A program made the translations under genes and the position numbers. 64,000 nt of DNA from Acidobacteriota bacterium. GTDB lineage: Bacteria; Acidobacteriota; Terriglobia; Bryobacterales; Bryobacteraceae. The notes beneath the pieces are model-generated. The model worked only from the letters and a program-made list of their open reading frames with translations, ran no database searches and had not been told where the DNA came from. Every line of letters starts with the position of its first letter. Position 1 is the stretch's first letter. Where the stretch lies: assembly GCA_016213775.1 (NCBI GenBank), contig JACQZR010000283.1:1-64000 (forward strand). Reading direction: 5' to 3'. Below, in pieces: positions 1 to 64,000 of this stretch.

Positions 1-1779
1 GCTCCGCCGGTGATCGCCAAGGAAATTGTCGAGGGCATCGGCCCGATTGAAGGCGTCGCGGCGCTGGAAGTGGCCGGCGGCTACATTAACGCGCGGCTGG
101 ATCGCGGGTTGTATGGACGCTCGGCTGTGGCTCCGGATTCGTCGGCCGTCGCGGCGCGGCCCGGCAAGATCATCGTCGAGCATACGAACATTAATCCGAA
201 CAAGGCGGCGCACATCGGGCATCTGCGCAACGCGGTTTTGGGCGATACGTTCATCCGCATTCTGCGCGCGTCCGGCCACCAGGTGGAGGCGCAGAATTAC
301 ATCGACAACACGGGCGTGCAGGTTGCCGACGTGGTTGTCGGATTTCATTTTTTGGAGAAGAAGAGTCCGGCGGAAGTGGCGGAACTGGCGCGCACCACGC
401 GTTTTGATTACGTGTGTTGGGATCTCTACGCCCGCGTTGGCACCTACTATGCTGAGCATCCGAATGCCGTGGAATGGCGCAAGGCAACGCTGCACGAAAT
501 TGAGGCCGGTCACGGAGATTTGAACGAAATCGGTCACATCGTCGCCGATGCAATTGTCGAGTGCCACCTGGCCACCATGCGCAGGCTTGGGATCACCTAT
601 GATGTGCTGCCGCGCGAAAGCGAGATCCTGCATTTGGAGTTCTGGGCTGCTGCGTTCGAGTTGTTGAAGGAGCGCGAGGCGATCTACCTGGAGACGGAAG
701 GCAAAAACGCCGGGTGTTGGGTGATGCCGGGGTCGTCGTTCGATGAGAACAAGGAGGAAGAGGACAGCAAGGTGATTGTCCGCTCCAACGGCACGGTGAC
801 GTATGTCGGCAAGGACATCGCGTATCAGATGTGGAAGTTCGGCCTGCTGGGAAAGGATTTTCACTACGCGCTGTTGAAGGAGTACGCCGACGGGCACAAG
901 ATCTACGTGTCCACGACGGAACCTTCCGAACACGAGCCGGCGTTTGGGAAGGGTACGCAGGTCTACAACGTGATCGACTCGCGGCAATCCTATTTGCAGG
1001 ACGTGGTGGTGGCCGGATTGCGGCAGCTTGGGTTCACCGAGCAGGCTGAGAAGTCGGTGCACTTCTCGTACGAGATGGTCGCTCTGACGCCACGCACGTG
1101 CGCCGAGTTGGGGCTTGAGCTCTCTGAAGAGGACAAGCAGCGGTCGTATGTGGAGATGTCCGGACGCAAGGGGCTCGGCGTAAAGGCGGATGACCTGATC
1201 GACAAGCTGATTGAGACGGCGCAGAAGGAAGTGGATCCGCGGCATCCCGAGGCTCCGGCCGAGGAACGGCGCGCGGTGGCCGAGGCGATTGCCACCGGGG
1301 CGCTGCGCTACTTCCTATTGAAGTTCACACGCAATACGGTGATCGCGTTTGATTTTCAGGAGGCGTTGAGCTTTGAAGGCGATACCGGACCGTACGTGCA
1401 ATACGCTGCGGTGCGGGCGCGCAAGATCCTCAGCAAACTGGTGGAGCAGGGTGGCGAGTTGCCGGACTTCTCCGAGGCGCTGCCGGCAGCCGCGTTGTCA
1501 CGACAACTGGCCGATGACGGGTTGTGGCAACTGCTGCTGGCGATTTCCAAGATCGGCAAGGCGATTGACGGCGCGGTGAATTCCGGCGAGCCGGCGCATG
1601 TGGCGCGGTATGCGTTTCAATTGGCGCAGTCGTTCAATAATTTCTACCACGCCTATCCGGTGCTGACTGAGGAGAATGCGGAGAAGCGCGCGCTTCTTCT
1701 GTGGATGACCGGTTACTTCCGCGAGCAGTTGGAGCAGACTCTCACCGTGCTCGGAATTTCGGTGCCCGTGTATATGTAG
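1..1779 (+). CDS. argS: Arginyl-tRNA synthetase, 5'-truncated
   Basis: Class I aminoacyl-tRNA synthetase that charges tRNA-Arg in the cytoplasm. The frame is open from base 1, so the true start lies upstream; an internal GTG at 10 is not the start. An exact HIGH signature lies at 211-222 within NPNKAAHIGHLRN, only about 70 codons from the window edge. In this family roughly 100 residues usually precede HIGH, so part of the N-terminal tRNA-recognition domain is missing. The second catalytic loop is seen as EMSGRKG near 1153-1173, a degenerate KMSKS-type site common in ArgS. A DALR-type helical anticodon-binding domain follows, with YVQYAAVRAR around 1393-1422. The gene ends 3 bp before the next start, so it may be cotranscribed with the two genes downstream. 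Confidence 0.97.
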   Translation, partial: APPVIAKEIVEGIGPIEGVAALEVAGGYINARLDRGLYGRSAVAPDSSAVAARPGKIIVEHTNINPNKAAHIGHLRNAVLGDTFIRILRASGHQVEAQNYIDNTGVQVADVVVGFHFLEKKSPAEVAELARTTRFDYVCWDLYARVGTYYAEHPNAVEWRKATLHEIEAGHGDLNEIGHIVADAIVECHLATMRRLGITYDVLPRESEILHLEFWAAAFELLKEREAIYLETEGKNAGCWVMPGSSFDENKEEEDSKVIVRSNGTVTYVGKDIAYQMWKFGLLGKDFHYALLKEYADGHKIYVSTTEPSEHEPAFGKGTQVYNVIDSRQSYLQDVVVAGLRQLGFTEQAEKSVHFSYEMVALTPRTCAELGLELSEEDKQRSYVEMSGRKGLGVKADDLIDKLIETAQKEVDPRHPEAPAEERRAVAEAIATGALRYFLLKFTRNTVIAFDFQEALSFEGDTGPYVQYAAVRARKILSKLVEQGGELPDFSEALPAAALSRQLADDGLWQLLLAISKIGKAIDGAVNSGEPAHVARYAFQLAQSFNNFYHAYPVLTEENAEKRALLLWMTGYFREQLEQTLTVLGISVPVYM

Positions 1780-1782
1780 GCT

Positions 1783-2043
1783 ATGCCGGAGAAGTGGTTC
1801 GTCGATACCGATCCGAAGGCGCTGGCGGTGTACATCGAACTCCACCGCCGCTTGACTCCGCAGCAGCGCCTGGCGCGCATGTTTGAACTTTGCGACATGC
1901 AGCAGGCGATGCAGGAAGCCAACGTTCGCGCGAACTATCCGGACGCGTCCGATCGCGAGGTTTTTCTGCGCGTGGCTACGCGGCGGCTCGGCCGCGAGTT
2001 GATGATGAAGGTTTACGATTGGGATCCGGATCTGCACCCATGA
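1783..2043 (+). CDS. Small hypothetical protein, partner of nucleotidyltransferase
   Basis: An 86-aa acidic, helical protein with no signal peptide or membrane segment. It begins with ATG 3 bp after the argS stop and ends in an ATGA overlap with the next gene, which encodes a minimal nucleotidyltransferase. I recognise no named family. The small-protein-plus-nucleotidyltransferase arrangement resembles two-gene toxin-antitoxin-like or abortive-infection modules, but nothing in this protein proves that role. The coupled start and stop make it very likely a real gene. Confidence 0.75.
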   Translation: MPEKWFVDTDPKALAVYIELHRRLTPQQRLARMFELCDMQQAMQEANVRANYPDASDREVFLRVATRRLGRELMMKVYDWDPDLHP

Positions 2044-2621
2044 CGACACTGGCACAGGCATTCCGGGAACTGCTGTCGGCATTGGATCGCATGGAGATTC
2101 CGTTTCTCATCGCAGGGTCCGTCGCCAGCAGCAATTTCGGAATGCCTCGACAGACGAATGATATTGACATACTGGCCGACTTCCGGAATGTGGATGCCAC
2201 TACGTTCTGCGACCAGTTATCCACGAGCTTCTATGTCGACTTGGAGACGGTAATCGCGGCAATTCGCGACGGACGCTCCTTCAACGTGATCCACCTGCGG
2301 GCTGCATTCAAGTTCGACTTCTTCCCTGCCGCGCCAGAAGGTTTCGCGCAGTCCGAACTGGGGCGGAAGCAGTACATCGTATCGGCGCTGCCTGGTCTGG
2401 AGAGAATCGAGTTCCCGGTCTCCAGCGTGGAGGACACTGTGCTCTCGAAGCTGGCTTGGTTTCGCAAGGGCGGGGAGATGTCTGACCGTCAATGGCACGA
2501 CATCCTAGGCGTGCTTTCCGTTCAGTCCACGCGGTTGGACTATGAGTACATGCGGCATTGGGCGACGGGTCTCGGCGTTCTTGACCTGCTTGACAGGGCA
2601 CTCGACGCGCTGCCCGGCTAA
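2040..2621 (+). CDS. Minimal nucleotidyltransferase (AbiEii/DUF6036-like)
   Basis: A 193-aa protein of the pol-beta-type nucleotidyltransferase superfamily. The active-site signature is visible: G26-S27 followed by D41-I-D43 in the stretch ending TNDIDIL, the usual G-S...D-x-D arrangement that binds metal and NTP. The open frame extends upstream to 1890, but ATG 2040 is chosen because it overlaps the preceding stop as ATGA and starts the recognisable fold. Substrate is unknown. Related proteins act as AbiEii-like toxins or as antibiotic-nucleotidylating enzymes; the partner gene favours a toxin-antitoxin-like role, which is inference. Confidence 0.75.
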   Translation: MTTLAQAFRELLSALDRMEIPFLIAGSVASSNFGMPRQTNDIDILADFRNVDATTFCDQLSTSFYVDLETVIAAIRDGRSFNVIHLRAAFKFDFFPAAPEGFAQSELGRKQYIVSALPGLERIEFPVSSVEDTVLSKLAWFRKGGEMSDRQWHDILGVLSVQSTRLDYEYMRHWATGLGVLDLLDRALDALPG

Positions 2622-2681
2622 CCGTCGAACTGATGCTCGCGAGACGCGAACGCTGCGCTACACTCATTACGAACGGGGAGC

Positions 2682-2876
2682 ATGAAGGTCCGCGACATCA
2701 TCAGGGTTGTTGAAAACGACGGATGGCGGCATGTGAGGACGAAGGGAAGCCATCGTCAATATAAGCATCCGAGGAAACCAGGCCGAGTGACAATCCCTGG
2801 GCATCCTGGTGACGATCTTCATCCCGATACGCAGAAGAGCATTCTTGGCCAAGCCGGATTGAGAGGCACATTATGA
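2682..2876 (+). CDS. hicA: HicA-type mRNA interferase toxin
   Basis: A 64-aa HicA-family toxin with a dsRBD-like fold that cleaves mRNA. The family's catalytic histidine is seen as H24 in KGSHRQYKHP, and the C-terminal half carries the usual TIPGHPGDDLHP stretch before the final helix. It starts at ATG with GGGGAG just upstream and overlaps hicB by ATGA. Length and order (toxin first) match classical hicAB operons. Regulation is probably by the HicAB complex on its own promoter; a TACACT hexamer about 18 nt upstream of the start could be the -10. Confidence 0.9.
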   Translation: MKVRDIIRVVENDGWRHVRTKGSHRQYKHPRKPGRVTIPGHPGDDLHPDTQKSILGQAGLRGTL

Positions 2877-3091
2877 GGAAATACGCGGTCGTCATCGAAT
2901 ACGGACCTAATAATCTCTCCGCCTATGTTCCGGACCTTCCCGGATGCGTCACGACAGGGAAGACCGTGGAGGAGATCGAACGCAACATGCGCGAGGCGAT
3001 CGAACTTCATCTGGAAGGGATGATAGAGGATGGGGAGCCTATCCCCGAACCTTCCACTCGCGTCTCCTATGTGGAGTTGCAGGTCGCCTGA
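2873..3091 (+). CDS. hicB: HicB-type antitoxin
   Basis: A 72-aa HicB-family antitoxin with the partial RNase H-like fold that neutralises HicA. The sequence YVPDLPGCVTTGKTVEE followed by NMREAIELHLEGM is the typical HicB core. No C-terminal ribbon-helix-helix or HTH DNA-binding extension is present, so this is the short form. The start overlaps the hicA stop as ATGA. Its final codons and stop lie inside the first copy of a direct repeat shared with the sulfatase 3' end. Confidence 0.9.
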   Translation: MRKYAVVIEYGPNNLSAYVPDLPGCVTTGKTVEEIERNMREAIELHLEGMIEDGEPIPEPSTRVSYVELQVA

Positions 3092-3194
3092 CGCGGCACT
3101 GTGAATGGCCTTAGCGTTCGCCTGTGGCAGTGCCTGGTCCGCCGCCGTGCTGATTCCAGTAGAGCGTTTTGTACGGGGCCACACGCGGCGGCGC
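3083..3194. repeat. Decayed copy of the sulfatase 3' end (direct repeat, copy 1)
   Basis: This stretch matches 4096-4194, the 3' end of the sulfatase gene and its flank, in the same orientation. Both copies begin GTCGCCTGACGCGGC. They then align closely from 3131 and 4131 (TGCCTGGTCCGCCGCCGT and following), exactly 1000 bp apart, with a handful of substitutions up to ACACGCGGCG. Copy 1 is not in an open reading frame. The simplest reading is a segmental duplication that now brackets the RelE/antitoxin module. Confidence 0.8.
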
Positions 3195-3482
3195 ATGACG
3201 TGGTCGACCTTGCAGGGAAGGGTGCGTTGCGCGCGTCGCGGCGAGTTGATGGGCAATAGACACAAACAGTCGAGGTTCCGTGCGCTATGTTCCTTCTGCT
3301 GGCGGCGAGCCGTTGTGGGTGGAAAGCCATGTGCCAGAACCCGTGCGCGGGCTTTCGATATTGGTCACAGGTGGAGGCAATTCTTCGCGACCCGGCGGAA
3401 AGTCTCCCAACGCGACGAGGGAGGCTATCAAGGCTGCACTGGTGCGCTATTCAGAACAGCTATTGCCCACCCCACGAGGTCG
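3195..3482. other. Gene-free stretch between two toxin-antitoxin modules
   Basis: Together with the repeat before it this makes about 390 bp without a convincing gene. Short open frames exist (for example 3280-3498 on the plus strand) but they lack a ribosome site, recognisable residues and coupling. I see no tRNA, terminator or transposase remnant here. Confidence 0.5.
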
Positions 3483-3749
3483 TCATAAGTGTTTGTAGAC
3501 CTGACCACGGGTGTCAACGGTGAGAATATGAATCACTTTGGCTTCCCGATCCACAGTGAACAGAATGCGCCAGCCACCAACGCGCGACTTTCGAATTCGG
3601 GGCCTCTCGGTGAGCAGCGAGGACAGGCGCGGATCGAAGGGGTCGACAGCAAGCTGCCCAAACCGAGCGCGAACACGCTGTTCTGTTGGCCGGTCAAGGC
3701 GATCAAGAATCTTCTCGGCTTCGTGAGCGACGCTGACTCGAAAATTCAC
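3483..3749 (-). CDS. RelE/ParE-family toxin
   Basis: An 88-aa RelE/ParE-superfamily protein. The C-terminal half (IRKSRVGGWRILFTVD, then ILTVDTRGQVYKHL) is the usual beta-hairpin core with the terminal R-x-x-V-Y. Family members are ribosome-dependent mRNases or gyrase poisons; the sequence alone does not separate these. The start is GTG, overlapping the antitoxin stop as GTGA, so it is translationally coupled downstream of its antitoxin. The gene faces the opposite way from hicAB. Confidence 0.88.
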   Translation of the reverse strand: MNFRVSVAHEAEKILDRLDRPTEQRVRARFGQLAVDPFDPRLSSLLTERPRIRKSRVGGWRILFTVDREAKVIHILTVDTRGQVYKHL

Positions 3750-3964
3750 ACGAGGCGTTCGCGTTCGTATTCAGCGAGAGGCTTCACACGGCCCGCCGCA
3801 AGATCTGCCAGACCACGATCCAGCGAGGCGAGACCCTCCGCGTCGAGTGGCGGCCCATCGTCATCAGCGGCGTCGCGAAGGTCCTGGAGCCACCCGCGCG
3901 CGAGTTCCGCTTGGTCTTCCGGCAACTCATCCACGAGTTGGTGCAGTTCTTCGCGTGTCGTCAT
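3746..3964 (-). CDS. Antitoxin of the RelE/ParE module
   Basis: A 72-aa acidic protein starting MTTREELHQLVDELPED at the ATG at 3964. The open frame runs upstream to 4240, but that extension crosses the sulfatase tail and reads as non-coding. The N-terminal helix plus basic C-terminus ending in EYERERLV, and the GTGA coupling to the toxin, fit a short antitoxin of the type often paired with RelE in Acidobacteria and cyanobacteria. It likely wraps the toxin and represses its own promoter in the 3965-4110 spacer. The exact antitoxin family is not clear. Confidence 0.8.
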   Translation of the reverse strand: MTTREELHQLVDELPEDQAELARGWLQDLRDAADDDGPPLDAEGLASLDRGLADLAAGRVKPLAEYERERLV

Positions 3965-4073
3965 TCCTGAGCCTTCCTCGTTACCATCATAACTCTGCCA
4001 GCGAAGCGCGTTCTTTATGATGCCTGTCTTGAACCACTGGCACGAGTGGCCTGCTAACCAATGGGTATGCGGC

Positions 4074-4094
4074 GGGTCAGAGCAAATTTGACCC
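4074..4094. repeat. REP-like inverted repeat GGGTCA/TGACCC
   Basis: GGGTCA and TGACCC form a perfect 6-bp inverted repeat around GAGCAAATT, in the spacer between the antitoxin start and the sulfatase stop. From memory, GGGTCAGAGCAAATTT-type palindromes accompany REP/RAYT elements in several phyla. No RAYT transposase is in the window, so this is a small element or a chance palindrome. Confidence 0.35.
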
Positions 4095-4095
4095 T

Positions 4096-4194
4096 GTCGC
4101 CTGACGCGGCTCAGCGTTCCCCCGGCGCGGTGCCTGGTCCGCCGCCGTACTGATTCCAGTACAACGTCTTGTACGGCGCCACACGCGGCGGTTT
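4096..4194. repeat. Sulfatase 3' end (direct repeat, copy 2)
   Basis: This is the in-gene copy of the repeat described at 3083-3194. It contains the sulfatase stop codon (4111-4113) and its last codons, so this copy is the functional parent and the other the relic. Confidence 0.75.
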
Positions 4195-5547
4195 GGCCTG
4201 TTCGTTCTCCAAGGTGAGTGGGAGCACTTCGGCCCACCACTGATCATAGACGGCGTTCATTTTCGCCACCACATCGGGCAGCTTCGCGGCGACGTCTGTC
4301 TTCTCGCCGGGATCGGCGATGACCTCGTACAGTTCCCAGGGCTTGTCCGGGGCGGTGCGGACCATGTTGTAGCGTGTGTTGCGAACGCTGCAATTGCGAT
4401 ACTTCGCCTCCATGCCCTTACCGTTTGCCCAGCGGCCCACGTGCGTGAATAAGTAGCGGTCGGGCCATACGGCATTCGCGTCGCGCAACAGAGGGATGAG
4501 GCTGCGGCCATCGAGCGCGATGCCATCGGGCACCTTTGCACCAGCGAGTTCCGCGAAGGTTGCGAAGTAATCCACGTGCGCAGTGAGCTTGTCGATGTCG
4601 CGCGGCTTTAACGTGCCCTTCCATCGGAAGAACGCCGGCACGCGTGTGCCGCCCATGTAAGGGGTCCCTTTCTGCCCGCGCATTCCTGCATTGAAGACGC
4701 GGACGCCGCCGGTGCCGCCGTTGTCGGTCATGAAAATGAGCAGCGTGTTTTCGTCCAGACCGAACTGGTTCAAACGGCTCATCAGCCGTCCTACATTGTC
4801 GTCCACGTTGGTTACCATGCCGAAGTACTTCTGGGTATTCTCGGGCAGGTTGAGGCCGTCGTACATGCGGCGGTACTCTTCAGGGCAGATGAGCGGGGCA
4901 TGCGGCGAATTCGGCGTGATGTAGGTGAAGAACGGCTTCCCTGCCCCGCGCTTGCTTTCGACCCACTTCATCGCCTGCGTGAAGAACACATCGGTGCAGT
5001 AGCCTTTGGTGCGCTCAAACACGCCGTTGTGCAGGATGGTGGGATCGAAGTAGGTGTTACCGGGTGCGTCGCTGCACGTACCGGGATAATCCTGGCCGAT
5101 GCCGCCGCAGCCATGAATGAATACCTCGTCAAAGCCGCGTTTACCGGGCTGATGCGGCGCGTCGTCACCCAGGTGCCACTTGCCGAAGATGCCGGTGGCG
5201 TAGCCGGCGGACTGCAACACCTGCGCAATGGTGGTGGCCTTGAGACTCATCCGCTCGCGCTCGAGAATGGTGTGCGTGACGCCGGACTTGAACTCATGCC
5301 GCCCGGTCATGATGGAGGTGCGGGTGGGCGCGCAGGTGGGGCTGACGTGGAAGTCAGTGAAGCGAACACTCTCGGCGTGCAGCCAGTTGAGGTTGGGAGT
5401 CTTGACCACCTTGTTGCCGAGGGCGGCGACGTCACCGTAGCCCATATCGTCGACAACGATGAGAATAATATTCGGCCGTGCCGGCAACTGCGCGTTTGAC
5501 TGCATCGCGGCGGCGCCCATCGCGCTGAGAAAGCCTCGTCTGTTCAT
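4111..5547 (-). CDS. Secreted sulfatase (formylglycine-dependent)
   Basis: A 478-aa arylsulfatase-family protein of the alkaline phosphatase superfamily that hydrolyses sulfate esters, probably of a polysaccharide. The N-terminus MNRRGFLSAMGAAA looks like a Tat-type signal. D33-D34 in VVDDMGYGD are metal ligands. C72-A-P-T-R76 is the C-x-P-x-R site whose cysteine becomes formylglycine, and GKWHLG lies downstream. Length is normal. It starts in an ATGA overlap with the LacI regulator, so both are read from the promoter upstream of lacI. The sulfated substrate cannot be told from the sequence, and the maturase is not in the window. Confidence 0.95.
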   Translation of the reverse strand: MNRRGFLSAMGAAAMQSNAQLPARPNIILIVVDDMGYGDVAALGNKVVKTPNLNWLHAESVRFTDFHVSPTCAPTRTSIMTGRHEFKSGVTHTILERERMSLKATTIAQVLQSAGYATGIFGKWHLGDDAPHQPGKRGFDEVFIHGCGGIGQDYPGTCSDAPGNTYFDPTILHNGVFERTKGYCTDVFFTQAMKWVESKRGAGKPFFTYITPNSPHAPLICPEEYRRMYDGLNLPENTQKYFGMVTNVDDNVGRLMSRLNQFGLDENTLLIFMTDNGGTGGVRVFNAGMRGQKGTPYMGGTRVPAFFRWKGTLKPRDIDKLTAHVDYFATFAELAGAKVPDGIALDGRSLIPLLRDANAVWPDRYLFTHVGRWANGKGMEAKYRNCSVRNTRYNMVRTAPDKPWELYEVIADPGEKTDVAAKLPDVVAKMNAVYDQWWAEVLPLTLENEQAKPPRVAPYKTLYWNQYGGGPGTAPGER

Positions 5548-6578
5548 GCTGTCCTCTTCATACTGGATTCTCGTACCACCAATTCAAACGGAACGAACTC
5601 CTGCACGATACGCCTCGGCAATCGCTCCTCCACTAACCCAACCAGAAACTCCGCCGCGCGTTCTCCCATCGCCACGGGATGCTGCTCAATGGTGGTCAAC
5701 GGCACACGGAGCAGGTCGGAGAAAATCAGGTTGCCGACGCCGACGAGCGCGATCTCATCCGGCACGCGCAACCCCGCTTCGAGGATGGCTTTCAAAGCGC
5801 CCGCCGCGGCGAGGTCGTTATGACAGAATACTCCGTCCGGCGCCACGTGCGCCGAAAGCAAGGTGCGCATGGACAGGTAGCCCGCCTCGATGCTCCCCGC
5901 TGGCCCGGCGATGTAGCCGTGAGGAGTCTTTCGCTTGCTCGCGGCCATCGCCTGTTCGAAACCGGCACGCCGCTGCATGCTGCCCGCCTGCGGAGGCCCC
6001 TGGATGTGCGCCACACGGCGACAACCCTGCTGGATGAGATGCTCAGTTGCCGCGCGGCCGATGGCGATGCCGTCGCTGCCGAAGAAGTTGGCGGCAAAGG
6101 CTGGCTTCCCGCGGCCCACCATGACGCTCGGCACGGTGGATTCGAGCAGGTACGCGTATTCCTGCTGCGCTTCCATCGCGCCCACCGGCGAGATGACGAT
6201 CCCCTCCACCTGATGCCCTAACAGGGCCGCGACATGTTCGCGCTCGTGATCGAGTTCGCCGTCGGAGTTGCACAGCAGAAGTTGATAGCCGTAAGCGCGC
6301 AGCCGCGATGTGACTCCCTGGACGAGCTCGGCGAAGTAGGAGGTTTCAATCGTGGGGAGCACCATGCCGATGGTACGTGTGCGGCCGGAGATCATCTGCC
6401 CCGGCAGCAAATTGGGGCGGTAGTTGAGCTCGCGCGCCCGCTCCAACACTTTGCGCCGCGTCTCCTCGCCGATGTCCTTATGGCCGCGCAGCGCTTTCGA
6501 CACGGCCATGATGCTCAATCCGAGGTCGGCGGCGATGTGTTTCAGGCGTGTGGGCTGGCTCTTCAAATGGCTACTCAT
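5544..6578 (-). CDS. LacI-family transcriptional regulator
   Basis: A 344-aa regulator with an N-terminal LacI HTH (RLKHIAADLGLSIMAVSKAL), a hinge near NYRPN and a periplasmic-binding-protein-like ligand domain beginning TIGMVLPTIET. Typical family length is 330-345. The open frame runs much further upstream, but ATG 6576-6578 is chosen because the HTH begins right after it and the upstream region is coding on the other strand. It overlaps the sulfatase start by ATGA, so it likely senses a sugar released from the sulfatase substrate. Only 16 bp separate it from the divergent gene at 6595, so one operator could control both. Confidence 0.9.
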   Translation of the reverse strand: MSSHLKSQPTRLKHIAADLGLSIMAVSKALRGHKDIGEETRRKVLERARELNYRPNLLPGQMISGRTRTIGMVLPTIETSYFAELVQGVTSRLRAYGYQLLLCNSDGELDHEREHVAALLGHQVEGIVISPVGAMEAQQEYAYLLESTVPSVMVGRGKPAFAANFFGSDGIAIGRAATEHLIQQGCRRVAHIQGPPQAGSMQRRAGFEQAMAASKRKTPHGYIAGPAGSIEAGYLSMRTLLSAHVAPDGVFCHNDLAAAGALKAILEAGLRVPDEIALVGVGNLIFSDLLRVPLTTIEQHPVAMGERAAEFLVGLVEERLPRRIVQEFVPFELVVRESSMKRTA

Positions 6579-6586
6579 ATAGAGTG

Positions 6587-6592
6587 TACAAT
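6587..6592 (+). promoter_or_regulatory. Putative -10 hexamer TACAAT for a leaderless transcript
   Basis: TACAAT sits 8 nt before the second in-frame ATG (6601) of the following gene, with no room for a ribosome-binding site. It also lies in the 16-bp gap facing the lacI start, so it would be under the same operator. No good -35 was found. Confidence 0.35.
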
Positions 6593-6594
6593 CC

Positions 6595-6897
6595 ATGGAT
6601 ATGCTGCTTACCGGCGAACAACCCATGTGGAACTTTGAGCAGGAGCCGTATCCGGATGGCGCCGACGAAACCGATGTCAACCTGCGAGCGTATTTCGATC
6701 GCATGGCGGACGAGAAGATGCTCGGATACCATCCCGATATGTCCGATGACGAGGTGGTGGAGTGGGACGGCAACTTCAAGGATGACGGATCGCTGATGCT
6801 GATTTGTTCGGAGCGTGAGGTGGAAGTCGACGAATACCGGCGCGTGCTGGAGCTGTGCCTGGCATATCGTTCACGCGTGCGAGCGCCGCGCGCGTGA
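6595..6897 (+). CDS. Small acidic hypothetical protein
   Basis: A 100-aa very acidic protein ([20 protein letters not shown]) without a signal peptide or membrane segment. ATG 6595 and ATG 6601 are both possible; a -10-like TACAAT ends at 6592, which favours 6601 if the transcript is leaderless. It overlaps the following gene by GTGA, so the two are coupled. I recognise no family. Divergent arrangement with the lacI-sulfatase operon is suggestive but not evidence of function. Confidence 0.7.
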
Positions 6898-7949
6898 ACG
6901 CTCTCTACGACTACTACCCGGAAGCTTCGATTTCGGCGGCCGGCTACCGGCTGGTACAGTTCGAATACGCGGGCAGGCTGGTGCGGAAACCCGCCATTAC
7001 TCCGGTGACCGGGCGTCGTTTGCGTATCCCGCTTCTGGACGGGCGCGAGGACATCACGGACACCGCGGCTCCTGCCGCGCCGGTGTTTGATCCGGAGCTG
7101 CAGGCCATCTACACAGCGCGTCTGCGCGCCACCGGCGCAAGGTTGTGGGACGCGGATCTCTATTGCGTGACGAGTTTCTCGGCGGCTGACGGCCGGCTTC
7201 ATGCAGGGATCGCCAGTGGGCGGTTTCTCAGTTACCGGCTTTCGGTGGGTTTGCTGCGCGAGGAGTTGGCGCATGCAAGGGAGACAGGCGACTGGTCGCT
7301 GCCGTTGCGGCGGCAGATTGCGCCGGATGTGGCGGCGTTCACTGATTTCACGAGGCGTCTCACCGGAGGCGGGGTACACACATTCTGTGCGTTTCGCCGG
7401 CCCGCTCCGGACGACGATTACGTGATTCTGTTGCAGCGGCGGTCAGGCAGCGTATCGGAAGCGCGTGGCACCTATGGGGTTGTGCCGATGGCGTTTCATC
7501 AGCCGCCGCGTTATGCGTGCCCGCCTCTCGATCCACGGTCGCCGGCCGCGACATCGCTTCGCGAAGTTTACGAGGAGATCTTCGGTGGGGATGAGGACTC
7601 GGATTTCCTCGCACATCCCGCGATTCAATGGCTGCTCCACAACCGCGTGAGTATTCACTTTGAGCTGACCTCGTTCTATGTGAGTCTGATCGGGGGCAAC
7701 TACGAATTCGGCGTGGCGATGATTGTGCCCGATCCGGATTACTGGCGGCGCTTTGGCAGTCTGTTGCAACACGGATGGGAATCGGAGCAACATCTGCTGG
7801 TAAGCTCGCTCGACGAACCGCTAATCCGCGAACTGCTGTGTTCGGACAATTGGGAGGGACAGGCGCTAGGGACTTGCGTTGAGGGTTTGATGCGATTGGG
7901 AGAGATTGATCCACCGCGGGCAGGGCATCCATTGATGCTTTTGGCCTGA
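6894..7949 (+). CDS. Hypothetical protein, possibly remotely Nudix-like
   Basis: A 351-aa soluble protein. GTG 6894 is chosen for its GTGA overlap with the preceding gene; an in-frame GTG at 6855 is the alternative. REVYEEIFG near residue 223 resembles the core of a Nudix box (REUxEExGU), but the spacing is off by one and the upstream glycine/glutamate are not clear, so I do not call it a Nudix hydrolase. I recognise no other motif. The coding pattern is uniform and the gene looks intact. Confidence 0.75.
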
Positions 7950-8020
7950 ATTTTCCGCGTTCCCCTACGTTGGGGTCTCTGTGGCCCCATCGTGTATCAT
8001 CGTTCATGCTGAGGAGGCAA

Positions 8021-11000
8021 ATGCGCAAACTGACGTGGATTTTGCTGGTTCTGCTCTGCCCGGCTCTGTCCGCGCAATCGCCACCGAGCCTCGACTACAC
8101 CCTCAGTACGGTCGCCGGCAGTTTTGATCCCGCCGATGGGCCGACGGCTCTCTCCACGGGCCTCTTTCGTCCCCAGAACGTCGCCGTCGATTCCAGCGGC
8201 AATGTCTACATCGCCGACACCTCCAACCAGCGTATCCGCAAGGTCTCGCCGGACGGCAGCATTCGCACGATCGCGGGCAATGGATTCTCGGACTACAAGG
8301 GCGATGGAGGCCCCGCCACATCGGCATCGCTCTACTCGCCGACGGCGATGGTACTTGACTCCAGCGGCAACCTTTTCTTCGCGGACCGCGACAACAGCCG
8401 CATTCGCAGAGTGTCGCCGGATGGAACCATCCGCACCGTCGCCGGCAACGGTGTCAGCAAGTTCGATGGAGACGGGGGGAGCGCCACCGCTGCCTCCATT
8501 CAACATCCCACCGGCATTGCCTTCGACGCCAATGGCACCCTCTACATTGCCGACCGTGATAACAACCGAATCCGTGCCGTTTCTCCCGAAGGAGTCATTC
8601 GCACGGTAGCGGGCGATGGAACGCGCGGCTACTCTGGTGACGCTTCAGCAGCCACCAGCGCCGCTCTGAATGCTCCTATGAGCGTGGCGGTGGATAGCAC
8701 CGGAAATCTCTATATCGCCGACACCGGCAACCACCGCATCCGCGTGGTCTCTGCCACGGGAACTATTCGCACCATCGCCGGCGACGGCAACGCCCGCTTC
8801 GCCGGCGACAACGGTCCGGCCACGTCCGCGTCGCTATCCCGGCCACACGGTCTCGCCTTCGACCGCAATGGCAACCTTTTCTTTGCCGACCGCGATAACC
8901 TCCGCATCCGCCGCATCTCCACCGACGGAAACATTCGCACAGTGGCCGGCAGCGGACGCTATGGCTTTTCCGGCGATGGCGAAGCCGCAACCGCAGCCAG
9001 GCTGTCGTCTTCATATGGCGTCGCGGTCGATTCCAATGGCAACCTCTACATCGCCGACACCCTGAACAGCCGCATCCGGCGCGTCGGTTCCGACGGGATC
9101 ATCCGTACGTTTGCCGGAAACGGCAGTGTGGGCTATGGTGGCGACGGCGGCGCCGGCACTGCCGCCGCCCTCTATTTTCCGGCGGGTGTCGCCGTGGATG
9201 GATCCGGCGCGGTCTACATCGGAGACACCGGCAACAGCCGCATTCGCAAGGTAACGCCGGATGGCATTATCCAAACGATTGCCGGAAACGGCGACGAGGG
9301 ATTTTCCGGAGACGGCGGCCCGGCAACAGACGCTTCGCTGACTGAGCCACAAGGCCTGGCGGTCGATTCCGCGGGGAATCTATTCATCGCCGACACAACG
9401 AACAACCGCGTTCGCAGGGTTGCTTCGAATGGAACCATTACTACCGTCGCCGGCACGGGCGCTTCTGGATTCTCCGGCGACGACGGCCCTGCCACCAGTG
9501 CCCGGCTCGATACCCCAACCTCAGTTGCGGTGGACGCGAATGGCGTTCTGTATATCGCCGATACGGGCAACCATCGCATCCGGCGGGTCTCTCGCGACGG
9601 TTTGATTCAGACAATTGCCGGCACCGGGCGAGCGGCGTTTGGCGGCGATGCAGCGGCTGCCACGGGCGCATCACTCAACGTCCCCAGCGGACTTGCGCTG
9701 AGCGCCAACGGCCTGCTCTTTATCGCCGACAGCGGGAACCACCGCATCCGCCGCATCTCCCCGGACGGTATGATCCGGACGGTTGCCGGAAACGGCCAGG
9801 ACGACTACTCTGGTGACGGCGGCAATGCGCTTTCCGCTGCTCTTTCGTACCCGCAGGGTGTCGCAGTGGATGCCGCGGGCAATCTTTTTATCGGCGATTC
9901 CAACAGTAACCGCATCCGGAAGGTTTCCGCGGACGGCATTATGAGCACCGTCGCGGGAACCGCCAATTCAGGCTACAACGGCGACGGCAATGCGACATCG
10001 TCCTCGCTGTGGTACCCACAAGCGCTGGCCGTGGATCGTTCCGGCAACGTCTACTTCGCCGATACCTTTAACAACCGCGTCCGGAAACTCAGCCAGGGTG
10101 TGACGTGCCCATACATTGTCACGCCGGCGGCCGTGACCGCGACTGCGGCTGGAGGCCCGGGGGTCATCACCATCACTGCGCCTTCGGGCTGTACATGGAC
10201 TGCAATCAGCAACGCGCCATTCGTCACCATCACGTCCGCCGCCATTGGCACCGGAAGCGGAACCGTGAATTACTCGGTGGCCGCGAACACTTCCACTTCG
10301 CCACGCACGGGAACACTGACTATCGCCAGCCAAACCGTCGTCATCAATCAAGCTGGTTACATACCGCCAATCACCGTGGCTCCGTCCAGTCTCTCGTTTT
10401 CCGTGGCCGCGGGATCTCCGGCGCAAACACAAACGATTCTGGTGGACACCAAAGGATATGTGACACCCTTCACTGTTGCCGTCTCGTCGGCGCCATGGCT
10501 GAAAGCGACGCCCGCGGTTGCCTTCACTTCGGCTGTTCTGGCCGTTACCGTGGATCCGGCGGGACTCGCCGCCAACACCTACACTGCCACCATCACACTG
10601 TCTTCCGAGTCTGCGTCCAACAGTCCGAGAATTCCCGTCACACTCACTATTGCCGCGCCGCCGAGGCCTACGCTCACGCTTACGCCCCTGCTGTTCTCCT
10701 TCGATTATGAAACCGGCGGTGAGGTTCCGGCACCGGCCTCTTTCACTGTGCACAGTAGCGGTGCGCCCTTCAACTTCAGTGCCGTGACGTCTACAAACGA
10801 CGGCGCGAATTGGCTGCGTCTGGCGGCATCATCCGGTGTGACGCCATCGACGCTCGACATCTCCGTGAACCCTTCGGGCCTCTCCGCGGGGACTTATACC
10901 GGACGCATCACGGTGTCGGCTCCTGCGGCAGGTAACAGCCCACAGTCGATTCCAGTGACGCTTACGGTGACATCGCCGGCCGTTACATCCAATCTGCTGG

Positions 11001-12934
11001 TATCTCCGCAGGCAGGGCTTGAATTCACTTTCCAGACCGGCGGCGCCGGGCCGGCAGTGCAGAACCTGTTCATTGCCAGTTCCGGCGACGCGATCACTTT
11101 CACCGCGGCAGCCAACTCGTCCAGCCGCTGGTTATCAGTGCAGCCCGCGCAGGGGACCACCAATGCAGTGCTTGCTGTCGCCGTCGATCCCTCCGGCCTC
11201 TCCGCCGGCCAATATGAAGGCAGCGTCACAGTCACGGGGGGCGGCCAAACCGTCACGGTGCCAGTGCGCTTCGCCGTCACGCAACCTGCGCCGCCAGCGC
11301 TTCAAACGGACACCACGAGGGTGATTTGGTCGACGCCCGCGGGTGTCGCGCCCCCGCCCTCGCCAGTGCGTGTCATCAATGCCGGAGCCAGTCCAGTCAC
11401 CTTCAACGTCCTTGCCAGCACGGATGACAGCGCTGGTTGGCTCACGGCGTCAAGAACGGAAGCAAGCGCGGACGCCCAGCATCCCGCAACAATAGTGATC
11501 ACGGCGGATCCGTCGTCGCTGGGCCCTGGTGTTTACTCCGGCAAAGTGGAAATCAGTGCGCCGCCACAAGCGCCTATCATTATCCCGGTTGCGCTTGCGG
11601 TGAGCGCCGGCAAGAAGCTCGTTCTGTCGCAGCAGAGCATGAGCTTCACAGCCGCCGCGGGCAGACCGTCCAGCGCCCTGCCACAGGACTTGAGCGTACT
11701 CTCGCTCGGCGGCGCCATCTCCTGGACCGCTTCCGTCACGGCGGGAGCGAACTGGCTCAGTCTCTCGCAATCTTCGGGGAGCGTCAGCGCGGGCTCGCTG
11801 AATCGTGTGCAGGTGAACATCAACTCGCAGAGCCTCGCACCCGGTGAGTATCACGGCGAGATCGTCTTCGATTCTCCCGATGTCGACAACCGCCCTGAGA
11901 AAGTCACGGTGGTGCTGGTGGTGCGTTCGGCTAACGTGCTTCCACCGGCTGCCCTGCCAGCGGGACTCGCCTTCACCGCAGCCGCCGGCAACTCGCCCGC
12001 GTCGCGGGACGTGACAGTCCTCTACGGTGCAGCTTCGGCGAACACACGCTGGTCGGCATCTGTTTCTCTCGATCCAGATAGCCCCGGAGGCACGCCGCTG
12101 TGGCTGAGACTCGACAGGTCCTCGGGCACGTTCAACGATCTGGCAGGGTCCGCCACGAGCCTTACGTTGCGGCCATCTACGTCCGGACTCAGGCCGGGCG
12201 TTCCCTATCGAGCGACGGTCTTCCTCACTATCTCCGGCAACGTGCCTCTCAGCATTCCGGTGCTGCTCGTGCTCGCACCAGGGGACGCTTCGCCGGCCAA
12301 GCCCAGCCTCTCGCGCAAGGCCGCATGCACGCCCACGGGATATCATCCCATCTACACAACAGTGGATCAGAACTTCATCGTGGCCGCGGGGCAATCCGCG
12401 GCTTTGGAACTCGTCATCCTGGATGATTGCGGCAATCCGGTGAGTGCCGGGGCCGTCGGCGGAGTTGTCTCCAACGGAGATCGCCCCTTCGACTTGGTCT
12501 CTCTTGGTGACGGCGCTTGGCGCGCCACCTACGTTCCCAGGCGTGCCAATGGACTTGTCACGCTCTCAGTGGTCGCCACCGATGGTCAATCCGTGGAGAG
12601 TGCCGCCCCCCCGGTACACGGCATCGTGACAGGATCCATCAATGGTCCGGTTCTCGACGCCGGCCGGCCGTTCCTCGCCCCGGATGGTCAACAGCAGCTC
12701 GCCATCGCGCCAGGAACAGTATTTCGCATTCAAGGGTCCAACTTCACTTCGAATGCGGGTCCTACGCGAGTGTTCCTTGGCGCGAGTGAACTGACGCTGC
12801 AATTCGTCTCGCACAATCACATCATCGCGGTCGCACCGGAGGACCTTGCCACGGACCGCGCCCTTCCGCTGGTTGTTCAAGTGGGCGAAGCGCTGTCCGC
12901 TCCGGAGAGCGTCCCGATCGCGGCGCGACATTAG
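8021..12934 (+). CDS. Secreted NHL-propeller / BACON-repeat surface protein
   Basis: A 1637-aa secreted protein. ATG 8021 is chosen because GAGGAGG lies just upstream and MRKLTWILLVLLCPALSAQ is a clean signal peptide; the open frame from 7970 adds no sensible N-terminus. Twelve NHL repeats of about 56 aa (for example YIADTGNHRIRRVS, then TVAGNG) occupy residues about 49-690 and should fold as beta-propellers. A BACON domain follows (CTWTAISNAPFVTI...), then several 100-aa Ig/BACON-like units. The C-terminus (GTVFRIQGSNFTSNAGPTRV onward) resembles the TIGR03437 Solibacter domain. The role is probably carbohydrate or matrix binding at the cell surface. It converges on the next operon with a 4-bp overlap of stop codons. 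Confidence 0.9.
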   Translation: MRKLTWILLVLLCPALSAQSPPSLDYTLSTVAGSFDPADGPTALSTGLFRPQNVAVDSSGNVYIADTSNQRIRKVSPDGSIRTIAGNGFSDYKGDGGPATSASLYSPTAMVLDSSGNLFFADRDNSRIRRVSPDGTIRTVAGNGVSKFDGDGGSATAASIQHPTGIAFDANGTLYIADRDNNRIRAVSPEGVIRTVAGDGTRGYSGDASAATSAALNAPMSVAVDSTGNLYIADTGNHRIRVVSATGTIRTIAGDGNARFAGDNGPATSASLSRPHGLAFDRNGNLFFADRDNLRIRRISTDGNIRTVAGSGRYGFSGDGEAATAARLSSSYGVAVDSNGNLYIADTLNSRIRRVGSDGIIRTFAGNGSVGYGGDGGAGTAAALYFPAGVAVDGSGAVYIGDTGNSRIRKVTPDGIIQTIAGNGDEGFSGDGGPATDASLTEPQGLAVDSAGNLFIADTTNNRVRRVASNGTITTVAGTGASGFSGDDGPATSARLDTPTSVAVDANGVLYIADTGNHRIRRVSRDGLIQTIAGTGRAAFGGDAAAATGASLNVPSGLALSANGLLFIADSGNHRIRRISPDGMIRTVAGNGQDDYSGDGGNALSAALSYPQGVAVDAAGNLFIGDSNSNRIRKVSADGIMSTVAGTANSGYNGDGNATSSSLWYPQALAVDRSGNVYFADTFNNRVRKLSQGVTCPYIVTPAAVTATAAGGPGVITITAPSGCTWTAISNAPFVTITSAAIGTGSGTVNYSVAANTSTSPRTGTLTIASQTVVINQAGYIPPITVAPSSLSFSVAAGSPAQTQTILVDTKGYVTPFTVAVSSAPWLKATPAVAFTSAVLAVTVDPAGLAANTYTATITLSSESASNSPRIPVTLTIAAPPRPTLTLTPLLFSFDYETGGEVPAPASFTVHSSGAPFNFSAVTSTNDGANWLRLAASSGVTPSTLDISVNPSGLSAGTYTGRITVSAPAAGNSPQSIPVTLTVTSPAVTSNLLVSPQAGLEFTFQTGGAGPAVQNLFIASSGDAITFTAAANSSSRWLSVQPAQGTTNAVLAVAVDPSGLSAGQYEGSVTVTGGGQTVTVPVRFAVTQPAPPALQTDTTRVIWSTPAGVAPPPSPVRVINAGASPVTFNVLASTDDSAGWLTASRTEASADAQHPATIVITADPSSLGPGVYSGKVEISAPPQAPIIIPVALAVSAGKKLVLSQQSMSFTAAAGRPSSALPQDLSVLSLGGAISWTASVTAGANWLSLSQSSGSVSAGSLNRVQVNINSQSLAPGEYHGEIVFDSPDVDNRPEKVTVVLVVRSANVLPPAALPAGLAFTAAAGNSPASRDVTVLYGAASANTRWSASVSLDPDSPGGTPLWLRLDRSSGTFNDLAGSATSLTLRPSTSGLRPGVPYRATVFLTISGNVPLSIPVLLVLAPGDASPAKPSLSRKAACTPTGYHPIYTTVDQNFIVAAGQSAALELVILDDCGNPVSAGAVGGVVSNGDRPFDLVSLGDGAWRATYVPRRANGLVTLSVVATDGQSVESAAPPVHGIVTGSINGPVLDAGRPFLAPDGQQQLAIAPGTVFRIQGSNFTSNAGPTRVFLGASELTLQFVSHNHIIAVAPEDLATDRALPLVVQVGEALSAPESVPIAARH
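8165..10098 (+). repeat. Twelve tandem NHL-encoding units (~165 bp period)
   Basis: Twelve in-frame units, each encoding a VDSxGNxYIADxxNxRIRxV block followed by TVAGNG. They are diverged at the DNA level, so this is an old protein repeat and not a recent tandem array. Confidence 0.9.
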
Positions 12935-13569
12935 CGGAGCAGCCCAGCGGCCGCTTGCGCGGCATGCGAACCAGGCCGTCCGTGGAGACGCACGATCAGG
13001 GCGGTGCGTGGCTGCACAGCGGGAGTCAGCACAATGACGAACCCGTCGCCGGGCGCGCGGTCCCGATGGCTGCACGGCGCGGTGCCAGTCTTGGCGAGGG
13101 CGTTTCCGCCGATCTCCTTCGCAGTGCCAGTGGACGCAGCGCGTTTCATCCCTTCGAGTAGCGGGGACACACCGGGTTCGGCGGCCCGGCGCGTCAGTTC
13201 CACATAGGCGCGCAGCAGGTCTGCCGGGCTCACCTTCGGCAGCGCCGTGATTCCGAAGCGGCGTGCCGTGGCCTCCAACTCGCCATCGCGAAGTTGGCCA
13301 CGCAACGAATCGAAGTAGGTGTTGCACGATTGCGCGATGGCCTGCTCAATTCCCACGCGGCCATGACCGCGCGGCAGCCAACATCGCTTGCATGTGACCA
13401 CGGGGTAACGCAACTGATGCGACTGCGCGTACGCAAGCGCGATGAATGGCTTCAGGAGCGAGCCGGTTTCCGTGGGCGCGTCATCCGCCCAATCGCGCGC
13501 AGTGACGGTGTCCGTGGCGATATCCACACGAACGAAGGACAGCGCCGCCAGCGCCAGGGGCAGCATCAT
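12931..13569 (-). CDS. Minimal penicillin-binding transpeptidase domain protein
   Basis: A 212-aa stand-alone transpeptidase domain of the penicillin-binding/beta-lactamase superfamily. All three active-site motifs are visible: S37-L-L-K40 (SxxK), S81-C-N83 (SxN) and K160-T-G162 (KTGT). That is far shorter than a class B PBP, and there is no dimerisation or pedestal domain. A short hydrophobic N-terminus (MMLPLALAALSF) may serve as signal or anchor. Two cysteines (C60, C63) lie between the first two motifs. It is the last gene of a five-gene operon and overlaps the preceding stop by 4 bp. It could crosslink or trim peptidoglycan or act as a penicillin-sensing-like domain; which is unknown. 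Confidence 0.8.
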   Translation of the reverse strand: MMLPLALAALSFVRVDIATDTVTARDWADDAPTETGSLLKPFIALAYAQSHQLRYPVVTCKRCWLPRGHGRVGIEQAIAQSCNTYFDSLRGQLRDGELEATARRFGITALPKVSPADLLRAYVELTRRAAEPGVSPLLEGMKRAASTGTAKEIGGNALAKTGTAPCSHRDRAPGDGFVIVLTPAVQPRTALIVRLHGRPGSHAAQAAAGLLR

Positions 13570-15233
13570 GGCAGATGATACGTGACGGTTTGCTTCAGCA
13601 TCCGGCCGTCATCGCGAGCCGTGATTCTCACCGTCTGGACACGCTGCAGCGTGCGCACCAGACTGGCCAGATTGCCCGAGAAGAAAGCGGGTTCGTTGCT
13701 ATCCCCCTGGCCGGTTTGCGGGAACTCGATCAGAGTCATATGGCGGACGAAGGAATTCAACTGGCCGGCCACGCGATACCCAGCCGCATAGCTGGCGGCA
13801 GAGCTGGCATCGGGCGCGACGGCCAACAAGGGCACAAGCGGATCCAACGCCTCGGCGCGGCTGGCCAACAGCAGCGTCCGTCCCTGCACCATCATGGCAA
13901 CGCGCGCCAGCCCGTCTATCTGCCAAACTGTTCCGCGTTGATGCCAGCCAACGCCGATCTTACTGGTTGTGTAAAGGCCCTCCACCGCATCGGACAGTGC
14001 ATCGCGCAACTCCGCTGCATTCCACTCGCCTGCGCCCTCCAATGCGACCACCGCGGAGGTGTTTACGAAGACACGATCCGGAGTTGTACCCGGCGACTCG
14101 AGATGCAGCATCGCACGCACACGGTTAGATTCCAAGGCCCGCTGCAAGCGCTGCGGACGGAACACTGCGCCGGTCTGTTCCATGGGCGCGCCATCGAGAC
14201 GCGTTTCAAAGTCGTTTGCATCGCCGGCCTGTTCCCCTTCGCCGGCCGCGCCGGGAGCGATCTTCGACTCCGCCAGCGCGCGCCCGCCTTGCCGCAGAAC
14301 CTTGCGCACCACGGCATTCATTACCGCGGATGGCGAGGGCTGCGCATGGACGCGATAGAGCGCGGCGTTAGCGGAGAGTCGCAACAACGACGGCACCGCC
14401 GTGGTGTCAGGCGCTTCGACCGCGTTGGCACGGAGCAGAACCCGATCTTCCTTCACCTCACGCGCGGACCGCGTGAGATCGCCGACACCGGCCGTGAACT
14501 GCGCAAGCTCCTCTCCGTTCCGCTGCACCCAGTAGGAACGGAATGCCGGGGCCCGCAGGAGTCTCTCCATGTTTGTGACCATACGCAGATCGCCGGCACC
14601 CGCGGAGGCGCCCGTGGCGGTTTGATACCACGGCTCGCTGGTGATGTTGGGAGTGGATGCCCCGCTGAGGAGGGCGAGCGCGTTCACCAATGCATCTTCT
14701 TTCGTGGCGATCAGCAGCAGATCGCCGGAAATGGCAAACGCGGCAGTGCGCTTTTTCGCCGGTTCGGTCTTGATGTAATAGGCCGTACCCGCGGCGTTGC
14801 GGGCGGCGAACTTCTCCTTCGCCCTCCACAACACACTCTGCATGGCGCGCGCGGAAGGCAGCCGCGTGAGGTAGAGGAATTCCAACCGGTTGATGTCGTA
14901 GAAGGCGAGTGCGCTTTGCCCGCCGGCAACCGACGACAGCAACGTCATGTCGGGCGCAACACCCACGCCATCGGCATACTCGCTGAACACCTGGGACAGC
15001 TTCAGATATAGCTGCGAGCGCGAAAAGACTTCGTAGTTCGCGCTGGCGAGCCACGTCTTCTTCTCACCCGAAGCATTCCAGTCGCCTAGGAGTCCCGACA
15101 GGTTCTTGGCTTCCAGGTACAGCACGGCTCCCGCCGGGGTAAGGTTCGCCAGCGGCTTTGGAGTCGCGGTGTTCTGCGCGACCAGCCATGCGCCCAAACC
15201 CAGCACAGCGGCAATCAGAACATAGTTTCTCAT
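13566..15233 (-). CDS. DUF3352-like secreted or anchored protein
   Basis: A 555-aa protein starting MRNYVLIAAVLGLGAWLVAQ, a signal or single-pass anchor. ATG 15233 is chosen because it overlaps the preceding stop as ATGA; the open frame upstream of it is the shadow of the large repeat gene. The body (AGAVLYLEAKNLSGLLGDW, later VAMMVQGRTLLLAS) resembles DUF3352-type proteins, extracytoplasmic proteins of unknown function about 500-600 aa long. That assignment is by general appearance only. It is fourth in the five-gene operon, between the giant repeat protein and the transpeptidase. Confidence 0.75.
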   Translation of the reverse strand: MRNYVLIAAVLGLGAWLVAQNTATPKPLANLTPAGAVLYLEAKNLSGLLGDWNASGEKKTWLASANYEVFSRSQLYLKLSQVFSEYADGVGVAPDMTLLSSVAGGQSALAFYDINRLEFLYLTRLPSARAMQSVLWRAKEKFAARNAAGTAYYIKTEPAKKRTAAFAISGDLLLIATKEDALVNALALLSGASTPNITSEPWYQTATGASAGAGDLRMVTNMERLLRAPAFRSYWVQRNGEELAQFTAGVGDLTRSAREVKEDRVLLRANAVEAPDTTAVPSLLRLSANAALYRVHAQPSPSAVMNAVVRKVLRQGGRALAESKIAPGAAGEGEQAGDANDFETRLDGAPMEQTGAVFRPQRLQRALESNRVRAMLHLESPGTTPDRVFVNTSAVVALEGAGEWNAAELRDALSDAVEGLYTTSKIGVGWHQRGTVWQIDGLARVAMMVQGRTLLLASRAEALDPLVPLLAVAPDASSAASYAAGYRVAGQLNSFVRHMTLIEFPQTGQGDSNEPAFFSGNLASLVRTLQRVQTVRITARDDGRMLKQTVTYHLP

Positions 15234-18200
15234 TGCGCACCTCCTACGCTGACCATCGGCCGCACCAGCCGGTCGAGCCGCAATTCGTCGCCAAAGATGG
15301 GGCGCCGTGCATCGTTGATCCGGTAAACCCGCGAGGCCTCCGTGATGCGCTTGATTGCGGCGCTCACTTCCGCGTTTGGCGCCAGTCCCAACGCGGCATT
15401 GTAGACCCACAGGAGTTCTCCGGGGTCCGTCCACGGTTCGCGGACATTCTCCAGGGCCACGGCGTAACGGCGTGCCATCTCCGCTCTCCTGGCGGCGGGT
15501 ATCGGGATGTCAGGAAGAAACTCCGCCTTCATAGGATCGCGATAGGGGTCTTCGAAGCCAATGCGTACTTGAGCGAGTCGTTTAGCCGCCCCAACCGCTT
15601 GTGCGTACTTACCGGCCGCGAAGGCGGCGTCGAAGTACTCAATCTTGAGGCTGCTGTCATCGGGATTGGCGGCGACCTCCGCCTCTAACTGCTCCAAGCT
15701 GCGCTGCGCACGCGCGGGCGGCGGATTCATTGTGATGGTCAATTCCCGTTTCGCACTTTCGTCCCAAGGCATCGCCTTGGCTGCCTCCTGGAGGAATGCG
15801 AGCGCTTCCGTACGCTTGCCGAAGCGCCGCAACAGGAGGCCGGCATCCTTCTGATAGCCGAACGCAGGCTCTGCGGTGAGTGTCAAGCGCCGTAGTTGAC
15901 GCGCCGCTTCTTCTGTCTCGCCGCTTTCCAGCATCACTTCCGCGAGGCCCATCAAATTGGGCGCGGAGGCGGGGCTGTACTCCAGCTCTTTCTCATAGAA
16001 GAAGCGTTTCAGGCGGCGAGCGTTATCGATGTCGCCCACTTGCTCCAGTTGGATGGCTGCTTCGCGATACACTTCGTTGCCGAATTCCATCGGACGTTCG
16101 AGTTCCGCCGTCAGACGGCCTTCGGCGGCGGCGATGCGCAATCGGGCTTGCGCGAGGAACGCACCCAAACGGTCACGCGCCGGCTGATCCAGCGACGCGA
16201 TCACTGTCTTTGCTCGCGCGGTCTGTTTTCTGTCGAGCAGATGACGCAGGAAGCGTTGCTGTAGATCGAAGAGATCGTTGCGGGCTTCGTTCCGCGAATC
16301 GCCGATGGTCTGCGCGCCACGCAAGGCCGCCACTTCCATCAGGCGCGTGTAGATCTCCTCTTTGCGCGCCTCGGGGATCTTTTCGTCCTCCAGCGCCTGC
16401 TGCAGCATCGGTACCGGATTGGATAGAGAACGGCTCATCGAGATCAGCCAGCCGACATCAATCGACTTCCACAATTCAGTGAGTGTGTACAGGTTGTAAC
16501 GGTCGATGGTGCGCGCGGCCATACGATCAAAATCGGCACCGAACTCAACCCGGAGTTTATTGTCGATGATAGTGGCCGAGAGCGCAGTGATGGCATCGGG
16601 CAGGTCAGCGGATTGCCGGCGCTCGGAGAGCAACTCTGATGCCGCATTGATGGCCATGCGCCAGCGCGCCTTCGCCTGGTCGCGTTGGTTCTGCGACCAC
16701 AGCAAGACGCCGCTCCCGTAGAGTGCTGCGACATCGCGCGGATTCAATTGCAGCGCGGAATCGTACTCCTGAATCGCCTGACGGGCGCGGCCGGATTCGC
16801 GGTAATAGTCGGCAAGCCGCACATACGCGGAGGCGTTGCCGGGGGAGGCTTCCACGGTGGCCGCATGATAATCTTCCGCCGAGGGATCTCTTAGAAAGTC
16901 GAGGTACTCACCGTAACGCGACCCGTAGCCGTACCAGACGTCGCCCACCAACTGTTGCCGGCGGTCTGCCGGCGCGCTAAGACGTGGGCGGACGTCGAGG
17001 GTGCCGAGCGCCTGTTGAAATGCGGCGTTGATATCGGGGGAGCGCAGGCCGAAGTAGAGGCCCGCGAGAGCGGTGTTTGCTTTGGTCCAGACCGGCGGCA
17101 AAGCACGGCCCCGCGCGGCCACGGCGGATAGTGTGAGCGCGGCGTTCCCCGATTGCAGCGCGGCGTTGACAGCATCGTTGACGCGCGCACTCAGTTGGAT
17201 GAGCTGATTGGGAGACGAAGCAGCAAGCAGTTGATAGTAACGTCCGCGCTGATCGAGAGTATTGGCCAGCACACGCACCTCGGACGCAGCATCGCCGGCG
17301 AGCCGGTAGGCGCGAGCCGCTGGGCTCCAGAAATCCTGGCTGCGGCTTTCCTTTTTGCCGGCGTAGTCTTCCAACTGGCGGCCCAATTCGGCATAGCGCA
17401 GACGGGAAGTCTGCACGAGAATCAGATCGGTCATCACTTCCGGCGATCCATTCGCAAGCAGCGTGCCAAGCCGTTTGGCATGCCATTCCGGCATCCCCGC
17501 CTGTTGGCCGATTTGCGGATCGGCGTTGATCGAATCCAGGAATACGCCGAACTCCGTCTTCTGCTGCGGCGTGAAGTGCTGCTTCACCACCGCGGCCATT
17601 GATGGGAGCAATTCCTTGTTGCTGTTGCCGCGCTGGAAGGCTTCGCGATACCGGCCGAGCCGCGTAGCAATGGCGGCGTAGACATGCACCCCATTGGCAG
17701 CAAGCCCCTTCTCCGCATACGGCAAGGCGAGTTGCGGCATGCCCCACTGATCGAGCCGCCGCGCCACGTCCAACTGCGCATCAGGAGAATCGGAGCGCCC
17801 GGTGAGCAGGGCCGTCTCCAATGCCGCGACGCACTCCTTGGGCCGTTGCTGGCGGGCGCGAACCAGCGCCACGCGTTCCATCCATGTGGAACGCTGAAAG
17901 CTCAGATCGTAGACTTTTGTGAACGTGGTGACGGCATCGTCGAAGCGCAACAAGCGCTCTTCGAGATCGCCGCGAGCAGCCAGAAGATCCGTGCGATCGG
18001 GGCGAATCTCCGATGCTTTGGTATACCAGCGAATTGCCGAATCAAAATCCTCAAACTTTGTCTGCACGCGGGCAAGGATCATCGGGAAGCGGAAGTCTCG
18101 CGGGGAAGCCGCGGCGGTCTTTTCGTAGTAGTTCAGAAGGCGCTGCTGCTGCCCGCGCTGGCGGGCGTACAGCGAGATCTCGCCGGTGAGTTGCACGTCC

Positions 18201-21200
18201 TCCGGATAGCGGTTGAGTACCTCGATGTACTGGTCGATGGCCGCAACATAATCGTTCGAGCGCGTGAGCACCGGAATCAGCGACCGCCGCAAGGACGCCA
18301 CGCGCTCCATGCGCTCCGTGGCCGGGAGTTGGGCCTTGAGCATCATCGCGATCCGGTCCTGGTAGAAGGCGCGCAGACCCGCGTCATCGTTGGCGCGCGC
18401 GTAGGTATCGGCCATGGCCGCGAGGTAGCTTGCCTCGTACGGCTGGGCGTCGAGCAACCGAGTCAACAACTGGCGGGCCTGCGCATACTGCCCGGTAGAC
18501 GTTGCCCTGCGCGCTGCTTCCAATTCCAGCTTCGGGCGGATAGAATCGTGAGCGGACGGCGCGGCGTTGGTCAGCAGCTCCACCGCGCGCATCTCGTTGC
18601 CATTGCGCGAGTGGTAGTTCACCGCCGCGCGCAGAATCCCGAGGATCATCGGATTCTCCCGCTGCAACGCGTCGATAGTGCGCGCAGCGGCGGCCACGTT
18701 CTTCTGCTCCTCATAGGCGCGAGCCAGGGTTAATCGCAGTTCCAGTTTGTCCAGCGGATCGGCGGACAGCTCGATCTGCCGCAGAACAGCGCGCTCTTCC
18801 ACGCGAGGAAACTCCAGCCGGCGGCCTTCCACGTTCACTCGCCGTAGCAGCTCAAAGTTCTGAGTGGATGCGGCGAGGTTGAGCAGCCAGGCTTCGAGAT
18901 CGCTCTTCCGGTTCTGTGATTCCAGCAGGGCGATGCGCAACGTGAGGGCATTCAGCGGCGGGTTGTTGCCGGCCGCCGCCCTCGACGTGGCGTCGTCGAT
19001 CATTTGCCGGGATGAGGCCCGGTTGGCGAGCACCAACAGGCGCGATTGCGCGAGCGACCCGCCAGGCTGTGCAAGCGAACCCTTCACATACTCCTCAATG
19101 GCGTCGCGCATCTGACGCTGGTTCTCGCGAATGGCTCCGGCTTCGTAGGCAAACAGAGATTCATTGCGCAGGCGCTGCCGTCCGAGGTTCAACAGATTGA
19201 GCGCGGGGCCGTATTCAAAGTAATCCCAATGGATGGTGGCGGCTTCCACATAATGATCGGCGACACCCGGCTCGACGGCGGGAATCTGCGCCCACGTGCT
19301 GCCGCGCAGATTCGCACGCGGATAGTCGTGACCGATCTCGCCGATGCGAGTGCGCGGGCCGGAATCGCGGGGGGCAGCCTGCGCGAGATTGGTCTCCAGG
19401 GCGACAGCGTCATCGGCGCTGCGGGCATCAAAGGCGGCTAGCGAGCGAGCCAGTGAGGCGGCGCGCTGTCCGGTGGCCATGTCTCCGGGCGTGGCCTTGG
19501 CGAGCGAAGCCATCAGGGGCCCGGCTTGTTCAAAGTGCGACCACCAGGCCTGAGCTTCCGCAACAAATAGCGCCTGCACCGGATTCGCAGCAACATTCGC
19601 AGCCGCGGTCTGCAGCGATTGGAACTCCGCACCCAGTTTGCCAGTCGCCGACAGGTGCGCGAAGAAGCGCGCCCGTAACGCATCGCTGTGGAACCAGTAG
19701 CGGCGTAGAAGATTCTCGTACGCCACGGAATCGCGCGTGCCGTCCGATGTGTAGACGCGGAGCAGATTGTCGACGAACGTGAGATTGCGAGGGAAGCGCG
19801 CCAGCGCGAACAGGTTCAACTGCCGGTAGAGGACGCGATCCAGTTGCGCCTTTCCCACTACCTCGCGGAAATACGATTCCAACTCGGTACCGGAGAAGAT
19901 CTTGATCACCTCGTTGGTGTGCTGGGCGAATTGCTGCTGTTGTTTGACGCCGAGGTAGAATCGCGCCAGCTTGTGGCTCCACGACTTGTCCTGGAAGCGG
20001 CTGATCGCGAGTTTGTAGACCGCCTCTTGCTGCTGGTAGATCTTGTTCTGCGCAAGGAAGCCCGCAAGCCGCTCATAGAGCCCGGGGTCCGTGGGGTTGC
20101 GGTCAATCTCGCGGCGCATCATCGTGAGCGCGTCATTGGTACGCTGCAGCGAGACCAGCCTGGAGATGTAGCGGTCGAGAACACGCGCGTAATCGGCGGA
20201 ACGCGGCCCCGCCTTCGCAGCGCCCTGCAACAGTCCTACACCAAGCGGCATCCCTTCGGCGCGCTTGGCGAGTTCGGCCAGCAGCGCGTCATACATTGCC
20301 AGTTCCGGCGGCACCTGATTCTTGCGCGCGTAGGAGTCGGCCACGAGCAGGGAAACATTGGTGCGCTGCGCCTGCGTGGGGAAATCCGTGAGAAACCTGC
20401 GGCCACCGCTAATCACCGCGTCGTCCTCACCGTGCACGGCATAGGCGGAGAGCAACGCATAACGAAGCGCGGCGCGGCGATTGGACCGGGGGAAACGCCT
20501 CTCGAACAAATCAATCAGTTCGCTGGCCCTGGCGCGTTGGAAGTAGGGCACTGCTTGTTGTTCCTGCCCGGCGTAGCGCGAAGCCGGCTCGCTCGAATTG
20601 AGCACCAGCGACAGAATTCCGTTGAGGAAGCCAGGATAGGGATCGGCGGTAGCGATGTCCTGATAGAAGCTCAAATCGCCGTTGCCCAACGCGAGCGGTT
20701 GATCCGGCGCGGCGAGCAGCATAGTGGCGATCCCCGCCAGGCCCTCTTCTTGCTCGGCATCGCTTGCACCCTTCAACGAGTACAGTGCGTAGTAGTACCG
20801 CGCCGTTTCGTTGCGGTTGTTGCCATAGTTGTTCCACAACTGCGCCATGGTGCGTAGCTCGGTTGCAGTCCACGAATTGGGCGTCGCTTCCTTGCGGCGG
20901 CGAAACTCCACCAGCACGCGTTGGGCAGCGAGGGAGTGCCCCTCATGGAGGTGATAGTGGAACTGGCGCGCCACCGGATCAAGCGCCAGCGGACTCGCCG
21001 TGGCCGCGGCGCGTGCGTCGGCCAGGAACTTGCGAGAGGTGCGTGTGTCGCGCAGCAGCGAGAAGAAATTGTTGTAGAGCCCGCGTGGCCACAGCGGTTG
21101 AAACGCGGTGTTGTAGACGGCGATTGCTTTGTCGGTGTTGCCGCGGGCGCGTTCCAACTCCGCGGTCATGGTTGTCACCGTCATCGTGTCGCCGGGGAAG

Positions 21201-21853
21201 CGTCTGGGATACTCGGCCAGCAGTCGCGCGGCCTGATCGAAATCCTTGGCGGCCAGTTCGGCGTTCATCCATCGCAGGTAGAGGCCTGCTTCGCGCGGAT
21301 AACGGGCGTTCCATTTCTGATACACCTCGCGCCTGGACGCGGCGGGGAGCAGTTGCCGCTGCGAGCGTGCGAGCATGCGCTCGTAGGTCATCCAGGAGCG
21401 CTGCCGGGCAGCCGGCGTAAAGCGCTCCGAATCGGGCGAGGCAAGCGCCGCCGCATCCGACAACGTGCGCATTTCTTCAGGCACCTGGGCGCGGCGATAG
21501 TAATAGTCGGCCAGTGCGGTGAGGCCGATGAATTTGTCGCCGCTCAGCTCTGCGTATTTCTTCCAGTCCGCTTCGGCGGCGGCGAAATCGAGCAACGTTT
21601 CCGCCTCATGCGCGCGAAGGCTGAACAGATCAGCGGCTGTGGGGGTCGCTGCGATGAGCTTTGTCAGCTCAGCCGTAGCTTCACGCGCCGGACGGCGCAC
21701 GGCAATCGGACCACCCGGCAGATCAATGGCGCGGAAGAGGGCGTTCTCCTGACGCGAGTTCGCTTCCAGGAAACGAACCCACGAGGGTAGGTCGGCATGC
21801 ATGGACGCGGCGCCGAGCACCAGCGCAAAGAGGGCGAACCTACGGAAGGACAT
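15230..21853 (-). CDS. Giant periplasmic TPR-like repeat protein (2207 aa)
   Basis: A 2207-aa all-helical protein with signal peptide MSFRRFALFALVLGAASMHA. Tetratricopeptide-like repeats run through most of the length; clear examples are YVRLADYYRESGRARQAI, LNPRDVAALYGSGVLLWS and YRRAQVPEEMRTLSDAA. It would form a very long superhelical scaffold in the periplasm or at the surface, offering many protein-binding faces. The start lies inside the end of the VIT/VWA gene (14-bp overlap) and the stop overlaps the next start, so it is firmly in the operon. No catalytic domain was seen. Proteins of this size with only TPRs are uncommon and the repeat number needs profile scoring. Confidence 0.85.
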   Translation of the reverse strand: MSFRRFALFALVLGAASMHADLPSWVRFLEANSRQENALFRAIDLPGGPIAVRRPAREATAELTKLIAATPTAADLFSLRAHEAETLLDFAAAEADWKKYAELSGDKFIGLTALADYYYRRAQVPEEMRTLSDAAALASPDSERFTPAARQRSWMTYERMLARSQRQLLPAASRREVYQKWNARYPREAGLYLRWMNAELAAKDFDQAARLLAEYPRRFPGDTMTVTTMTAELERARGNTDKAIAVYNTAFQPLWPRGLYNNFFSLLRDTRTSRKFLADARAAATASPLALDPVARQFHYHLHEGHSLAAQRVLVEFRRRKEATPNSWTATELRTMAQLWNNYGNNRNETARYYYALYSLKGASDAEQEEGLAGIATMLLAAPDQPLALGNGDLSFYQDIATADPYPGFLNGILSLVLNSSEPASRYAGQEQQAVPYFQRARASELIDLFERRFPRSNRRAALRYALLSAYAVHGEDDAVISGGRRFLTDFPTQAQRTNVSLLVADSYARKNQVPPELAMYDALLAELAKRAEGMPLGVGLLQGAAKAGPRSADYARVLDRYISRLVSLQRTNDALTMMRREIDRNPTDPGLYERLAGFLAQNKIYQQQEAVYKLAISRFQDKSWSHKLARFYLGVKQQQQFAQHTNEVIKIFSGTELESYFREVVGKAQLDRVLYRQLNLFALARFPRNLTFVDNLLRVYTSDGTRDSVAYENLLRRYWFHSDALRARFFAHLSATGKLGAEFQSLQTAAANVAANPVQALFVAEAQAWWSHFEQAGPLMASLAKATPGDMATGQRAASLARSLAAFDARSADDAVALETNLAQAAPRDSGPRTRIGEIGHDYPRANLRGSTWAQIPAVEPGVADHYVEAATIHWDYFEYGPALNLLNLGRQRLRNESLFAYEAGAIRENQRQMRDAIEEYVKGSLAQPGGSLAQSRLLVLANRASSRQMIDDATSRAAAGNNPPLNALTLRIALLESQNRKSDLEAWLLNLAASTQNFELLRRVNVEGRRLEFPRVEERAVLRQIELSADPLDKLELRLTLARAYEEQKNVAAAARTIDALQRENPMILGILRAAVNYHSRNGNEMRAVELLTNAAPSAHDSIRPKLELEAARRATSTGQYAQARQLLTRLLDAQPYEASYLAAMADTYARANDDAGLRAFYQDRIAMMLKAQLPATERMERVASLRRSLIPVLTRSNDYVAAIDQYIEVLNRYPEDVQLTGEISLYARQRGQQQRLLNYYEKTAAASPRDFRFPMILARVQTKFEDFDSAIRWYTKASEIRPDRTDLLAARGDLEERLLRFDDAVTTFTKVYDLSFQRSTWMERVALVRARQQRPKECVAALETALLTGRSDSPDAQLDVARRLDQWGMPQLALPYAEKGLAANGVHVYAAIATRLGRYREAFQRGNSNKELLPSMAAVVKQHFTPQQKTEFGVFLDSINADPQIGQQAGMPEWHAKRLGTLLANGSPEVMTDLILVQTSRLRYAELGRQLEDYAGKKESRSQDFWSPAARAYRLAGDAASEVRVLANTLDQRGRYYQLLAASSPNQLIQLSARVNDAVNAALQSGNAALTLSAVAARGRALPPVWTKANTALAGLYFGLRSPDINAAFQQALGTLDVRPRLSAPADRRQQLVGDVWYGYGSRYGEYLDFLRDPSAEDYHAATVEASPGNASAYVRLADYYRESGRARQAIQEYDSALQLNPRDVAALYGSGVLLWSQNQRDQAKARWRMAINAASELLSERRQSADLPDAITALSATIIDNKLRVEFGADFDRMAARTIDRYNLYTLTELWKSIDVGWLISMSRSLSNPVPMLQQALEDEKIPEARKEEIYTRLMEVAALRGAQTIGDSRNEARNDLFDLQQRFLRHLLDRKQTARAKTVIASLDQPARDRLGAFLAQARLRIAAAEGRLTAELERPMEFGNEVYREAAIQLEQVGDIDNARRLKRFFYEKELEYSPASAPNLMGLAEVMLESGETEEAARQLRRLTLTAEPAFGYQKDAGLLLRRFGKRTEALAFLQEAAKAMPWDESAKRELTITMNPPPARAQRSLEQLEAEVAANPDDSSLKIEYFDAAFAAGKYAQAVGAAKRLAQVRIGFEDPYRDPMKAEFLPDIPIPAARRAEMARRYAVALENVREPWTDPGELLWVYNAALGLAPNAEVSAAIKRITEASRVYRINDARRPIFGDELRLDRLVRPMVSVGGAQ

Positions 21854-24116
21854 CGAGGTTCACCTCCTGCGTTCCGATGTTATGGGCGAAATCCTCGGCA
21901 TTCACCATCAACTTGTAGCGTCCGGCGGGCAGATGCGATGGGATCACCAGTTGCCCCGTGTTCGACTTCATCTCTGCATTCCAGCGCAAGTATGCGGGCG
22001 TTGCCCCCTGCATGCGGGCGACGATAGTTCGCGATGTGGCCGACGCACTCACGCGCAGCTTCACCGTCTCGCCGCGATGATACTGGGCGCGATCGAGGTT
22101 CACCTTCACCACCGGAGGCTTGCTCGCGATGACGAACGATTTCTGTTCGCGATAGACACGCCCCTCGCGGTCCCGCAGAATCATGTTCACCTGATAGGTC
22201 CCGTCGGTCATGTCCGACGGCGCAAGGAAGCGCGTCTGCCAGATGTTCTCATCCTTGAGGAAGCGCAGAGGCTTCACCAGTCCAAACGGAAACATAGCCA
22301 CCACGGACACAATGGACTCATCGGTGCGCACGCGCAACACCGGGTCGCCTGGGCGGATCAGGCGCGGTCGCAACAGTGACCGAGGCGCAGCCAGGAACGA
22401 GGTGTACGGCGTGACGAACTTGTACTTGCGCGACAGCGCGATGATCTCGTCGATGGTGGCTGCATCCTCGCCATCGCGATCAATCTTCTCTAGAAGCGCG
22501 TCCACTCGCGCCTTGGCCCAAGTGCGTGGCAGGTGCTCCGCCGCCGCCTCCTGTGCGGGCAAGCTTACGCTGGCCTGCTGCGTGCCCAACTGGAAAGTGG
22601 CTGCGCCGGCGCTCTTGTACTGACCCACCCAGGCGCCGACTGACCCGGAAAACACCGCTTCGTCGAGCCGGTAGATCATGTCAAAGTTGGCGGTCGGTTC
22701 AGCCTTCAACGAAAGCCCTTCAATGGGCCGCCTGCCGATCTTTGATAGAAACGCGTTCAGTTTGAATTCAACCGGCTCAGTAGAGCGGACCCACTCAAAC
22801 ACACCGTTCTGCCGCGCCAGCATCTTCAACAGCGGCAGGTTGGCGTCGTCGCCAATGCCGAACACATAACTGCTGGGCCGTGAGGCAACGGGCAACTGCT
22901 TCCAGCGATCGGCATACCAGGCTGCGAGCTTCGAGTTGTGCACGATGCCCCGCGTGGACCCGCCATCGCCGATCAGCACGACATACGTGTTCGCCCCCGA
23001 GGTCTGCTTCAACGCCGCCTCCAGCGCAGCCTGGACATTGGTGCCACCCCGCAGGCGCGAAGCTCTCACAGCTTCCAACGCCGCATCCACCGCGGCTGGC
23101 GTGGCCGCTACAGGCGCCGTCTGGACTGCTTTCGCTTCATCATTAAACAGGATGAGGCTGAATTTGTCGTTCGCGGTCAGCCCGCGGAGCATGGTCTCCA
23201 AAGCGCGAAAGCTCTTATCGAGCTTCTCCCATTGCATGGAGAGCGACGTATCGAACAACGCGATCACGGTGCGCGGCTGCGCGGTGACGGAAACCGGAGC
23301 GGTCAACAGCGAAGCCTGAAAGAATCCCGGTTCGCCCGCATCGCGATGCGTGAGAACCTCCAAGCGGTCTTTGCCACCGGCGAGCGACCACTTCACGGCG
23401 AAATCCTCGCTGAGATTCACATTTGTCCCGGTAAAACTGGCGCGCACACGGTTGGCGGTACGCTCGTCGATCTTCAGCGCATAGGCCGCGCCCACATTCT
23501 GAAAATCCTGAATCGGATGGCGCGTGATCAATTCCAGTTGAATGCGGAACTTCGCCGCCCTCTGCACACGATACGCCTCCGGCCGCAGCGGCACGGCAAA
23601 GAGAGACTGCAGTAATTCAACAGGAACCGTCTCGTGATACTCCATCTCCAGACGCTTGGTGCCGTGGCCTGGAATCGGAACAATGCGGGCGCTAAATACG
23701 GCTCCCCGCCGCGCTTCGTCGGAGTCGCGCTCACCCATTTGCAGCAGCCCCGGATCGATGGACTGCCAGCGCAACTGCTCGTAGATTTCCTGGGCGCGAC
23801 GCCGCTCCAGAATCACACCGGGGATGCGCACCACATCGTCCCAAACCGCGAAATCGGAGACCAACGCCCGTGCGGGCAGCGCGAACACATACTTGCCTTC
23901 CAGCACCCCAGCGGTCCGGTTCTCGAAGATCTGCTTGACGCGTACACGGGCCACCTGATTGTCGACGCGCGCATCGATCTCCATCTCCGCCAGGGCGAGC
24001 CGCTGCGGGTCGGGCTCAGTCTTGTCGGCGGGGATGAGAATGCCCGCGTCCGCCGACAACCAACGCGCGAACAGAAGGCCAAGGATCGCGTGCCGGTGCA
24101 CGTCACGTAACATCAT
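21840..24116 (-). CDS. VIT domain + von Willebrand factor A protein
   Basis: A 758-aa exported protein with the inter-alpha-trypsin-inhibitor-like architecture: N-terminal hydrophobic signal, VIT domain (about 40-180, with VRVKQIFENRTAGVLEGKYV), then a VWA domain (about 285-450). The metal-ion-dependent adhesion site is intact in its first part, D-T-S-L-S in VIALFDTSLSMQ. RGGTNVQAAL supplies the threonine and IGDGGS an aspartate. The C-terminal 150 residues are Ig-like (VKVNLDRAQYHRGETVKLRV). Such proteins bind other proteins through the MIDAS. It starts within the end of the propeller gene and overlaps the giant TPR gene by 14 bp. Two adjacent ATGs (24116 and 24113) are possible starts. Confidence 0.88.
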   Translation of the reverse strand: MMLRDVHRHAILGLLFARWLSADAGILIPADKTEPDPQRLALAEMEIDARVDNQVARVRVKQIFENRTAGVLEGKYVFALPARALVSDFAVWDDVVRIPGVILERRRAQEIYEQLRWQSIDPGLLQMGERDSDEARRGAVFSARIVPIPGHGTKRLEMEYHETVPVELLQSLFAVPLRPEAYRVQRAAKFRIQLELITRHPIQDFQNVGAAYALKIDERTANRVRASFTGTNVNLSEDFAVKWSLAGGKDRLEVLTHRDAGEPGFFQASLLTAPVSVTAQPRTVIALFDTSLSMQWEKLDKSFRALETMLRGLTANDKFSLILFNDEAKAVQTAPVAATPAAVDAALEAVRASRLRGGTNVQAALEAALKQTSGANTYVVLIGDGGSTRGIVHNSKLAAWYADRWKQLPVASRPSSYVFGIGDDANLPLLKMLARQNGVFEWVRSTEPVEFKLNAFLSKIGRRPIEGLSLKAEPTANFDMIYRLDEAVFSGSVGAWVGQYKSAGAATFQLGTQQASVSLPAQEAAAEHLPRTWAKARVDALLEKIDRDGEDAATIDEIIALSRKYKFVTPYTSFLAAPRSLLRPRLIRPGDPVLRVRTDESIVSVVAMFPFGLVKPLRFLKDENIWQTRFLAPSDMTDGTYQVNMILRDREGRVYREQKSFVIASKPPVVKVNLDRAQYHRGETVKLRVSASATSRTIVARMQGATPAYLRWNAEMKSNTGQLVIPSHLPAGRYKLMVNAEDFAHNIGTQEVNLDVLP

Positions 24117-26032
24117 GGAAGATTCCTTTCCACAAATCGCACCAGGCCGTTGTCGGTGCCGACGTACAGGAAGCCATTCGCCGCGGACAACGCGGTGACA
24201 TTGAGCGACGGCAGGCCAGCGGTGAGAAAGCTCCAGCGTCCGCTTGCGGCGCGGTGAATCGCGAGGCCCTTGCCGAGGGTGCCCGCATAAACGGCAGCCT
24301 GGGTCGCCAGCATTGCATTGGGATTCACTTCCAGCCCCTCACCCAAATCAGCGTATCCATGCCACTGGCGGCCATCGAACCGGAAAACCCCTGCTCCGTA
24401 GGTTCCGGCGAACCATTCATTGTTCACGGTCACCAGCGCACTGATCCAATTGTGACGCAACGCCGAGTTGCTCGTGTTGTAACTGGAGGTGACTGCTCCC
24501 CCGTCCAAGACAGAGACGCCACCCAATGTTCCGGCCATCAGCCGCGGACCCGATAGTGCCAGCGAGTAGACATGATTGCTCACCAGCCCGTGAAAGGCGC
24601 TGATACTCTGCGGCGCGGCGCCAAGAAACGTAATGCCGGCGGGCGTTCCCGCAATCAGCCCAGTGCCGTCGCGGACAATATCGGTGACGTGGTCGGCGAT
24701 GAGACCTTCCTTGCGGCCCATGATCCGCCGTGGCGTTCCGCTGGTATCGGTGAACACCAGACCGTTGGCGGTAGCGACAGCGGCTCCCGTCTTGTCGGGC
24801 AGAATGCGGTTGATACAGAATAGATGCTCGTCTTCGTGATGGACGGCGGCGGAGCGTTGACCCAAGCCTTCCATCACATCCAAACCGCGATCGAAGTACC
24901 CGATCCACAAGCGGCCGGATTCCTCCGCGGCAAGCGAGGCAATGTTGGAATCGGCAAGCGCGGCAGGCTCGGCCTGCACGACTCGCCGCCAACCCGTGGA
25001 TGAGGCACCGCTGTCGAGCGTACGCGCCACCACTGCGTTGCGCAGGACGGCGTAGACCGAATTCCCGGATTCCAGAAACGCGGAGACAGGCTGATCGGGA
25101 ATTCCCAACACACTGCGCTGCGGCCGAGGCTGGCGACCGGTCAGCGGGACTTCCACGATGCCCTCCTCCAGGGTTCCAATCAACAGATTGCCGTGGGTGA
25201 AGTGGAGCGCCTGAGAGAGAGTGCCTTCGGCCAGCACGCGCTCCCACTTCCCCGCGCGGAACTCGGCCACACCGGTGGCGGTTCCCGCATACAGATGGTC
25301 CTCCGAGACAACCATCGTTAGTACATGCGCATCCGGGAGTCCGGATTTGTCATCGAAGTGAGAAATTTCTCCCGCATGCAGAAAAAAAAGCCCGCGATCC
25401 AAGGTTCCCACCCAAAGACTGTCCACCGCCCCCGCGATAGCAGTCACCGCCACACCCTTCAACGACTGGTGATAGTGGCGCAGCGAGCGGCCATCCCAAG
25501 CCAGCAGGCCGGCCTTCTCGGTCCCGAGCAGCAACTCGCCGGTGGAAAGCGCATGTAGGGCTGTCAGCTTGCGATGCTGCGCGGCCTCGGGCAACAGTTG
25601 TCGAAAAGCGCGCCCATCATAAATGACCAGCCCGGCGCCTTGCGTGGCAATGCAAAGGACGGACTCCCCGGCCGAGGCCATCGATGCCGCCAAAAGCTTT
25701 ACTAACGGCGCGGACGGCAAGTCGAGTCCCGCTTGATAGCGATGCAGGAACTCCCCCTCTCCCGAATACTCCCATAGGGCATCGGAACTCAACAGCCACA
25801 ACTTCCCCTGATAGACCGCCGCGTCGCGAAAGGATGCCGCCGAGGCGATGGATTCAACCCCGGCAACAGCGGCGCGCTCCACCGGTCTTTCGATAAACCG
25901 AACCTCGTTGCGCAGCCGGACCTCAGCGGCACTGCGCGCAAGCGTGCCGCGGGCGTTCCACAGAATCCAAGCGGCGGCGCCCGTCAAGACCACGGCCACA
26001 GCGGCAATCGCCCAGCGGCGGAAATCAACCAT
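24113..26032 (-). CDS. Membrane-anchored beta-propeller protein (Reg_prop-like)
   Basis: A 639-aa protein with one N-terminal transmembrane helix (IAAVAVVLTGAAAWILW, residues about 9-25) and then propeller-type repeats such as LWVGTLDRGLFFLHAGEI, LYAGTATGVAEFRAGKW and VYAGTLGKGL. These resemble the sensor propellers of hybrid two-component systems, but no histidine kinase or output domain is attached, so any signal must pass to a partner. It is the first gene of the five-gene operon and is coupled to the VIT/VWA gene by a TGA/ATG overlap. Function is unknown; an extracytoplasmic sensor or scaffold is plausible. Confidence 0.82.
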   Translation of the reverse strand: MVDFRRWAIAAVAVVLTGAAAWILWNARGTLARSAAEVRLRNEVRFIERPVERAAVAGVESIASAASFRDAAVYQGKLWLLSSDALWEYSGEGEFLHRYQAGLDLPSAPLVKLLAASMASAGESVLCIATQGAGLVIYDGRAFRQLLPEAAQHRKLTALHALSTGELLLGTEKAGLLAWDGRSLRHYHQSLKGVAVTAIAGAVDSLWVGTLDRGLFFLHAGEISHFDDKSGLPDAHVLTMVVSEDHLYAGTATGVAEFRAGKWERVLAEGTLSQALHFTHGNLLIGTLEEGIVEVPLTGRQPRPQRSVLGIPDQPVSAFLESGNSVYAVLRNAVVARTLDSGASSTGWRRVVQAEPAALADSNIASLAAEESGRLWIGYFDRGLDVMEGLGQRSAAVHHEDEHLFCINRILPDKTGAAVATANGLVFTDTSGTPRRIMGRKEGLIADHVTDIVRDGTGLIAGTPAGITFLGAAPQSISAFHGLVSNHVYSLALSGPRLMAGTLGGVSVLDGGAVTSSYNTSNSALRHNWISALVTVNNEWFAGTYGAGVFRFDGRQWHGYADLGEGLEVNPNAMLATQAAVYAGTLGKGLAIHRAASGRWSFLTAGLPSLNVTALSAANGFLYVGTDNGLVRFVERNLP

Positions 26033-26043
26033 ACACGGTGTAT
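26031..26043. promoter_or_regulatory. 13-bp palindrome over the operon start codon
   Basis: ATACACGGTGTAT is a perfect 6+1+6 palindrome overlapping the start codon of the propeller gene. Such palindromes are expected by chance several times in a 64-kb window, so only its position makes it a candidate operator. Confidence 0.25.
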
Positions 26044-26197
26044 CGTAACGCGCACGACCGGCTATGCGCCTCCGTCACTCGATGGCGCACGAGAATTGGG
26101 GACTGCTACACCGGATCGCCCTCGCACCGGATTCTTTGCTCGCGACAGAACCGCTCAAGACACTCGGCGGGTCGATGGGGGTGTCAAGAATTCTTGT

Positions 26198-27055
26198 CTA
26201 CACCTCGAACATCTTCAGGGTGTTCTCCAGGGACGTCATCGCATCCCCCAGCGGGGAGTACTCATGTGCGACATACCCGGTGTAGTTCAGATCGGCGATC
26301 GCCTTGGCGATCCCGCGGTAGTTCATCTCCTGCGTGTCGTCCATCTCGTGACGCCCCGGATTGCCCGCGGTGTGAAAATGAGCGATGTACTGGAAGTTGG
26401 CGCGAATGGTTCGAATCACGTCACCTTCCATGATCTGCATGTGGTAGATGTCGTAGAGCAGTTTCACGCGCGGCGAATTGACCCGCTTGCACAACTCCAC
26501 ACCCCAACTCGTACGGTCGCACTGATAGTCGGGGTGATTCACCTTGCTGTTCAGCAATTCCATGCAAATGGTGACCTTCTGGTCCTCAGCCTGCGCCTTT
26601 AGCTTGTTCAGCAGAGTGACGCAGTTGTCGAGACCCTCTTCATCGGCGATGCCGCGACGATTGCCGGAGAGTGCAATGACATTGGGGGCACCCACCGCGG
26701 ACGCAGCCTTGATCATGTCACGGTATTGCGGCTCGAGTTTGGCGTGATTCTCTTTGTGGTTCATGTTGTCGGTGAGTGAGCCACCACCGCGAACCATGGA
26801 CGGCGCGACGCCGTATTTCTTGAGAATCGGGAAGACATCGGGCGAGACCAGGTCGTAGCCAACAACGCCCATTTCGGCGGCCTTCTGGACGCGCTCTTCA
26901 AAGCTCATCTTGGTTTTGCCGAAGACACCGTTGGTAACGGCCTGTTTGAGGCGGCCCTTGCGTGGGGCGGCGGAGGCGGGAAGGGACACGCCGGCAAGGG
27001 CGAGCCCTGTAGAAATGCTATTAGTGAAGAAGCTACGGCGTTGCATCACGTTCAT
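26198..27055 (-). CDS. Secreted TIM-barrel sugar isomerase/epimerase (hydroxypyruvate isomerase-like)
   Basis: A 285-aa AP-endonuclease-2-type TIM barrel. MQRRSFFTNSISTG near the N-terminus is a twin-arginine signal, so the protein is exported folded. Metal and substrate residues are visible in the family positions: E in CMELLNSKVNHPDYQ, D in LLYDIYHMQIMEGD, H in AHFHTAGNPGRHE and E in VAHEYSPLG. The overall pattern is closest to hydroxypyruvate isomerases and sugar epimerases; the substrate is not known. ATG 27055 is used, with 27046 (the M before the twin arginine) an alternative. The open frame upstream to 27172 overlaps a divergent gene and is ignored. Confidence 0.88.
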   Translation of the reverse strand: MNVMQRRSFFTNSISTGLALAGVSLPASAAPRKGRLKQAVTNGVFGKTKMSFEERVQKAAEMGVVGYDLVSPDVFPILKKYGVAPSMVRGGGSLTDNMNHKENHAKLEPQYRDMIKAASAVGAPNVIALSGNRRGIADEEGLDNCVTLLNKLKAQAEDQKVTICMELLNSKVNHPDYQCDRTSWGVELCKRVNSPRVKLLYDIYHMQIMEGDVIRTIRANFQYIAHFHTAGNPGRHEMDDTQEMNYRGIAKAIADLNYTGYVAHEYSPLGDAMTSLENTLKMFEV

Positions 27056-27089
27056 AGTATCAGGAGAGGTATCAGGAGAGGGAAGTAGG

Positions 27090-27353
27090 ATGGGCTTCGC
27101 ATTGTGGGTGGATAAGGAGATGACTTGGGCGCAGGGGACGCACGAGTACCGGCCGATGGGTGTGGCCATCATCAGTGTCAGCGACTACTACCGCCAGCGC
27201 GACTTCCATAGTAGACGCAAGACTCCGTCCCGCGACCGGCGCTTATTCGTGGGCTTCTTCGCCTCCCTTGCCCATATGAACGAGTACCTGGATGCCCGTC
27301 GCAAGGGCAAGGTCCGCCGGAAAGTGCCGGGACGAGCCATGGCTATCGAATAA
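27090..27353 (+). CDS. Small basic hypothetical protein
   Basis: An 87-aa protein, basic at the C-terminus (RRKGKVRRKVPGR), with no signal. ATG 27090 is chosen because GAGAGGGAAGTAGG precedes it; the longer open frame from 26910 lies over the oppositely oriented isomerase. I recognise no family. The clean ribosome site and divergent position support a real gene. Its 3' end overlaps the beginning of the next open frame. Confidence 0.55.
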   Translation: MGFALWVDKEMTWAQGTHEYRPMGVAIISVSDYYRQRDFHSRRKTPSRDRRLFVGFFASLAHMNEYLDARRKGKVRRKVPGRAMAIE

Positions 27354-28404
27354 AGTCATTCTTCGAAGGCCGGAATCGACCGATAAGTCAGTTGATGGCC
27401 CAGGAACTCGGAGCGCACGGCGTTCCGCGACGCTCACCGGATTCATAGACGAATTCGCCCGCAACACGCAAATACAGCCGCCGACGGACGTGGAGAGCTG
27501 CGCGCTTTCCGATCTCGTGCGGTCCTTTGACCAGCATCCCGTGATGGTCAGGCGTACCATATTGGAGTTGTTCGCCAAGGCGCCTCAGAAGTTCTATGCC
27601 GAGGCTTTGCATTTGTTGAATACGGACCTCCGTGGCACGGGTAGGGACTTCCTCATCTCGCATCTACTGGAGAACGAGTTGCTCTTGAGAGCCGTTGCCG
27701 ATCCCGAGGCATTCCCCATCAAGACCGCTGTCACTCTGGCGGCGAACTTGTACCAGATCGACCAGCAACTGGACGCCAGACTCCTTCGCCTGGTGATGAG
27801 GGAAGGCGGTCTCGGCAGGGATCCGGATTCGAGCCTGGTTCACGTGCTCAATATCATCGACGAAATCAGCGATTGCACCCGGCTGGTCCCGCTTCTCATG
27901 AGGCTGACCAAACATGGTAACAACCGGGTGCGCTCGAAAGCGATTCTGTTGTTGGGTCGTGTGCACCGTAATGTGGACTGGCTGCAACAGCAGTTGTCCG
28001 TCGCGGATCCTCGCTATCGGGCCAATGCGATTGAAGGCCTGTTGTACGCGCAACCCGGCGATAAGGAGATCCAGCTTCTCTGGGCCGCCGCCACCGATTC
28101 CCATCATCGCGTGGCAACCACGGCATTACGCGTGCTCCATCACTTTGGCCAGCAGCGCGCCGCCGATCAACTGGTGGAACTTACCGAACACGCGAACGAG
28201 GAGTTCCGGGCCGCCGCGGCTTGGGCCTTTGGCGAGATCGGGCAGCGCAAGTTCCTGGAAGTGGTGCAGAAGATGGCGAGGTGGGACACGGGGCGGGCAC
28301 GCAGAGCTGCCCTAAAGGCGGCGTCCAAGCTGCACGCATTGCCCGAAGAGCCGGCGGCGGTGGCGGCCAGCGTGAATCCACGCGAAGTTCTCCCCGTCCT
28401 GTAA
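27292..28404 (+). CDS. HEAT-repeat protein
   Basis: A protein of up to 370 aa built of HEAT-type helical pairs, for example RLVPLLMRLTKHGNNRVRSKAILLLG and EFRAAAAWAFGEIGQRKFLEVV broken into 30-aa units. There is no signal peptide, so it is a cytoplasmic scaffold or adaptor. The start is uncertain: ATG 27292 lies within the preceding small gene and the first 45 residues look non-conserved. The GTG-ATG pair at 27541-27546 before RRTILELF is the next methionine. The ferredoxin gene follows 41 bp later and may or may not be cotranscribed. Confidence 0.75.
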   Translation: MPVARARSAGKCRDEPWLSNKVILRRPESTDKSVDGPGTRSARRSATLTGFIDEFARNTQIQPPTDVESCALSDLVRSFDQHPVMVRRTILELFAKAPQKFYAEALHLLNTDLRGTGRDFLISHLLENELLLRAVADPEAFPIKTAVTLAANLYQIDQQLDARLLRLVMREGGLGRDPDSSLVHVLNIIDEISDCTRLVPLLMRLTKHGNNRVRSKAILLLGRVHRNVDWLQQQLSVADPRYRANAIEGLLYAQPGDKEIQLLWAAATDSHHRVATTALRVLHHFGQQRAADQLVELTEHANEEFRAAAAWAFGEIGQRKFLEVVQKMARWDTGRARRAALKAASKLHALPEEPAAVAASVNPREVLPVL

Positions 28405-28445
28405 CAGGCAGAATCCGCACCAAGTGGTACAATTTAATTGCCCAC

Positions 28446-28805
28446 ATGCCCAAAGTGACCTTCCTGCCCGCCAATCAAACATTCGAATTCGAGAGCGGCA
28501 AACTACCCTACAACGATCATGGAAAGCCAGAGTCCGTTCTCGATGTGGCACTCAACTTCGGCTTCCACCTGGAGCACGCCTGCGGCGGATCCTGCGCCTG
28601 CACCACCTGCCACGTGGTCGTCAAACAAGGTGATGCCAACCTCAGCCCGATGGAAGAAGATGAAGCCGACCGGCTCGAGTTGGCCGCCGATCCCACGTTG
28701 CATAGCCGTCTGGGTTGCCAGGCCATTGTCAAAGGGGACGTGGTGGTGGAGATCCCAGGCTGGAACCGGAACTACATCAGCGAAGGCGGCGGGTCTACTC
28801 TTTAG
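28446..28805 (+). CDS. fdx: [2Fe-2S] ferredoxin, adrenodoxin/ISC type
   Basis: A 119-aa plant/vertebrate-type-fold ferredoxin of the Isc/adrenodoxin branch. Cluster ligands are C46, C52 and C55 (CGGSCACTTC spacing C-x5-C-x2-C) and C91 in RLGCQ; an extra cysteine, C50, sits within the loop. This matches Fdx that donates electrons to iron-sulfur cluster assembly, although no isc genes are nearby. ATG 28446 begins the conserved fold MPKVTFLP. A TACAAT hexamer at 28428-28433 could be its own -10, leaving a very short leader. Confidence 0.93.
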   Translation: MPKVTFLPANQTFEFESGKLPYNDHGKPESVLDVALNFGFHLEHACGGSCACTTCHVVVKQGDANLSPMEEDEADRLELAADPTLHSRLGCQAIVKGDVVVEIPGWNRNYISEGGGSTL

Positions 28806-29149
28806 GTTGCACTCGGCGTTGACAGGCCCAGGTTCTCTTTGTAGAGTCGAGGAACGGCGCGGGTGTCCGGAAGATCCCGTTTCCGCTCCCCGCTCGTCAA
28901 ACCCGACGTGCCGGTTTCCAAAAACCCGATGAGCGTGTTGGTTGCTTCTCAGCAACATAGGCATACCGAAAACTCCCGTCCCGGGACTCTCACTCGCTCG
29001 TGATTTGCGCGATTAGAGAGCGCGCGTTATTGCGTGAATCAGCCAACGCCCCAAGCCGGCCCGGCATTCGACCCTGTCACGCATTCCATTTTCATCCTTC
29101 GCGCGCGACCGCGCCAAAGGCTGGTCGTGAGAGGCTCACCTAATGGCCA
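28806..29149. other. 344-bp gene-free region with a possible group II intron scrap
   Basis: No convincing gene. On the minus strand 28884-28935 reads like the structured, ORF-flanking part of bacterial group II introns (a CGGCACGTCGGGTTTGACGA core after a GGAAACC stretch), from memory only. No reverse transcriptase or intron ends are present, so it would be a scrap. A TTGACA at 28819-28824 and TAGAGT at 28842-28847, 17 bp apart, form a promoter-like pair on the plus strand with nothing obvious downstream. Confidence 0.35.
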
Positions 29150-30571
29150 TTAAGCCCTCAGTAACTCCCGAATCAGCGCCCCACCCGTCTGGCTCAACTG
29201 TTTCTCGCGCCCTGCATGCAAATACCGAAGCTTATTATCGTCAAGTCCCAGCAAATGGAGCAATGTAACATGAAGATCCTTCAGCGGATGAACCGCCTCA
29301 ACCGCCGCCCCGCCAGTTTCATCGGTGGCCCCGATAATATGTCCGGCCTTCACCCCGCCGCCGGCCAGCCACACCGTCATCGCGTTGGCATTGTGGTCGC
29401 GTCCCCAAGCCTGCCCGCCGCGCCGGATCCCATTATCGGGACTGCGCCCAAACTCCCCTGCCCAAACAACCAGTGTCTCGTCCAGCAGCCCGGTCCGCTT
29501 CAAGTCCTTCAGCAGCGCAGCCACCGGACGGTCCATCACCTGAATACGAGTCCCATGGGCCTTCTCGATATAATCATGCGAATCCCAGCCCATCGCAATC
29601 ACCTGAACAAACCGCACCCCGGCCTGCACCAGCCGCCGCGCCAGCAGACACCGCCGACCCAGCGCGTCAACATCTTTTTCACCGCCGCCGATGCCATACA
29701 TCTCCAAGGTCTTCGCCGGTTCCTTGGAAAGATCCACCACACCCGGCATCTCGGCCTGCATCCGGAACGCCAGTTCATAACTCTCAAGCCGCGCCGCCAG
29801 TTCCTCATGCTCCGGATGCTGCGCCTTATGAATTGCATTCAACTTACTCAGCAGATCCAGGTTAGCCCGCTGCCGCTCGGTGGTCACTCCCGCCGGAGGC
29901 CGCATATCCAGAATCGGAGTCCCCTCGGGACGCAGCGGGGTACCCTGATAGTGCGCCGGCAAATACCCGTTCGACCAGTTCGCCGACCCGCCCTGCGGAT
30001 ACGCGACATCGGGCAGAACAACAAATGCCGGCAGATTCTGATTCTCCGTCCCCAGCCCGTAAGCGCTCCAGGCGCCCACCGCCGGGTCGCCGCCAAACTG
30101 GTTCCCCGTGTTCAGATGATACAGCGCCGTCGGATGATTTACACTCTCGGCCTTCAACCCGCGATAGAAACAAACATCGTCCACTACTCCAGAAAACTCA
30201 CGGAACAGCGAGTTAATCTCGATCCCCATCTTACCGGCCCGCTGAAACGTAAATGGGCTCCGCACATAATAGCGTTCCCCGGTATTCATGTTCGCTTCAA
30301 ACTTATTGCGCTCTTTCTGAAAGCGCGTCATGTGCAAATCGGCCAGCTTGGGCTTCGGATCAAAAGTGTCGATATGCGACGGCCCTCCCTCCATCAGGAG
30401 GAAAATACAGCGTTTCGCCTTCGCCGGAATATGCTGCGGCCGCGGCGACAGTACCCCTGCCTGAGCTTCTTCGGCCAGCAGCGACGACAGTGCCACCGCC
30501 CCCAGCCCCATACCGGAGCCAAACAAAAAGTCTCTCCGGTTGAGCGCAGCCGGAACCAATCGGTCCCCCAT
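29150..30571 (-). CDS. DUF1501 protein, Tat-exported
   Basis: A 473-aa DUF1501 protein (alkaline phosphatase/sulfatase-like fold) with a twin-arginine signal NRRDFLFGSGMGLGAVAL. ATG 30571 (MGDRLVPAALNRRDF) is chosen; the open frame extends to 30622 but that part is heptamer-repeat sequence. Conserved stretches include FLLMEGGPSHIDTFDPKP, VVWAGEFGRSP and GRDHNANAM. DUF1501 proteins are typically encoded beside PSD1-type cytochrome proteins in Planctomycetes, Verrucomicrobia and Acidobacteria, as here. Their function is not established; roles in polymer degradation have been suggested. The first codons are duplicated upstream (see 30521-30844). Confidence 0.92.
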   Translation of the reverse strand: MGDRLVPAALNRRDFLFGSGMGLGAVALSSLLAEEAQAGVLSPRPQHIPAKAKRCIFLLMEGGPSHIDTFDPKPKLADLHMTRFQKERNKFEANMNTGERYYVRSPFTFQRAGKMGIEINSLFREFSGVVDDVCFYRGLKAESVNHPTALYHLNTGNQFGGDPAVGAWSAYGLGTENQNLPAFVVLPDVAYPQGGSANWSNGYLPAHYQGTPLRPEGTPILDMRPPAGVTTERQRANLDLLSKLNAIHKAQHPEHEELAARLESYELAFRMQAEMPGVVDLSKEPAKTLEMYGIGGGEKDVDALGRRCLLARRLVQAGVRFVQVIAMGWDSHDYIEKAHGTRIQVMDRPVAALLKDLKRTGLLDETLVVWAGEFGRSPDNGIRRGGQAWGRDHNANAMTVWLAGGGVKAGHIIGATDETGGAAVEAVHPLKDLHVTLLHLLGLDDNKLRYLHAGREKQLSQTGGALIRELLRA

Positions 30572-30844
30572 TCTGGCTCCTGGCTTCTGACTTCTGGCTT
30601 CTCGTTTAGTAAACATAGACAAACTCGTTAGGGTTCAACAATACCAGGCAAAATCCGCAAGCGCCCGTAAACAAAAAGTCTCTCCCGTTGAGCGCAGCCG
30701 GAACCAATCGGTCCCCATTCTGGCTTCTGGCTCCTGGCTTCTGGCTCCTGGCTCCTGGCTTCTGACTTCTGGCTTCTCGTTTAGTAAACATAGACAAACT
30801 CATTGGCATTCAACAATACCAGCGCAAAATCCGCAAGCGCCCGT
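30521..30844. repeat. Tandem duplication with heptamer VNTR at the PSD1/DUF1501 junction
   Basis: Two direct copies, 30521-30668 (148 bp) and 30669-30844 (176 bp). Each holds the start of DUF1501 joined to the last codons of the PSD1 gene (both end with codons for NEFVYVY). Inside each is a run of 7-bp units TTCTGGC/TCCTGGC: four in the first copy, eight in the second. The 28-bp length difference equals four heptamers. Copy A carries a relic of the PSD1 tail and copy B a relic of the DUF1501 start. Confidence 0.92.
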
Positions 30845-33390
30845 GTCCCCGGCGCCACATCCGACGGGTGCAGATTGGCCTCATACGGCCGCGTGTCCTG
30901 TTTCTGCACAAACTGCGATTTCTCGCCCGTCAGCTCACTCACAATCGTATGAACTATCTGCTCGGGCTTGGACTTAGAGGGCGGAGGCGTCTTCCTATGA
31001 TATTCCGTCTGCTTCTGGATATGCTGCAATGCCATCTGCAACTCCTCCGCGCCCGGCTTGCGGTTAAACGCCAGCCGGAACGCCCGCTCCACCTGCGCCG
31101 GCAGAGCCCCGCCCTCCTTCTCCAGCCGGGCCGCCATCGCCAGCGCCATATCATGTACAAACTGCCCGTTGAACAGGGCGAATGCCTGCGTCGGAACAGT
31201 GGAAGCCTCCCGCCGCTCGCACGACAAGTCCAACGTGGGTCCATTAAAAACCTCCACCATCGGGTCAATCAGGCTCCGCTGCTGGAACGCATACACCGTC
31301 CGCCGGTTCCGCTGCCGCTTCAACGGCGAGGCTTGATACAGCGGTTGCAGCGACCCCATCGCGTGCCGCGGCTGCTTCATCACATCGTCGTTGATCTGCG
31401 GATACACGCCCGGCCCGCCTGCCTCCGGACTCAACTCGCCCGCCACCGCCAGAATCGAATCTCGCAGTACTTCAGCCTCCACCCTTCGCGGCGGATAGTA
31501 CGACAGCAGCGCATTCTCGGGGTCCTTGGTCTTCAACCCGGCATCGGCCGGAGTGCTCGCCCGCTGATAAGCATCAGACAGCATCATCATCCGGTGCATC
31601 GCCTTCACGCTCCAGCCCTTTTCAATAAAGGTGGCCGCCAGGTAATCCAGCAGTTCCGGATGACTCGGCTTATGACCCATCTTCCCGAAGTTACTCGTAT
31701 CCGCCGCAATGCCCTTGCCGAAATGATACTGCCAGATCCGGTTCACCATGATCCGCGCCGTAAGTGGATTCCGCGGATCGGCAATCCAATCGGCGAGCGC
31801 CTTGCGCCGTCCCGCAACCGACTGCGGCAGCGCAGGCTCCGGCAGCCCGCTGTATCGCGTTACCGCCGATACGAACGACGGCGTTACCGCCTCCGCCGGC
31901 GACTGTATGTTTCCACCCGGCAGCACATGCACCACCGGCGGCTTGTACTGAGCCGCCTGCGGATACTTCACGTTCTGGCCGCCGTCTGTGTATCCGTCCA
32001 GTGGTCCGCTCGAAACCGAGAAAGCCCTCGCCTCATACCGGTCCTGCGACTCGCGATAAATCTGCTGGTGCTTCTGGTACAGCTTGAACTGCTCAAATTC
32101 GTCCGGCCGGATGCCCTCTTTCTCGCGCAGCGCCGCTTGCAGCACGCCCTTCGGCAGTTCCTCCACCCGCGACACGCCATGCTTGCGCATCACGTTCTCG
32201 CGCACGCGAATGTCAAAGGAGTCCATGCTCCTCTTGTTATCCTCCAGCACGGCCTTCATGTATGCCCGCTCGGCCGGAATATCCCGGACGTTCTCCGCCG
32301 CGAGAAACTCCACCGGGCGCCGCGCGAACTCCGTCGTCGCGAAGATAGCCTGCACTCCGTAATAATCCTTCGTCGGGATCGGATCGAACTTATGGTCGTG
32401 GCAGCGCGCGCAACCGAGCGTCAGTCCCAGGAACGTGACTCCCACCGAGTTAGTAACATCGTCCAGAAAGAGCTGCCGCGTCACCGCTTCCACGGACATA
32501 GCCGTGTGCTCCCATGGGCCTGCCCGCAGAAACCCCACCGCAATCAGGTTCTCCGGATTCCTTGGATCGATCTCATCGCCGGCAATCTGCTCACGAATGA
32601 ACTGATCGTACGGCTTGTCGTTGTTAAACGCGCGAATTACATAGTCGCGGTACCGCCACGCATTCGGCCGCTCGAAGTCGTTCGAATACCCGCCTGTATC
32701 CGCATACCGCGCCACATCGAGCCAGTGCCGGCCCCAGCGCTCGCCATAGCGTGGCGACTCGAGCAGCCGGTCGATCAACCGCGCATAGGCATCCGGCGCC
32801 TTGTCGTTCACGAACGCCGCAGTCTCCTCAGGCGTTGGCGGCAGGCCCGTCAAATCAATGCTGGCGCGCCGCATCAGGGTCTCGCGATTGGCGATTCCCG
32901 CAGCCTTCAGACCTTTTTCCCGCAACCGCGCATTCAGGAATGCGTCAATCGGATTAGGGGCTCCCTGCGGCGGTATTGGGGGCTTCCGCAAGGGCCGGAA
33001 TGCCCAAAGGTCCTCGGGCTTGTAGTCCCATGCCTTGCGCGAAGCGGCCGTCGTCCATGGAGCCCCCGCATTGATCCAATCCTTCACCGCCGCGATCGTC
33101 GCCGCCGGCAGCCGCTTCGCCGGCCCGCCCGGTGGCATCTGCACATCCCCGATCCCGGCGATCGCCTTGTACAGCAGGCTCGCCTCCGCCTTGCCAGGCG
33201 TGATCGCCGGTCCGCGCATGCCGCCCTTCAGCAACCCTTCGCGCGTCCGCAAATCGAGGTTCGCCAGCACCTGTCCGGTCCCGTGGCACCCCTCGCAATC
33301 TTTCTTCAGCGCCGGCTGCACAACGTCCGTGAACAGGTGTTCCGGTTCCGCCGGCAACAACGTCATCATCATTGCGGCCAACATCCACAT
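30781..33390 (-). CDS. PSD1 / planctomycete-type cytochrome c domain protein (DUF1549, DUF1553)
   Basis: An 869-aa protein with a short hydrophobic N-terminus, one haem site C32-E-G-C-H36 in the N-terminal PSCyt1 domain, then DUF1549 (about 145-355, with YARLIDRLLESPRYGERWGR) and DUF1553 (about 540-800, with RIMVNRIWQYHFGKGI). This is the standard architecture of the partner of DUF1501 proteins; the pair is widespread in Planctomycetes and Acidobacteria and its reaction is unknown. The gene starts 15 bp after the VWA gene, so four genes (adaptor, VWA, PSD1, DUF1501) probably form one operon. Confidence 0.93.
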   Translation of the reverse strand: MWMLAAMMMTLLPAEPEHLFTDVVQPALKKDCEGCHGTGQVLANLDLRTREGLLKGGMRGPAITPGKAEASLLYKAIAGIGDVQMPPGGPAKRLPAATIAAVKDWINAGAPWTTAASRKAWDYKPEDLWAFRPLRKPPIPPQGAPNPIDAFLNARLREKGLKAAGIANRETLMRRASIDLTGLPPTPEETAAFVNDKAPDAYARLIDRLLESPRYGERWGRHWLDVARYADTGGYSNDFERPNAWRYRDYVIRAFNNDKPYDQFIREQIAGDEIDPRNPENLIAVGFLRAGPWEHTAMSVEAVTRQLFLDDVTNSVGVTFLGLTLGCARCHDHKFDPIPTKDYYGVQAIFATTEFARRPVEFLAAENVRDIPAERAYMKAVLEDNKRSMDSFDIRVRENVMRKHGVSRVEELPKGVLQAALREKEGIRPDEFEQFKLYQKHQQIYRESQDRYEARAFSVSSGPLDGYTDGGQNVKYPQAAQYKPPVVHVLPGGNIQSPAEAVTPSFVSAVTRYSGLPEPALPQSVAGRRKALADWIADPRNPLTARIMVNRIWQYHFGKGIAADTSNFGKMGHKPSHPELLDYLAATFIEKGWSVKAMHRMMMLSDAYQRASTPADAGLKTKDPENALLSYYPPRRVEAEVLRDSILAVAGELSPEAGGPGVYPQINDDVMKQPRHAMGSLQPLYQASPLKRQRNRRTVYAFQQRSLIDPMVEVFNGPTLDLSCERREASTVPTQAFALFNGQFVHDMALAMAARLEKEGGALPAQVERAFRLAFNRKPGAEELQMALQHIQKQTEYHRKTPPPSKSKPEQIVHTIVSELTGEKSQFVQKQDTRPYEANLHPSDVAPGTRALADFALVLLNANEFVYVY

Positions 33391-33405
33391 GGCCGTAATT
33401 GTATA

Positions 33406-34203
33406 TCAGTCCAGCGCCAGAATCGACGCCTGCACCTTCTCCGGCCGCTTGATCTCTACCCGCAGCTTTTCCCCCAGCCCCAGGTTTCCCGTGATTGTCA
33501 GAGTATAGTGCGATCGCATCGCCGAGAAGATCAGCCCCGGCGGCGACTTCTCCCCGGATCTCTGCAGGTCCCTCAAATTGAACGATGCGCCCCCGGTCTG
33601 CCGTGCCAGCGTCTCGAACAGCCCGCGGCTGGCGCCCGTCGCCACCACCGGGAAAATCGACACGCCGTTCTTCCTCGCAAAGCGGATCACCTCGCGTTCG
33701 TGCACACGGCCGCCGGATTCCACGCCGGAGGTCACCAGCAGAATCACCCGCCGGAACGTCGCATGCTGAAAGCCGCCTTCCATCGCCGCGAACAACCCGT
33801 CCAGCACGCGGGGAGAGTTGCCCAGCTTCACCCTCGACAAGGCCGCGCCCAATGCCTGCCGGCTCGACGTAAAGTCCTGCAGCAGTTCGGCGGAGGAATC
33901 ATAGGAGACGAGAGCCATCTGCTCTTTCTCCTTCAACTCACCAATCAGGGAGGATGCGATGGATTGCACCATGCCGCCCACTAAGCTTGTATCCACCACC
34001 ATCATCACGTCGATCGGCTTGGCGGCGAACTCGGCCGCTTCCACACGGCGCACCAGCTTGTCTTCAAAAATCGCGAAGTCCTCGGCCTTCAGGTTTTGCA
34101 CCGGGCGGCCGCTCTTCTGCTCCACTACCGTCACCAGCACCTTGATCGCAGCCCGCGCGTTCCAGGCAAGAAGCAGCATCATCATCACCAGCAGCCGGAT
34201 CAT
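33406..34203 (-). CDS. VWFA-related acidobacterial protein (TIGR03436-like)
   Basis: A 265-aa secreted protein with signal MIRLLVMMMLLLAWNARA, the AEDFAIFEDKLVRRVE motif seen near the N-terminus of the acidobacterial VWFA-related family, and a VWA fold starting MMVVDTSLVGG. The MIDAS is only partial: D-T-S is present but the second serine position is valine, so metal-dependent ligand binding may be weak or lost. It overlaps the adaptor stop by ATGA and is followed closely by PSD1. Confidence 0.88.
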   Translation of the reverse strand: MIRLLVMMMLLLAWNARAAIKVLVTVVEQKSGRPVQNLKAEDFAIFEDKLVRRVEAAEFAAKPIDVMMVVDTSLVGGMVQSIASSLIGELKEKEQMALVSYDSSAELLQDFTSSRQALGAALSRVKLGNSPRVLDGLFAAMEGGFQHATFRRVILLVTSGVESGGRVHEREVIRFARKNGVSIFPVVATGASRGLFETLARQTGGASFNLRDLQRSGEKSPPGLIFSAMRSHYTLTITGNLGLGEKLRVEIKRPEKVQASILALD

Positions 34204-35492
34204 TCTGCCGCCTTTCGCTCCGCCACCGCTCCATCGCTGTTCGACTTGCTCTCGCGGCCCGTAGGCAGAGGCTTCCCGTCACGCGTCGTATCGTCCGTGC
34301 CCGTCACCGTCACTTTAACGCCCGTGTCCAGGCGGGCCAGCGACGTCGTGGCAACGTCCTCGCCTTCCTTCAGGCCTTCTATTATCTCGACCTCGGTTTC
34401 AAAGCGATCGCCGAGCTTCACCTCGCGTGCCTCGACGATTCCGCCATGCACCACGTACGCTTTGTTGGAACCCAGCACATAGTTGAGTGCCCTCGCCGGC
34501 ACCACCATGATCCGCTCCGACTTGTCCGTCGGCAAGGTTGCTCGTGCATAGGACCCTGGTTTCAGCTCGCCTTTGGGGTTCGAGATCAGCGCCTCCACCA
34601 CGAAAGTGCGCTTGGTCTGATCGACGGTTGGCGCAATACGCCACACCTTTCCAGTGAACTTGCGATCCAGAAAGGCTTCGAGTCCGACTTGCATCATCTG
34701 GCCGTTGCGAATCCACGGAGCCATGCGCTCGGGGACCTCCAGCCGAAGCCGGATCGGGTCGATCTTCACCAGCGTCATCAGCGGCGCGTTCGGCCGCACG
34801 TATAGCCCGACCGCCACCTGCCGCTCCTTCACATGGGCCGCAAACGGCGCTCGCACACTCGTATCGCGCAGCTTCTTCCGCTGCAAGTCGACCTGTGCCT
34901 TTGACCTCTCCACTTCCTGGATCAAGTTCCGGGTCTGGTTGACGGTTGTATCGTAGGCGGCCTGCGCCGCCTGGAATCGTGCGCTCACCTGATCCAGATC
35001 CGACCGCGCACCGATGCCCTGCTCCACAAGCTGGCGCGTGCGGGCGAAGCGTTGCCGCGCTTCCAGCAGATCCGCGGCCGAGCGGCGGACATCCGGAGTC
35101 TGCTTTACGTCGGCGACACGGTCCTTCTCGTCCTTGAGGCCGAGCCGCTCGAGCGACATGCGCAGTTGGGCCTCATTTTGGGCGAGTACGTAGCGCTGCT
35201 CCTCGTCCGAGACATGCACCAGCACTTGGCCCTGCGTGACGGAATCGCCGAGGTCCACATTCACCTGATCGACCTTGCCCTCGATTTCCGCGCTGACAAG
35301 AACCTCGTCGTATGGGTAAAGTGTGCCGACGGATTCGACGATTCGCTGTATGTGTCTGGCGCGAACCGTGGAGGTGCGAACGGAAATCGGCGAGTGGTCC
35401 GCCTTAGCGGCGGGCGGAGCGGGCTTCTTGCAAGAGGTGGCGAAGAAAGGGAGAAAGGCGAGAAGTAGGCAGGTGTACGCGGTTTGTGGCAT
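34200..35492 (-). CDS. RND/MFP-type periplasmic adaptor lipoprotein (HlyD family)
   Basis: A 430-aa membrane-fusion protein with a lipobox-like FFATSC at the N-terminus. The barrel-sandwich hybrid halves are seen at GTLYPYDEVLVSAEIEGKV and IRAPF-type sequence VRAPFAAHVKERQV, separated by a long coiled coil, and a beta-barrel follows. Such adaptors link an inner-membrane pump to an outer-membrane channel. No RND, ABC or MacB pump and no TolC gene is adjacent; it is fused operonically to a VWA gene. ATG 35492 is preferred over the GTG just upstream. Its promoter lies in the divergent gap with the c-di-GMP gene. Confidence 0.9.
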   Translation of the reverse strand: MPQTAYTCLLLAFLPFFATSCKKPAPPAAKADHSPISVRTSTVRARHIQRIVESVGTLYPYDEVLVSAEIEGKVDQVNVDLGDSVTQGQVLVHVSDEEQRYVLAQNEAQLRMSLERLGLKDEKDRVADVKQTPDVRRSAADLLEARQRFARTRQLVEQGIGARSDLDQVSARFQAAQAAYDTTVNQTRNLIQEVERSKAQVDLQRKKLRDTSVRAPFAAHVKERQVAVGLYVRPNAPLMTLVKIDPIRLRLEVPERMAPWIRNGQMMQVGLEAFLDRKFTGKVWRIAPTVDQTKRTFVVEALISNPKGELKPGSYARATLPTDKSERIMVVPARALNYVLGSNKAYVVHGGIVEAREVKLGDRFETEVEIIEGLKEGEDVATTSLARLDTGVKVTVTGTDDTTRDGKPLPTGRESKSNSDGAVAERKAAE

Positions 35493-35544
35493 CACTAGAC
35501 CGTTCCTTCAGATTGTACTGAATTTCATCGAAGTGACGAGCGAA

Positions 35545-35550
35545 TATAAT
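35545..35550 (+). promoter_or_regulatory. Consensus -10 TATAAT, leaderless arrangement
   Basis: TATAAT is a perfect -10, 6 nt before the ATG at 35557. Transcription would begin at or next to that ATG. No clear -35 at 17 bp. Confidence 0.5.
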
Positions 35551-35556
35551 CCCTGC

Positions 35557-35652
35557 ATGCAACCTGCCGATGAGATAGATATAGGGAAATTTCTGCGTGG
35601 AGACTTCCACCGCGTCTCGATGGATTGGCTGACTCCCCGCATCAGAAGATGA
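35557..35652 (+). CDS. 31-codon upstream ORF coupled to the c-di-GMP enzyme
   Basis: Encodes MQPADEIDIGKFLRGDF and about 14 more residues, ending RIRR. Its TGA overlaps the ATG of the next gene (ATGA). A consensus TATAAT ends 6 nt before the ATG, leaving no leader. It may be a short coupling or leader peptide, or a small protein in its own right; I see no known motif. Confidence 0.5.
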   Translation: MQPADEIDIGKFLRGDFHRVSMDWLTPRIRR

Positions 35653-38075
35653 ACCGAAACGTACGCTGGTACTCATTAGTTACGATCTCAGCCGCAGGCA
35701 CCGTCCTCGCCCTGAACGCGTCCAAGTTCACAATGGCGAACGTGTGGCTTGTGGCAGCGGCGGCCTGTTTTGGCGCGCTTGCCGCCTCCATGCGCACGCG
35801 GCTTTTCCAAATCGTCGGCCCTCTCGCCATCAACTTCCTTGTGCTGCTCGCCGGACTCCTCTTCCTCCCTCCAGGTGAGACCATCGTTATGGTGGGCGTT
35901 GCCGGCGCCATCACTTACACCCGCTATCAGATGCTCTTTAGAACCCCCGGCTCTATGGATTGGTGGAAGACCGCCTTCGATGCCGCCTGTACTCTGATCG
36001 CCGCAGCCGCCGGTTTGCAGGCCAACAAGCATTACTCCTGGACCGGGGAGCAGACCGATCTTCCGACTCGCCTCGTGCTCGCCACGCTCTCTTTCTATGT
36101 CATCAACCGCCTGCTGGACGGCATGCGAACCGTCCTCGGCCGCGGCGGCTGGACCCGCAAGGAATTCCAGGACAGCTTCTGGGAACTTCCCTACTACCCG
36201 GTGGCGGCCATCGTCGCCAGTTCGCTCTACACCCTGAAAGGCTCCTTCGGCTGGCAACCCTTGCTGCCCCTGGTGCCGCTCGTCTTCCTCATCTACCGTC
36301 ACTGGAGGCTGCACCTGCTGCGCTTGGAAGCCGAAACACGGCATACCCGCGAGATTGACAGCCTCCAGATGCGCTCCATTGAAGCGCTCGCCATGGCGAT
36401 TGAAGCCAAGGACCAGAACTCGCATGATCAACTGGATCAGATCCAGGTGGTGGCCACCGCCTTGGGTGAGGCGATGCACCTTGATAAACAGGAACTGAGC
36501 GCCCTCCGGGCAGCCAGTCTTCTCCACGATGTCGGCAAACTGGCCGTTCCCGAGCACATCATTTCCAAGCCCGGCAAGCTCACTCGCGAAGAGTTCGAGA
36601 AGATGAAGACGCACCCATTAGTGGGTGCCCAGATCTTGGAAAGGGTGAAATTCCCCTATCCCGTGGTCCCGATCGTAAAGCACCATCATGAGAAGTACAA
36701 CGGCGGCGGCTACCCCGATGGCATCAGCGGCACACAAATTCCCATCGGCGCCCGGATATTGGCTGTTGCCGATGCCTTCGTATCACTGACCTCGGACCGC
36801 CCCCACCGTCCGGGCATTACCCCGGATCAGGCGATGGCGCGTATCTCCCTGGAATCGGGGATCTCCTTCGATCCGACGGTCGTCGATTGTCTCAAGCAGT
36901 CGTATCTTCATCTCGACCGGCTGGCCAAGGAACGGCGTTCGGGCCGGGTGAAACTGACAACGGACTGGCCCGTCGACTCCAATGTGGCGAGGCAAGGCGC
37001 GCCCGAGCCCGCCAAGCCCGACCCGCCCTCCAGCGCCAGCTTTGTGGCCTCGATTGCAGCCGCGCGGCAGGAGGCACAAATCCTCTTTGAGCTGGCGCAG
37101 GAGTTGGGCAATTCGTTGAGTCTCGATGAAACTCTCAGCGTGTTCGCGGTCCATCTGCAACGGACCGTGCCCTTTGACACGGCGGCCATCTTCGTGCGGC
37201 GCGACTCTATCCTCCGGCCCGAGTATGTCAGCGGCGAGAATCTGCGAGCGTTCTCGGCTCTCGAGATCCCCGTCGGCCACGGCATCTCCGGATGGGCCGC
37301 GGAGAACCGCAAGCCGGTGCTCAACGGCAATCCGCTGATGGAGCCCGGTTATGTCGAAGACCTGACGCGAATGCGCGCGATGCGCTCGGCGCTGGCCTTA
37401 CCCCTGGAAGGCGGAAACGGCGTGGTGGGTGTGTTGTCCTTGTACGCGATGGAGAAGGACGCCTTCACGCGCGATCATCTGCGCGTGCTGCAAGCCATCT
37501 CCACCAAGGTCGCCATGTCGATTGAAAACGCCTTGAAGTACCGTCAGGCCGAGAGTTCGGCGGCAACGGATTACCTCACCGGCCTGTACAACGCGCGTTC
37601 CTTATTCCTCCACCTGGATGGCGAACTGGCACGCTGCCGCCGTCTGGATTCTCCGCTGGCCATCCTCGTTAGCGACCTCGACGGATTTAAGGGCGTGAAC
37701 GACCGCTTTGGTCACCTCGAAGGCAACAAGTTGCTGCAACGCGTGGCCTCCAAACTGAAGGAAAGTTGCCGCGAGTACGATTGCGTGGCCCGCATGGGAG
37801 GCGATGAGTTCGTTGTTGTCCTCCCGGGCCTCTCCAGAGACATGGTGAAGGCGCTCGTGCCGCGTCTGCGCGACAAGGTGAGAGAAGCCGGCCGTGAGGT
37901 TTTGAACGAAGACGTCATCGGATTCAGTGTGGGGGAGGCCTATTTCCCGGCCGATGGCACTGATGCCGAACAGTTGCTGGCCGAGGCCGACAAACGGATG
38001 TACGCCTTCAAGTCGCGCACAAAGATGCTGAAGGAGCAGCAGCGCGGCTACGCCTTCGACGATGTAGCTCTATAG
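35649..38075 (+). CDS. HD-GYP / GAF / GGDEF c-di-GMP hybrid, membrane-bound
   Basis: An 808-aa protein. Several N-terminal membrane helices (residues about 10-225) precede an HD-GYP phosphodiesterase domain with H293-D294 in LLHDVGK, HHHE at 345-348 and G-Y-P at 354-356. A GAF sensor domain follows (about 480-640), then a GGDEF cyclase domain with intact G717-G-D-E-F721 and an RxxD inhibitory site (R708-D711) five residues upstream. Both opposing activities therefore look intact. ATG 35649 is chosen for its ATGA overlap with the upstream small ORF; TTG 35625 is in frame. It is divergent from the adaptor operon. Confidence 0.93.
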   Translation: MNRNVRWYSLVTISAAGTVLALNASKFTMANVWLVAAAACFGALAASMRTRLFQIVGPLAINFLVLLAGLLFLPPGETIVMVGVAGAITYTRYQMLFRTPGSMDWWKTAFDAACTLIAAAAGLQANKHYSWTGEQTDLPTRLVLATLSFYVINRLLDGMRTVLGRGGWTRKEFQDSFWELPYYPVAAIVASSLYTLKGSFGWQPLLPLVPLVFLIYRHWRLHLLRLEAETRHTREIDSLQMRSIEALAMAIEAKDQNSHDQLDQIQVVATALGEAMHLDKQELSALRAASLLHDVGKLAVPEHIISKPGKLTREEFEKMKTHPLVGAQILERVKFPYPVVPIVKHHHEKYNGGGYPDGISGTQIPIGARILAVADAFVSLTSDRPHRPGITPDQAMARISLESGISFDPTVVDCLKQSYLHLDRLAKERRSGRVKLTTDWPVDSNVARQGAPEPAKPDPPSSASFVASIAAARQEAQILFELAQELGNSLSLDETLSVFAVHLQRTVPFDTAAIFVRRDSILRPEYVSGENLRAFSALEIPVGHGISGWAAENRKPVLNGNPLMEPGYVEDLTRMRAMRSALALPLEGGNGVVGVLSLYAMEKDAFTRDHLRVLQAISTKVAMSIENALKYRQAESSAATDYLTGLYNARSLFLHLDGELARCRRLDSPLAILVSDLDGFKGVNDRFGHLEGNKLLQRVASKLKESCREYDCVARMGGDEFVVVLPGLSRDMVKALVPRLRDKVREAGREVLNEDVIGFSVGEAYFPADGTDAEQLLAEADKRMYAFKSRTKMLKEQQRGYAFDDVAL

Positions 38076-38187
38076 CGAAATAGCGCCTCGATGACCCTTC
38101 CGGCCGGGCACTGCGCCATCGCCCGCCACGAGGGTATCACTGCTTCCTGAGGCCGTAGCGGTAGTCGTCGTAGCCCTCGCAACGGGT

Positions 38188-38206
38188 CGCCTGTCACTAA
38201 CAGGCG
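38188..38206. terminator. Hairpin between convergent genes
   Basis: CGCCTGT and ACAGGCG form a perfect 7-bp stem with a 5-nt loop in the 167-bp gap where two genes converge. There is no T-run, so intrinsic termination is uncertain. Confidence 0.35.
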
Positions 38207-38242
38207 CAACGCCCTATTGGTCAGCGTAGCATCGAGCCGTGG

Positions 38243-39484
38243 TCAGCCCATGCGCGGGAGCTCGAAGCCTTTGCGGCGCGGGCGGGCGAGCAGTTTGTTG
38301 GCTTCGGGGTCGTTCTTGAAGCGCTCGGCGGCGGGGTCCCATTCCAGCGTGCGGCCGAGGTCGCGGGCGAAGTTCACCAGATGACAGACGGTGTTGGAGC
38401 GATGGCCGATCTCCACGTCGGCATTGGGCTTCTTGCGCGACTTGATGCAATCGAAGAAGTTCTGGACGTGCCAGCGGTCTTCGCCGGGGCCTTCCTTGAT
38501 CACCGCGGGGGAGTTCTTCTTGAACTGTTCGTTGTCGGCGATGAAGTCGCCGCGGATGATCTGCAGCTTCCCCTTGCTGCCGACGAAAATTGCGCCGAGC
38601 TGCTGGTGGTCCTTGATGATCTCCTGTTCGAGGCAGACACGCGCGCCGTTGGCGTATACCAGCGTGACCTTGCCCTTTTGGCCGAGGGCGGGTTCTTCGG
38701 GGATCACTTTGACGGGGCCGGTCAGCGACGTCCCAAGCGCGGCATTCACCTGATCGAGCGAGTGCGTGCCCCAGCCGGAAACGCCCCAGCTCAGGCCGCC
38801 GGCATCGTAGTCCCACCAGCGCGCCCAGCCGCGATGGAGTTGAGAATGATAGGGGCGCAGCTCGGTCTGATTGCACCACTGATTCCAATCGAGGCCTTCC
38901 GGCATGGGTTCGGCAGCGCGAGGAGTCCAACGCTCCGGGGCAAGAAAGTTACAGACGATCACCTTCTCGATCTTCCCGATCTTGCCGGATTCGACGAGCT
39001 TGCTGGCGTACATATTGATCGGCATCGAGCGCTGCTGTGTGCCGGTCTGCAGGACACGCTTGTGATAGCGGACCGCGCGAACCAGTGTACGGCCTTCCTC
39101 GACTGTGAGTGTGAGCGGCTTTTCGCCATAGACATCAAAACCCGCTTCGAGCGCATGGAGCATGATGAGCACGCGGGCATGCGTGGGAGTTTCGACGAAG
39201 ACGGCGTCGAGCTTCTCTTTGTCAAGCATCTCGCGGTAATCGGGGTAGAGTTTCCAGGTGTCGCCTTCGGGACGGAGTTTGACTGCGTTTTGCAGACGCT
39301 GTTTCCAGCAGTCGGCGATGGCGCGGATGCGCACCTGCGAGTAGTAATCGTTCTTGAGCAGGTAGCTGGCGCGCGGGCCGACACCGATGAAGCCGATATC
39401 GGGACGGTCGTTGGCGCCGAGTACCGTGGACGGGGCGACGTAAGGGAATGCCGCGGCGGACCTCAGAAGGGTGCGTCTGTTCAT
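38243..39484 (-). CDS. Gfo/Idh/MocA-family oxidoreductase, Tat-exported
   Basis: A 413-aa NAD(P)-dependent sugar dehydrogenase family protein with twin-arginine signal MNRRTLLRSAAAFPYVAPS. The Rossmann fold begins IGFIGVGPRASYLL. GEKPLTLTVEEG carries the usual E-K-P motif, and KIEKVIVCNF begins the C-terminal domain. Exported members with bound cofactor are common in Acidobacteria and Planctomycetes. The start overlaps the DUF1080 stop as ATGA, so the two are coupled; together they likely process a glycoside outside the cytoplasm. The longer frame upstream is a shadow. Confidence 0.92.
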   Translation of the reverse strand: MNRRTLLRSAAAFPYVAPSTVLGANDRPDIGFIGVGPRASYLLKNDYYSQVRIRAIADCWKQRLQNAVKLRPEGDTWKLYPDYREMLDKEKLDAVFVETPTHARVLIMLHALEAGFDVYGEKPLTLTVEEGRTLVRAVRYHKRVLQTGTQQRSMPINMYASKLVESGKIGKIEKVIVCNFLAPERWTPRAAEPMPEGLDWNQWCNQTELRPYHSQLHRGWARWWDYDAGGLSWGVSGWGTHSLDQVNAALGTSLTGPVKVIPEEPALGQKGKVTLVYANGARVCLEQEIIKDHQQLGAIFVGSKGKLQIIRGDFIADNEQFKKNSPAVIKEGPGEDRWHVQNFFDCIKSRKKPNADVEIGHRSNTVCHLVNFARDLGRTLEWDPAAERFKNDPEANKLLARPRRKGFELPRMG

Positions 39485-40110
39485 TTCTGTTCTCCTAACG
39501 GGCGAATGCGGAAATTGCGGAGTTGTACTTCCATGCCATCGAATGCTTTGCCTGCGTGGATCTGGATGCCGACGGAGCCCGCGCCGGGGAAGGCATTGTC
39601 GCGCTTGTCCACCACTTGCCTGCCGTTGAGCCAGATCCGGTAGCGGTCGCCTTCGGCGTGGATGCGGAGTTTGTTCCAACCATCCTTATGGACCGTGGCG
39701 GCGTCACGGTTCTCTGCAATGAAGGCTTTCCCCATGCAGTAGAGCGAGCCGGAGAGGACGCCGGGGTGGCTGGACTGGTCGATGAAGTCGGCTTGATAGC
39801 CGCTGCGCGGGCCGTTCACGCGAAACCAGACGCCGCTGTTGCCGGGCCATGTCATCTTCCATTCGACTTCGAGTTCGAAGTCCTTGTAATGGGCTTCGGA
39901 GTAGAGGTCACCGGCGGCGCCGGCCGGGCCTTGCCGGCCGATGAGTACACCGTTTGAGGCGCTCCAGGTGGCGTTGCCTTCGGCCCGCCAGCCGTTGAGC
40001 GTGGACCCTTTGACGAGCGGGATCCACTTGCCGGAGGGAGGGCCTGCGGCGCGAACAGGGACCGGAAGCAGCAGAAGAGCGAGTGCGGCGGCGAAGATCT
40101 TTCCAATCAT
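39481..40110 (-). CDS. DUF1080 (3-keto-disaccharide hydrolase-like) secreted protein
   Basis: A 209-aa jelly-roll protein with signal peptide MIGKIFAAALALLLLPVPVRA. Conserved DUF1080 features are seen: KWIPLVKGSTLNGWRAEG at the start, FELEVEWKMTWPGNSGVWFR in the middle and NFRIRPL at the end. Some members hydrolyse 3-keto-glycosides produced by Gfo/Idh/MocA dehydrogenases, which fits the coupled gene downstream. ATG 40110 begins the signal peptide; the open frame further upstream is not supported. Confidence 0.92.
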   Translation of the reverse strand: MIGKIFAAALALLLLPVPVRAAGPPSGKWIPLVKGSTLNGWRAEGNATWSASNGVLIGRQGPAGAAGDLYSEAHYKDFELEVEWKMTWPGNSGVWFRVNGPRSGYQADFIDQSSHPGVLSGSLYCMGKAFIAENRDAATVHKDGWNKLRIHAEGDRYRIWLNGRQVVDKRDNAFPGAGSVGIQIHAGKAFDGMEVQLRNFRIRPLGEQK

Positions 40111-40482
40111 GAACGATGGCTCCAAACGCCCCCAGTACATCGCAAGTGGCATGGTGTAGGCAAGCGTTGCTCGTCTCTCATTGTGAGACATAATGTCTTG
40201 TTTAACGTGCCTCATTTTCGGGCGGCTACTATCCTCCATCGTCTGGGAAGATTGCGGCCGTTGATGCTGACCTTGTAGTAGCGTGGTGTTTGCAGCAACG
40301 TGTCCTCTTTCGACAGCCGGACTGAAGAGGTGCGTTCCAGCGATGACGGCGTGGCTGCCTTGAATCCGGCTTGCTTCAATGGGGTGCACCTCCGCCCGCA
40401 CGTGGCTTATTTGCCCCGCCTGTCTCGCAACGCCTTGTCCAAAAAAGGCTCAATCACCAAGCGCAACTGCGCGACTCTGCGT
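40111..40482. other. 372-bp intergenic region with overlapping palindromes
   Basis: No gene seen. At 40176-40198 two short palindromes share three bases: TCTCATTGTGAGA and AGACATAATGTCT. They lie about 66-88 bp upstream of the DUF1080 start and could be an operator, although single 6-bp palindromes arise by chance. The rest shows no recognisable RNA, transposon or terminator. Confidence 0.4.
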
Positions 40483-42402
40483 TCATCTGCTGAAGTAGCC
40501 GCTCACCTCGAGAGCTACATGAGTTGTGGCGGCGACTCTCACATCGATCGAGCCTGTAGAAGATGCGGGCACAATACCAGAGTTCGCCAGCGTCTGCCCT
40601 TGAAACGCGTTGAGCTGTGAAATATTGGGCCACGGCGTTCCCGATGGCCACATGCTGAGGAACGGCATGGCGAGGCCGTTGGGGAACACCGAAGCATTCA
40701 TTGCCCAGGCACGCGCTGTGTTGGGTAACCCCGAACACCGTCCTGTGGGAACAGGCACCGTGCGATCGGCGCCCGGTGAAATGGCAATCGGGCCGAATGC
40801 GCCGCTGAAGGCCGAATCCTGCGTGTTCAGTACGCGGCACTGTGTCGTGGGGAAGTACGAAAGTCCCCGGCCTGTACCGTCCTCGGGTGCGAAGTAGCCG
40901 TTCACATCAATGATCAGGTTCGTTGGATCGTAGGCGTAGACATCGATGCTGCCGTTGGCGCTGGCAGGCACGATGGCGCTGTTGGCCACGGCATAGCCGA
41001 AGAAGGCATTCATGTTCGAGATGTTGGGCTGCGGCACGCCGGTGGGGTAGGCGGTGATGAAGGCAACCGGATTGCCGTTGGTGAGGTCGCCGGGAGCAAG
41101 CGTCAGTTGCATCGAATAGGCCGCGGCCACCGGGATCTGGCAGGCGGGAGATCCTGGGAGCCGGAAAGTGCGGCTTGCGCGCGACTGCATCTTCTGATTG
41201 CCATAGGGTGGCGGGAGCGAACTGTAGACCGGGCCACGGGTGTCAACGGCACGGCAGGGGGCAATGGGATAGTAGAGGAGACCAGGAGTGGCCGGGTCAT
41301 CGGTGAAGTAGCCGCTGATGTCGATAATGAGGTTGACGTTGTTGGACGAGTAGACGTTGATGGCGCCTGCGGTCCCTGCTTTGACGATCGTCGCGTTGGC
41401 GATGTAGCCGCCGGTGGAGGTGCGGGCGGTGTAGAAATCGGGGCGCGGTTCTCCAGCGGGCCAGATGGTGACGAAGTCGACGGGGCCCGTTTGATTCTCC
41501 ACCGTGTCGAGTGTGGTGTTGAGGACGTAAGCTTTGGCTGTGGGGGGAACAGAACAGGTGGTGGAAGAGGGGATGGGGATGGTGCGTGTTCCCGCGGCAG
41601 GGAGCAGGGGCGGGCCGAATGCGCCGGTGCGTGGGGCCGCGTAGGCGGTGCGAGTGTCGACGAGGCGGCATGGTGTGAGGGGGACGAAACGGGTACCTCC
41701 AGCGGCGGCTTCTTGCGAGGCGAGCGTGTACGTCCAGCCCGGCGGCAGATTGATGGTGAAGGGATCTTCAGCGCTGGCCGAGCCTCCATTGGCGATTGCG
41801 GCAGAGACCTGCAATTTTAGAGTGAAGACACAAGGGCAGTGTCTAAATTCATATTGGCCGGAGTTTAGCAGCCCGCTCTGCGCGCCGCCAAGAATGAATA
41901 TGCAACGGTCGAATTCAAACTCCGGGATCATCATACAAGTCTTGGCAAAAGCAACGGAAGAAGGACGGGTGGGGGTTGCGCTTAGCGTGTAGTTTGAACT
42001 GACGGAAAAGATCACGCCAGAGCTGCCCGAACCCGCTATAGGGCGTAATGTAACGGTGTCCGCGTATGAGGCAGCAGCACCGGCTTCGGCACCGTCATAG
42101 CTCGATTGAGCGCTGACCGACACCAAGCCCAGGTTCGCGGATGCGGCGGCGGACGAAAGAGACGGAGGCTCCGGTGGCTCGTTTCCAGGAAAGCACACCC
42201 TGCCTATCGTCTGTGGACGCAGGGACTGCGGCCTGATTCCCTCCTGGGTGATCTCCACAACGGGGTCGACACAAACGGACTGTTGAGTGTAAACATAGAG
42301 GTTGTAGAGATTGGCGCCACAAACCACAGCCGGAAATACCAGGAGCGCCAGCGTCAGGTGACGGATCCGGGAACCGCGATTCAGCCCGTAGATTCTGTGC
42401 AT
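40483..42402 (-). CDS. Surface protein with three PCRxxDTR repeats
   Basis: A 639-aa secreted protein. After an N-terminal hydrophobic segment and a 215-residue unique region, three repeats of about 125 aa follow. Each opens with a (V)PLTPCRLVDTR-like motif, contains a C-x-V/I-P pair partner and ends in DISGYF or a variant. Paired cysteines suggest disulfide-stapled beta domains. The same repeats form the C-terminal half of the protein at 47633. I know this repeat only as a recurrent unnamed domain in Acidobacteria and Actinobacteria. The protein ends at its third repeat, without an anchor. Role unknown; adhesion or matrix is plausible. Confidence 0.82.
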   Translation of the reverse strand: MHRIYGLNRGSRIRHLTLALLVFPAVVCGANLYNLYVYTQQSVCVDPVVEITQEGIRPQSLRPQTIGRVCFPGNEPPEPPSLSSAAASANLGLVSVSAQSSYDGAEAGAAASYADTVTLRPIAGSGSSGVIFSVSSNYTLSATPTRPSSVAFAKTCMMIPEFEFDRCIFILGGAQSGLLNSGQYEFRHCPCVFTLKLQVSAAIANGGSASAEDPFTINLPPGWTYTLASQEAAAGGTRFVPLTPCRLVDTRTAYAAPRTGAFGPPLLPAAGTRTIPIPSSTTCSVPPTAKAYVLNTTLDTVENQTGPVDFVTIWPAGEPRPDFYTARTSTGGYIANATIVKAGTAGAINVYSSNNVNLIIDISGYFTDDPATPGLLYYPIAPCRAVDTRGPVYSSLPPPYGNQKMQSRASRTFRLPGSPACQIPVAAAYSMQLTLAPGDLTNGNPVAFITAYPTGVPQPNISNMNAFFGYAVANSAIVPASANGSIDVYAYDPTNLIIDVNGYFAPEDGTGRGLSYFPTTQCRVLNTQDSAFSGAFGPIAISPGADRTVPVPTGRCSGLPNTARAWAMNASVFPNGLAMPFLSMWPSGTPWPNISQLNAFQGQTLANSGIVPASSTGSIDVRVAATTHVALEVSGYFSR

Positions 42403-42463
42403 AAAATCCCCTCTTCAATTCTTTAAATCGGTTTCGGACATTCTCTCCGTAACGGCGTCTCGT

Positions 42464-43297
42464 TCAATTGGTGATCGCAAAACTGCTGGAACCGCCGGCG
42501 GCAATGGCCGTAACATTTAGCAACCCCGGAGGTGGCGTCGCCTGCCCGGAGCCGTTCTCTCCCCAGCCGGTTACTGTTCCATCGCTTTTCAGTGCGAGAC
42601 CGTGAAGACCGCCCGCAGCGATCGCAATGACATTACGCAATCCCGACGGTGGCGCGGCCGCTTCTCCATAGCTGACCACAGTCCCGTCGGACCTCAGTCC
42701 GAGATACTGATTGCCGCCGGCCGCGATCGCCCGGATGAACCTCCACAGCACTATCCCAATACCCCCGCGTGTCCAGGAGACTACCGTTGAGTCCCACGCC
42801 AGCGCAAGATGATTACAAAGTCCACCAGCAGCGATCGCCTGGACGTTGCTCAACCCGGGCGGCATGTCGCTACAGACGCCGTCATTGATATAGCCCTTCT
42901 GCAGCAAAGTCCCGTCTCTTCTGAGCATCAGAATGCTCTCTCGTGCGGCCGCGATAGCCACCACAGATCGCTCCTGCACCCCGGAGAACCGGCCCCAGCC
43001 GACCACACTGCCGTCGCTCTTCAAGGCGAGACTACCGTCCCCGCCCGCCGCGATCGCCACGACATCGGTCAACCCCGCGGGTGGCGTAGCCTGGCCCAGG
43101 TGGTTCAGTCCCCAGCCGACTACTGTCCCCTTGCCCGTCACCGCCAGAGTGTGGGACCCGCTGGTGGCCACCGCCCTCGGCCTGCTGAATCCCGCTGGCG
43201 GGGTCAATTGCCCGTAAGAATTGTCTCCCCATCCCACAAGTACTTGGGCCTGACTACTCCCGGCCGATATCAACATGAGTGCTGCCGCTCGTAACAT
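42464..43297 (-). CDS. Secreted RCC1-like propeller protein
   Basis: A 277-aa protein with signal peptide MLRAAALMLISAGSSQA and about five or six RCC1-type units, for example VGWGDNSYGQLTPPAGF and LALKSDGTVTGWGENGSGQA. It should form a seven-bladed-type propeller. ATG 43297 is chosen because AGGGAG lies 8 nt upstream; longer frames add nothing. It is divergent from the ECF sigma gene, with a conserved repeated element between them. A truncated paralogue lies at 50292-50498. Confidence 0.85.
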   Translation of the reverse strand: MLRAAALMLISAGSSQAQVLVGWGDNSYGQLTPPAGFSRPRAVATSGSHTLAVTGKGTVVGWGLNHLGQATPPAGLTDVVAIAAGGDGSLALKSDGSVVGWGRFSGVQERSVVAIAAARESILMLRRDGTLLQKGYINDGVCSDMPPGLSNVQAIAAGGLCNHLALAWDSTVVSWTRGGIGIVLWRFIRAIAAGGNQYLGLRSDGTVVSYGEAAAPPSGLRNVIAIAAGGLHGLALKSDGTVTGWGENGSGQATPPPGLLNVTAIAAGGSSSFAITN

Positions 43298-43407
43298 GAT
43301 AGGTCTCCCTTTTCGCATAATGAAGTTCGTAAGAAATTCCCCCAACTGTTGCTTCCCGCAGGACGCCTGGACACGTTTCTGAAAGCAATGTGGGGTTTCA
43401 TTGCCGT

Positions 43408-43453
43408 CTCCATCCAACACATGCGCATGAATCGCTGAAAGTGGGCCAGCTCG
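43408..43453. promoter_or_regulatory. Repeated upstream element, copy 1
   Basis: CTCCATCCAACACATGCGC, 11 bp, then AAAGTGGGCCAGCTCG. The same two blocks at the same spacing recur at 49762-49808 and 50609-50654. Each copy lies upstream of a minus-strand surface-protein gene and upstream of an intact or decayed plus-strand sigma gene. It may be a promoter or operator for either side. Confidence 0.6.
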
Positions 43454-43493
43454 CGAATGAATTCTGTTAGACTAGGCCACCAGAGGCCAGACC

Positions 43494-44054
43494 GTGAGCG
43501 AGGAAAGTATCACTGCGCTCTTGGGTGAATGGGGCCGCGGTGAACCCGAGGCTCTGCAGCGCCTTACTCCCCTCGTCTACGAAGAGCTGCGGCGGCTTGC
43601 GCATCACTACCTGCGTCAGGAAACGAACGGGAACACGCTCCAAAGCACGGCCCTGGTTCACGAGGCCTATCTGCGATTGGTGGGCCAGGACAGTGTGAGC
43701 TGGCAGGGAAGGTCTCACTTCTTTGCAATCGCGGCACGCTTGATCCGTCAGATCCTGGTGGATCATGCACGAAAACGGCACGCCGGGAAACGCGAGAGCG
43801 GCGGACCGTTGCTTTCGTTGGATGAGAGCATCGGACTGCCGGCAGGTACTCACGTGGACTTAATCCGCCTGGACGACGCATTGTCCAGCCTCGCAATGAT
43901 CGACCCGCAGCAGAGCCAGATTATCGAACTGAGGTTCTTCGGCGGGTTGTCGATCGAGGAAACCGCGCATTTAATCGGGATTTCTCCGCGCAGCGTAAAA
44001 CGGGAATGGGCCATCGCCCGCGCCTGGCTTTTTCGTGAACTGAGCAGGGCATAA
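43494..44054 (+). CDS. ECF-type sigma factor (TIGR02999-like)
   Basis: A 186-aa sigma-70 family ECF protein. Region 2 is seen at LTPLVYEELRRLAHHYLRQE and AYLRLVGQ, and the region 4 HTH at LSIEETAHLIGISPRSVKREW. The ALVHEAYLRL and HFFAIAARLIRQILVDHARKR stretches are typical of the acidobacterial/planctomycete TIGR02999 group, usually encoded beside a Ser/Thr kinase, as here (3-bp gap). The start is GTG at 43494. There is no anti-sigma gene, so control may be through the kinase. Confidence 0.93.
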   Translation: MSEESITALLGEWGRGEPEALQRLTPLVYEELRRLAHHYLRQETNGNTLQSTALVHEAYLRLVGQDSVSWQGRSHFFAIAARLIRQILVDHARKRHAGKRESGGPLLSLDESIGLPAGTHVDLIRLDDALSSLAMIDPQQSQIIELRFFGGLSIEETAHLIGISPRSVKREWAIARAWLFRELSRA

Positions 44055-44057
44055 TCG

Positions 44058-46493
44058 ATGAACCCTGAGACGTGGGCCAGGGTAAAGAAGATCCTGGATG
44101 CGTGTCTGGATTTGGAACCCGCCCAGTGGGCGCACTACCTGAACGAATCGTGCGCGGGAGATTCCGAAGTCAGGGCCGAAGTGGAATCGTTGTTGTCTTC
44201 GCATGAGCAGGCGGGTGATTTTATCGTCCACCCGGCATTGCGGGAATCCTTCGTCGGCGGGCGTCTTGGCCACTGGAAAATCGTGGCGGACATCGGAGAA
44301 GGAGGAATGAGCCGTGTCTGTCTGGCGGAGCGGGATGACGGACAATTCGAGCAGCGGGCGGCGGTCAAGATATTGAAGCGCGGAATGGACACCGATCTCG
44401 TCCTCCGGCACTTCCAAATGGAGAGGCAGATCCTGGCTGGAATGCACCACCCGCATGTCGCCCGCCTCCTGGATGGAGGCGTCACACCCGGCGGCCGGCC
44501 GTACTTCGTCATGGAGCACATTGAGGGCCAGCGCATCGATGAGTATGCGGAATCGAAAAAGCTAAGCCCGGCCGGCCGGCTGAGGCTCTTTCAGCAGGTC
44601 TGTTCCGCGGTCCACTACGCGCATCAGCGCCTGGTGGTACATCGGGACATCAAGCCAAGCAACATCCTGGTGACCCCGGATGGAACCGCTAAACTGCTCG
44701 ACTTCGGAATTGCCACGATTCTCTCTCCCGAACGCGCGCTGGGGACACTGAGCGCCGCCCAGATGCTAACCCCCGACTACGCCAGCCCGGAGCAGATCCG
44801 CGGAGAGCCGGTTACCACGCACAGTGATGTGTATTCGCTGGGAGTGCTACTTTACAAACTGCTCACCGGACTGAATCCACATTCGCCGGCGAATACCTCG
44901 CCGCACGAGCTGGCGCGCGCCATCTGCGAGCGGGATCCGCACGCGCCATCCACGGTGGTGCGCCAGGAGCACCGGCGAATCCTGGCTGGCGACTTGGACA
45001 ACATCGTGTTGAAGGCGATGGAGAGGGACCCACAACAACGCTACGCTTCCGCTGAGCAGCTTTCGCAGGATATCCGTCATTACCTCGAGGGCCGGCCCGT
45101 GCTGGCGCGGCCGCACACCTGGCGGTATCGGGCCTCGAAATTCGTCATGCGGAATAAGCTCGCGGTAGCTGGCGCCACCACGATAGTCTTCCTGCTGGCA
45201 GGCGGCATGGCAGCGACATTGTGGCAGGCGAGAATCGCCAGGATGGAGCGCGAACGCGCCGAACAGCAGTTCTTCGAAACCCGGCAACTGGCAAACACGC
45301 TGCTGTTCGAAGTGCACGACGCGATCAAGGACTTGCCTGGCTCGACAAAGGCCAGAGCTTTCCTCATCCAGCGTTCTCTCAAATACCTGGATCGTATCTC
45401 CGCCGCCTCTCCCGGCAACGCCGCGCTACAGCTTGAGCTGGCGGAAGGCTACAAGCGCCTGGGCGATGTGCAAGGAAAAGCCAGCGATGCGCACCTTGGT
45501 GAATATGCCTCAGCAACAAAGAGCTACGCCAAGGCGTTGGCGCTGCTGAAGTCCTCCTCCAATCCGGTCTTGGACCGGCAGCGCCGCCGCCTGATGGCGA
45601 TGACTCAGCTCCGCTTCGAGAAGCTCGAAGAAACGGAACAGGCAATCCAGATTCTGGAGAGTCTCCGCGATACCGGCCGCGGGGACACGGCACCCCTTGG
45701 CGATCTCGCTGCCGGCTATGGGAGCATGGCTGATTTGATGGTGGAGCGCCGGGAACTGCCCAAGGCGCTGGAATTCCGCGTGAAGGAATGGACGCTTCAA
45801 AAACAGATTCTGGAAAAGGACTCGCGGAACATCGTAGCAACCAGGAACTACGCCCTGGCTTCCAAGAAGCTCGGTGGGCTTCTCTGGAAACTTGGCCGCC
45901 TGACGGAAGCCAGAGGCTATTATCAGACCGCCCTGCGTCTGGAAGAAGGTTGGGCCGCACTCGATCCGTCTAACACGGATGCGAAGGCGGCGATTTCCTA
46001 TAGTCACAGCGACATCGGGTTTATGCTGCGTGAGGAGAAGAAGCCACGCGAAGCACTTGAGCATTACCGCACGACGGTGAAGATTCGCGAGGAACTGGCG
46101 GCGATGGATCCGAACAACGCGCGCGCAAAGCTGAGTCTGGTATCGGCATACTGGCGGACCGCCAGCGTTTCCGTGGTCGCCGGCGATCGCGAAACTGCAT
46201 GGGACCTCCTGGCAAAGGCGGTTAGGGCGCTGGCGCAGTCTAAGAGCCCCGCGCCAGGGAGCAAAGCGAGCCGGGCCGAACTGGCTAACGTTTACAGCGT
46301 TTATGGAGAGTCCCACGCCGCCGGTGGTGACCGCGCCAACGCGCGCCTCTGGTACGAGCGGTCAAAGAAGGTATTGACCGATCTCCACGCTTCCGGAGAA
46401 TTGGACGCAAATGGCGCGGACGTGCTGGCATCGCTGGAGAAAGAACTCGCCAAGCTCGGAACCGCGCGGAAATTAACGCATGTCCAACGGTAG
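44058..46493 (+). CDS. Ser/Thr protein kinase with TPR sensor domain
   Basis: An 811-aa Hanks-type kinase. The glycine loop G80-E-G-G-M84, catalytic lysine K104 (AVKIL), H195-R-D197 and D215-F-G217 are intact. One transmembrane helix follows (about 368-389), then an extracytoplasmic half of about 420 residues with TPR-like repeats. The N-terminal 70 residues (MNPETWARVKKILDACLDLE) match the helical domain that precedes such kinases in Acidobacteria. It starts 3 bp after the sigma stop, so the pair is one transcription unit; the kinase probably modulates the sigma factor. Fragments of a second copy lie at 47429-47610. Confidence 0.95.
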   Translation: MNPETWARVKKILDACLDLEPAQWAHYLNESCAGDSEVRAEVESLLSSHEQAGDFIVHPALRESFVGGRLGHWKIVADIGEGGMSRVCLAERDDGQFEQRAAVKILKRGMDTDLVLRHFQMERQILAGMHHPHVARLLDGGVTPGGRPYFVMEHIEGQRIDEYAESKKLSPAGRLRLFQQVCSAVHYAHQRLVVHRDIKPSNILVTPDGTAKLLDFGIATILSPERALGTLSAAQMLTPDYASPEQIRGEPVTTHSDVYSLGVLLYKLLTGLNPHSPANTSPHELARAICERDPHAPSTVVRQEHRRILAGDLDNIVLKAMERDPQQRYASAEQLSQDIRHYLEGRPVLARPHTWRYRASKFVMRNKLAVAGATTIVFLLAGGMAATLWQARIARMERERAEQQFFETRQLANTLLFEVHDAIKDLPGSTKARAFLIQRSLKYLDRISAASPGNAALQLELAEGYKRLGDVQGKASDAHLGEYASATKSYAKALALLKSSSNPVLDRQRRRLMAMTQLRFEKLEETEQAIQILESLRDTGRGDTAPLGDLAAGYGSMADLMVERRELPKALEFRVKEWTLQKQILEKDSRNIVATRNYALASKKLGGLLWKLGRLTEARGYYQTALRLEEGWAALDPSNTDAKAAISYSHSDIGFMLREEKKPREALEHYRTTVKIREELAAMDPNNARAKLSLVSAYWRTASVSVVAGDRETAWDLLAKAVRALAQSKSPAPGSKASRAELANVYSVYGESHAAGGDRANARLWYERSKKVLTDLHASGELDANGADVLASLEKELAKLGTARKLTHVQR

Positions 46494-46703
46494 AGGGGGC
46501 CCGGCATTCAGCGTTGAGACAAGCGAGTGTGGCTTGCCTTCCGGCCACAGCGCCATACATGCCAACAGCCGGACGTCGCCACGGGCGTATTCCCGGCGAG
46601 CGCAGATCCGTATGCAAATGCTGAACGACGATGACTTGCGGCGAACATTTGCTGCTCGCCCTCGCTTGCAGTCTCCATCAACCGTCCCTCCGGAGGTAGT
46701 GGT

Positions 46704-47279
46704 TTAGCGGGCGCGGTTTCGGCGCGCTGTAGCGAACAGCCCTGCGAGCGTCACTGCGACTAATCCGAAGGTTGAGGGTTCGGGTACGCCGGTTTGGTCG
46801 CCCACGACTGTGAGTGTAAAGACGTAGTCGGAGGTGTTGGGACCAACACCTAGGGACGAGATGAGGACATGTTGCACACTATATGTTCCCGGGCCGAGCG
46901 GCAAGCCCGAGAAGAATTCCGTTCCTGGTGACAGAGGAGCCAGTACGTTTTGAATAATAGTTCCCTCAAAAGGTGTGGCTCCGGTTCGGACGACCCATTG
47001 GCTGAATTCGATGTTGCCAACCGCGTCGATAAGTTGCACACTGCCAGACGTGAATGACATGCCAACGGGAATCATAAAGGCGAAGGAGTCAAAATCGGAC
47101 CCGGATGCTCCCGATCCGAAATTACCACGAATCGTGTTCGCGCCGACGCCGAGAGTGAACACCGTGGGGTACAGCTCTCCGAAACCTGGCGCGAATAGGT
47201 CGCCGTCGACTGACTCCGTGTAAACCAGAGGCGCGGCGAACGCGCCCAAACTTATCATGGCCAAAACCACCAATTTCAT
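46704..47279 (-). CDS. PEP-CTERM sorting-signal protein
   Basis: A 191-aa secreted protein with a short signal (MKLVVLAMISLGAFA) and a C-terminal PEP-CTERM tail: VPEPSTFGLVAVTLAGLF followed by a basic end. Such proteins are processed by an EpsH-type exosortase, which is not in this window. The middle is beta-rich without a known domain. It is convergent with the kinase gene and separated from it by 210 bp in which I see no gene. Confidence 0.88.
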   Translation of the reverse strand: MKLVVLAMISLGAFAAPLVYTESVDGDLFAPGFGELYPTVFTLGVGANTIRGNFGSGASGSDFDSFAFMIPVGMSFTSGSVQLIDAVGNIEFSQWVVRTGATPFEGTIIQNVLAPLSPGTEFFSGLPLGPGTYSVQHVLISSLGVGPNTSDYVFTLTVVGDQTGVPEPSTFGLVAVTLAGLFATARRNRAR

Positions 47280-47632
47280 AATGGTTCCTCCTCCTCCTTT
47301 TTCCTACCGGCGTAGCGGTCTTCCGCTCTTGCCCACCTTGCGGCGTCAAGTAACCGGTACTCCACAATTGAGGCCGTCAAGAACGGCTACTCCGCAGGCT
47401 GCCCCCCGCAGCGCCCAAACAGGTTTTAATCGGGACATCAAGCCAGTCCACATCCTGGTGACCCCGGATGGAACATCCAAACTGCTCGACTTCGGAATTG
47501 CCACGATTCTCTCTCCCGAACGCGCTGGGGACACTGAGCGCGGCGGCGATTTCCTATAGTCACAGCGACATCGGGTTTCTGCCGCGTGAGGAAGCCACGC
47601 GAAGCACTCGGGTACCAGGGAAACGATCTTTG
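47280..47632. other. 353-bp spacer holding a kinase pseudogene
   Basis: The space between the PEP-CTERM gene and the next surface-protein gene holds no intact gene; its main content is the kinase relic at 47429-47610. Confidence 0.7.
47429..47610 (+). pseudogene. Decayed fragment of a Ser/Thr kinase gene
   Basis: Two blocks of the kinase gene at 44058 are fused. 47429-47540 matches 44641-44757 at the DNA level and still encodes DIKP and LLDFGIATILSPER, but with P-V-H for P-S-N and a 2-bp deletion. 47541-47610 matches about 45987-46060 (ISYSHSDIGF). About 1.2 kb of the gene between these parts is missing. This is a remnant of a second sigma/kinase module. Confidence 0.88.
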
Positions 47633-49732
47633 TTACCTCCCAAAATAGCCACTCACATCGACCACGACATTCGTCCTGCGGTAAGCGTAAACATCAATCG
47701 AACCACCCAGTCCCGCCGGGATAATCCCGCCTCCGGTGACAGTCTGCCCCTCAAAGGCGTTCAGTATCGATGCATTGGGCCGCGCCTGGCCAGTGGGGTA
47801 GACCGTCACAAACGGCAGCGCCGAACCTCCCGGAATGGCTGTTACGTTGATCGTGTAGCCCTTGGCGGTAGCTGGAATGCCGCTGCAGTTCCCCGCGGAA
47901 GGAATGTTGATCGTGTTAGTTGAGTCGTCCGCATAAGATGTCGAGTCCTGCGCCCGGCACTGCGTCACGGGGAAGTAATAAAGTCCTTGTCCGTTATCGG
48001 GAGCGAAGTAGCCACTAATATCCACAAGGAAGTCCGTCCGGGCAAAAGCGAACACGGCAATGGAACCGTCCGCACTCGCCGGAACTATCACACTGTTTGC
48101 CAGAATGCGCCCCGCGAACGAGTTAATACTACTCACGTTGGGCTGTGAGCCGCCCGCCGGCCAAAGGGTCATGAACGGCAATGGTTGTGGCGGGATAACC
48201 GTAAGGGTCATCGAGTAAGCGGCTGCCCCGGAAGGAATAGTGCAGTGCGGGGATTGTGGGAAGCGGACGATCCTCGTCTCGCCAGGATTCATCCTGGGCG
48301 GGCCAAACGGTGACGCCGGCTGGCGATAGGCAATGCGCGTCTCGATCACCCTGCAAGGCGTTAGGGGGTAATACACGAGGTTGGTTCCGCCGGAGATCGC
48401 ATCCGTGAAGTAACCGGAGATGTCAATCAGCATGTCGGTGTCATTGGAGGCGTAAACGCTAATCGCCCCTGAACCCGCCGCGACTGTGGTCGAATTCGCA
48501 ACGATCTGCCCGTCCGGCGATCGCACTGTCCAGAAGTTTGGCCTTGTTGTTCCGCCGGGCCAAAGGGTGACGAAATCAAGCGGCCCACGCGGAATCACAG
48601 TCACGTTCAGAACATAAGCTTTGGCGCTTGAGGGAACAGCGCACACATTGGAATTGGCCAGCGTCAACGTTCGTGTCTGGCCCGATGGAATGAAGGGAGG
48701 CCCGAATGCCCCGGTGCGCCCTTCGAAGTTGTATGCGGCACGGGTTTCCATCACCCGGCACGGGTCGAGGGGAACGAAGCGTAATCCGCTCGCGGTGCCC
48801 GCCTGAGTGACCGTGACGGCCAACCCGGCAATCGCCAGTGTTGCGGATCGCGGGCTCGAAGACGGGTTCGCCAATACGTCGAATGTCACTCTGTCCGGGC
48901 CTGTCTGCGCAATCACGAACGACGAAGTGTTGACCAAGGTCCAGTTGCAGCCGACTGGATTGGTCACCTGCACGGTGAAGCCCGTGCCTCCCGCCGCCGG
49001 GACGCTGAAGCTCGATTGGCTGAGCGAGAATGCGCACGGCAGCGGCCGAAGGTTGTAGGTGAACTCTCCCCTCACCGGGTAACTCAGCCTACTCAGAGCC
49101 ATTTCGCGCGTCACCGCCGCCGTGCCGGACAGCTCCAACCCTGAGGCGGGAAAGGGGAGCCTCAGTGGCATATCGGGGCCCCAACCGATGGGTTCCTGCG
49201 GCCTGAATGCAACCTGAGTGGGTGCTGGGGGGCAGATCTGCGTATTCTTCCAGTCCGCTTTGACGCCGTCATCGGCGAATATCAGGCTCCAGGTGTCAGA
49301 ACCTGAATCGAACTGAAGGAACACCTGCCGCGGTTGCCCATCCATAGCGCTCGTCGACAGACTCCCCTCACCCGTCACCTCGTGAGTTATGGTGCAACCA
49401 GGTGGGAAGGGTGCGCTCTGCTGGTCGTTTATCCTGACCGTCCCACCAGTGACAGTGCCCATCCAGCCGAGCAGGGTGGAAGTTTCCAACCTGACGGTTC
49501 CCTGGATGATATGGCTGATCCCGTGACTGCCGGTAACGCCCGGGGCATACGGTGCATTCCCGGATTGCGTAAAGTTCATTGCAATCGTACCCTCCCATCC
49601 CGCCACCGGGCGGAAGCGCGTCTGCGACGGTCCGAGCGGTATTTGCGCCGCCAGAACACCAGGCAAAACCGCGAGTATCAGTGCTTTCGCGAGGACAAGG
49701 GCTGGTGAGTTACTCACTCCAATCCTCCACAT
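47633..49732 (-). CDS. Surface protein with BACON-like domain and three PCRxxDTR repeats
   Basis: A 699-aa paralogue of the protein at 40483. It has a signal peptide (about residues 1-29), a unique N-terminal 230 residues and a BACON-like domain (CAFSLSQSSFSVPAAGG, then VTNPVGCNWTLVN). Three of the same 125-aa repeats follow, with PCRVMETR, PCRVIETR and CRAQDS at their starts and SGYF at their ends. ATG 49732 is chosen because AAGGAGA lies 5 nt upstream; the frame before it is a decayed sigma region. It ends without a membrane anchor. Confidence 0.82.
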   Translation of the reverse strand: MWRIGVSNSPALVLAKALILAVLPGVLAAQIPLGPSQTRFRPVAGWEGTIAMNFTQSGNAPYAPGVTGSHGISHIIQGTVRLETSTLLGWMGTVTGGTVRINDQQSAPFPPGCTITHEVTGEGSLSTSAMDGQPRQVFLQFDSGSDTWSLIFADDGVKADWKNTQICPPAPTQVAFRPQEPIGWGPDMPLRLPFPASGLELSGTAAVTREMALSRLSYPVRGEFTYNLRPLPCAFSLSQSSFSVPAAGGTGFTVQVTNPVGCNWTLVNTSSFVIAQTGPDRVTFDVLANPSSSPRSATLAIAGLAVTVTQAGTASGLRFVPLDPCRVMETRAAYNFEGRTGAFGPPFIPSGQTRTLTLANSNVCAVPSSAKAYVLNVTVIPRGPLDFVTLWPGGTTRPNFWTVRSPDGQIVANSTTVAAGSGAISVYASNDTDMLIDISGYFTDAISGGTNLVYYPLTPCRVIETRIAYRQPASPFGPPRMNPGETRIVRFPQSPHCTIPSGAAAYSMTLTVIPPQPLPFMTLWPAGGSQPNVSSINSFAGRILANSVIVPASADGSIAVFAFARTDFLVDISGYFAPDNGQGLYYFPVTQCRAQDSTSYADDSTNTINIPSAGNCSGIPATAKGYTINVTAIPGGSALPFVTVYPTGQARPNASILNAFEGQTVTGGGIIPAGLGGSIDVYAYRRTNVVVDVSGYFGR

Positions 49733-49761
49733 AGAATCTCCTTCCTTGCACATCTTGCGCA

Positions 49762-49808
49762 CTCCATCGAACACATGCGCGCAAAATCCACCAAAGTGGG
49801 CCAGCTCG
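49762..49808. promoter_or_regulatory. Repeated upstream element, copy 2, with sigma-gene scrap
   Basis: Carries CTCCATCGAACACATGCGC, 12 bp, then AAAGTGGGCCAGCTCG, as at 43408. The following bases to about 49850 still resemble the bases around the ECF sigma start (CGGACCGCGAGGTCGCGAAAG against CAGACCGTGAGCGAGGAAAG, shortened here). Only a few codons survive. It is 30-76 bp upstream of the minus-strand gene starting at 49732. Confidence 0.55.
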
Positions 49809-49852
49809 GGTGAAGAAACTGGTGCCCGGACCGCGAGGTCGCGAAAGCACAA

Positions 49853-50254
49853 TCAAGCGAGGTTGCCGGCGCCGGGGGTGTAGCTTGTACCCATGACAGT
49901 TTCGGCTTGAAGCAAACTGCACTTCACCACTCCCGCGAAGTGGGCGACACCGGTGTTTCCAGTGAACTGAGATGCACCCGCGACAATTCTCCCCGGCGCC
50001 TGCATTTCGATGTTCCCTCGGGACTGGATAGACATGTTGTCGGCTTGGATGTCCACAGTCCGCCCCTTGATCGTGGTAGAGAATGGAGTGACCTCGAGCG
50101 CGGATTGCAGCGCCTGCATGACGGATTGCAGCAGGGCAACTTTTGTTTCGAGCTGGGCAAGGCGGGCCAATGCCTGCGGGAGGGTATCCAGACCAGGAGC
50201 GAATGGCTTCTTGCCAGAAGCGGAAACCGTGAGTTCGTTGATGTTGATTGGCAT
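49853..50254 (-). CDS. Small protein with baseplate/VgrG-like C-terminal beta stretch
   Basis: A 133-aa protein. An N-terminal helix with heptad character (LDTLPQALARLAQLETKV) is followed by IKGRTVDIQADNMSIQ and GNIEMQAPGRIV. This periodic beta pattern recalls the needle-like part of phage baseplate or VgrG proteins. That is a resemblance only; there are no phage or secretion genes nearby. ATG 50254 has AGAGGA about 9 nt upstream. Longer frames run into the truncated RCC1 gene and are rejected. Confidence 0.6.
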   Translation of the reverse strand: MPININELTVSASGKKPFAPGLDTLPQALARLAQLETKVALLQSVMQALQSALEVTPFSTTIKGRTVDIQADNMSIQSRGNIEMQAPGRIVAGASQFTGNTGVAHFAGVVKCSLLQAETVMGTSYTPGAGNLA

Positions 50255-50291
50255 GGTAGTATTCCTCTGAAAAGCGTATGCCGCGGCAAGT

Positions 50292-50498
50292 TCAGGCCGC
50301 CGCGGGCGACCTCGCGTGTAACTGGTCGAGGGAGAGCCCCGCGAGACTGTGGTAAAGAGCCCGCCTGCCAATCGCCGTTGCGAGACCCAGCCGGGTGGGC
50401 GGCGTGGCTTGCCCGTAGCTGTCAGCTCCCCATCCCACGACTCCTTGGGCCTGCACACTCGCGGCCAATGCCAACGCCAGTGCAGCCACTCGCAACAT
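50292..50498 (-). CDS. Truncated RCC1-like secreted protein
   Basis: A 68-aa product that begins like the RCC1 protein at 42464 (signal peptide MLRVAALALALAASVQA, then VVGWGADSYGQATPP) and loses similarity after one repeat. The ribosome site is excellent (AGGAGG, 5 nt spacing), so a short secreted peptide may still be made, but as an RCC1 protein it is a remnant. It lies beside a third copy of the repeated element and a decayed sigma gene. Confidence 0.6.
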   Translation of the reverse strand: MLRVAALALALAASVQAQGVVGWGADSYGQATPPTRLGLATAIGRRALYHSLAGLSLDQLHARSPAAA

Positions 50499-50608
50499 AA
50501 AGCCTCCTGTCGCTTACGGGCGCCTTGACAGGCGACGACGCCGTTGCTTCCCGGAGGCGCCAAGACAAGTTATATAAAAGTGAAAACGATCCGGGTGTAT
50601 TTGAATTC

Positions 50609-50654
50609 TCCATTCAACGCATGCGTGCGAACCGATCAAAGTGGGCCAGTTCGC
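50609..50654. promoter_or_regulatory. Repeated upstream element, copy 3
   Basis: CTCCATTCAACGCATGCGT, 11 bp, then AAAGTGGGCCAGTTCG. In this copy ACGCATGCGT is a full palindrome. Context is the same as in copy 1: a minus-strand RCC1-like gene on one side and a sigma gene, here decayed, on the other. Confidence 0.6.
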
Positions 50655-50659
50655 GAAGA

Positions 50660-50740
50660 AATTCTGCTAAACGGCCGCGGATCGCCACGCGGAGAGCCTG
50701 CGGCTCTCGAACGCCTTACGCCTCTGGCGTACGACTGAGC
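50660..50740 (+). pseudogene. Remnant of an ECF sigma factor gene
   Basis: Following the repeated element, the bases match the ECF gene at 43494 after a deletion that removes its start codon. The frame still encodes GEPAALERLTPLAYD, corresponding to GEPEALQRLTPLVYE of the intact protein, and then stops. The rest of the gene and its kinase partner are absent. Confidence 0.8.
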
Positions 50741-50783
50741 CACTCCAGGACAACCGTTGCCAGGGCGGACGTAGCCGGCCGCG

Positions 50784-52985
50784 TCAGCGCGCGTGCATCT
50801 TGCTGACCGCGAAGTCTGCCCGCTCCCCGTGGCAGACCGAACAGGACTCACCGAGGGTTGTTGTCGCCGAATAGGTATGGGCCGCGACGGATTTCGTATC
50901 GTGACAGCCAAGGCACGCCGAAGCCGCCGGCCCTAGAGGGGAGTAGAACTCGCGCGGAGCAGGCGAACTGACCATTCCCTCGGGAGTAGGCAACTGATTG
51001 GAATTGTTCATATGGCACTTACCGCAGTCGCGCCGGTCACCCGGGAAGCGCAGGCCATTATAGTTATAGACGCCGTTCGTCCTGTATATCGTGAAGTCGC
51101 GGGTCAACCCTTCTCCGCTGTGGATGCGGTGAGGCATGAACCGGAAGTTGATGGATTGCGGGACTGTGCCGGGAGGTACGTTGCGGCCGGCCGCCCGCGA
51201 ACCGTTAGGATCATCGACGGCGGCCGGGTTGTGGCACATCTGGCATAGCTCGCCTGCATTCCTGCGGGAGCCTCCGTGCAAAGCAAGTTGATCGTGGCAG
51301 ACGTTGCACTTGTCGGTATCCACTACTTGCCGTCGAGGCGCAACCTCGCTTCCATCGACGCTGAAGTAGTAGACGGGGTTATTGGCGAACTCGTTCACCG
51401 GGAAGCTCTGCCCCGTGCGCGGTCCGCGGATGGTGACAGCGCGGGATGAAGTGGCGCCAATGGCGAAGCTGCCTTTCGCATCCCTGGGGATGGCAGCCGT
51501 AAAAGTATACGTGAATTCCGAGAGAGTCGGCTTGACGGTAGCGAGAGCATTCTCGGTGGCTGGAGAGCCGGCCGCATTACGTGTAACGAACGTATAATCC
51601 GTGGTTGGACCGGCCAGGATAAAGGCCAACGAGGTGAGCTTGGTGGCATCCACCGCATTCCCTTGCTTGTCGCTGGCCTTGAACGACACGGTGGGCCTGT
51701 CGCCCGGATTCGTGCCGGTTACGCCCGTGATCTCCAGTTTCAGGCCGGCCAGTTGCGTGGACTTCCAAGGCATCGTATGTGCTCCGGCGACAGAAAGATC
51801 GAATTCCGCGCCGTCGGGCGGGTGACAGGTGCCACATTGACGGTCGTCGGTTTGAACCACGCCGGCGTGGTTGGCTCCGGTGGCAAAGTCCACATCGTCG
51901 TGGCAGGAACCGCAAGCGGCGCGCGATGGGCTGTTCTTCCAGTTGTCGGACTGGGTTCCCTTCTGATGGCAGGTGGTGCAGTTGCGGACATCCTGCGGCC
52001 AGACAACGTTCGAATAGTCGTGAATGGATCGCTGACGCCCAATAATCTCGTACGGCGTTCCGGCGGGCCGGGCGCCTTCCTCAACAGGCCCGGGCGTAGA
52101 TCCGGAGGCGGTTGTCGCTGTTCCGCCGCCGCTGGTTCCGAGTATGTTCAGAGCCCTGCCGCTGACGCTGGGCAGGAAAGCGCCCATGTGGATCTTGTGA
52201 ATGTATACCTTGGCGTCGAGTGAGTTGCCGGTATACGGGTCTGTGTTCGAGGGGTTATGGCACAGAATGCACAACCGGATTTCCCGGCGCGTGCCGCCAT
52301 GCAATGCAAGCGAGTTATGGCACTGGTTGCAGTTTTCCGTGCGCACCACATCGCGGACCTGGGTGACTGCAACGCCCGAAGGAACGAAATCCATGATGGC
52401 ATTGGCAACGGTCCCCAGCGAGTTGAGAGGGAAGCCGAACTCAGTCAGGTCGCGTCGCGAATAAATGGCTAAGGTGTGGGTGGCGTTCGCCTCGAAGTTG
52501 GCGGGCAGCCTGTTGCCGAAGGTGTACGTGTATACCCCGTTGCCCAGACTGGCGTAGACTCCGCCGGAATCCGCGGCGGGATAGGCGGAAGTCACGCTTG
52601 CGGAACCGCAGGTTGTGCAATCGGGAACCGGCACGGTTGTCACGGGATTGGTGAAGTAATTTGTGTATTGAGTATCCCCGGGCCTGATTCGAGCCAGCAC
52701 AAAACTGGTGCTGACCGGTCCGGGTGTCTCGACGCCTAGCCTGTCGAGCCCTTGGGAGGCGCTGTCGGCGATGCGGAAGGTCACGGTGACGGTGAGCGAA
52801 GTGACGCTCACTTTCTGGATATCCAGTTTGAGACCCGGCCGAATGAAAGATGCCTCATGCTCGGTCAGATAGTAGGCTTTTTGGTTCGGTCCGTATCGAG
52901 TCCTGATTCCGTTGTCTCTGGCGATGATGCCGGCGGCAACCAACACGAAAATGATCGACACCCAAATGGCTTTTCGACTGTTCAC
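50784..52985 (-). CDS. OmcA/MtrC-like decaheme c-type cytochrome
   Basis: A 733-aa exported cytochrome with exactly ten C-x-x-C-H sites. Five lie in residues 219-388 (CNQCH, CILCH, CTTCH, CGSCH, CGTCH) and five in 560 to about 720 (CNVCH, CQMCH, CGKCH, CLGCH, CSVCH). Each pentahaem block is preceded by a beta-rich domain of about 170-200 residues. This is the architecture of the OmcA/MtrC family, outer-surface electron conduits of metal-reducing bacteria. The N-terminus MNSRKAIWVSIIFVLVAAG is a signal or anchor without a lipobox cysteine, unlike typical family members. No MtrA/MtrB-type porin partner is in the window. It is divergent from a Cys-rich regulator. Confidence 0.92.
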   Translation of the reverse strand: MNSRKAIWVSIIFVLVAAGIIARDNGIRTRYGPNQKAYYLTEHEASFIRPGLKLDIQKVSVTSLTVTVTFRIADSASQGLDRLGVETPGPVSTSFVLARIRPGDTQYTNYFTNPVTTVPVPDCTTCGSASVTSAYPAADSGGVYASLGNGVYTYTFGNRLPANFEANATHTLAIYSRRDLTEFGFPLNSLGTVANAIMDFVPSGVAVTQVRDVVRTENCNQCHNSLALHGGTRREIRLCILCHNPSNTDPYTGNSLDAKVYIHKIHMGAFLPSVSGRALNILGTSGGGTATTASGSTPGPVEEGARPAGTPYEIIGRQRSIHDYSNVVWPQDVRNCTTCHQKGTQSDNWKNSPSRAACGSCHDDVDFATGANHAGVVQTDDRQCGTCHPPDGAEFDLSVAGAHTMPWKSTQLAGLKLEITGVTGTNPGDRPTVSFKASDKQGNAVDATKLTSLAFILAGPTTDYTFVTRNAAGSPATENALATVKPTLSEFTYTFTAAIPRDAKGSFAIGATSSRAVTIRGPRTGQSFPVNEFANNPVYYFSVDGSEVAPRRQVVDTDKCNVCHDQLALHGGSRRNAGELCQMCHNPAAVDDPNGSRAAGRNVPPGTVPQSINFRFMPHRIHSGEGLTRDFTIYRTNGVYNYNGLRFPGDRRDCGKCHMNNSNQLPTPEGMVSSPAPREFYSPLGPAASACLGCHDTKSVAAHTYSATTTLGESCSVCHGERADFAVSKMHAR

Positions 52986-53149
52986 GAAAACCTCCCTGAT
53001 GACTTGTTCGCCGCCTCATTATCAGCCGCAAGGTTCCGGCAATCAATGAGAAAGCGACGGATGCCGCGGAGACCATCCGCGTTTTATTCATTTGCCGCTG
53101 GGACGGACCGCGGTCGCCCGTGGCACGGACCTTCGTTGCAACAAAAGTC

Positions 53150-53178
53150 TTGATTTTTCGATTTTTGAGATCTATACT
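53150..53178 (+). promoter_or_regulatory. Sigma-70-like promoter for the HTH/two-CW regulator
   Basis: TTGATT (53150-53155) and TATACT (53173-53178) are separated by 17 bp, and the ATG follows 21 nt later. This is the best housekeeping-type promoter in the window. Confidence 0.6.
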
Positions 53179-53199
53179 GGCTGGCGAAAAGGCCGATCA

Positions 53200-54003
53200 A
53201 TGGGTGAGGCAAGCACCGGGTGGTTGACGTCCGGGCAGGCGGCGACACTCTGCTCCGTCAAGCCGGACACGGTCCAGAAGTGGATCCGCAAGGGACGGCT
53301 TTGCGCGCAACGCACGGCGGGCGGGCACTACCGGATCGCGCAACAGGATATCGAACCGTTTCTGACGGGGCCTGTGGCGGCGCGATGGTTCGCCCCGCCT
53401 CCGGCCGGCTGCCGGCCGCAGCCGCTACGATGCTGGGAGTATCTGAACGACAACGGCGCCGTGCGCGACAGTTGCATGAAGTGCGTCGTTTATCGCGTGC
53501 GCGCCGCGTGGTGTTTCGAGGTGGCCGGACTCGGCCCGGAAATTGGGCACGCAAGGACGTTCTGCAGCGCTCAGAACTCCTGTCAGGATTGCGTCTACTA
53601 TCAGCGGGTGAGCGGAACAGCAAAGGTGCTGGTGATCTCGGCGGATGAAAGACTGGTGTCGCGATTGAGCGTGGAAGGTCACGACGGGCTTTCGCTGACG
53701 TTTACCGCCAACGCCTATGAGGCTTCCGCTCTGATCGGCGCAATACGTCCTGGGTTTGTCATCGTGGACGTGGACCTGTGCGGGGCGGGAGAACCGCCGC
53801 TGCTGGAATGCCTGCTTCACGAGAGCCGGGTACCCGGGCTGAGGATCATCCGTTGCGGGCTGCGTGGACATCAGGTCGCCACGCCCTCCGGCAACAGCCT
53901 CATTCCCGCCTGGCTGGAAAAACCGTTTGATCGTGCGGCCATCGATCGGATCATCCGCAGCATACCGGTGGAACAGTGCCCAACCGCCGCACCAGATCGT
54001 TGA
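53200..54003 (+). CDS. HTH + cysteine-rich two-CW + receiver-like regulator
   Basis: A 267-aa cytoplasmic protein. Residues 8-55 form a MerR/excisionase-type HTH (LTSGQAATLCSVKPDTVQKW). Residues 75-135 hold a cysteine cluster with C78-W, C92-x2-C95, C105, C122 and C128-x2-C131, resembling the two-CW domain of metal-reducing and anaerobic bacteria. Residues 140-265 look like a response-regulator receiver with VIVDVDL at the phosphoacceptor strand and LEKPF at the usual lysine position. ATG 53200 fits the promoter upstream. Divergence from the decaheme cytochrome gene suggests it controls that gene, perhaps sensing redox or metal through the cysteines. Confidence 0.75.
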   Translation: MGEASTGWLTSGQAATLCSVKPDTVQKWIRKGRLCAQRTAGGHYRIAQQDIEPFLTGPVAARWFAPPPAGCRPQPLRCWEYLNDNGAVRDSCMKCVVYRVRAAWCFEVAGLGPEIGHARTFCSAQNSCQDCVYYQRVSGTAKVLVISADERLVSRLSVEGHDGLSLTFTANAYEASALIGAIRPGFVIVDVDLCGAGEPPLLECLLHESRVPGLRIIRCGLRGHQVATPSGNSLIPAWLEKPFDRAAIDRIIRSIPVEQCPTAAPDR

Positions 54004-54120
54004 CGCGCAGAAGTGCGTGCGCAACCGCGGAATATGCCGGTTTCGACGTTATTGACTGAAGGCGTGCGCCTTGGTTATAGTGCGGGGGTTGTCCAACTGG
54101 GCATTAAGAGGAGAACCAGC

Positions 54121-54963
54121 ATGAGTGACGTCGTTTCCGGAGCCGCCTTCAAGCAGCAACTGCGCGAAGGCGCCCCAAAGATGGGTTTATTCGTGAATTC
54201 GCATTCCCCGACAGTGGCCGAGCAGCTTGCGCACAGCGGCTACGATTGGCTATTGATCGACACGCAGCACGGACCGATGGGCAACGAGCAGCTTTCGGCG
54301 ATGCTCGCGGCGGTGTCGAGCGGCGGCGCCAAGTCGATGGTGCGCGTGGCCGGCTACCATGATCGCGGCGGGATCCAGCAGGCTCTTGACATGGGCGCGG
54401 ACGGCGTTCTGGTGCCGTACATCAACACGGCGGAGGAAGCACGCCAGGCGGTGAGCTGCTGCCGTTATCCGATGGATGGAACGCGTTCGGTGTACTTCCC
54501 GCAGCGCAGCACGAACAAGGCCGGGCTGCTCGGTTATGTGGGCAACGCGAACAAGAACATCATCGTCGCGCTGCAGGTGGAAACCGCCTCGTGCATTGAG
54601 AACATCGATGAGATCGCCACGGTGGCTGGTGTGGACATATTGTTCCTGGGGCAGAACGACCTTTGCATGTCGATGGGCCTGTATGTGAAATACGAGTTTC
54701 CGCACATGTACACGTCGCCGGAGCTGATGGCTGCGACGGAGAAGTTGATGGCCGCGGCCCGGAAGAACGGAGTGATTCTTGGGCTGTTTCTGTTTGGGAC
54801 GGGGCGCGTGGGCGAGTTCCTCGAGAAGGGATTCACGTTCATCAGCATCGGCAACGATTTGCATCACGTATTGACTCAGGCTGGGGCGTATGTGAAGGAC
54901 ATGGAAGGGATCGCCAGGGACAAGGGCAAGAGTTGGACGCGGCGGCCGACGGCATTGATTTAG
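54121..54963 (+). CDS. HpcH/HpaI-family aldolase
   Basis: A 280-aa class II (metal-dependent) pyruvate aldolase family protein. Typical stretches are YDWLLIDTQHGPMGNEQ, GADGVLVPYINTAEEAR, and VETASCIENIDEIATVAGVD with the metal-binding glutamate, then LFLGQNDLCMSMG with the aspartate. It splits 2-keto-3-hydroxy acids, probably from aromatic or sugar-acid breakdown; the substrate is unknown. ATG 54121 has AAGAGGAGAA just upstream. The PQQ dehydrogenase gene follows after a 57-bp spacer that contains heptamer repeats. Confidence 0.92.
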   Translation: MSDVVSGAAFKQQLREGAPKMGLFVNSHSPTVAEQLAHSGYDWLLIDTQHGPMGNEQLSAMLAAVSSGGAKSMVRVAGYHDRGGIQQALDMGADGVLVPYINTAEEARQAVSCCRYPMDGTRSVYFPQRSTNKAGLLGYVGNANKNIIVALQVETASCIENIDEIATVAGVDILFLGQNDLCMSMGLYVKYEFPHMYTSPELMAATEKLMAAARKNGVILGLFLFGTGRVGEFLEKGFTFISIGNDLHHVLTQAGAYVKDMEGIARDKGKSWTRRPTALI

Positions 54964-54964
54964 G

Positions 54965-54999
54965 AGAAGCCAGAAGCAAGAAGCCAGAAGCAAGAATTG
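54965..54999. repeat. Heptamer repeat AGAAGCC/AGAAGCA (5 units)
   Basis: Five consecutive 7-bp units in the aldolase-dehydrogenase spacer. They are the reverse complement of the TTCTGGC-type units in the 30521-30844 duplication (allowing register), so the same microsatellite family occurs at both loci. Confidence 0.8.
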
Positions 55000-55020
55000 T
55001 GGTAACACGCGGGGTGTAGA

Positions 55021-56955
55021 ATGCGATTCCTGTTGCTGTGGTTGGCCGTGCTGCCGGGCTATGCGGCCGATGCGGAAGCGGGGCGCAAGCAGTATGCCGC
55101 GCGGTGCGCGATGTGTCACGGCGCGGATGGCGCGGGCGGCGAGCGCGGTCCCGGGATCACGGCGAAGTTGGACCGGCCGGATCTGGAGCTGATGAAGCTG
55201 ATCGCGGATGGCCTGCCGGCGAAGGGGATGCCTCCCACGAACGCGGATGGGGGGCAGGTGCGCGACATCATCGCGTTCCTGCGAACGATTCAGACGGTAA
55301 ATGACACGAGTGTTCGCGAGCGGATCAGGCTGGCGTCAGGCGCCGTCATCGAAGGAGTGGTGCGCGGGCGCAGCAACTTCAGCATGCAGGTGCAGATGGA
55401 GGATGGGATTCGACTGCTGCGACGCGTGAGCGATGGGTGGCAAGACGCGAAGGCGGGCGCGGGTTGGGGGAGTTATCACGGCGCGGAGAACGGCAACCGT
55501 CATAGCAAGCTGCGACAGATTGACACGAGCAATGTGGCCCGGATGAGCTTGCGCTGGGCGTATTCGATTCCATCTGCGGGACGCCTGCAGGTAACTCCGG
55601 TGGTGGTGGACGGGGTGATGTATGTGACGGCGGTGAATCAGGTGCATGCGCTGGATTCGGGTACGGGCCGGGTGATCTGGAAGTATCAACGGCCGCGGTC
55701 GAGCGGGCTTGTCGGCGATGCCGCGAGCGGGATCAATCGCGGTGTTGCCGTGGCTGGCCGGCGGCTTTTTATGGTGACCGACAATGCGCATTTGCTGGCG
55801 ATCGACCGTATCACGGGGAAGCTGCTTTGGGATCGCGAGATGGCGGATTCGCGCGATCACTATGGTGCGACCGCTGCGCCGCTGGTGATTCATGGGCTGG
55901 TGGTGTCGGGGATCTCGGGGGGCGATGAAGGCGTGCGCGGGTTTCTCGCTGCGTTCTCGCAGGAGACTGGCGAGCGCGTGTGGCAGTTCTGGACTGTGCC
56001 CAAGCGCGGTGAGCCGCTGGCGGAAACGTGGAAAGGTGATGCGCTGGAACATGGCTGCGCGACGACGTGGCTGACCGGGTCGTATGATGCATCGCAGGAT
56101 TTGCTGTTGTGGCCCACGGGGAATCCGTGTCCCGATTACAACGGCGATGGACGCATCGGAGACAACCTGTATTCCGATTCGGTTTTGGCGCTCGAGCCGC
56201 GGACAGGGAAGCTGCGCTGGCATTACCAGTTCACACCGCATGATACGCATGATTGGGATGCTCAGGAACCACTGCTGCTTGTGGATGCGGAGTGGCAGGG
56301 GCGCGTGCGCAAGCTGGTGCTGCAGGCCAATCGCAATGGGTTCTTCTATGTGTTGGACCGTGAGACGGGTCGGCCGCTGCTGGCGAAGCCGTTTGTGAAG
56401 AAGCTGACGTGGGCCCGCGAGATCGGCCCGGATGGGCGGCCGGTTTTGAATCCCGGTGCGCTCCCGGCGGAGGCCGGTGTGCGTGCGTGTCCGGCAGTGG
56501 AAGGGGCGACCAACTGGTTCTCGTCGGCGTTTCATCCGGGGACCCAATTGTTCTATGTGCAGGCGTTGGAGAAGTGCAACATATATACAAAGAAGCCGGG
56601 CGAGTGGGTTCGGGGGCAGTCGTATTATGACGGCACGGCGAAGGGTGTTCCGGGGGAACCAGGGCAGAAGTTCCTGCGCGCGATCGATTTCCGAACGGGG
56701 AAAGTGGTTTGGGAGTATGCGCAGTCAGGGACAGCGAATTCGTGGGGCGGGGTGTTGAGTACGGATGGCGGTTTAGTTTTTTTTGGGGAGGACAGTGGTG
56801 CGTTCGCGGCCGCGGATGCGAAGACGGGGAAGCTGTTGTGGCACGTGCCGTTGAATGAGACATGGAAGGCGAGTCCGATGACGTATGAGATGGATGGGCG
56901 GCAGTTGGTGGGGGTTGCGGCTGGAGGCAGCGTGATGGTGTTTGGAGTGGACTGA
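55021..56955 (+). CDS. PQQ-dependent dehydrogenase with N-terminal cytochrome c
   Basis: A 644-aa periplasmic quinohaemoprotein. It has a signal peptide (about 1-16), one haem site C29-A-M-C-H33 in an N-terminal cytochrome c domain, then an eight-bladed PQQ propeller with W-motifs such as GRVIWKYQRP and GKLLWDREM. In quinohaemoprotein alcohol dehydrogenases the cytochrome is usually C-terminal, so the order here is reversed. The catalytic aspartate is in D411-W-D413; the second aspartate is the position that in XoxF-type enzymes binds lanthanide. The vicinal cysteine pair of methanol dehydrogenases is missing (A-A-S before GINRGVAV). The substrate is an alcohol or sugar, undetermined. Confidence 0.92.
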   Translation: MRFLLLWLAVLPGYAADAEAGRKQYAARCAMCHGADGAGGERGPGITAKLDRPDLELMKLIADGLPAKGMPPTNADGGQVRDIIAFLRTIQTVNDTSVRERIRLASGAVIEGVVRGRSNFSMQVQMEDGIRLLRRVSDGWQDAKAGAGWGSYHGAENGNRHSKLRQIDTSNVARMSLRWAYSIPSAGRLQVTPVVVDGVMYVTAVNQVHALDSGTGRVIWKYQRPRSSGLVGDAASGINRGVAVAGRRLFMVTDNAHLLAIDRITGKLLWDREMADSRDHYGATAAPLVIHGLVVSGISGGDEGVRGFLAAFSQETGERVWQFWTVPKRGEPLAETWKGDALEHGCATTWLTGSYDASQDLLLWPTGNPCPDYNGDGRIGDNLYSDSVLALEPRTGKLRWHYQFTPHDTHDWDAQEPLLLVDAEWQGRVRKLVLQANRNGFFYVLDRETGRPLLAKPFVKKLTWAREIGPDGRPVLNPGALPAEAGVRACPAVEGATNWFSSAFHPGTQLFYVQALEKCNIYTKKPGEWVRGQSYYDGTAKGVPGEPGQKFLRAIDFRTGKVVWEYAQSGTANSWGGVLSTDGGLVFFGEDSGAFAAADAKTGKLLWHVPLNETWKASPMTYEMDGRQLVGVAAGGSVMVFGVD

Positions 56956-56957
56956 GA

Positions 56958-56983
56958 CCGGATAATTACACCGAATTGTCCGG
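56958..56983. terminator. 10-bp stem hairpin after the PQQ dehydrogenase
   Basis: CCGGATAATT and AATTGTCCGG pair over 10 bp with one G-U, around a 6-nt loop, starting 3 bp after the dehydrogenase stop codon. There is no clear T-run. It separates the dehydrogenase from the FRG cassette. Confidence 0.5.
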
Positions 56984-56995
56984 ACGGCTATGTGA

Positions 56996-57001
56996 TATGA
57001 T
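56996..57001 (+). promoter_or_regulatory. -10-like TATGAT for the FRG/ATPase cassette
   Basis: TATGAT lies 8 nt before the FRG gene's ATG, with no ribosome site between, as in other apparently leaderless genes of this window. A good -35 is lacking. Confidence 0.4.
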
Positions 57002-57009
57002 TCGCCAAT

Positions 57010-57807
57010 ATGTCCATTGATACGGTGGAATGCGACGGTTGGCCGAGTTTCAAGTTAGAACTGTTTAACCGTTTATATCCCCAGAGTCCGTTTCGCCGGG
57101 GACTGTTTTTATTCCGGGGTCAGCGGAGCGTGGATTGGAAACTGGAATCTTCCTTTGACCGGTGGTTCAACAAGCAGGATAAACCGGAGCGGCTTCGCGT
57201 GGAGATCGCCAAGCAGTTGATGGAGTTCTTTCGCAGCGAGTTTGAGGACCTGCGGCCCGGACGGCAGGTTCCCATGAACGACTACGAATTAATGGCGCTG
57301 GGGCAGCATTATGGCCTTCCAACTCGATTGCTGGATTGGAGCGAGAGTCCGTACGTGGCGGCGTTTTTCGCATTCTTCGAAGCGGCCACTGAGGTTCCGG
57401 CCGCGGATTTGCCCGACGACCGGGTGGCGGTGATTGCGCTGGACAAACAGAGCTACCTCTTTGAGGAAGGGCGTGCCGTGGAAGTTATCTCGGTCGCGAA
57501 GACGGAGAATCCTCGCATGAAGAACCAGGTGGGACGGTTTACCCACGCGAGGGCGTCGTTTGGCTCGGTGGAAGAGTACGTGGAGTATGAAGAGCAACAC
57601 CGGGGCGCGGGGAGCGCGAATACGGAGTATCCGCTGGTGCGGTTTACGGTTCCGGCGAGTGAAGCGGAGTTTGCCTTGTCGGAAATGGATGGGATGGGGA
57701 TTAACCCGGCGTTTGTGTATCCCGACGTTGCCGGTTGTGCCATGGCCGCGATACTGAGGAGCCGGATTGTGAATGTATATCCGCCGTTGACAGGGGGTGC
57801 GCGATGA
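57010..57807 (+). CDS. FRG-domain protein
   Basis: A 265-aa cytoplasmic protein of the FRG family. The name-giving motif is F35-R-G-Q38 (FLFRGQRSVDWKLESSF), and the second conserved block is G98-Q-H-Y-G-L-P-T-R-L-L-D-W110, followed by SPYVAAFFA. FRG proteins recur in defence islands and in toxin-like contexts; their activity is not settled to my knowledge. The gene overlaps the next by ATGA, so both products are probably made together. Base composition at its 5' end is noticeably less GC-rich than its neighbours, which would fit transfer. The start has no ribosome site. Confidence 0.88.
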   Translation: MSIDTVECDGWPSFKLELFNRLYPQSPFRRGLFLFRGQRSVDWKLESSFDRWFNKQDKPERLRVEIAKQLMEFFRSEFEDLRPGRQVPMNDYELMALGQHYGLPTRLLDWSESPYVAAFFAFFEAATEVPAADLPDDRVAVIALDKQSYLFEEGRAVEVISVAKTENPRMKNQVGRFTHARASFGSVEEYVEYEEQHRGAGSANTEYPLVRFTVPASEAEFALSEMDGMGINPAFVYPDVAGCAMAAILRSRIVNVYPPLTGGAR

Positions 57808-59390
57808 GCGCAGGGCCGGCTGCATCGAAGGAGAAGTTTGAACCGTTCGGTGCGCCGGACGGGTCTCGGGCGAGCATCAACGTCGGGTGGTTTGTGAGCT
57901 ATGGAGACCCGGCGCGATGGCGTGGACTGGCGTCGCGAGAGGATGACCTGACGGCTCGGGTTTTTGTAGGAAAGAAGGGATCCGGCAAGACGATCTATTT
58001 GCGGCGGCTGCAGGCATGGAGCTCGCATCACGAACAGAGATCGCTGTTCGCGACACAAGTGGAACAGGAGCCTCCGAGCACGGAGCAGATTGTGCGGTTC
58101 GGGCAATGGTTCCAGAGGACCGGTGTGTTGACGGAGAAATGGAGCTCGCTATGGCGGCGGGCGATCCAAAGGAGCCTGGCGTCGCATATTCTGCGAAACC
58201 ACGCGTTGCGCGACTACACCACGCAGGCGTTCCGGGATTCGCTGGCCGCGGATTTCAAGCCAATTCTCAGACCGTTCGTTTCCCACGTGTCGATTTACAG
58301 CCAGGTGCAGGAACTCATTTCGTCACACTATAGTCCGAAATCGATGGCGGCGTATCTGGACCACCCGATGTGGGCGGATTTCGAGTCGATCCTCCGGGAC
58401 AAGCTTCATGACTTACCGACGATTTGCTACTTTCTGGACGCGGTGGACGATTCCTTCAACAATGCTCCGAATCACTGGCTGAGGTGCCAGGAGGGGTTGT
58501 TCGACCAGGTGCGAAAGCTGCTGCAGGATTCACGGATCGGGAGCCGTCTGCACGTGATGGTGTGTCTGCGGGACCTGGTGCTGGCGGCGGTGTACAAGGG
58601 CGAGCACGCGACGAGGGTGCGGAACGATCCGCATGTTCGGGTGTTGAACTGGGGCCCGGAAGCGATTGAATATTTCCTGGAGCAAAAGCTGAGCCAGTTG
58701 CCGCCGGAGTTGTTTCTGCGGTCAGCCGAAGCGCAGACGGTGGAGAACTGGCTGGGCATCCAGGAAATCGAGAACTCGCGGCGCAACATCCTGGAGCCGA
58801 TCAAGAGGTATCTGATCCGGCATACGCGGATGCTGCCTCGCGACATCGTGCAAATGGGGAATGAGCTTTGCTTCCTGGTGGTGCGAATCAAGAATGAAGG
58901 GGATTCGGGGCAACTGGCGCGGGAGATACGGCGGGTGGTGTCGGTAAACGCGAAGCTGTTTGGAGACGAACAGATCACGATCTGCGCGAATGAGCTAACG
59001 GCGTCGTCCATGCCGGCGAACGCGTCAAAGCACGGGTACAGCGAGATCTACACCGGGGATGTGGAGTATGTCCGTGGAGTTGCCGGGGATCTCAAGGATC
59101 TGATCGGCAAAGTCGGCAAAGACCGGTTCACGGCGTCGGAGATGCGGGATGCACAGCAGCGATGTGGGGAGAAATTTCACGCCGGCGCCGATCCATTTTC
59201 GATTCTGTGGAGGAACGGGTTACTAGGGTATGTGGACGAACTGAGGGACGGGGACGAGATATTCTATTCCGAGAATTACCCTCACTATCACCTTCCGCTT
59301 GGGCACAAGCAGTATGTGTTTCACCCTATAGTGATTGACTCGGTGAGCATTGCAGCCGATGGTCCAAAGCCCGTGGTGCCAAGGTACTGA
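57804..59390 (+). CDS. P-loop ATPase partner of the FRG protein
   Basis: A 528-aa soluble ATPase. Walker A is G56-K-K-G-S-G-K-T63 and Walker B is YFLDAVDD with D212 and further acidic residues at 215-216. The rest is helical (for example EIENSRRNILEPIKRYLIRH) and ends in a possible winged-helix region. It resembles the uncharacterised P-loop ATPases of the Sll1717/STAND-like kind used in defence systems, though I could not place it in a named family. ATG 57804 overlaps the FRG stop as ATGA. Together the two could form a sensor-effector pair, with the ATPase detecting a trigger and the FRG protein as effector; this is inference. Confidence 0.85.
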   Translation: MSAGPAASKEKFEPFGAPDGSRASINVGWFVSYGDPARWRGLASREDDLTARVFVGKKGSGKTIYLRRLQAWSSHHEQRSLFATQVEQEPPSTEQIVRFGQWFQRTGVLTEKWSSLWRRAIQRSLASHILRNHALRDYTTQAFRDSLAADFKPILRPFVSHVSIYSQVQELISSHYSPKSMAAYLDHPMWADFESILRDKLHDLPTICYFLDAVDDSFNNAPNHWLRCQEGLFDQVRKLLQDSRIGSRLHVMVCLRDLVLAAVYKGEHATRVRNDPHVRVLNWGPEAIEYFLEQKLSQLPPELFLRSAEAQTVENWLGIQEIENSRRNILEPIKRYLIRHTRMLPRDIVQMGNELCFLVVRIKNEGDSGQLAREIRRVVSVNAKLFGDEQITICANELTASSMPANASKHGYSEIYTGDVEYVRGVAGDLKDLIGKVGKDRFTASEMRDAQQRCGEKFHAGADPFSILWRNGLLGYVDELRDGDEIFYSENYPHYHLPLGHKQYVFHPIVIDSVSIAADGPKPVVPRY

Positions 59391-59420
59391 TACTCTCCAT
59401 TGAAACAGAAGTCGGGGCCG

Positions 59421-60191
59421 TCACGGATACGATCGACCGGATTTGCGGCGCGCTCTGGCGATGAGCATTACGCCGATGAGTCCTGCGAGCATCATGCCGA
59501 ATGTGCCTGGTTCGGGAGCCTCGCCATCAAAACTACGGAAACCCAGTGTCAGGTTTCCGAGGTTGTTACCCCAAAGAAAGCCCACTTGAGCGAAGGAGCC
59601 GAGCGAGAACTCGCTAGTGGTTTGGAGTGTGAAAACGACGCTCTGCGTGATGAGGGGTGATCCGGTTAAGGCGCTCTGTCCGAACGAAGTCGTGTTGCTG
59701 ACCAAGCCAAAATCGATGTTGCCGGTGCGGCGCCCTGGGAGGAGCGGATCGGAGCCGATGGCATGGTTGAGGAGCCCGAAGCTGACGGCGCCGAAGACGG
59801 CGGAAAGTCCAGGGCCTGCGAGACCCGCGACGTCGGGCGCCCATAACCACTCGCCGCTGACATTCGTGATGCTGGGAGGGCACGTCCCGCAATTGACGAG
59901 GATGGACCCGGGAGCGACGAACGCACTTTGCGGCGTCACCGCCGCTGGGTTAGAGAAGAAGAAGCCGGTGAGGACGTCGGATGACGAAGTCGCGCCGTTG
60001 AGACTGGTGTTGGAGAGGGTGACGAGGAGAGTGGATTCGGAGGTGAGGTTGAAGGTGAGAGTGGCCTGATTGTTGCCGCTTATGCCTGTGTAGGTGACCG
60101 ATGTCGCAGCGCCGGCTGAAGCCGCGATGGCGGCCAGGGCGAGGGCGGACTTCAAGGCGATTCGAACGGCGGTTTGGTATGGCACTCTCAT
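59421..60191 (-). CDS. PEP-CTERM sorting-signal protein
   Basis: A 256-aa secreted protein with a signal peptide (to about residue 28) and a C-terminal APEPGTFGMMLAGLIGVML plus basic tail, the PEP-CTERM signal cut by exosortase. The middle is beta-rich (TYTGISGNNQATLTFNLT) with one close cysteine pair (NCGTCPP). It is convergent with the FRG/ATPase cassette. It shares the sorting tail with the protein at 46704 but not the body. Confidence 0.88.
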   Translation of the reverse strand: MRVPYQTAVRIALKSALALAAIAASAGAATSVTYTGISGNNQATLTFNLTSESTLLVTLSNTSLNGATSSSDVLTGFFFSNPAAVTPQSAFVAPGSILVNCGTCPPSITNVSGEWLWAPDVAGLAGPGLSAVFGAVSFGLLNHAIGSDPLLPGRRTGNIDFGLVSNTTSFGQSALTGSPLITQSVVFTLQTTSEFSLGSFAQVGFLWGNNLGNLTLGFRSFDGEAPEPGTFGMMLAGLIGVMLIARARRKSGRSYP

Positions 60192-60263
60192 TGCGTCCTC
60201 ACACTACTAGTCGTTAAAACGCTTAGAAAAGTGCCAAAGATGAGGAAGAAAGTTCTTGCGGGG

Positions 60264-60269
60264 TAGAAT
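60264..60269 (+). promoter_or_regulatory. -10-like TAGAAT before the first Uma2 gene
   Basis: TAGAAT ends 6 nt before the ATG at 60276. The same GGGTAGAATGC context precedes the second Uma2 gene, so it was copied with it. Confidence 0.4.
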
Positions 60270-60275
60270 GCAGGT

Positions 60276-60839
60276 ATGACGTTGGAAGAAGCGCTGGTGA
60301 TTGAGCGGTCGGCGATGGAGCGGAGCGAGTTTTGGCTGGGGCAGATGGTCGCCATGGCGGGGGCCACGGAGAATCATGAGGTGCTTTGCAGCCGGCTCAG
60401 TTTTCTGACTCAACTTCGGTTGGGGGTGGGGCGATGCCAGGTGTTCGGGCCGAACATGAAGGTGGGGGTTGTCAAGAAACGGGGATTCGCCTATCCTGAC
60501 TTGTCGATCGCGTGCGGAGAGCGGAAGTTCTTCGACGATGTCCGGGACCTGCTGATGAATCCGGTGGTAGTGTTCGAGGTACTCTCTGACAGCACGCGGG
60601 CGTTTGATGGAAGGGAGAAGTTTCTCGAGTATCAGAAGCTGGAATCGTTGCGCCACTACGTGCTGGTGGAGCAGCGCACGCAACGCGTCGAGCACTATGA
60701 GCGGGCGCAGGCGGGACGGTGGAGCTACGAGGTGTTGCGGCCCGGGGATCTGCTGCGGTTGGTGGGGGTGGGGATCGAAATTCCCGTGAGCGAGATCTAT
60801 GCGGCTACGGACATTCCGATCGCGGAGGAGGATGAATAG
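60276..60839 (+). CDS. Uma2-family (DUF820) PD-(D/E)XK nuclease-like protein, copy 1
   Basis: A 187-aa Uma2-family protein. The nuclease core is visible: YPDLSIACGE, VVFEVLSDSTRAFDGREKF with the E and the D/K region, then EYQKLESLRHYVLVE. Family members are putative restriction-endonuclease-like enzymes abundant in cyanobacteria and Acidobacteria, of unknown physiological role and usually in multicopy. This copy keeps the conserved STRAFD segment that the neighbour lacks. A TAGAAT hexamer ends 6 nt before the ATG. Confidence 0.9.
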   Translation: MTLEEALVIERSAMERSEFWLGQMVAMAGATENHEVLCSRLSFLTQLRLGVGRCQVFGPNMKVGVVKKRGFAYPDLSIACGERKFFDDVRDLLMNPVVVFEVLSDSTRAFDGREKFLEYQKLESLRHYVLVEQRTQRVEHYERAQAGRWSYEVLRPGDLLRLVGVGIEIPVSEIYAATDIPIAEEDE

Positions 60840-60843
60840 CGGG

Positions 60844-60849
60844 TAGAAT
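60844..60849 (+). promoter_or_regulatory. -10-like TAGAAT before the second Uma2 gene
   Basis: TAGAAT ends 6 nt before ATG 60856, as in copy 1. Confidence 0.4.
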
Positions 60850-60855
60850 GCTGCT

Positions 60856-61389
60856 ATGACGTTCGAGGAAGCGCTGGCGATTGAGCGGGCGGCGGCGGAG
60901 CGGAGCGAGTTTTGGCTGGGGCAGATGGTGGCGATGGCGGGGGCGACCAAGAACCATGCACTGCTTTGCAGCGAGCTCAATTTTCTCACACGGTCGCGGC
61001 TTGGGGTTGGCCCGTGCCGCGTGTTCGGGTCGAACATGAAGGTGGGGGCGGTCAAGAAGCGGGGATTCTCCTATCCTGATCTTTCGATTGTCTGTGGAGA
61101 ACCGAAGTTCTTCGACGATGTCCGGGACCTGCTAATGAATCCGGTGGTGGTGTTCGAGGTCCTTTCCGATAGGGAAACGAAGTTCCTGGAGTATCAGAAG
61201 CTGGAATCGCTGCGCCACTACGTGCTGGTAGAGCAGCGCGCGCAACGCGTGGAGCACTATGAACGGGCGGAGGCGGGGCGGTGGAGCTACGAGGTGTTGC
61301 GGCCTGGGGATCTGCTGCGCTTGGCCTCGGTGGGGATCGAGGTTCCTGTGGGCGAGATCTATGCGGCTACGGACATTCCGCCAGTGTAA
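60856..61389 (+). CDS. Uma2-family protein, copy 2 (lacks STRAFD segment)
   Basis: A 177-aa tandem paralogue of the preceding gene, near-identical over long stretches including LESLRHYVLVEQR and GRWSYEVLRPGDLLRL. Between VLSD and KFLEY it has only R-E-T where copy 1 has STRAFDGRE, a loss of 6 residues from the most conserved part of the family. The active site may therefore be impaired. The 16-bp spacer, including the -10-like hexamer, was duplicated with it. Confidence 0.88.
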   Translation: MTFEEALAIERAAAERSEFWLGQMVAMAGATKNHALLCSELNFLTRSRLGVGPCRVFGSNMKVGAVKKRGFSYPDLSIVCGEPKFFDDVRDLLMNPVVVFEVLSDRETKFLEYQKLESLRHYVLVEQRAQRVEHYERAEAGRWSYEVLRPGDLLRLASVGIEVPVGEIYAATDIPPV

Positions 61390-61516
61390 GCTGGTGACGA
61401 AGGCGAGGGTGATACGTCAATTACCATTGGCGCGATTTGACACGCCTGCCTGCTGTTTCTAAGATAGAAAGGCTAGCCAAATCCGCAGCCTTGCCACCCA
61501 CACCGGTGGGCAGGCA

Positions 61517-61546
61517 TTGCTCATTGAGGATTCTCGGAAGTATATC
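61517..61546 (+). promoter_or_regulatory. Promoter of the Gld-type ABC operon
   Basis: TTGCTC (61517-61522), 18 bp, then TATATC (61541-61546), with the ATG 14 nt further. No ribosome site is clear. Confidence 0.45.
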
Positions 61547-61560
61547 CTTTCTGGACACCT

Positions 61561-62520
61561 ATGATTAAAGTTGAAGGACTCACCAAACGGTACGCACGCA
61601 ACGTGGCCGTAGACAACATCTCCTTCGAGGTGGAAAAAGGTCAAATCGTTGGATTCCTTGGGCCAAACGGCGCAGGGAAGACGACCACCATGCGCGTGCT
61701 GACTTGCTTTTTACCCGCCACGGATGGAAAGGCGGAGGTTGCCGGCTTCGACGTCCGGTCGCAGGCGATGGACGTGAAACGCCGGGTCGGGTATTTGCCC
61801 GAAACGCCGCCCCTGTACCCGGAGATGGAGGTGCGCGAATACGTGGAATTCGTCGGGAGGCTGAAGGGCGTCCCGAAGGCCAATCTCCAGGCGCGCGTGG
61901 ACGAAGTTTGCGGCCGCTGCAATGTCGCCGACGTCAAGACCAAGCTGATCGCGAAGCTGTCCAAAGGCTACCGCCAGCGCGTGGGACTCGCTTCAGCGAT
62001 CATCCACAATCCTGACGTTCTCATTCTGGACGAGCCCACCGCGGGGCTGGATCCGGAGCAGCGGAAAGAGACCCTGGCGCTGATCAAGGAACTGGCCGGC
62101 GAGCACACCATCATTCTCTCGACGCACATTCTGCCGGAAGTGGAAACCATTTGCCAGAAGGTGATCATCATCTCGAAGGGCAAACTGGTGGCGACGGATA
62201 CGATGGAGAATCTGAACAGCCGGCTGCGCGGTTCGGAGCTGCTGGAGGTGGAAGTGGGCGCCCGGACGGGGTCGATCAACAAAGACTCGGTGCAGAGCCG
62301 GCTGTCGTCAGTGGCGGGAGTGAGCCGGGTGGAATTCAAGGACGTCCGGAATGGGCATCTGCAATTCCATGTGGAGAGCCAGCAAGGGGAATCCGTGCGG
62401 GCGGAGATCGCGCGATCGGTGGTGAGCGCGGATTGGGACCTGCTGGAACTGCATGGCGCGGGGCTGAGCCTGGAAGAGATCTTCCTGCAACTGACTGCGT
62501 CCGATAAAGGAGCCAAGTAA
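61561..62520 (+). CDS. ABC transporter ATP-binding protein (GldA-like)
   Basis: A 319-aa ABC ATPase. Walker A is G34-P-N-G-A-G-K-T41, the signature is degenerate (LSKGYRQRV), and Walker B is VLILDEPTAGLD. The C-terminal 90 residues after the ATPase core are typical of the GldA/NosF/CcmA-type exporters. It overlaps the permease start by TAATG. With the next two genes it forms the GldA-GldF-GldG-type set; in Bacteroidetes these serve gliding, while elsewhere similar sets are general exporters of unknown cargo. Confidence 0.93.
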   Translation: MIKVEGLTKRYARNVAVDNISFEVEKGQIVGFLGPNGAGKTTTMRVLTCFLPATDGKAEVAGFDVRSQAMDVKRRVGYLPETPPLYPEMEVREYVEFVGRLKGVPKANLQARVDEVCGRCNVADVKTKLIAKLSKGYRQRVGLASAIIHNPDVLILDEPTAGLDPEQRKETLALIKELAGEHTIILSTHILPEVETICQKVIIISKGKLVATDTMENLNSRLRGSELLEVEVGARTGSINKDSVQSRLSSVAGVSRVEFKDVRNGHLQFHVESQQGESVRAEIARSVVSADWDLLELHGAGLSLEEIFLQLTASDKGAK

Positions 62521-63287
62521 TGAGCAACATCTGGATTCTCTGTAAGAAAGAACTGCGAAGCTACTTTGTTTCCCCCATCGCATACGGGTTGATGGCGTTC
62601 TTCGCGCTCATCTGCGGGTACTTCTTTTACGCCGCGGTAGCGATTTTTGTGCTGCGATCGACGGACCCGATGATGATGCAGCGCGGCATGCCGATGGATA
62701 TCAACGAGTGGGTGATCCGGCCGCTGATGATGAACGTGAGCGTCATCGGGCTGTTCATGATTCCGATGATCACGATGCGGTTGTTCGCCGAAGAAAAGAA
62801 GACCGGAACGATCGAGCTGCTGGCGACGTCGCCGATTCTCGATATAGAGATCATTGTTGGAAAGTGGCTCGCGGCGGTGCTCCTGTATCTCTCCATTCTC
62901 GGCATTTCGGCGGTGAATCTGGCGGTGGTATTTATCTACGGTAAGCCGGATTGGAAGCCGGTGCTGGTGGCGTACCTGGGCCTGCTGCTGCAGGGCGGAT
63001 GCCTGCTCGCGATCGGGTCGTTTATTTCCAACTGCACCAAGAACCAGATCATCGCCGGAGCGGGCACGTTCGCGGTGTGCCTGCTGTTGTGGGTTCTGGA
63101 CTGGGTGGCCGCGTATGAGACGACGACGTTCGGGAAGATGATTTCCTACCTGAGCGTAACGGGCCACTTCGAGAATTTCGCTAAAGGCGTGATTGACACC
63201 AAAGACGTCGTTTATTACCTGTCGCTATCGTTCTTCGGGCTCTTCTTGACCGCCCGTTCGATGGAATCGCTTCGTTGGAGGGCCTAA
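62520..63287 (+). CDS. ABC transporter permease (GldF-like)
   Basis: A 255-aa integral membrane protein with about six hydrophobic helices, starting WILCKKELRSYFVSPIAYG as in the ABC-2/GldF permeases, with EEKKTGTIELLATSP after the second or third helix. It is coupled at both ends by TAATG overlaps. It would form the membrane channel with the ATPase upstream. Confidence 0.92.
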   Translation: MSNIWILCKKELRSYFVSPIAYGLMAFFALICGYFFYAAVAIFVLRSTDPMMMQRGMPMDINEWVIRPLMMNVSVIGLFMIPMITMRLFAEEKKTGTIELLATSPILDIEIIVGKWLAAVLLYLSILGISAVNLAVVFIYGKPDWKPVLVAYLGLLLQGGCLLAIGSFISNCTKNQIIAGAGTFAVCLLLWVLDWVAAYETTTFGKMISYLSVTGHFENFAKGVIDTKDVVYYLSLSFFGLFLTARSMESLRWRA

Positions 63288-64000
63288 TGCAGAGCTGGAT
63301 GAAGACACGACAAACACAATACGCCGGATACTTTGTTGTATACACGGTGGTGATTCTGGCGGTGCTGGGCGCGGCCAACTGGCTGGCGAACCGGCACTCG
63401 ACGGCCTATGATTCGACCTCGAATAAGCGGTTCTCGCTGGCGGACCAGACTGAGAAAGTGGTGCGGGGTCTGAAGAACAATGCGAAGGTCCTGTACTTCA
63501 GCGGCAAGAATGAGTTTCCACGGGCCAAGGATCTGCTGGATCGCTACTCCGCGTTGTCCCCGAAGCTCAGCATCGAGTACATCGATCCGGATGCCAAGCC
63601 GACAGTGGCGAAGGCTTACGGCGTGCGCACGATGGGCACGATCTTTGTGGAATCGGGCAATAAGCGCGAGGAAGCCCGCAGCTTGTCGGAAGAAGAAGTG
63701 ACGAGCGCATTGATTCGCGCGTTGAAGACGGGCGAGCGGATGGTCTGCTTTGTTTCCGGCAGCGGCGAACACACTCTGGAAGACACCGGCCGCAACGGGC
63801 TGAGCAGTCTGAAAGAGCTGGTGGAGAAGAACAACTATAAAACACAAGTGCTGAAGCTGGTGGAATCGCCGGCGATTCCGCAGACATGCACCGTGGTGGT
63901 GGTTTCAGGGCCGCGTTTCGATTACACGCAGCCGGCGGTGGACAACCTTGACAAATTCTACAAAGAGGGCGGACGCGTACTGGTGGCGATGGATCCGCCG
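63287..64000 (+). CDS. GldG-like ABC auxiliary protein, 3'-truncated
   Basis: An open frame of 238 codons that runs off the window. After an N-terminal cytoplasmic stretch and one transmembrane helix (YFVVYTVVILAVLGAANWL), an extracytoplasmic domain follows with KRFSLADQTEKVVRGLK and CFVSGSGEHTLEDT, as in GldG/ABC-type uncharacterised auxiliary proteins. The start overlaps the permease stop as TAATG. Confidence 0.88.
   Translation, partial: MQSWMKTRQTQYAGYFVVYTVVILAVLGAANWLANRHSTAYDSTSNKRFSLADQTEKVVRGLKNNAKVLYFSGKNEFPRAKDLLDRYSALSPKLSIEYIDPDAKPTVAKAYGVRTMGTIFVESGNKREEARSLSEEEVTSALIRALKTGERMVCFVSGSGEHTLEDTGRNGLSSLKELVEKNNYKTQVLKLVESPAIPQTCTVVVVSGPRFDYTQPAVDNLDKFYKEGGRVLVAMDPP

Follow-up and report, generated by a model that had tools for sequence, protein, structure and literature searches.

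The 64,000-nucleotide stretch of Bryobacteraceae DNA analysed here (the window) carries a gene for a multihaem c-type cytochrome divergent from a regulator gene, and it raises the question of how such a protein could exchange electrons with the outside when no partner gene adjoins it. For comparison we used 73 copies (rows), an uneven sample made up of 60 stretches, chosen for the most part by decreasing similarity to the window cytochrome, together with loci from the host genome and named loci. Two rows were left out before the neighbourhood count, L046, which is truncated, and L083, which shares its contig with L053, and the 72-row sets used for haem, histidine and lipobox conservation also leave out the myxococcal copy L085.

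A decahaem cytochrome of the OmcA/MtrC family

Direct counting bore out the two pentahaem blocks described in the sequence-only reading: the 733-aa protein contains exactly ten CxxCH sites, five per block (Table 1). Shuffling its residues 5000 times gave a mean of 0.02 CxxCH and a maximum of 2, which ruled out a chance origin. Ten more histidines (229, 263, 266, 373, 403, 570, 619, 622, 703 and 731) were conserved, nine of them in 72/72 rows and H619 in 71/72; they are enough for one distal haem ligand each and may serve as such. A ribosome-binding-like AGGGAGG lies shortly 5' of the GTG start codon. The first cysteine occurs no earlier than residue 123, confirming that the protein has no lipobox; the lipobox cysteine after the signal peptide, which marks outer-membrane lipoproteins of the Shewanella type, is absent.

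Table 1. Features of the cytochrome gene and its divergent neighbour, with positions in the window.
Feature	Position	Strand	Remarks
OmcA/MtrC-family decahaem c-type cytochrome	50784..52985	-	733 aa; GTG start; coordinates take in the stop codon
Putative signal peptide, residues 1 to about 24, without lipobox cysteine	52914..52985	-	Hydrophobic stretch; putative cleavage
Pentahaem block 1, CxxCH at residues 219, 239, 336, 358, 384	51822..52331	-	Cys and His conserved in 72/72 rows
Pentahaem block 2, CxxCH at residues 560, 581, 654, 691, 715	50829..51308	-	Cys and His conserved in 72/72 rows
Beta-rich stretch separating the pentahaem blocks, residues 416-542	51360..51740	-	Predicted secondary structure; ten-residue blocks have pLDDT 30-83
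HTH_17/MerR-type divergent regulator	53200..54003	+	Cysteine-rich CW.../CF... middle, weakly receiver-like C-terminus

The earlier description of the cytochrome as OmcA/MtrC-like holds by sequence. NCBIfam TIGR03507 (OmcA/MtrC) scored 456.7 bits against a cut-off of 209.3, aligning residues 64-731 of 733 with positions 6-672 of the 672-position profile, and PF22113 (MtrC/MtrF II/IV domain) was present twice. The best match in a PDB sequence search was MtrF (3pmq, E 6.7e-31), and all 12 matches at E ≤ 1 belonged to the OmcA/MtrC family (MtrF, OmcA, MtrC, UndA).

The predicted fold gave weaker support. An AlphaFold model built from six sequences had a mean pLDDT of 43.6 and the order beta, haem, beta, haem, in which the predicted beta-rich stretch at residues 416-542 matches the position of domain III of MtrC. 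When this low-confidence model was compared with known structures, 16 of 16 Foldseek matches at E ≤ 0.001 were MtrC, UndA, OmcA or MtrF, and the top 11 chains in VIA-align were all of the MtrC/OmcA type (Z 9.8-14.0, rmsd 4.5-12.4); long fold matches had an rmsd of about 10 to 15 Å. Because the model is poor, a four-domain MtrC-like fold is consistent with these results rather than proven. The window gene belongs to the OmcA/MtrC family of decahaem cytochromes, and its ten haem sites are all intact.

Among the window ORFs of at least 100 aa, none was MtrA-like or porin-like by profiles made for this analysis, in agreement with the reported lack of an adjoining porin or periplasmic decahaem partner. 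On the window contig, TIGR03508 (MtrA) gave nothing over cut-off, its sole match being the cytochrome itself (24.2 bits), and TIGR03509 (MtrB/PioB) gave no match. The adjacent mtrA and mtrB-like porin genes expected of an MtrCAB locus were thus not found among these window ORFs, and such genes lie on other contigs.

Conduit genes and the lipid anchor

The host genome (10.96 Mb, 314 contigs; the window is on contig 213, C213) encodes five full-length TIGR03507 proteins, on C143, C115, C177, C213 (the window copy) and C270, the last lying right where its contig begins, so that one flank is missing. MtrA was found over the TIGR03508 cut-off on C230, C177 and C143. On C177, MtrC, MtrA and MtrB lie within 10 kb, with a gap of 4.4 kb and two other ORFs between MtrC and MtrA. 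The C177 porin was the sole TIGR03509 match in the host, scoring 208.3 bits for the whole protein, under the cut-off of 240.05, and it scored 305.4 bits with Pfam MtrB_PioB (cut-off 23). On C143, MtrC, a 674-aa porin-like protein and a decahaem MtrA follow in a row; C230 carries MtrA and a 669-aa porin-like protein, with no MtrC in the 20 kb read. The C143 and C230 porins are mutually related (E 4e-23), and neither matched the MtrB models (TIGR03509, Pfam MtrB_PioB). Given these three MtrA-porin sets, the idea that the genome holds no partner was rejected. The type II secretin GspD, the type II component searched, scored over cut-off on C6. Cytochrom_NNT (NapC/NirT type) had four matches in the host genome.

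Relatives of the window cytochrome (E ≤ 1e-30) were found in 92 of 121 sampled family genomes, host included, and in 62 of 76 genera, while MtrA (E ≤ 1e-35) was found in 113 of the 121. According to the available excerpts, a 2013 survey covering MtrA- and MtrC-type proteins reported decahaem cytochromes of Solibacter (PMC3669403), and mtrCAB in Bryobacterales was published in 2022 (PMC8805035). The view of the sequence-only reading that such a cytochrome is a surprise in a soil acidobacterium of this kind is therefore not supported, although one source speaks on its side: the accessible text of a 2018 acidobacterial survey describes mtrA/mtrB homologues with no complete mtr/omc operon and says that, of two described iron reducers, Geothrix alone had an omcA/mtrC-like cluster (PMC5900883). 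Another paper, in the portion available, names both MtrC and Bryobacteraceae (PMC8841776). A limited literature search turned up no publication describing lone MtrC paralogues from Bryobacteraceae. The window gene is one more member of a known family; what is mildly new is the recurrence of lone, anchor-free copies.

MtrA was encoded within 5 kb of 49 of the 73 copies. It was not found within that distance in 19 copies with at least 4 kb read on both sides, including the window copy and L085, and the remaining 5 were too near a contig end to judge. A recognised porin lay within 6 kb in 43 of the 49 MtrA-linked copies (40 of the C143/C230 type, 2 MtrB/PioB and 1 of a third type). Among 21 cluster loci, picked for holding both MtrC (21/21) and MtrA (21/21), 20 also had a porin and 11 an additional ORF downstream, the one in L084 having four CxxCH. 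Pfam MtrB_PioB matched 10 of 32 porins at E ≤ 0.01. A PDB search with these 32 porins gave no MtrB match; phmmer with the C177 MtrB likewise gave no match, so the search is not discriminating. Profile comparison of the 32 porins with two MtrB/PioB porins returned a probability of 1.8%, and an AlphaFold model of a cluster porin, built from two sequences, had a mean pLDDT of 26.9. What points to a porin of the MtrB kind is therefore its gene order, its size and weak matches.

The missing lipobox proved common. A lipobox regex applied to the aligned N-terminal region (55 residues, with start codons as predicted), which has some cysteine in 27 of 72 rows, found no lipobox in 47 of the 49 MtrA-linked copies and in 68 of the 72 rows. 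Of its four matches, those in L100 and L125 are plausible, the L140 match lies upstream of the likely start and the L138 match falls inside the hydrophobic stretch; an earlier regex run on 73 rows gave 5 matches. We therefore rejected the missing lipobox as evidence of a special route. The claim that electron exit must use another route is likewise not supported, since three MtrA-porin sets are encoded in the genome and nearly all MtrA-linked copies lack the lipobox too. When MtrF and OmcA of Shewanella are made without a lipobox, they turn up in the medium, according to the available part of one study (PMC6929479).

Origin and possible role of the window copy

In a quick maximum-likelihood tree of the 73 rows, the window copy paired with an MtrC-like protein of the Solibacteraceae bacterium SbA4 (L081; SH-aLRT 99). 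The pair stood apart from a main group of 68 rows that is itself well supported, and L082 and L111 were next nearest by tree path. The SbA4 protein is 58% identical to the window cytochrome over 733 columns, shares an extra CxxC in domain I and also has no lipobox; unlike the window copy, it has MtrA and a porin directly downstream. All three nearest relatives have MtrA and a porin, each of a different type, within 4 kb, and besides frames antisense to the cytochrome, the cytochrome alone matched between the window and these loci. Because all three are placed near MtrA and a porin, the window copy is best seen as a detached MtrC paralogue, and most simply it would have lost, or moved away from, its partners. 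SbA4 still has MtrA and a porin of its own, so the real partners of the window copy may have been lost. A starred branch of five lone rows, none near MtrA, unites the host C115 copy with rows from both sampled genomes of the host's genus and two further rows, suggesting that detached copies can persist.

The window protein also resembles MtrC of the Bryobacterales mtrCAB (Group 5), with which it shares a sequence family (Baker et al. 2022, PMC8805035); unlike Group 5 MtrC, it has no adjoining mtrA or porin. The mtrC-mtrA-porin order in our survey, with its downstream ORF in about half of the loci, fits the Group 5 mtrCAB of Acidobacteriia, in which a tetrahaem gene lies downstream of mtrB (PMC8805035). 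Baker et al. sought extra mtrC only next to mtrCAB, and none is reported for Group 5 in the accessible part of that paper (PMC8805035). The window cytochrome resembles Shewanella OmcA and UndA in having ten haems (UndA has eleven), in the beta-haem-beta-haem order of its low-confidence model and in not being paired with its own MtrA/B, as excerpts of PMC8805035 describe for those proteins. In the fold alignment it is 18-20% identical to OmcA and UndA. OmcA differs in being lipid-anchored (PMC6929479, excerpt) and encoded beside mtrCAB, whereas the window copy lacks a lipobox and has no mtr gene in its vicinity.

We think it rather probable that the window gene encodes a detached MtrC paralogue working like OmcA, reduced outside the cell by conduits encoded elsewhere. 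This reading starts from the family, the haem set, the lack of an anchor site and the conduit genes on other contigs. The ancestor would have been the MtrC of an mtrC-mtrA-porin cluster, such as those in which the nearest relatives still stand. The protein would enter the periplasm by its putative signal peptide and there be loaded with ten haems. In Shewanella, OmcA and MtrC are reportedly moved across the outer membrane by type II secretion, and by analogy this is the most likely route for the window protein. Unanchored, it would be soluble or held at the surface by contacts, would be reduced by an MtrA-porin(-MtrC) conduit whose genes lie elsewhere in the genome and would hand the electrons on to an acceptor outside the cell, for instance Fe(III), Mn(IV) or humic matter.

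A split operon would explain the separation differently, with the window cytochrome as the outer partner of the C230 MtrA-porin pair and a complete conduit encoded at two places. That pair has no MtrC nearby, and of the host's three sets it is nearest to the MtrA and porin of SbA4 beside the window's closest relative (191 and 70.5 bits). The two MtrA proteins, however, are only about 36% identical, and C230-type pairs had no MtrC at any of the 12 other loci read (7 to 13 kb each; 11 of the 12 highest-scoring MtrA rows and one lower row), so the pair seems complete alone. The genome with the closest cytochrome relative (G049) has a C230-type pair too (L162). We regard a split operon as improbable.

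We are similarly doubtful that the cytochrome is an unanchored periplasmic carrier or store, relaying electrons to conduits or detoxifying oxidants there. Its missing lipobox, the lack of an adjoining partner gene and the presumptive nature of its outer-membrane export would fit this, but the lipobox is equally missing from nearly all copies near MtrA and so is no mark of a periplasmic form, and the similarity to extracellular MtrC/OmcA runs over nearly the whole length. Least credible is the reading that an mtrC-mtrA-porin cluster has lost its other genes and that this one is a relic in decay: the three nearest kin retain MtrA and a porin nearby where the window copy has none, and the same genome carries a truncated TIGR03507 copy on C105 (296-aa frame, 5 CxxCH), but the window gene is full length, with AGGGAGG, ten haem sites and ten further histidines all intact.

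Bryobacteraceae may keep a set of stand-alone, anchor-free MtrC paralogues as secreted, soluble or loosely bound extracellular terminal reductases that several conduits share and that regulators of their own switch, unlike the Shewanella proteins with their lipid anchors and operon partners; we put this generalization forward tentatively, as a possibility that we somewhat doubt. Soil acidobacteria are abundant, and little is known of how they live without oxygen. The frequency of MtrC-type proteins and MtrA, the recurrent lone copies and the mostly absent anchor now make mineral or humic respiration in these bacteria testable, as well as whether MtrC requires any anchor.

The divergent regulator

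Taking ATG at 53200 as the regulator start leaves 214 bases between the divergent genes. The arrangement had implied a pairing of regulator and cytochrome, which we did not see elsewhere. Regulator relatives (E ≤ 1e-12) occurred in 15 of 121 family genomes, host included; G049 was not among them. Of the other 14 genomes, 4 had no OmcA/MtrC match at E ≤ 1e-30 and 10 had one. In the 9 of these 10 whose matches could be placed (the place of the match in the tenth was not listed), none lay on the contig of the regulator, among the matches listed.

An MtrC-profile scan of 8 regulator loci (L167-L174) found no MtrC, and in the remaining 8, scanned for CxxCH only, no ORF had ten. ORFs with at least four CxxCH were present at 4 of these 16 other regulator loci (one from the host) and at 1 of 32 hand-picked stretches (hypergeometric P 0.037). 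Because this threshold was set after the first 8 loci and the loci differ in length, a link between the regulator and multihaem cytochromes is a lead only.

The sequence-only reading had called this gene a two-CW regulator. A divergent HTH_17/MerR-type gene with a cysteine-rich middle is indeed present, while the name was given by no library model: no named model for a two-CW or DVU0259-type identity scored over cut-off. NF045717 (DVU0259_DivK) matched the C-terminal part only (E 0.00099; 19.3 bits against a cut-off of 160), and our literature search for 'two-CW domain' found nothing. Seven cysteines are conserved across the window regulator and nine relatives.

Porin types and conduit composition

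The closest relative of the cytochrome (58% identical), in Solibacteraceae bacterium SbA4, adjoins a porin of the type found on host contigs C143 and C230, whereas at locus L111 another near relative lies 1.5 kb from a porin of the MtrB/PioB type (Pfam MtrB_PioB, 291.8 bits). Because the porin types at these two loci differ, conduit components seem to have been exchanged.

On host contig C230, a second MtrA-porin pair was found with no MtrC within the 20 kb read. Among other genomes (L155-L166), MtrA was adjoined by a porin and MtrC was absent at 12 of 12 loci, with 7-13 kb read at each. These MtrC-less pairs resemble the MtoAB/PioAB conduits in composition.

Two further OmcA/MtrC copies were observed. 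The copy on host contig C105 is truncated: its frame of 296 aa contains 5 CxxCH and stops 492 bases short of the contig end. The relative at L114 carries 11 CxxCH and lies about 2 kb from an oppositely oriented ten-CxxCH copy.

Features discussed and their coordinates
Feature	Location	Coordinates
HTH/cysteine-rich regulator	window	53200-54003
Additional CxxC, cytochrome domain I	window	about 52608-52619
PQQ-type quinoprotein	window	55021-56955
739 aa ORF	window	47633-49852
Cytochrome relative and nearby MtrB/PioB porin	L111	1992-8147
Second MtrA-porin pair	L043 (C230)	8014-11010
Truncated OmcA/MtrC copy	L046 (C105)	9157-10047
11-CxxCH OmcA/MtrC relative	L114	10235-12304

Additional cysteines in domain I

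Domain I of the cytochrome contains an additional CxxC without His, formed by C123 and C126, possibly a disulphide or redox switch. The SbA4 relative also has a CxxC (GCKTC) near that position; in the 72-row alignment of the cytochrome and its relatives, 2 rows have Cys at the position of C123 and 1 row has it at that of C126.

The divergent regulator and other window ORFs

The regulator contains seven conserved cysteines. Assorted multihaem cytochromes were observed near its relatives at 4 of the 16 other loci (L171, L172, L173 and L182) vs 1 of 32 control stretches (P 0.037), in a comparison whose threshold was chosen afterwards and whose control stretches were picked by hand.

The quinoprotein has a cytochrome c domain at its N-terminus, and its top model, 'acido-empty-quinoprotein group A', scored 504.5 bits, below the cut-off of 650. 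The 739 aa ORF showed apparent internal repeats; it also matched BACON weakly, scoring 20.7 bits against a cut-off of 25.
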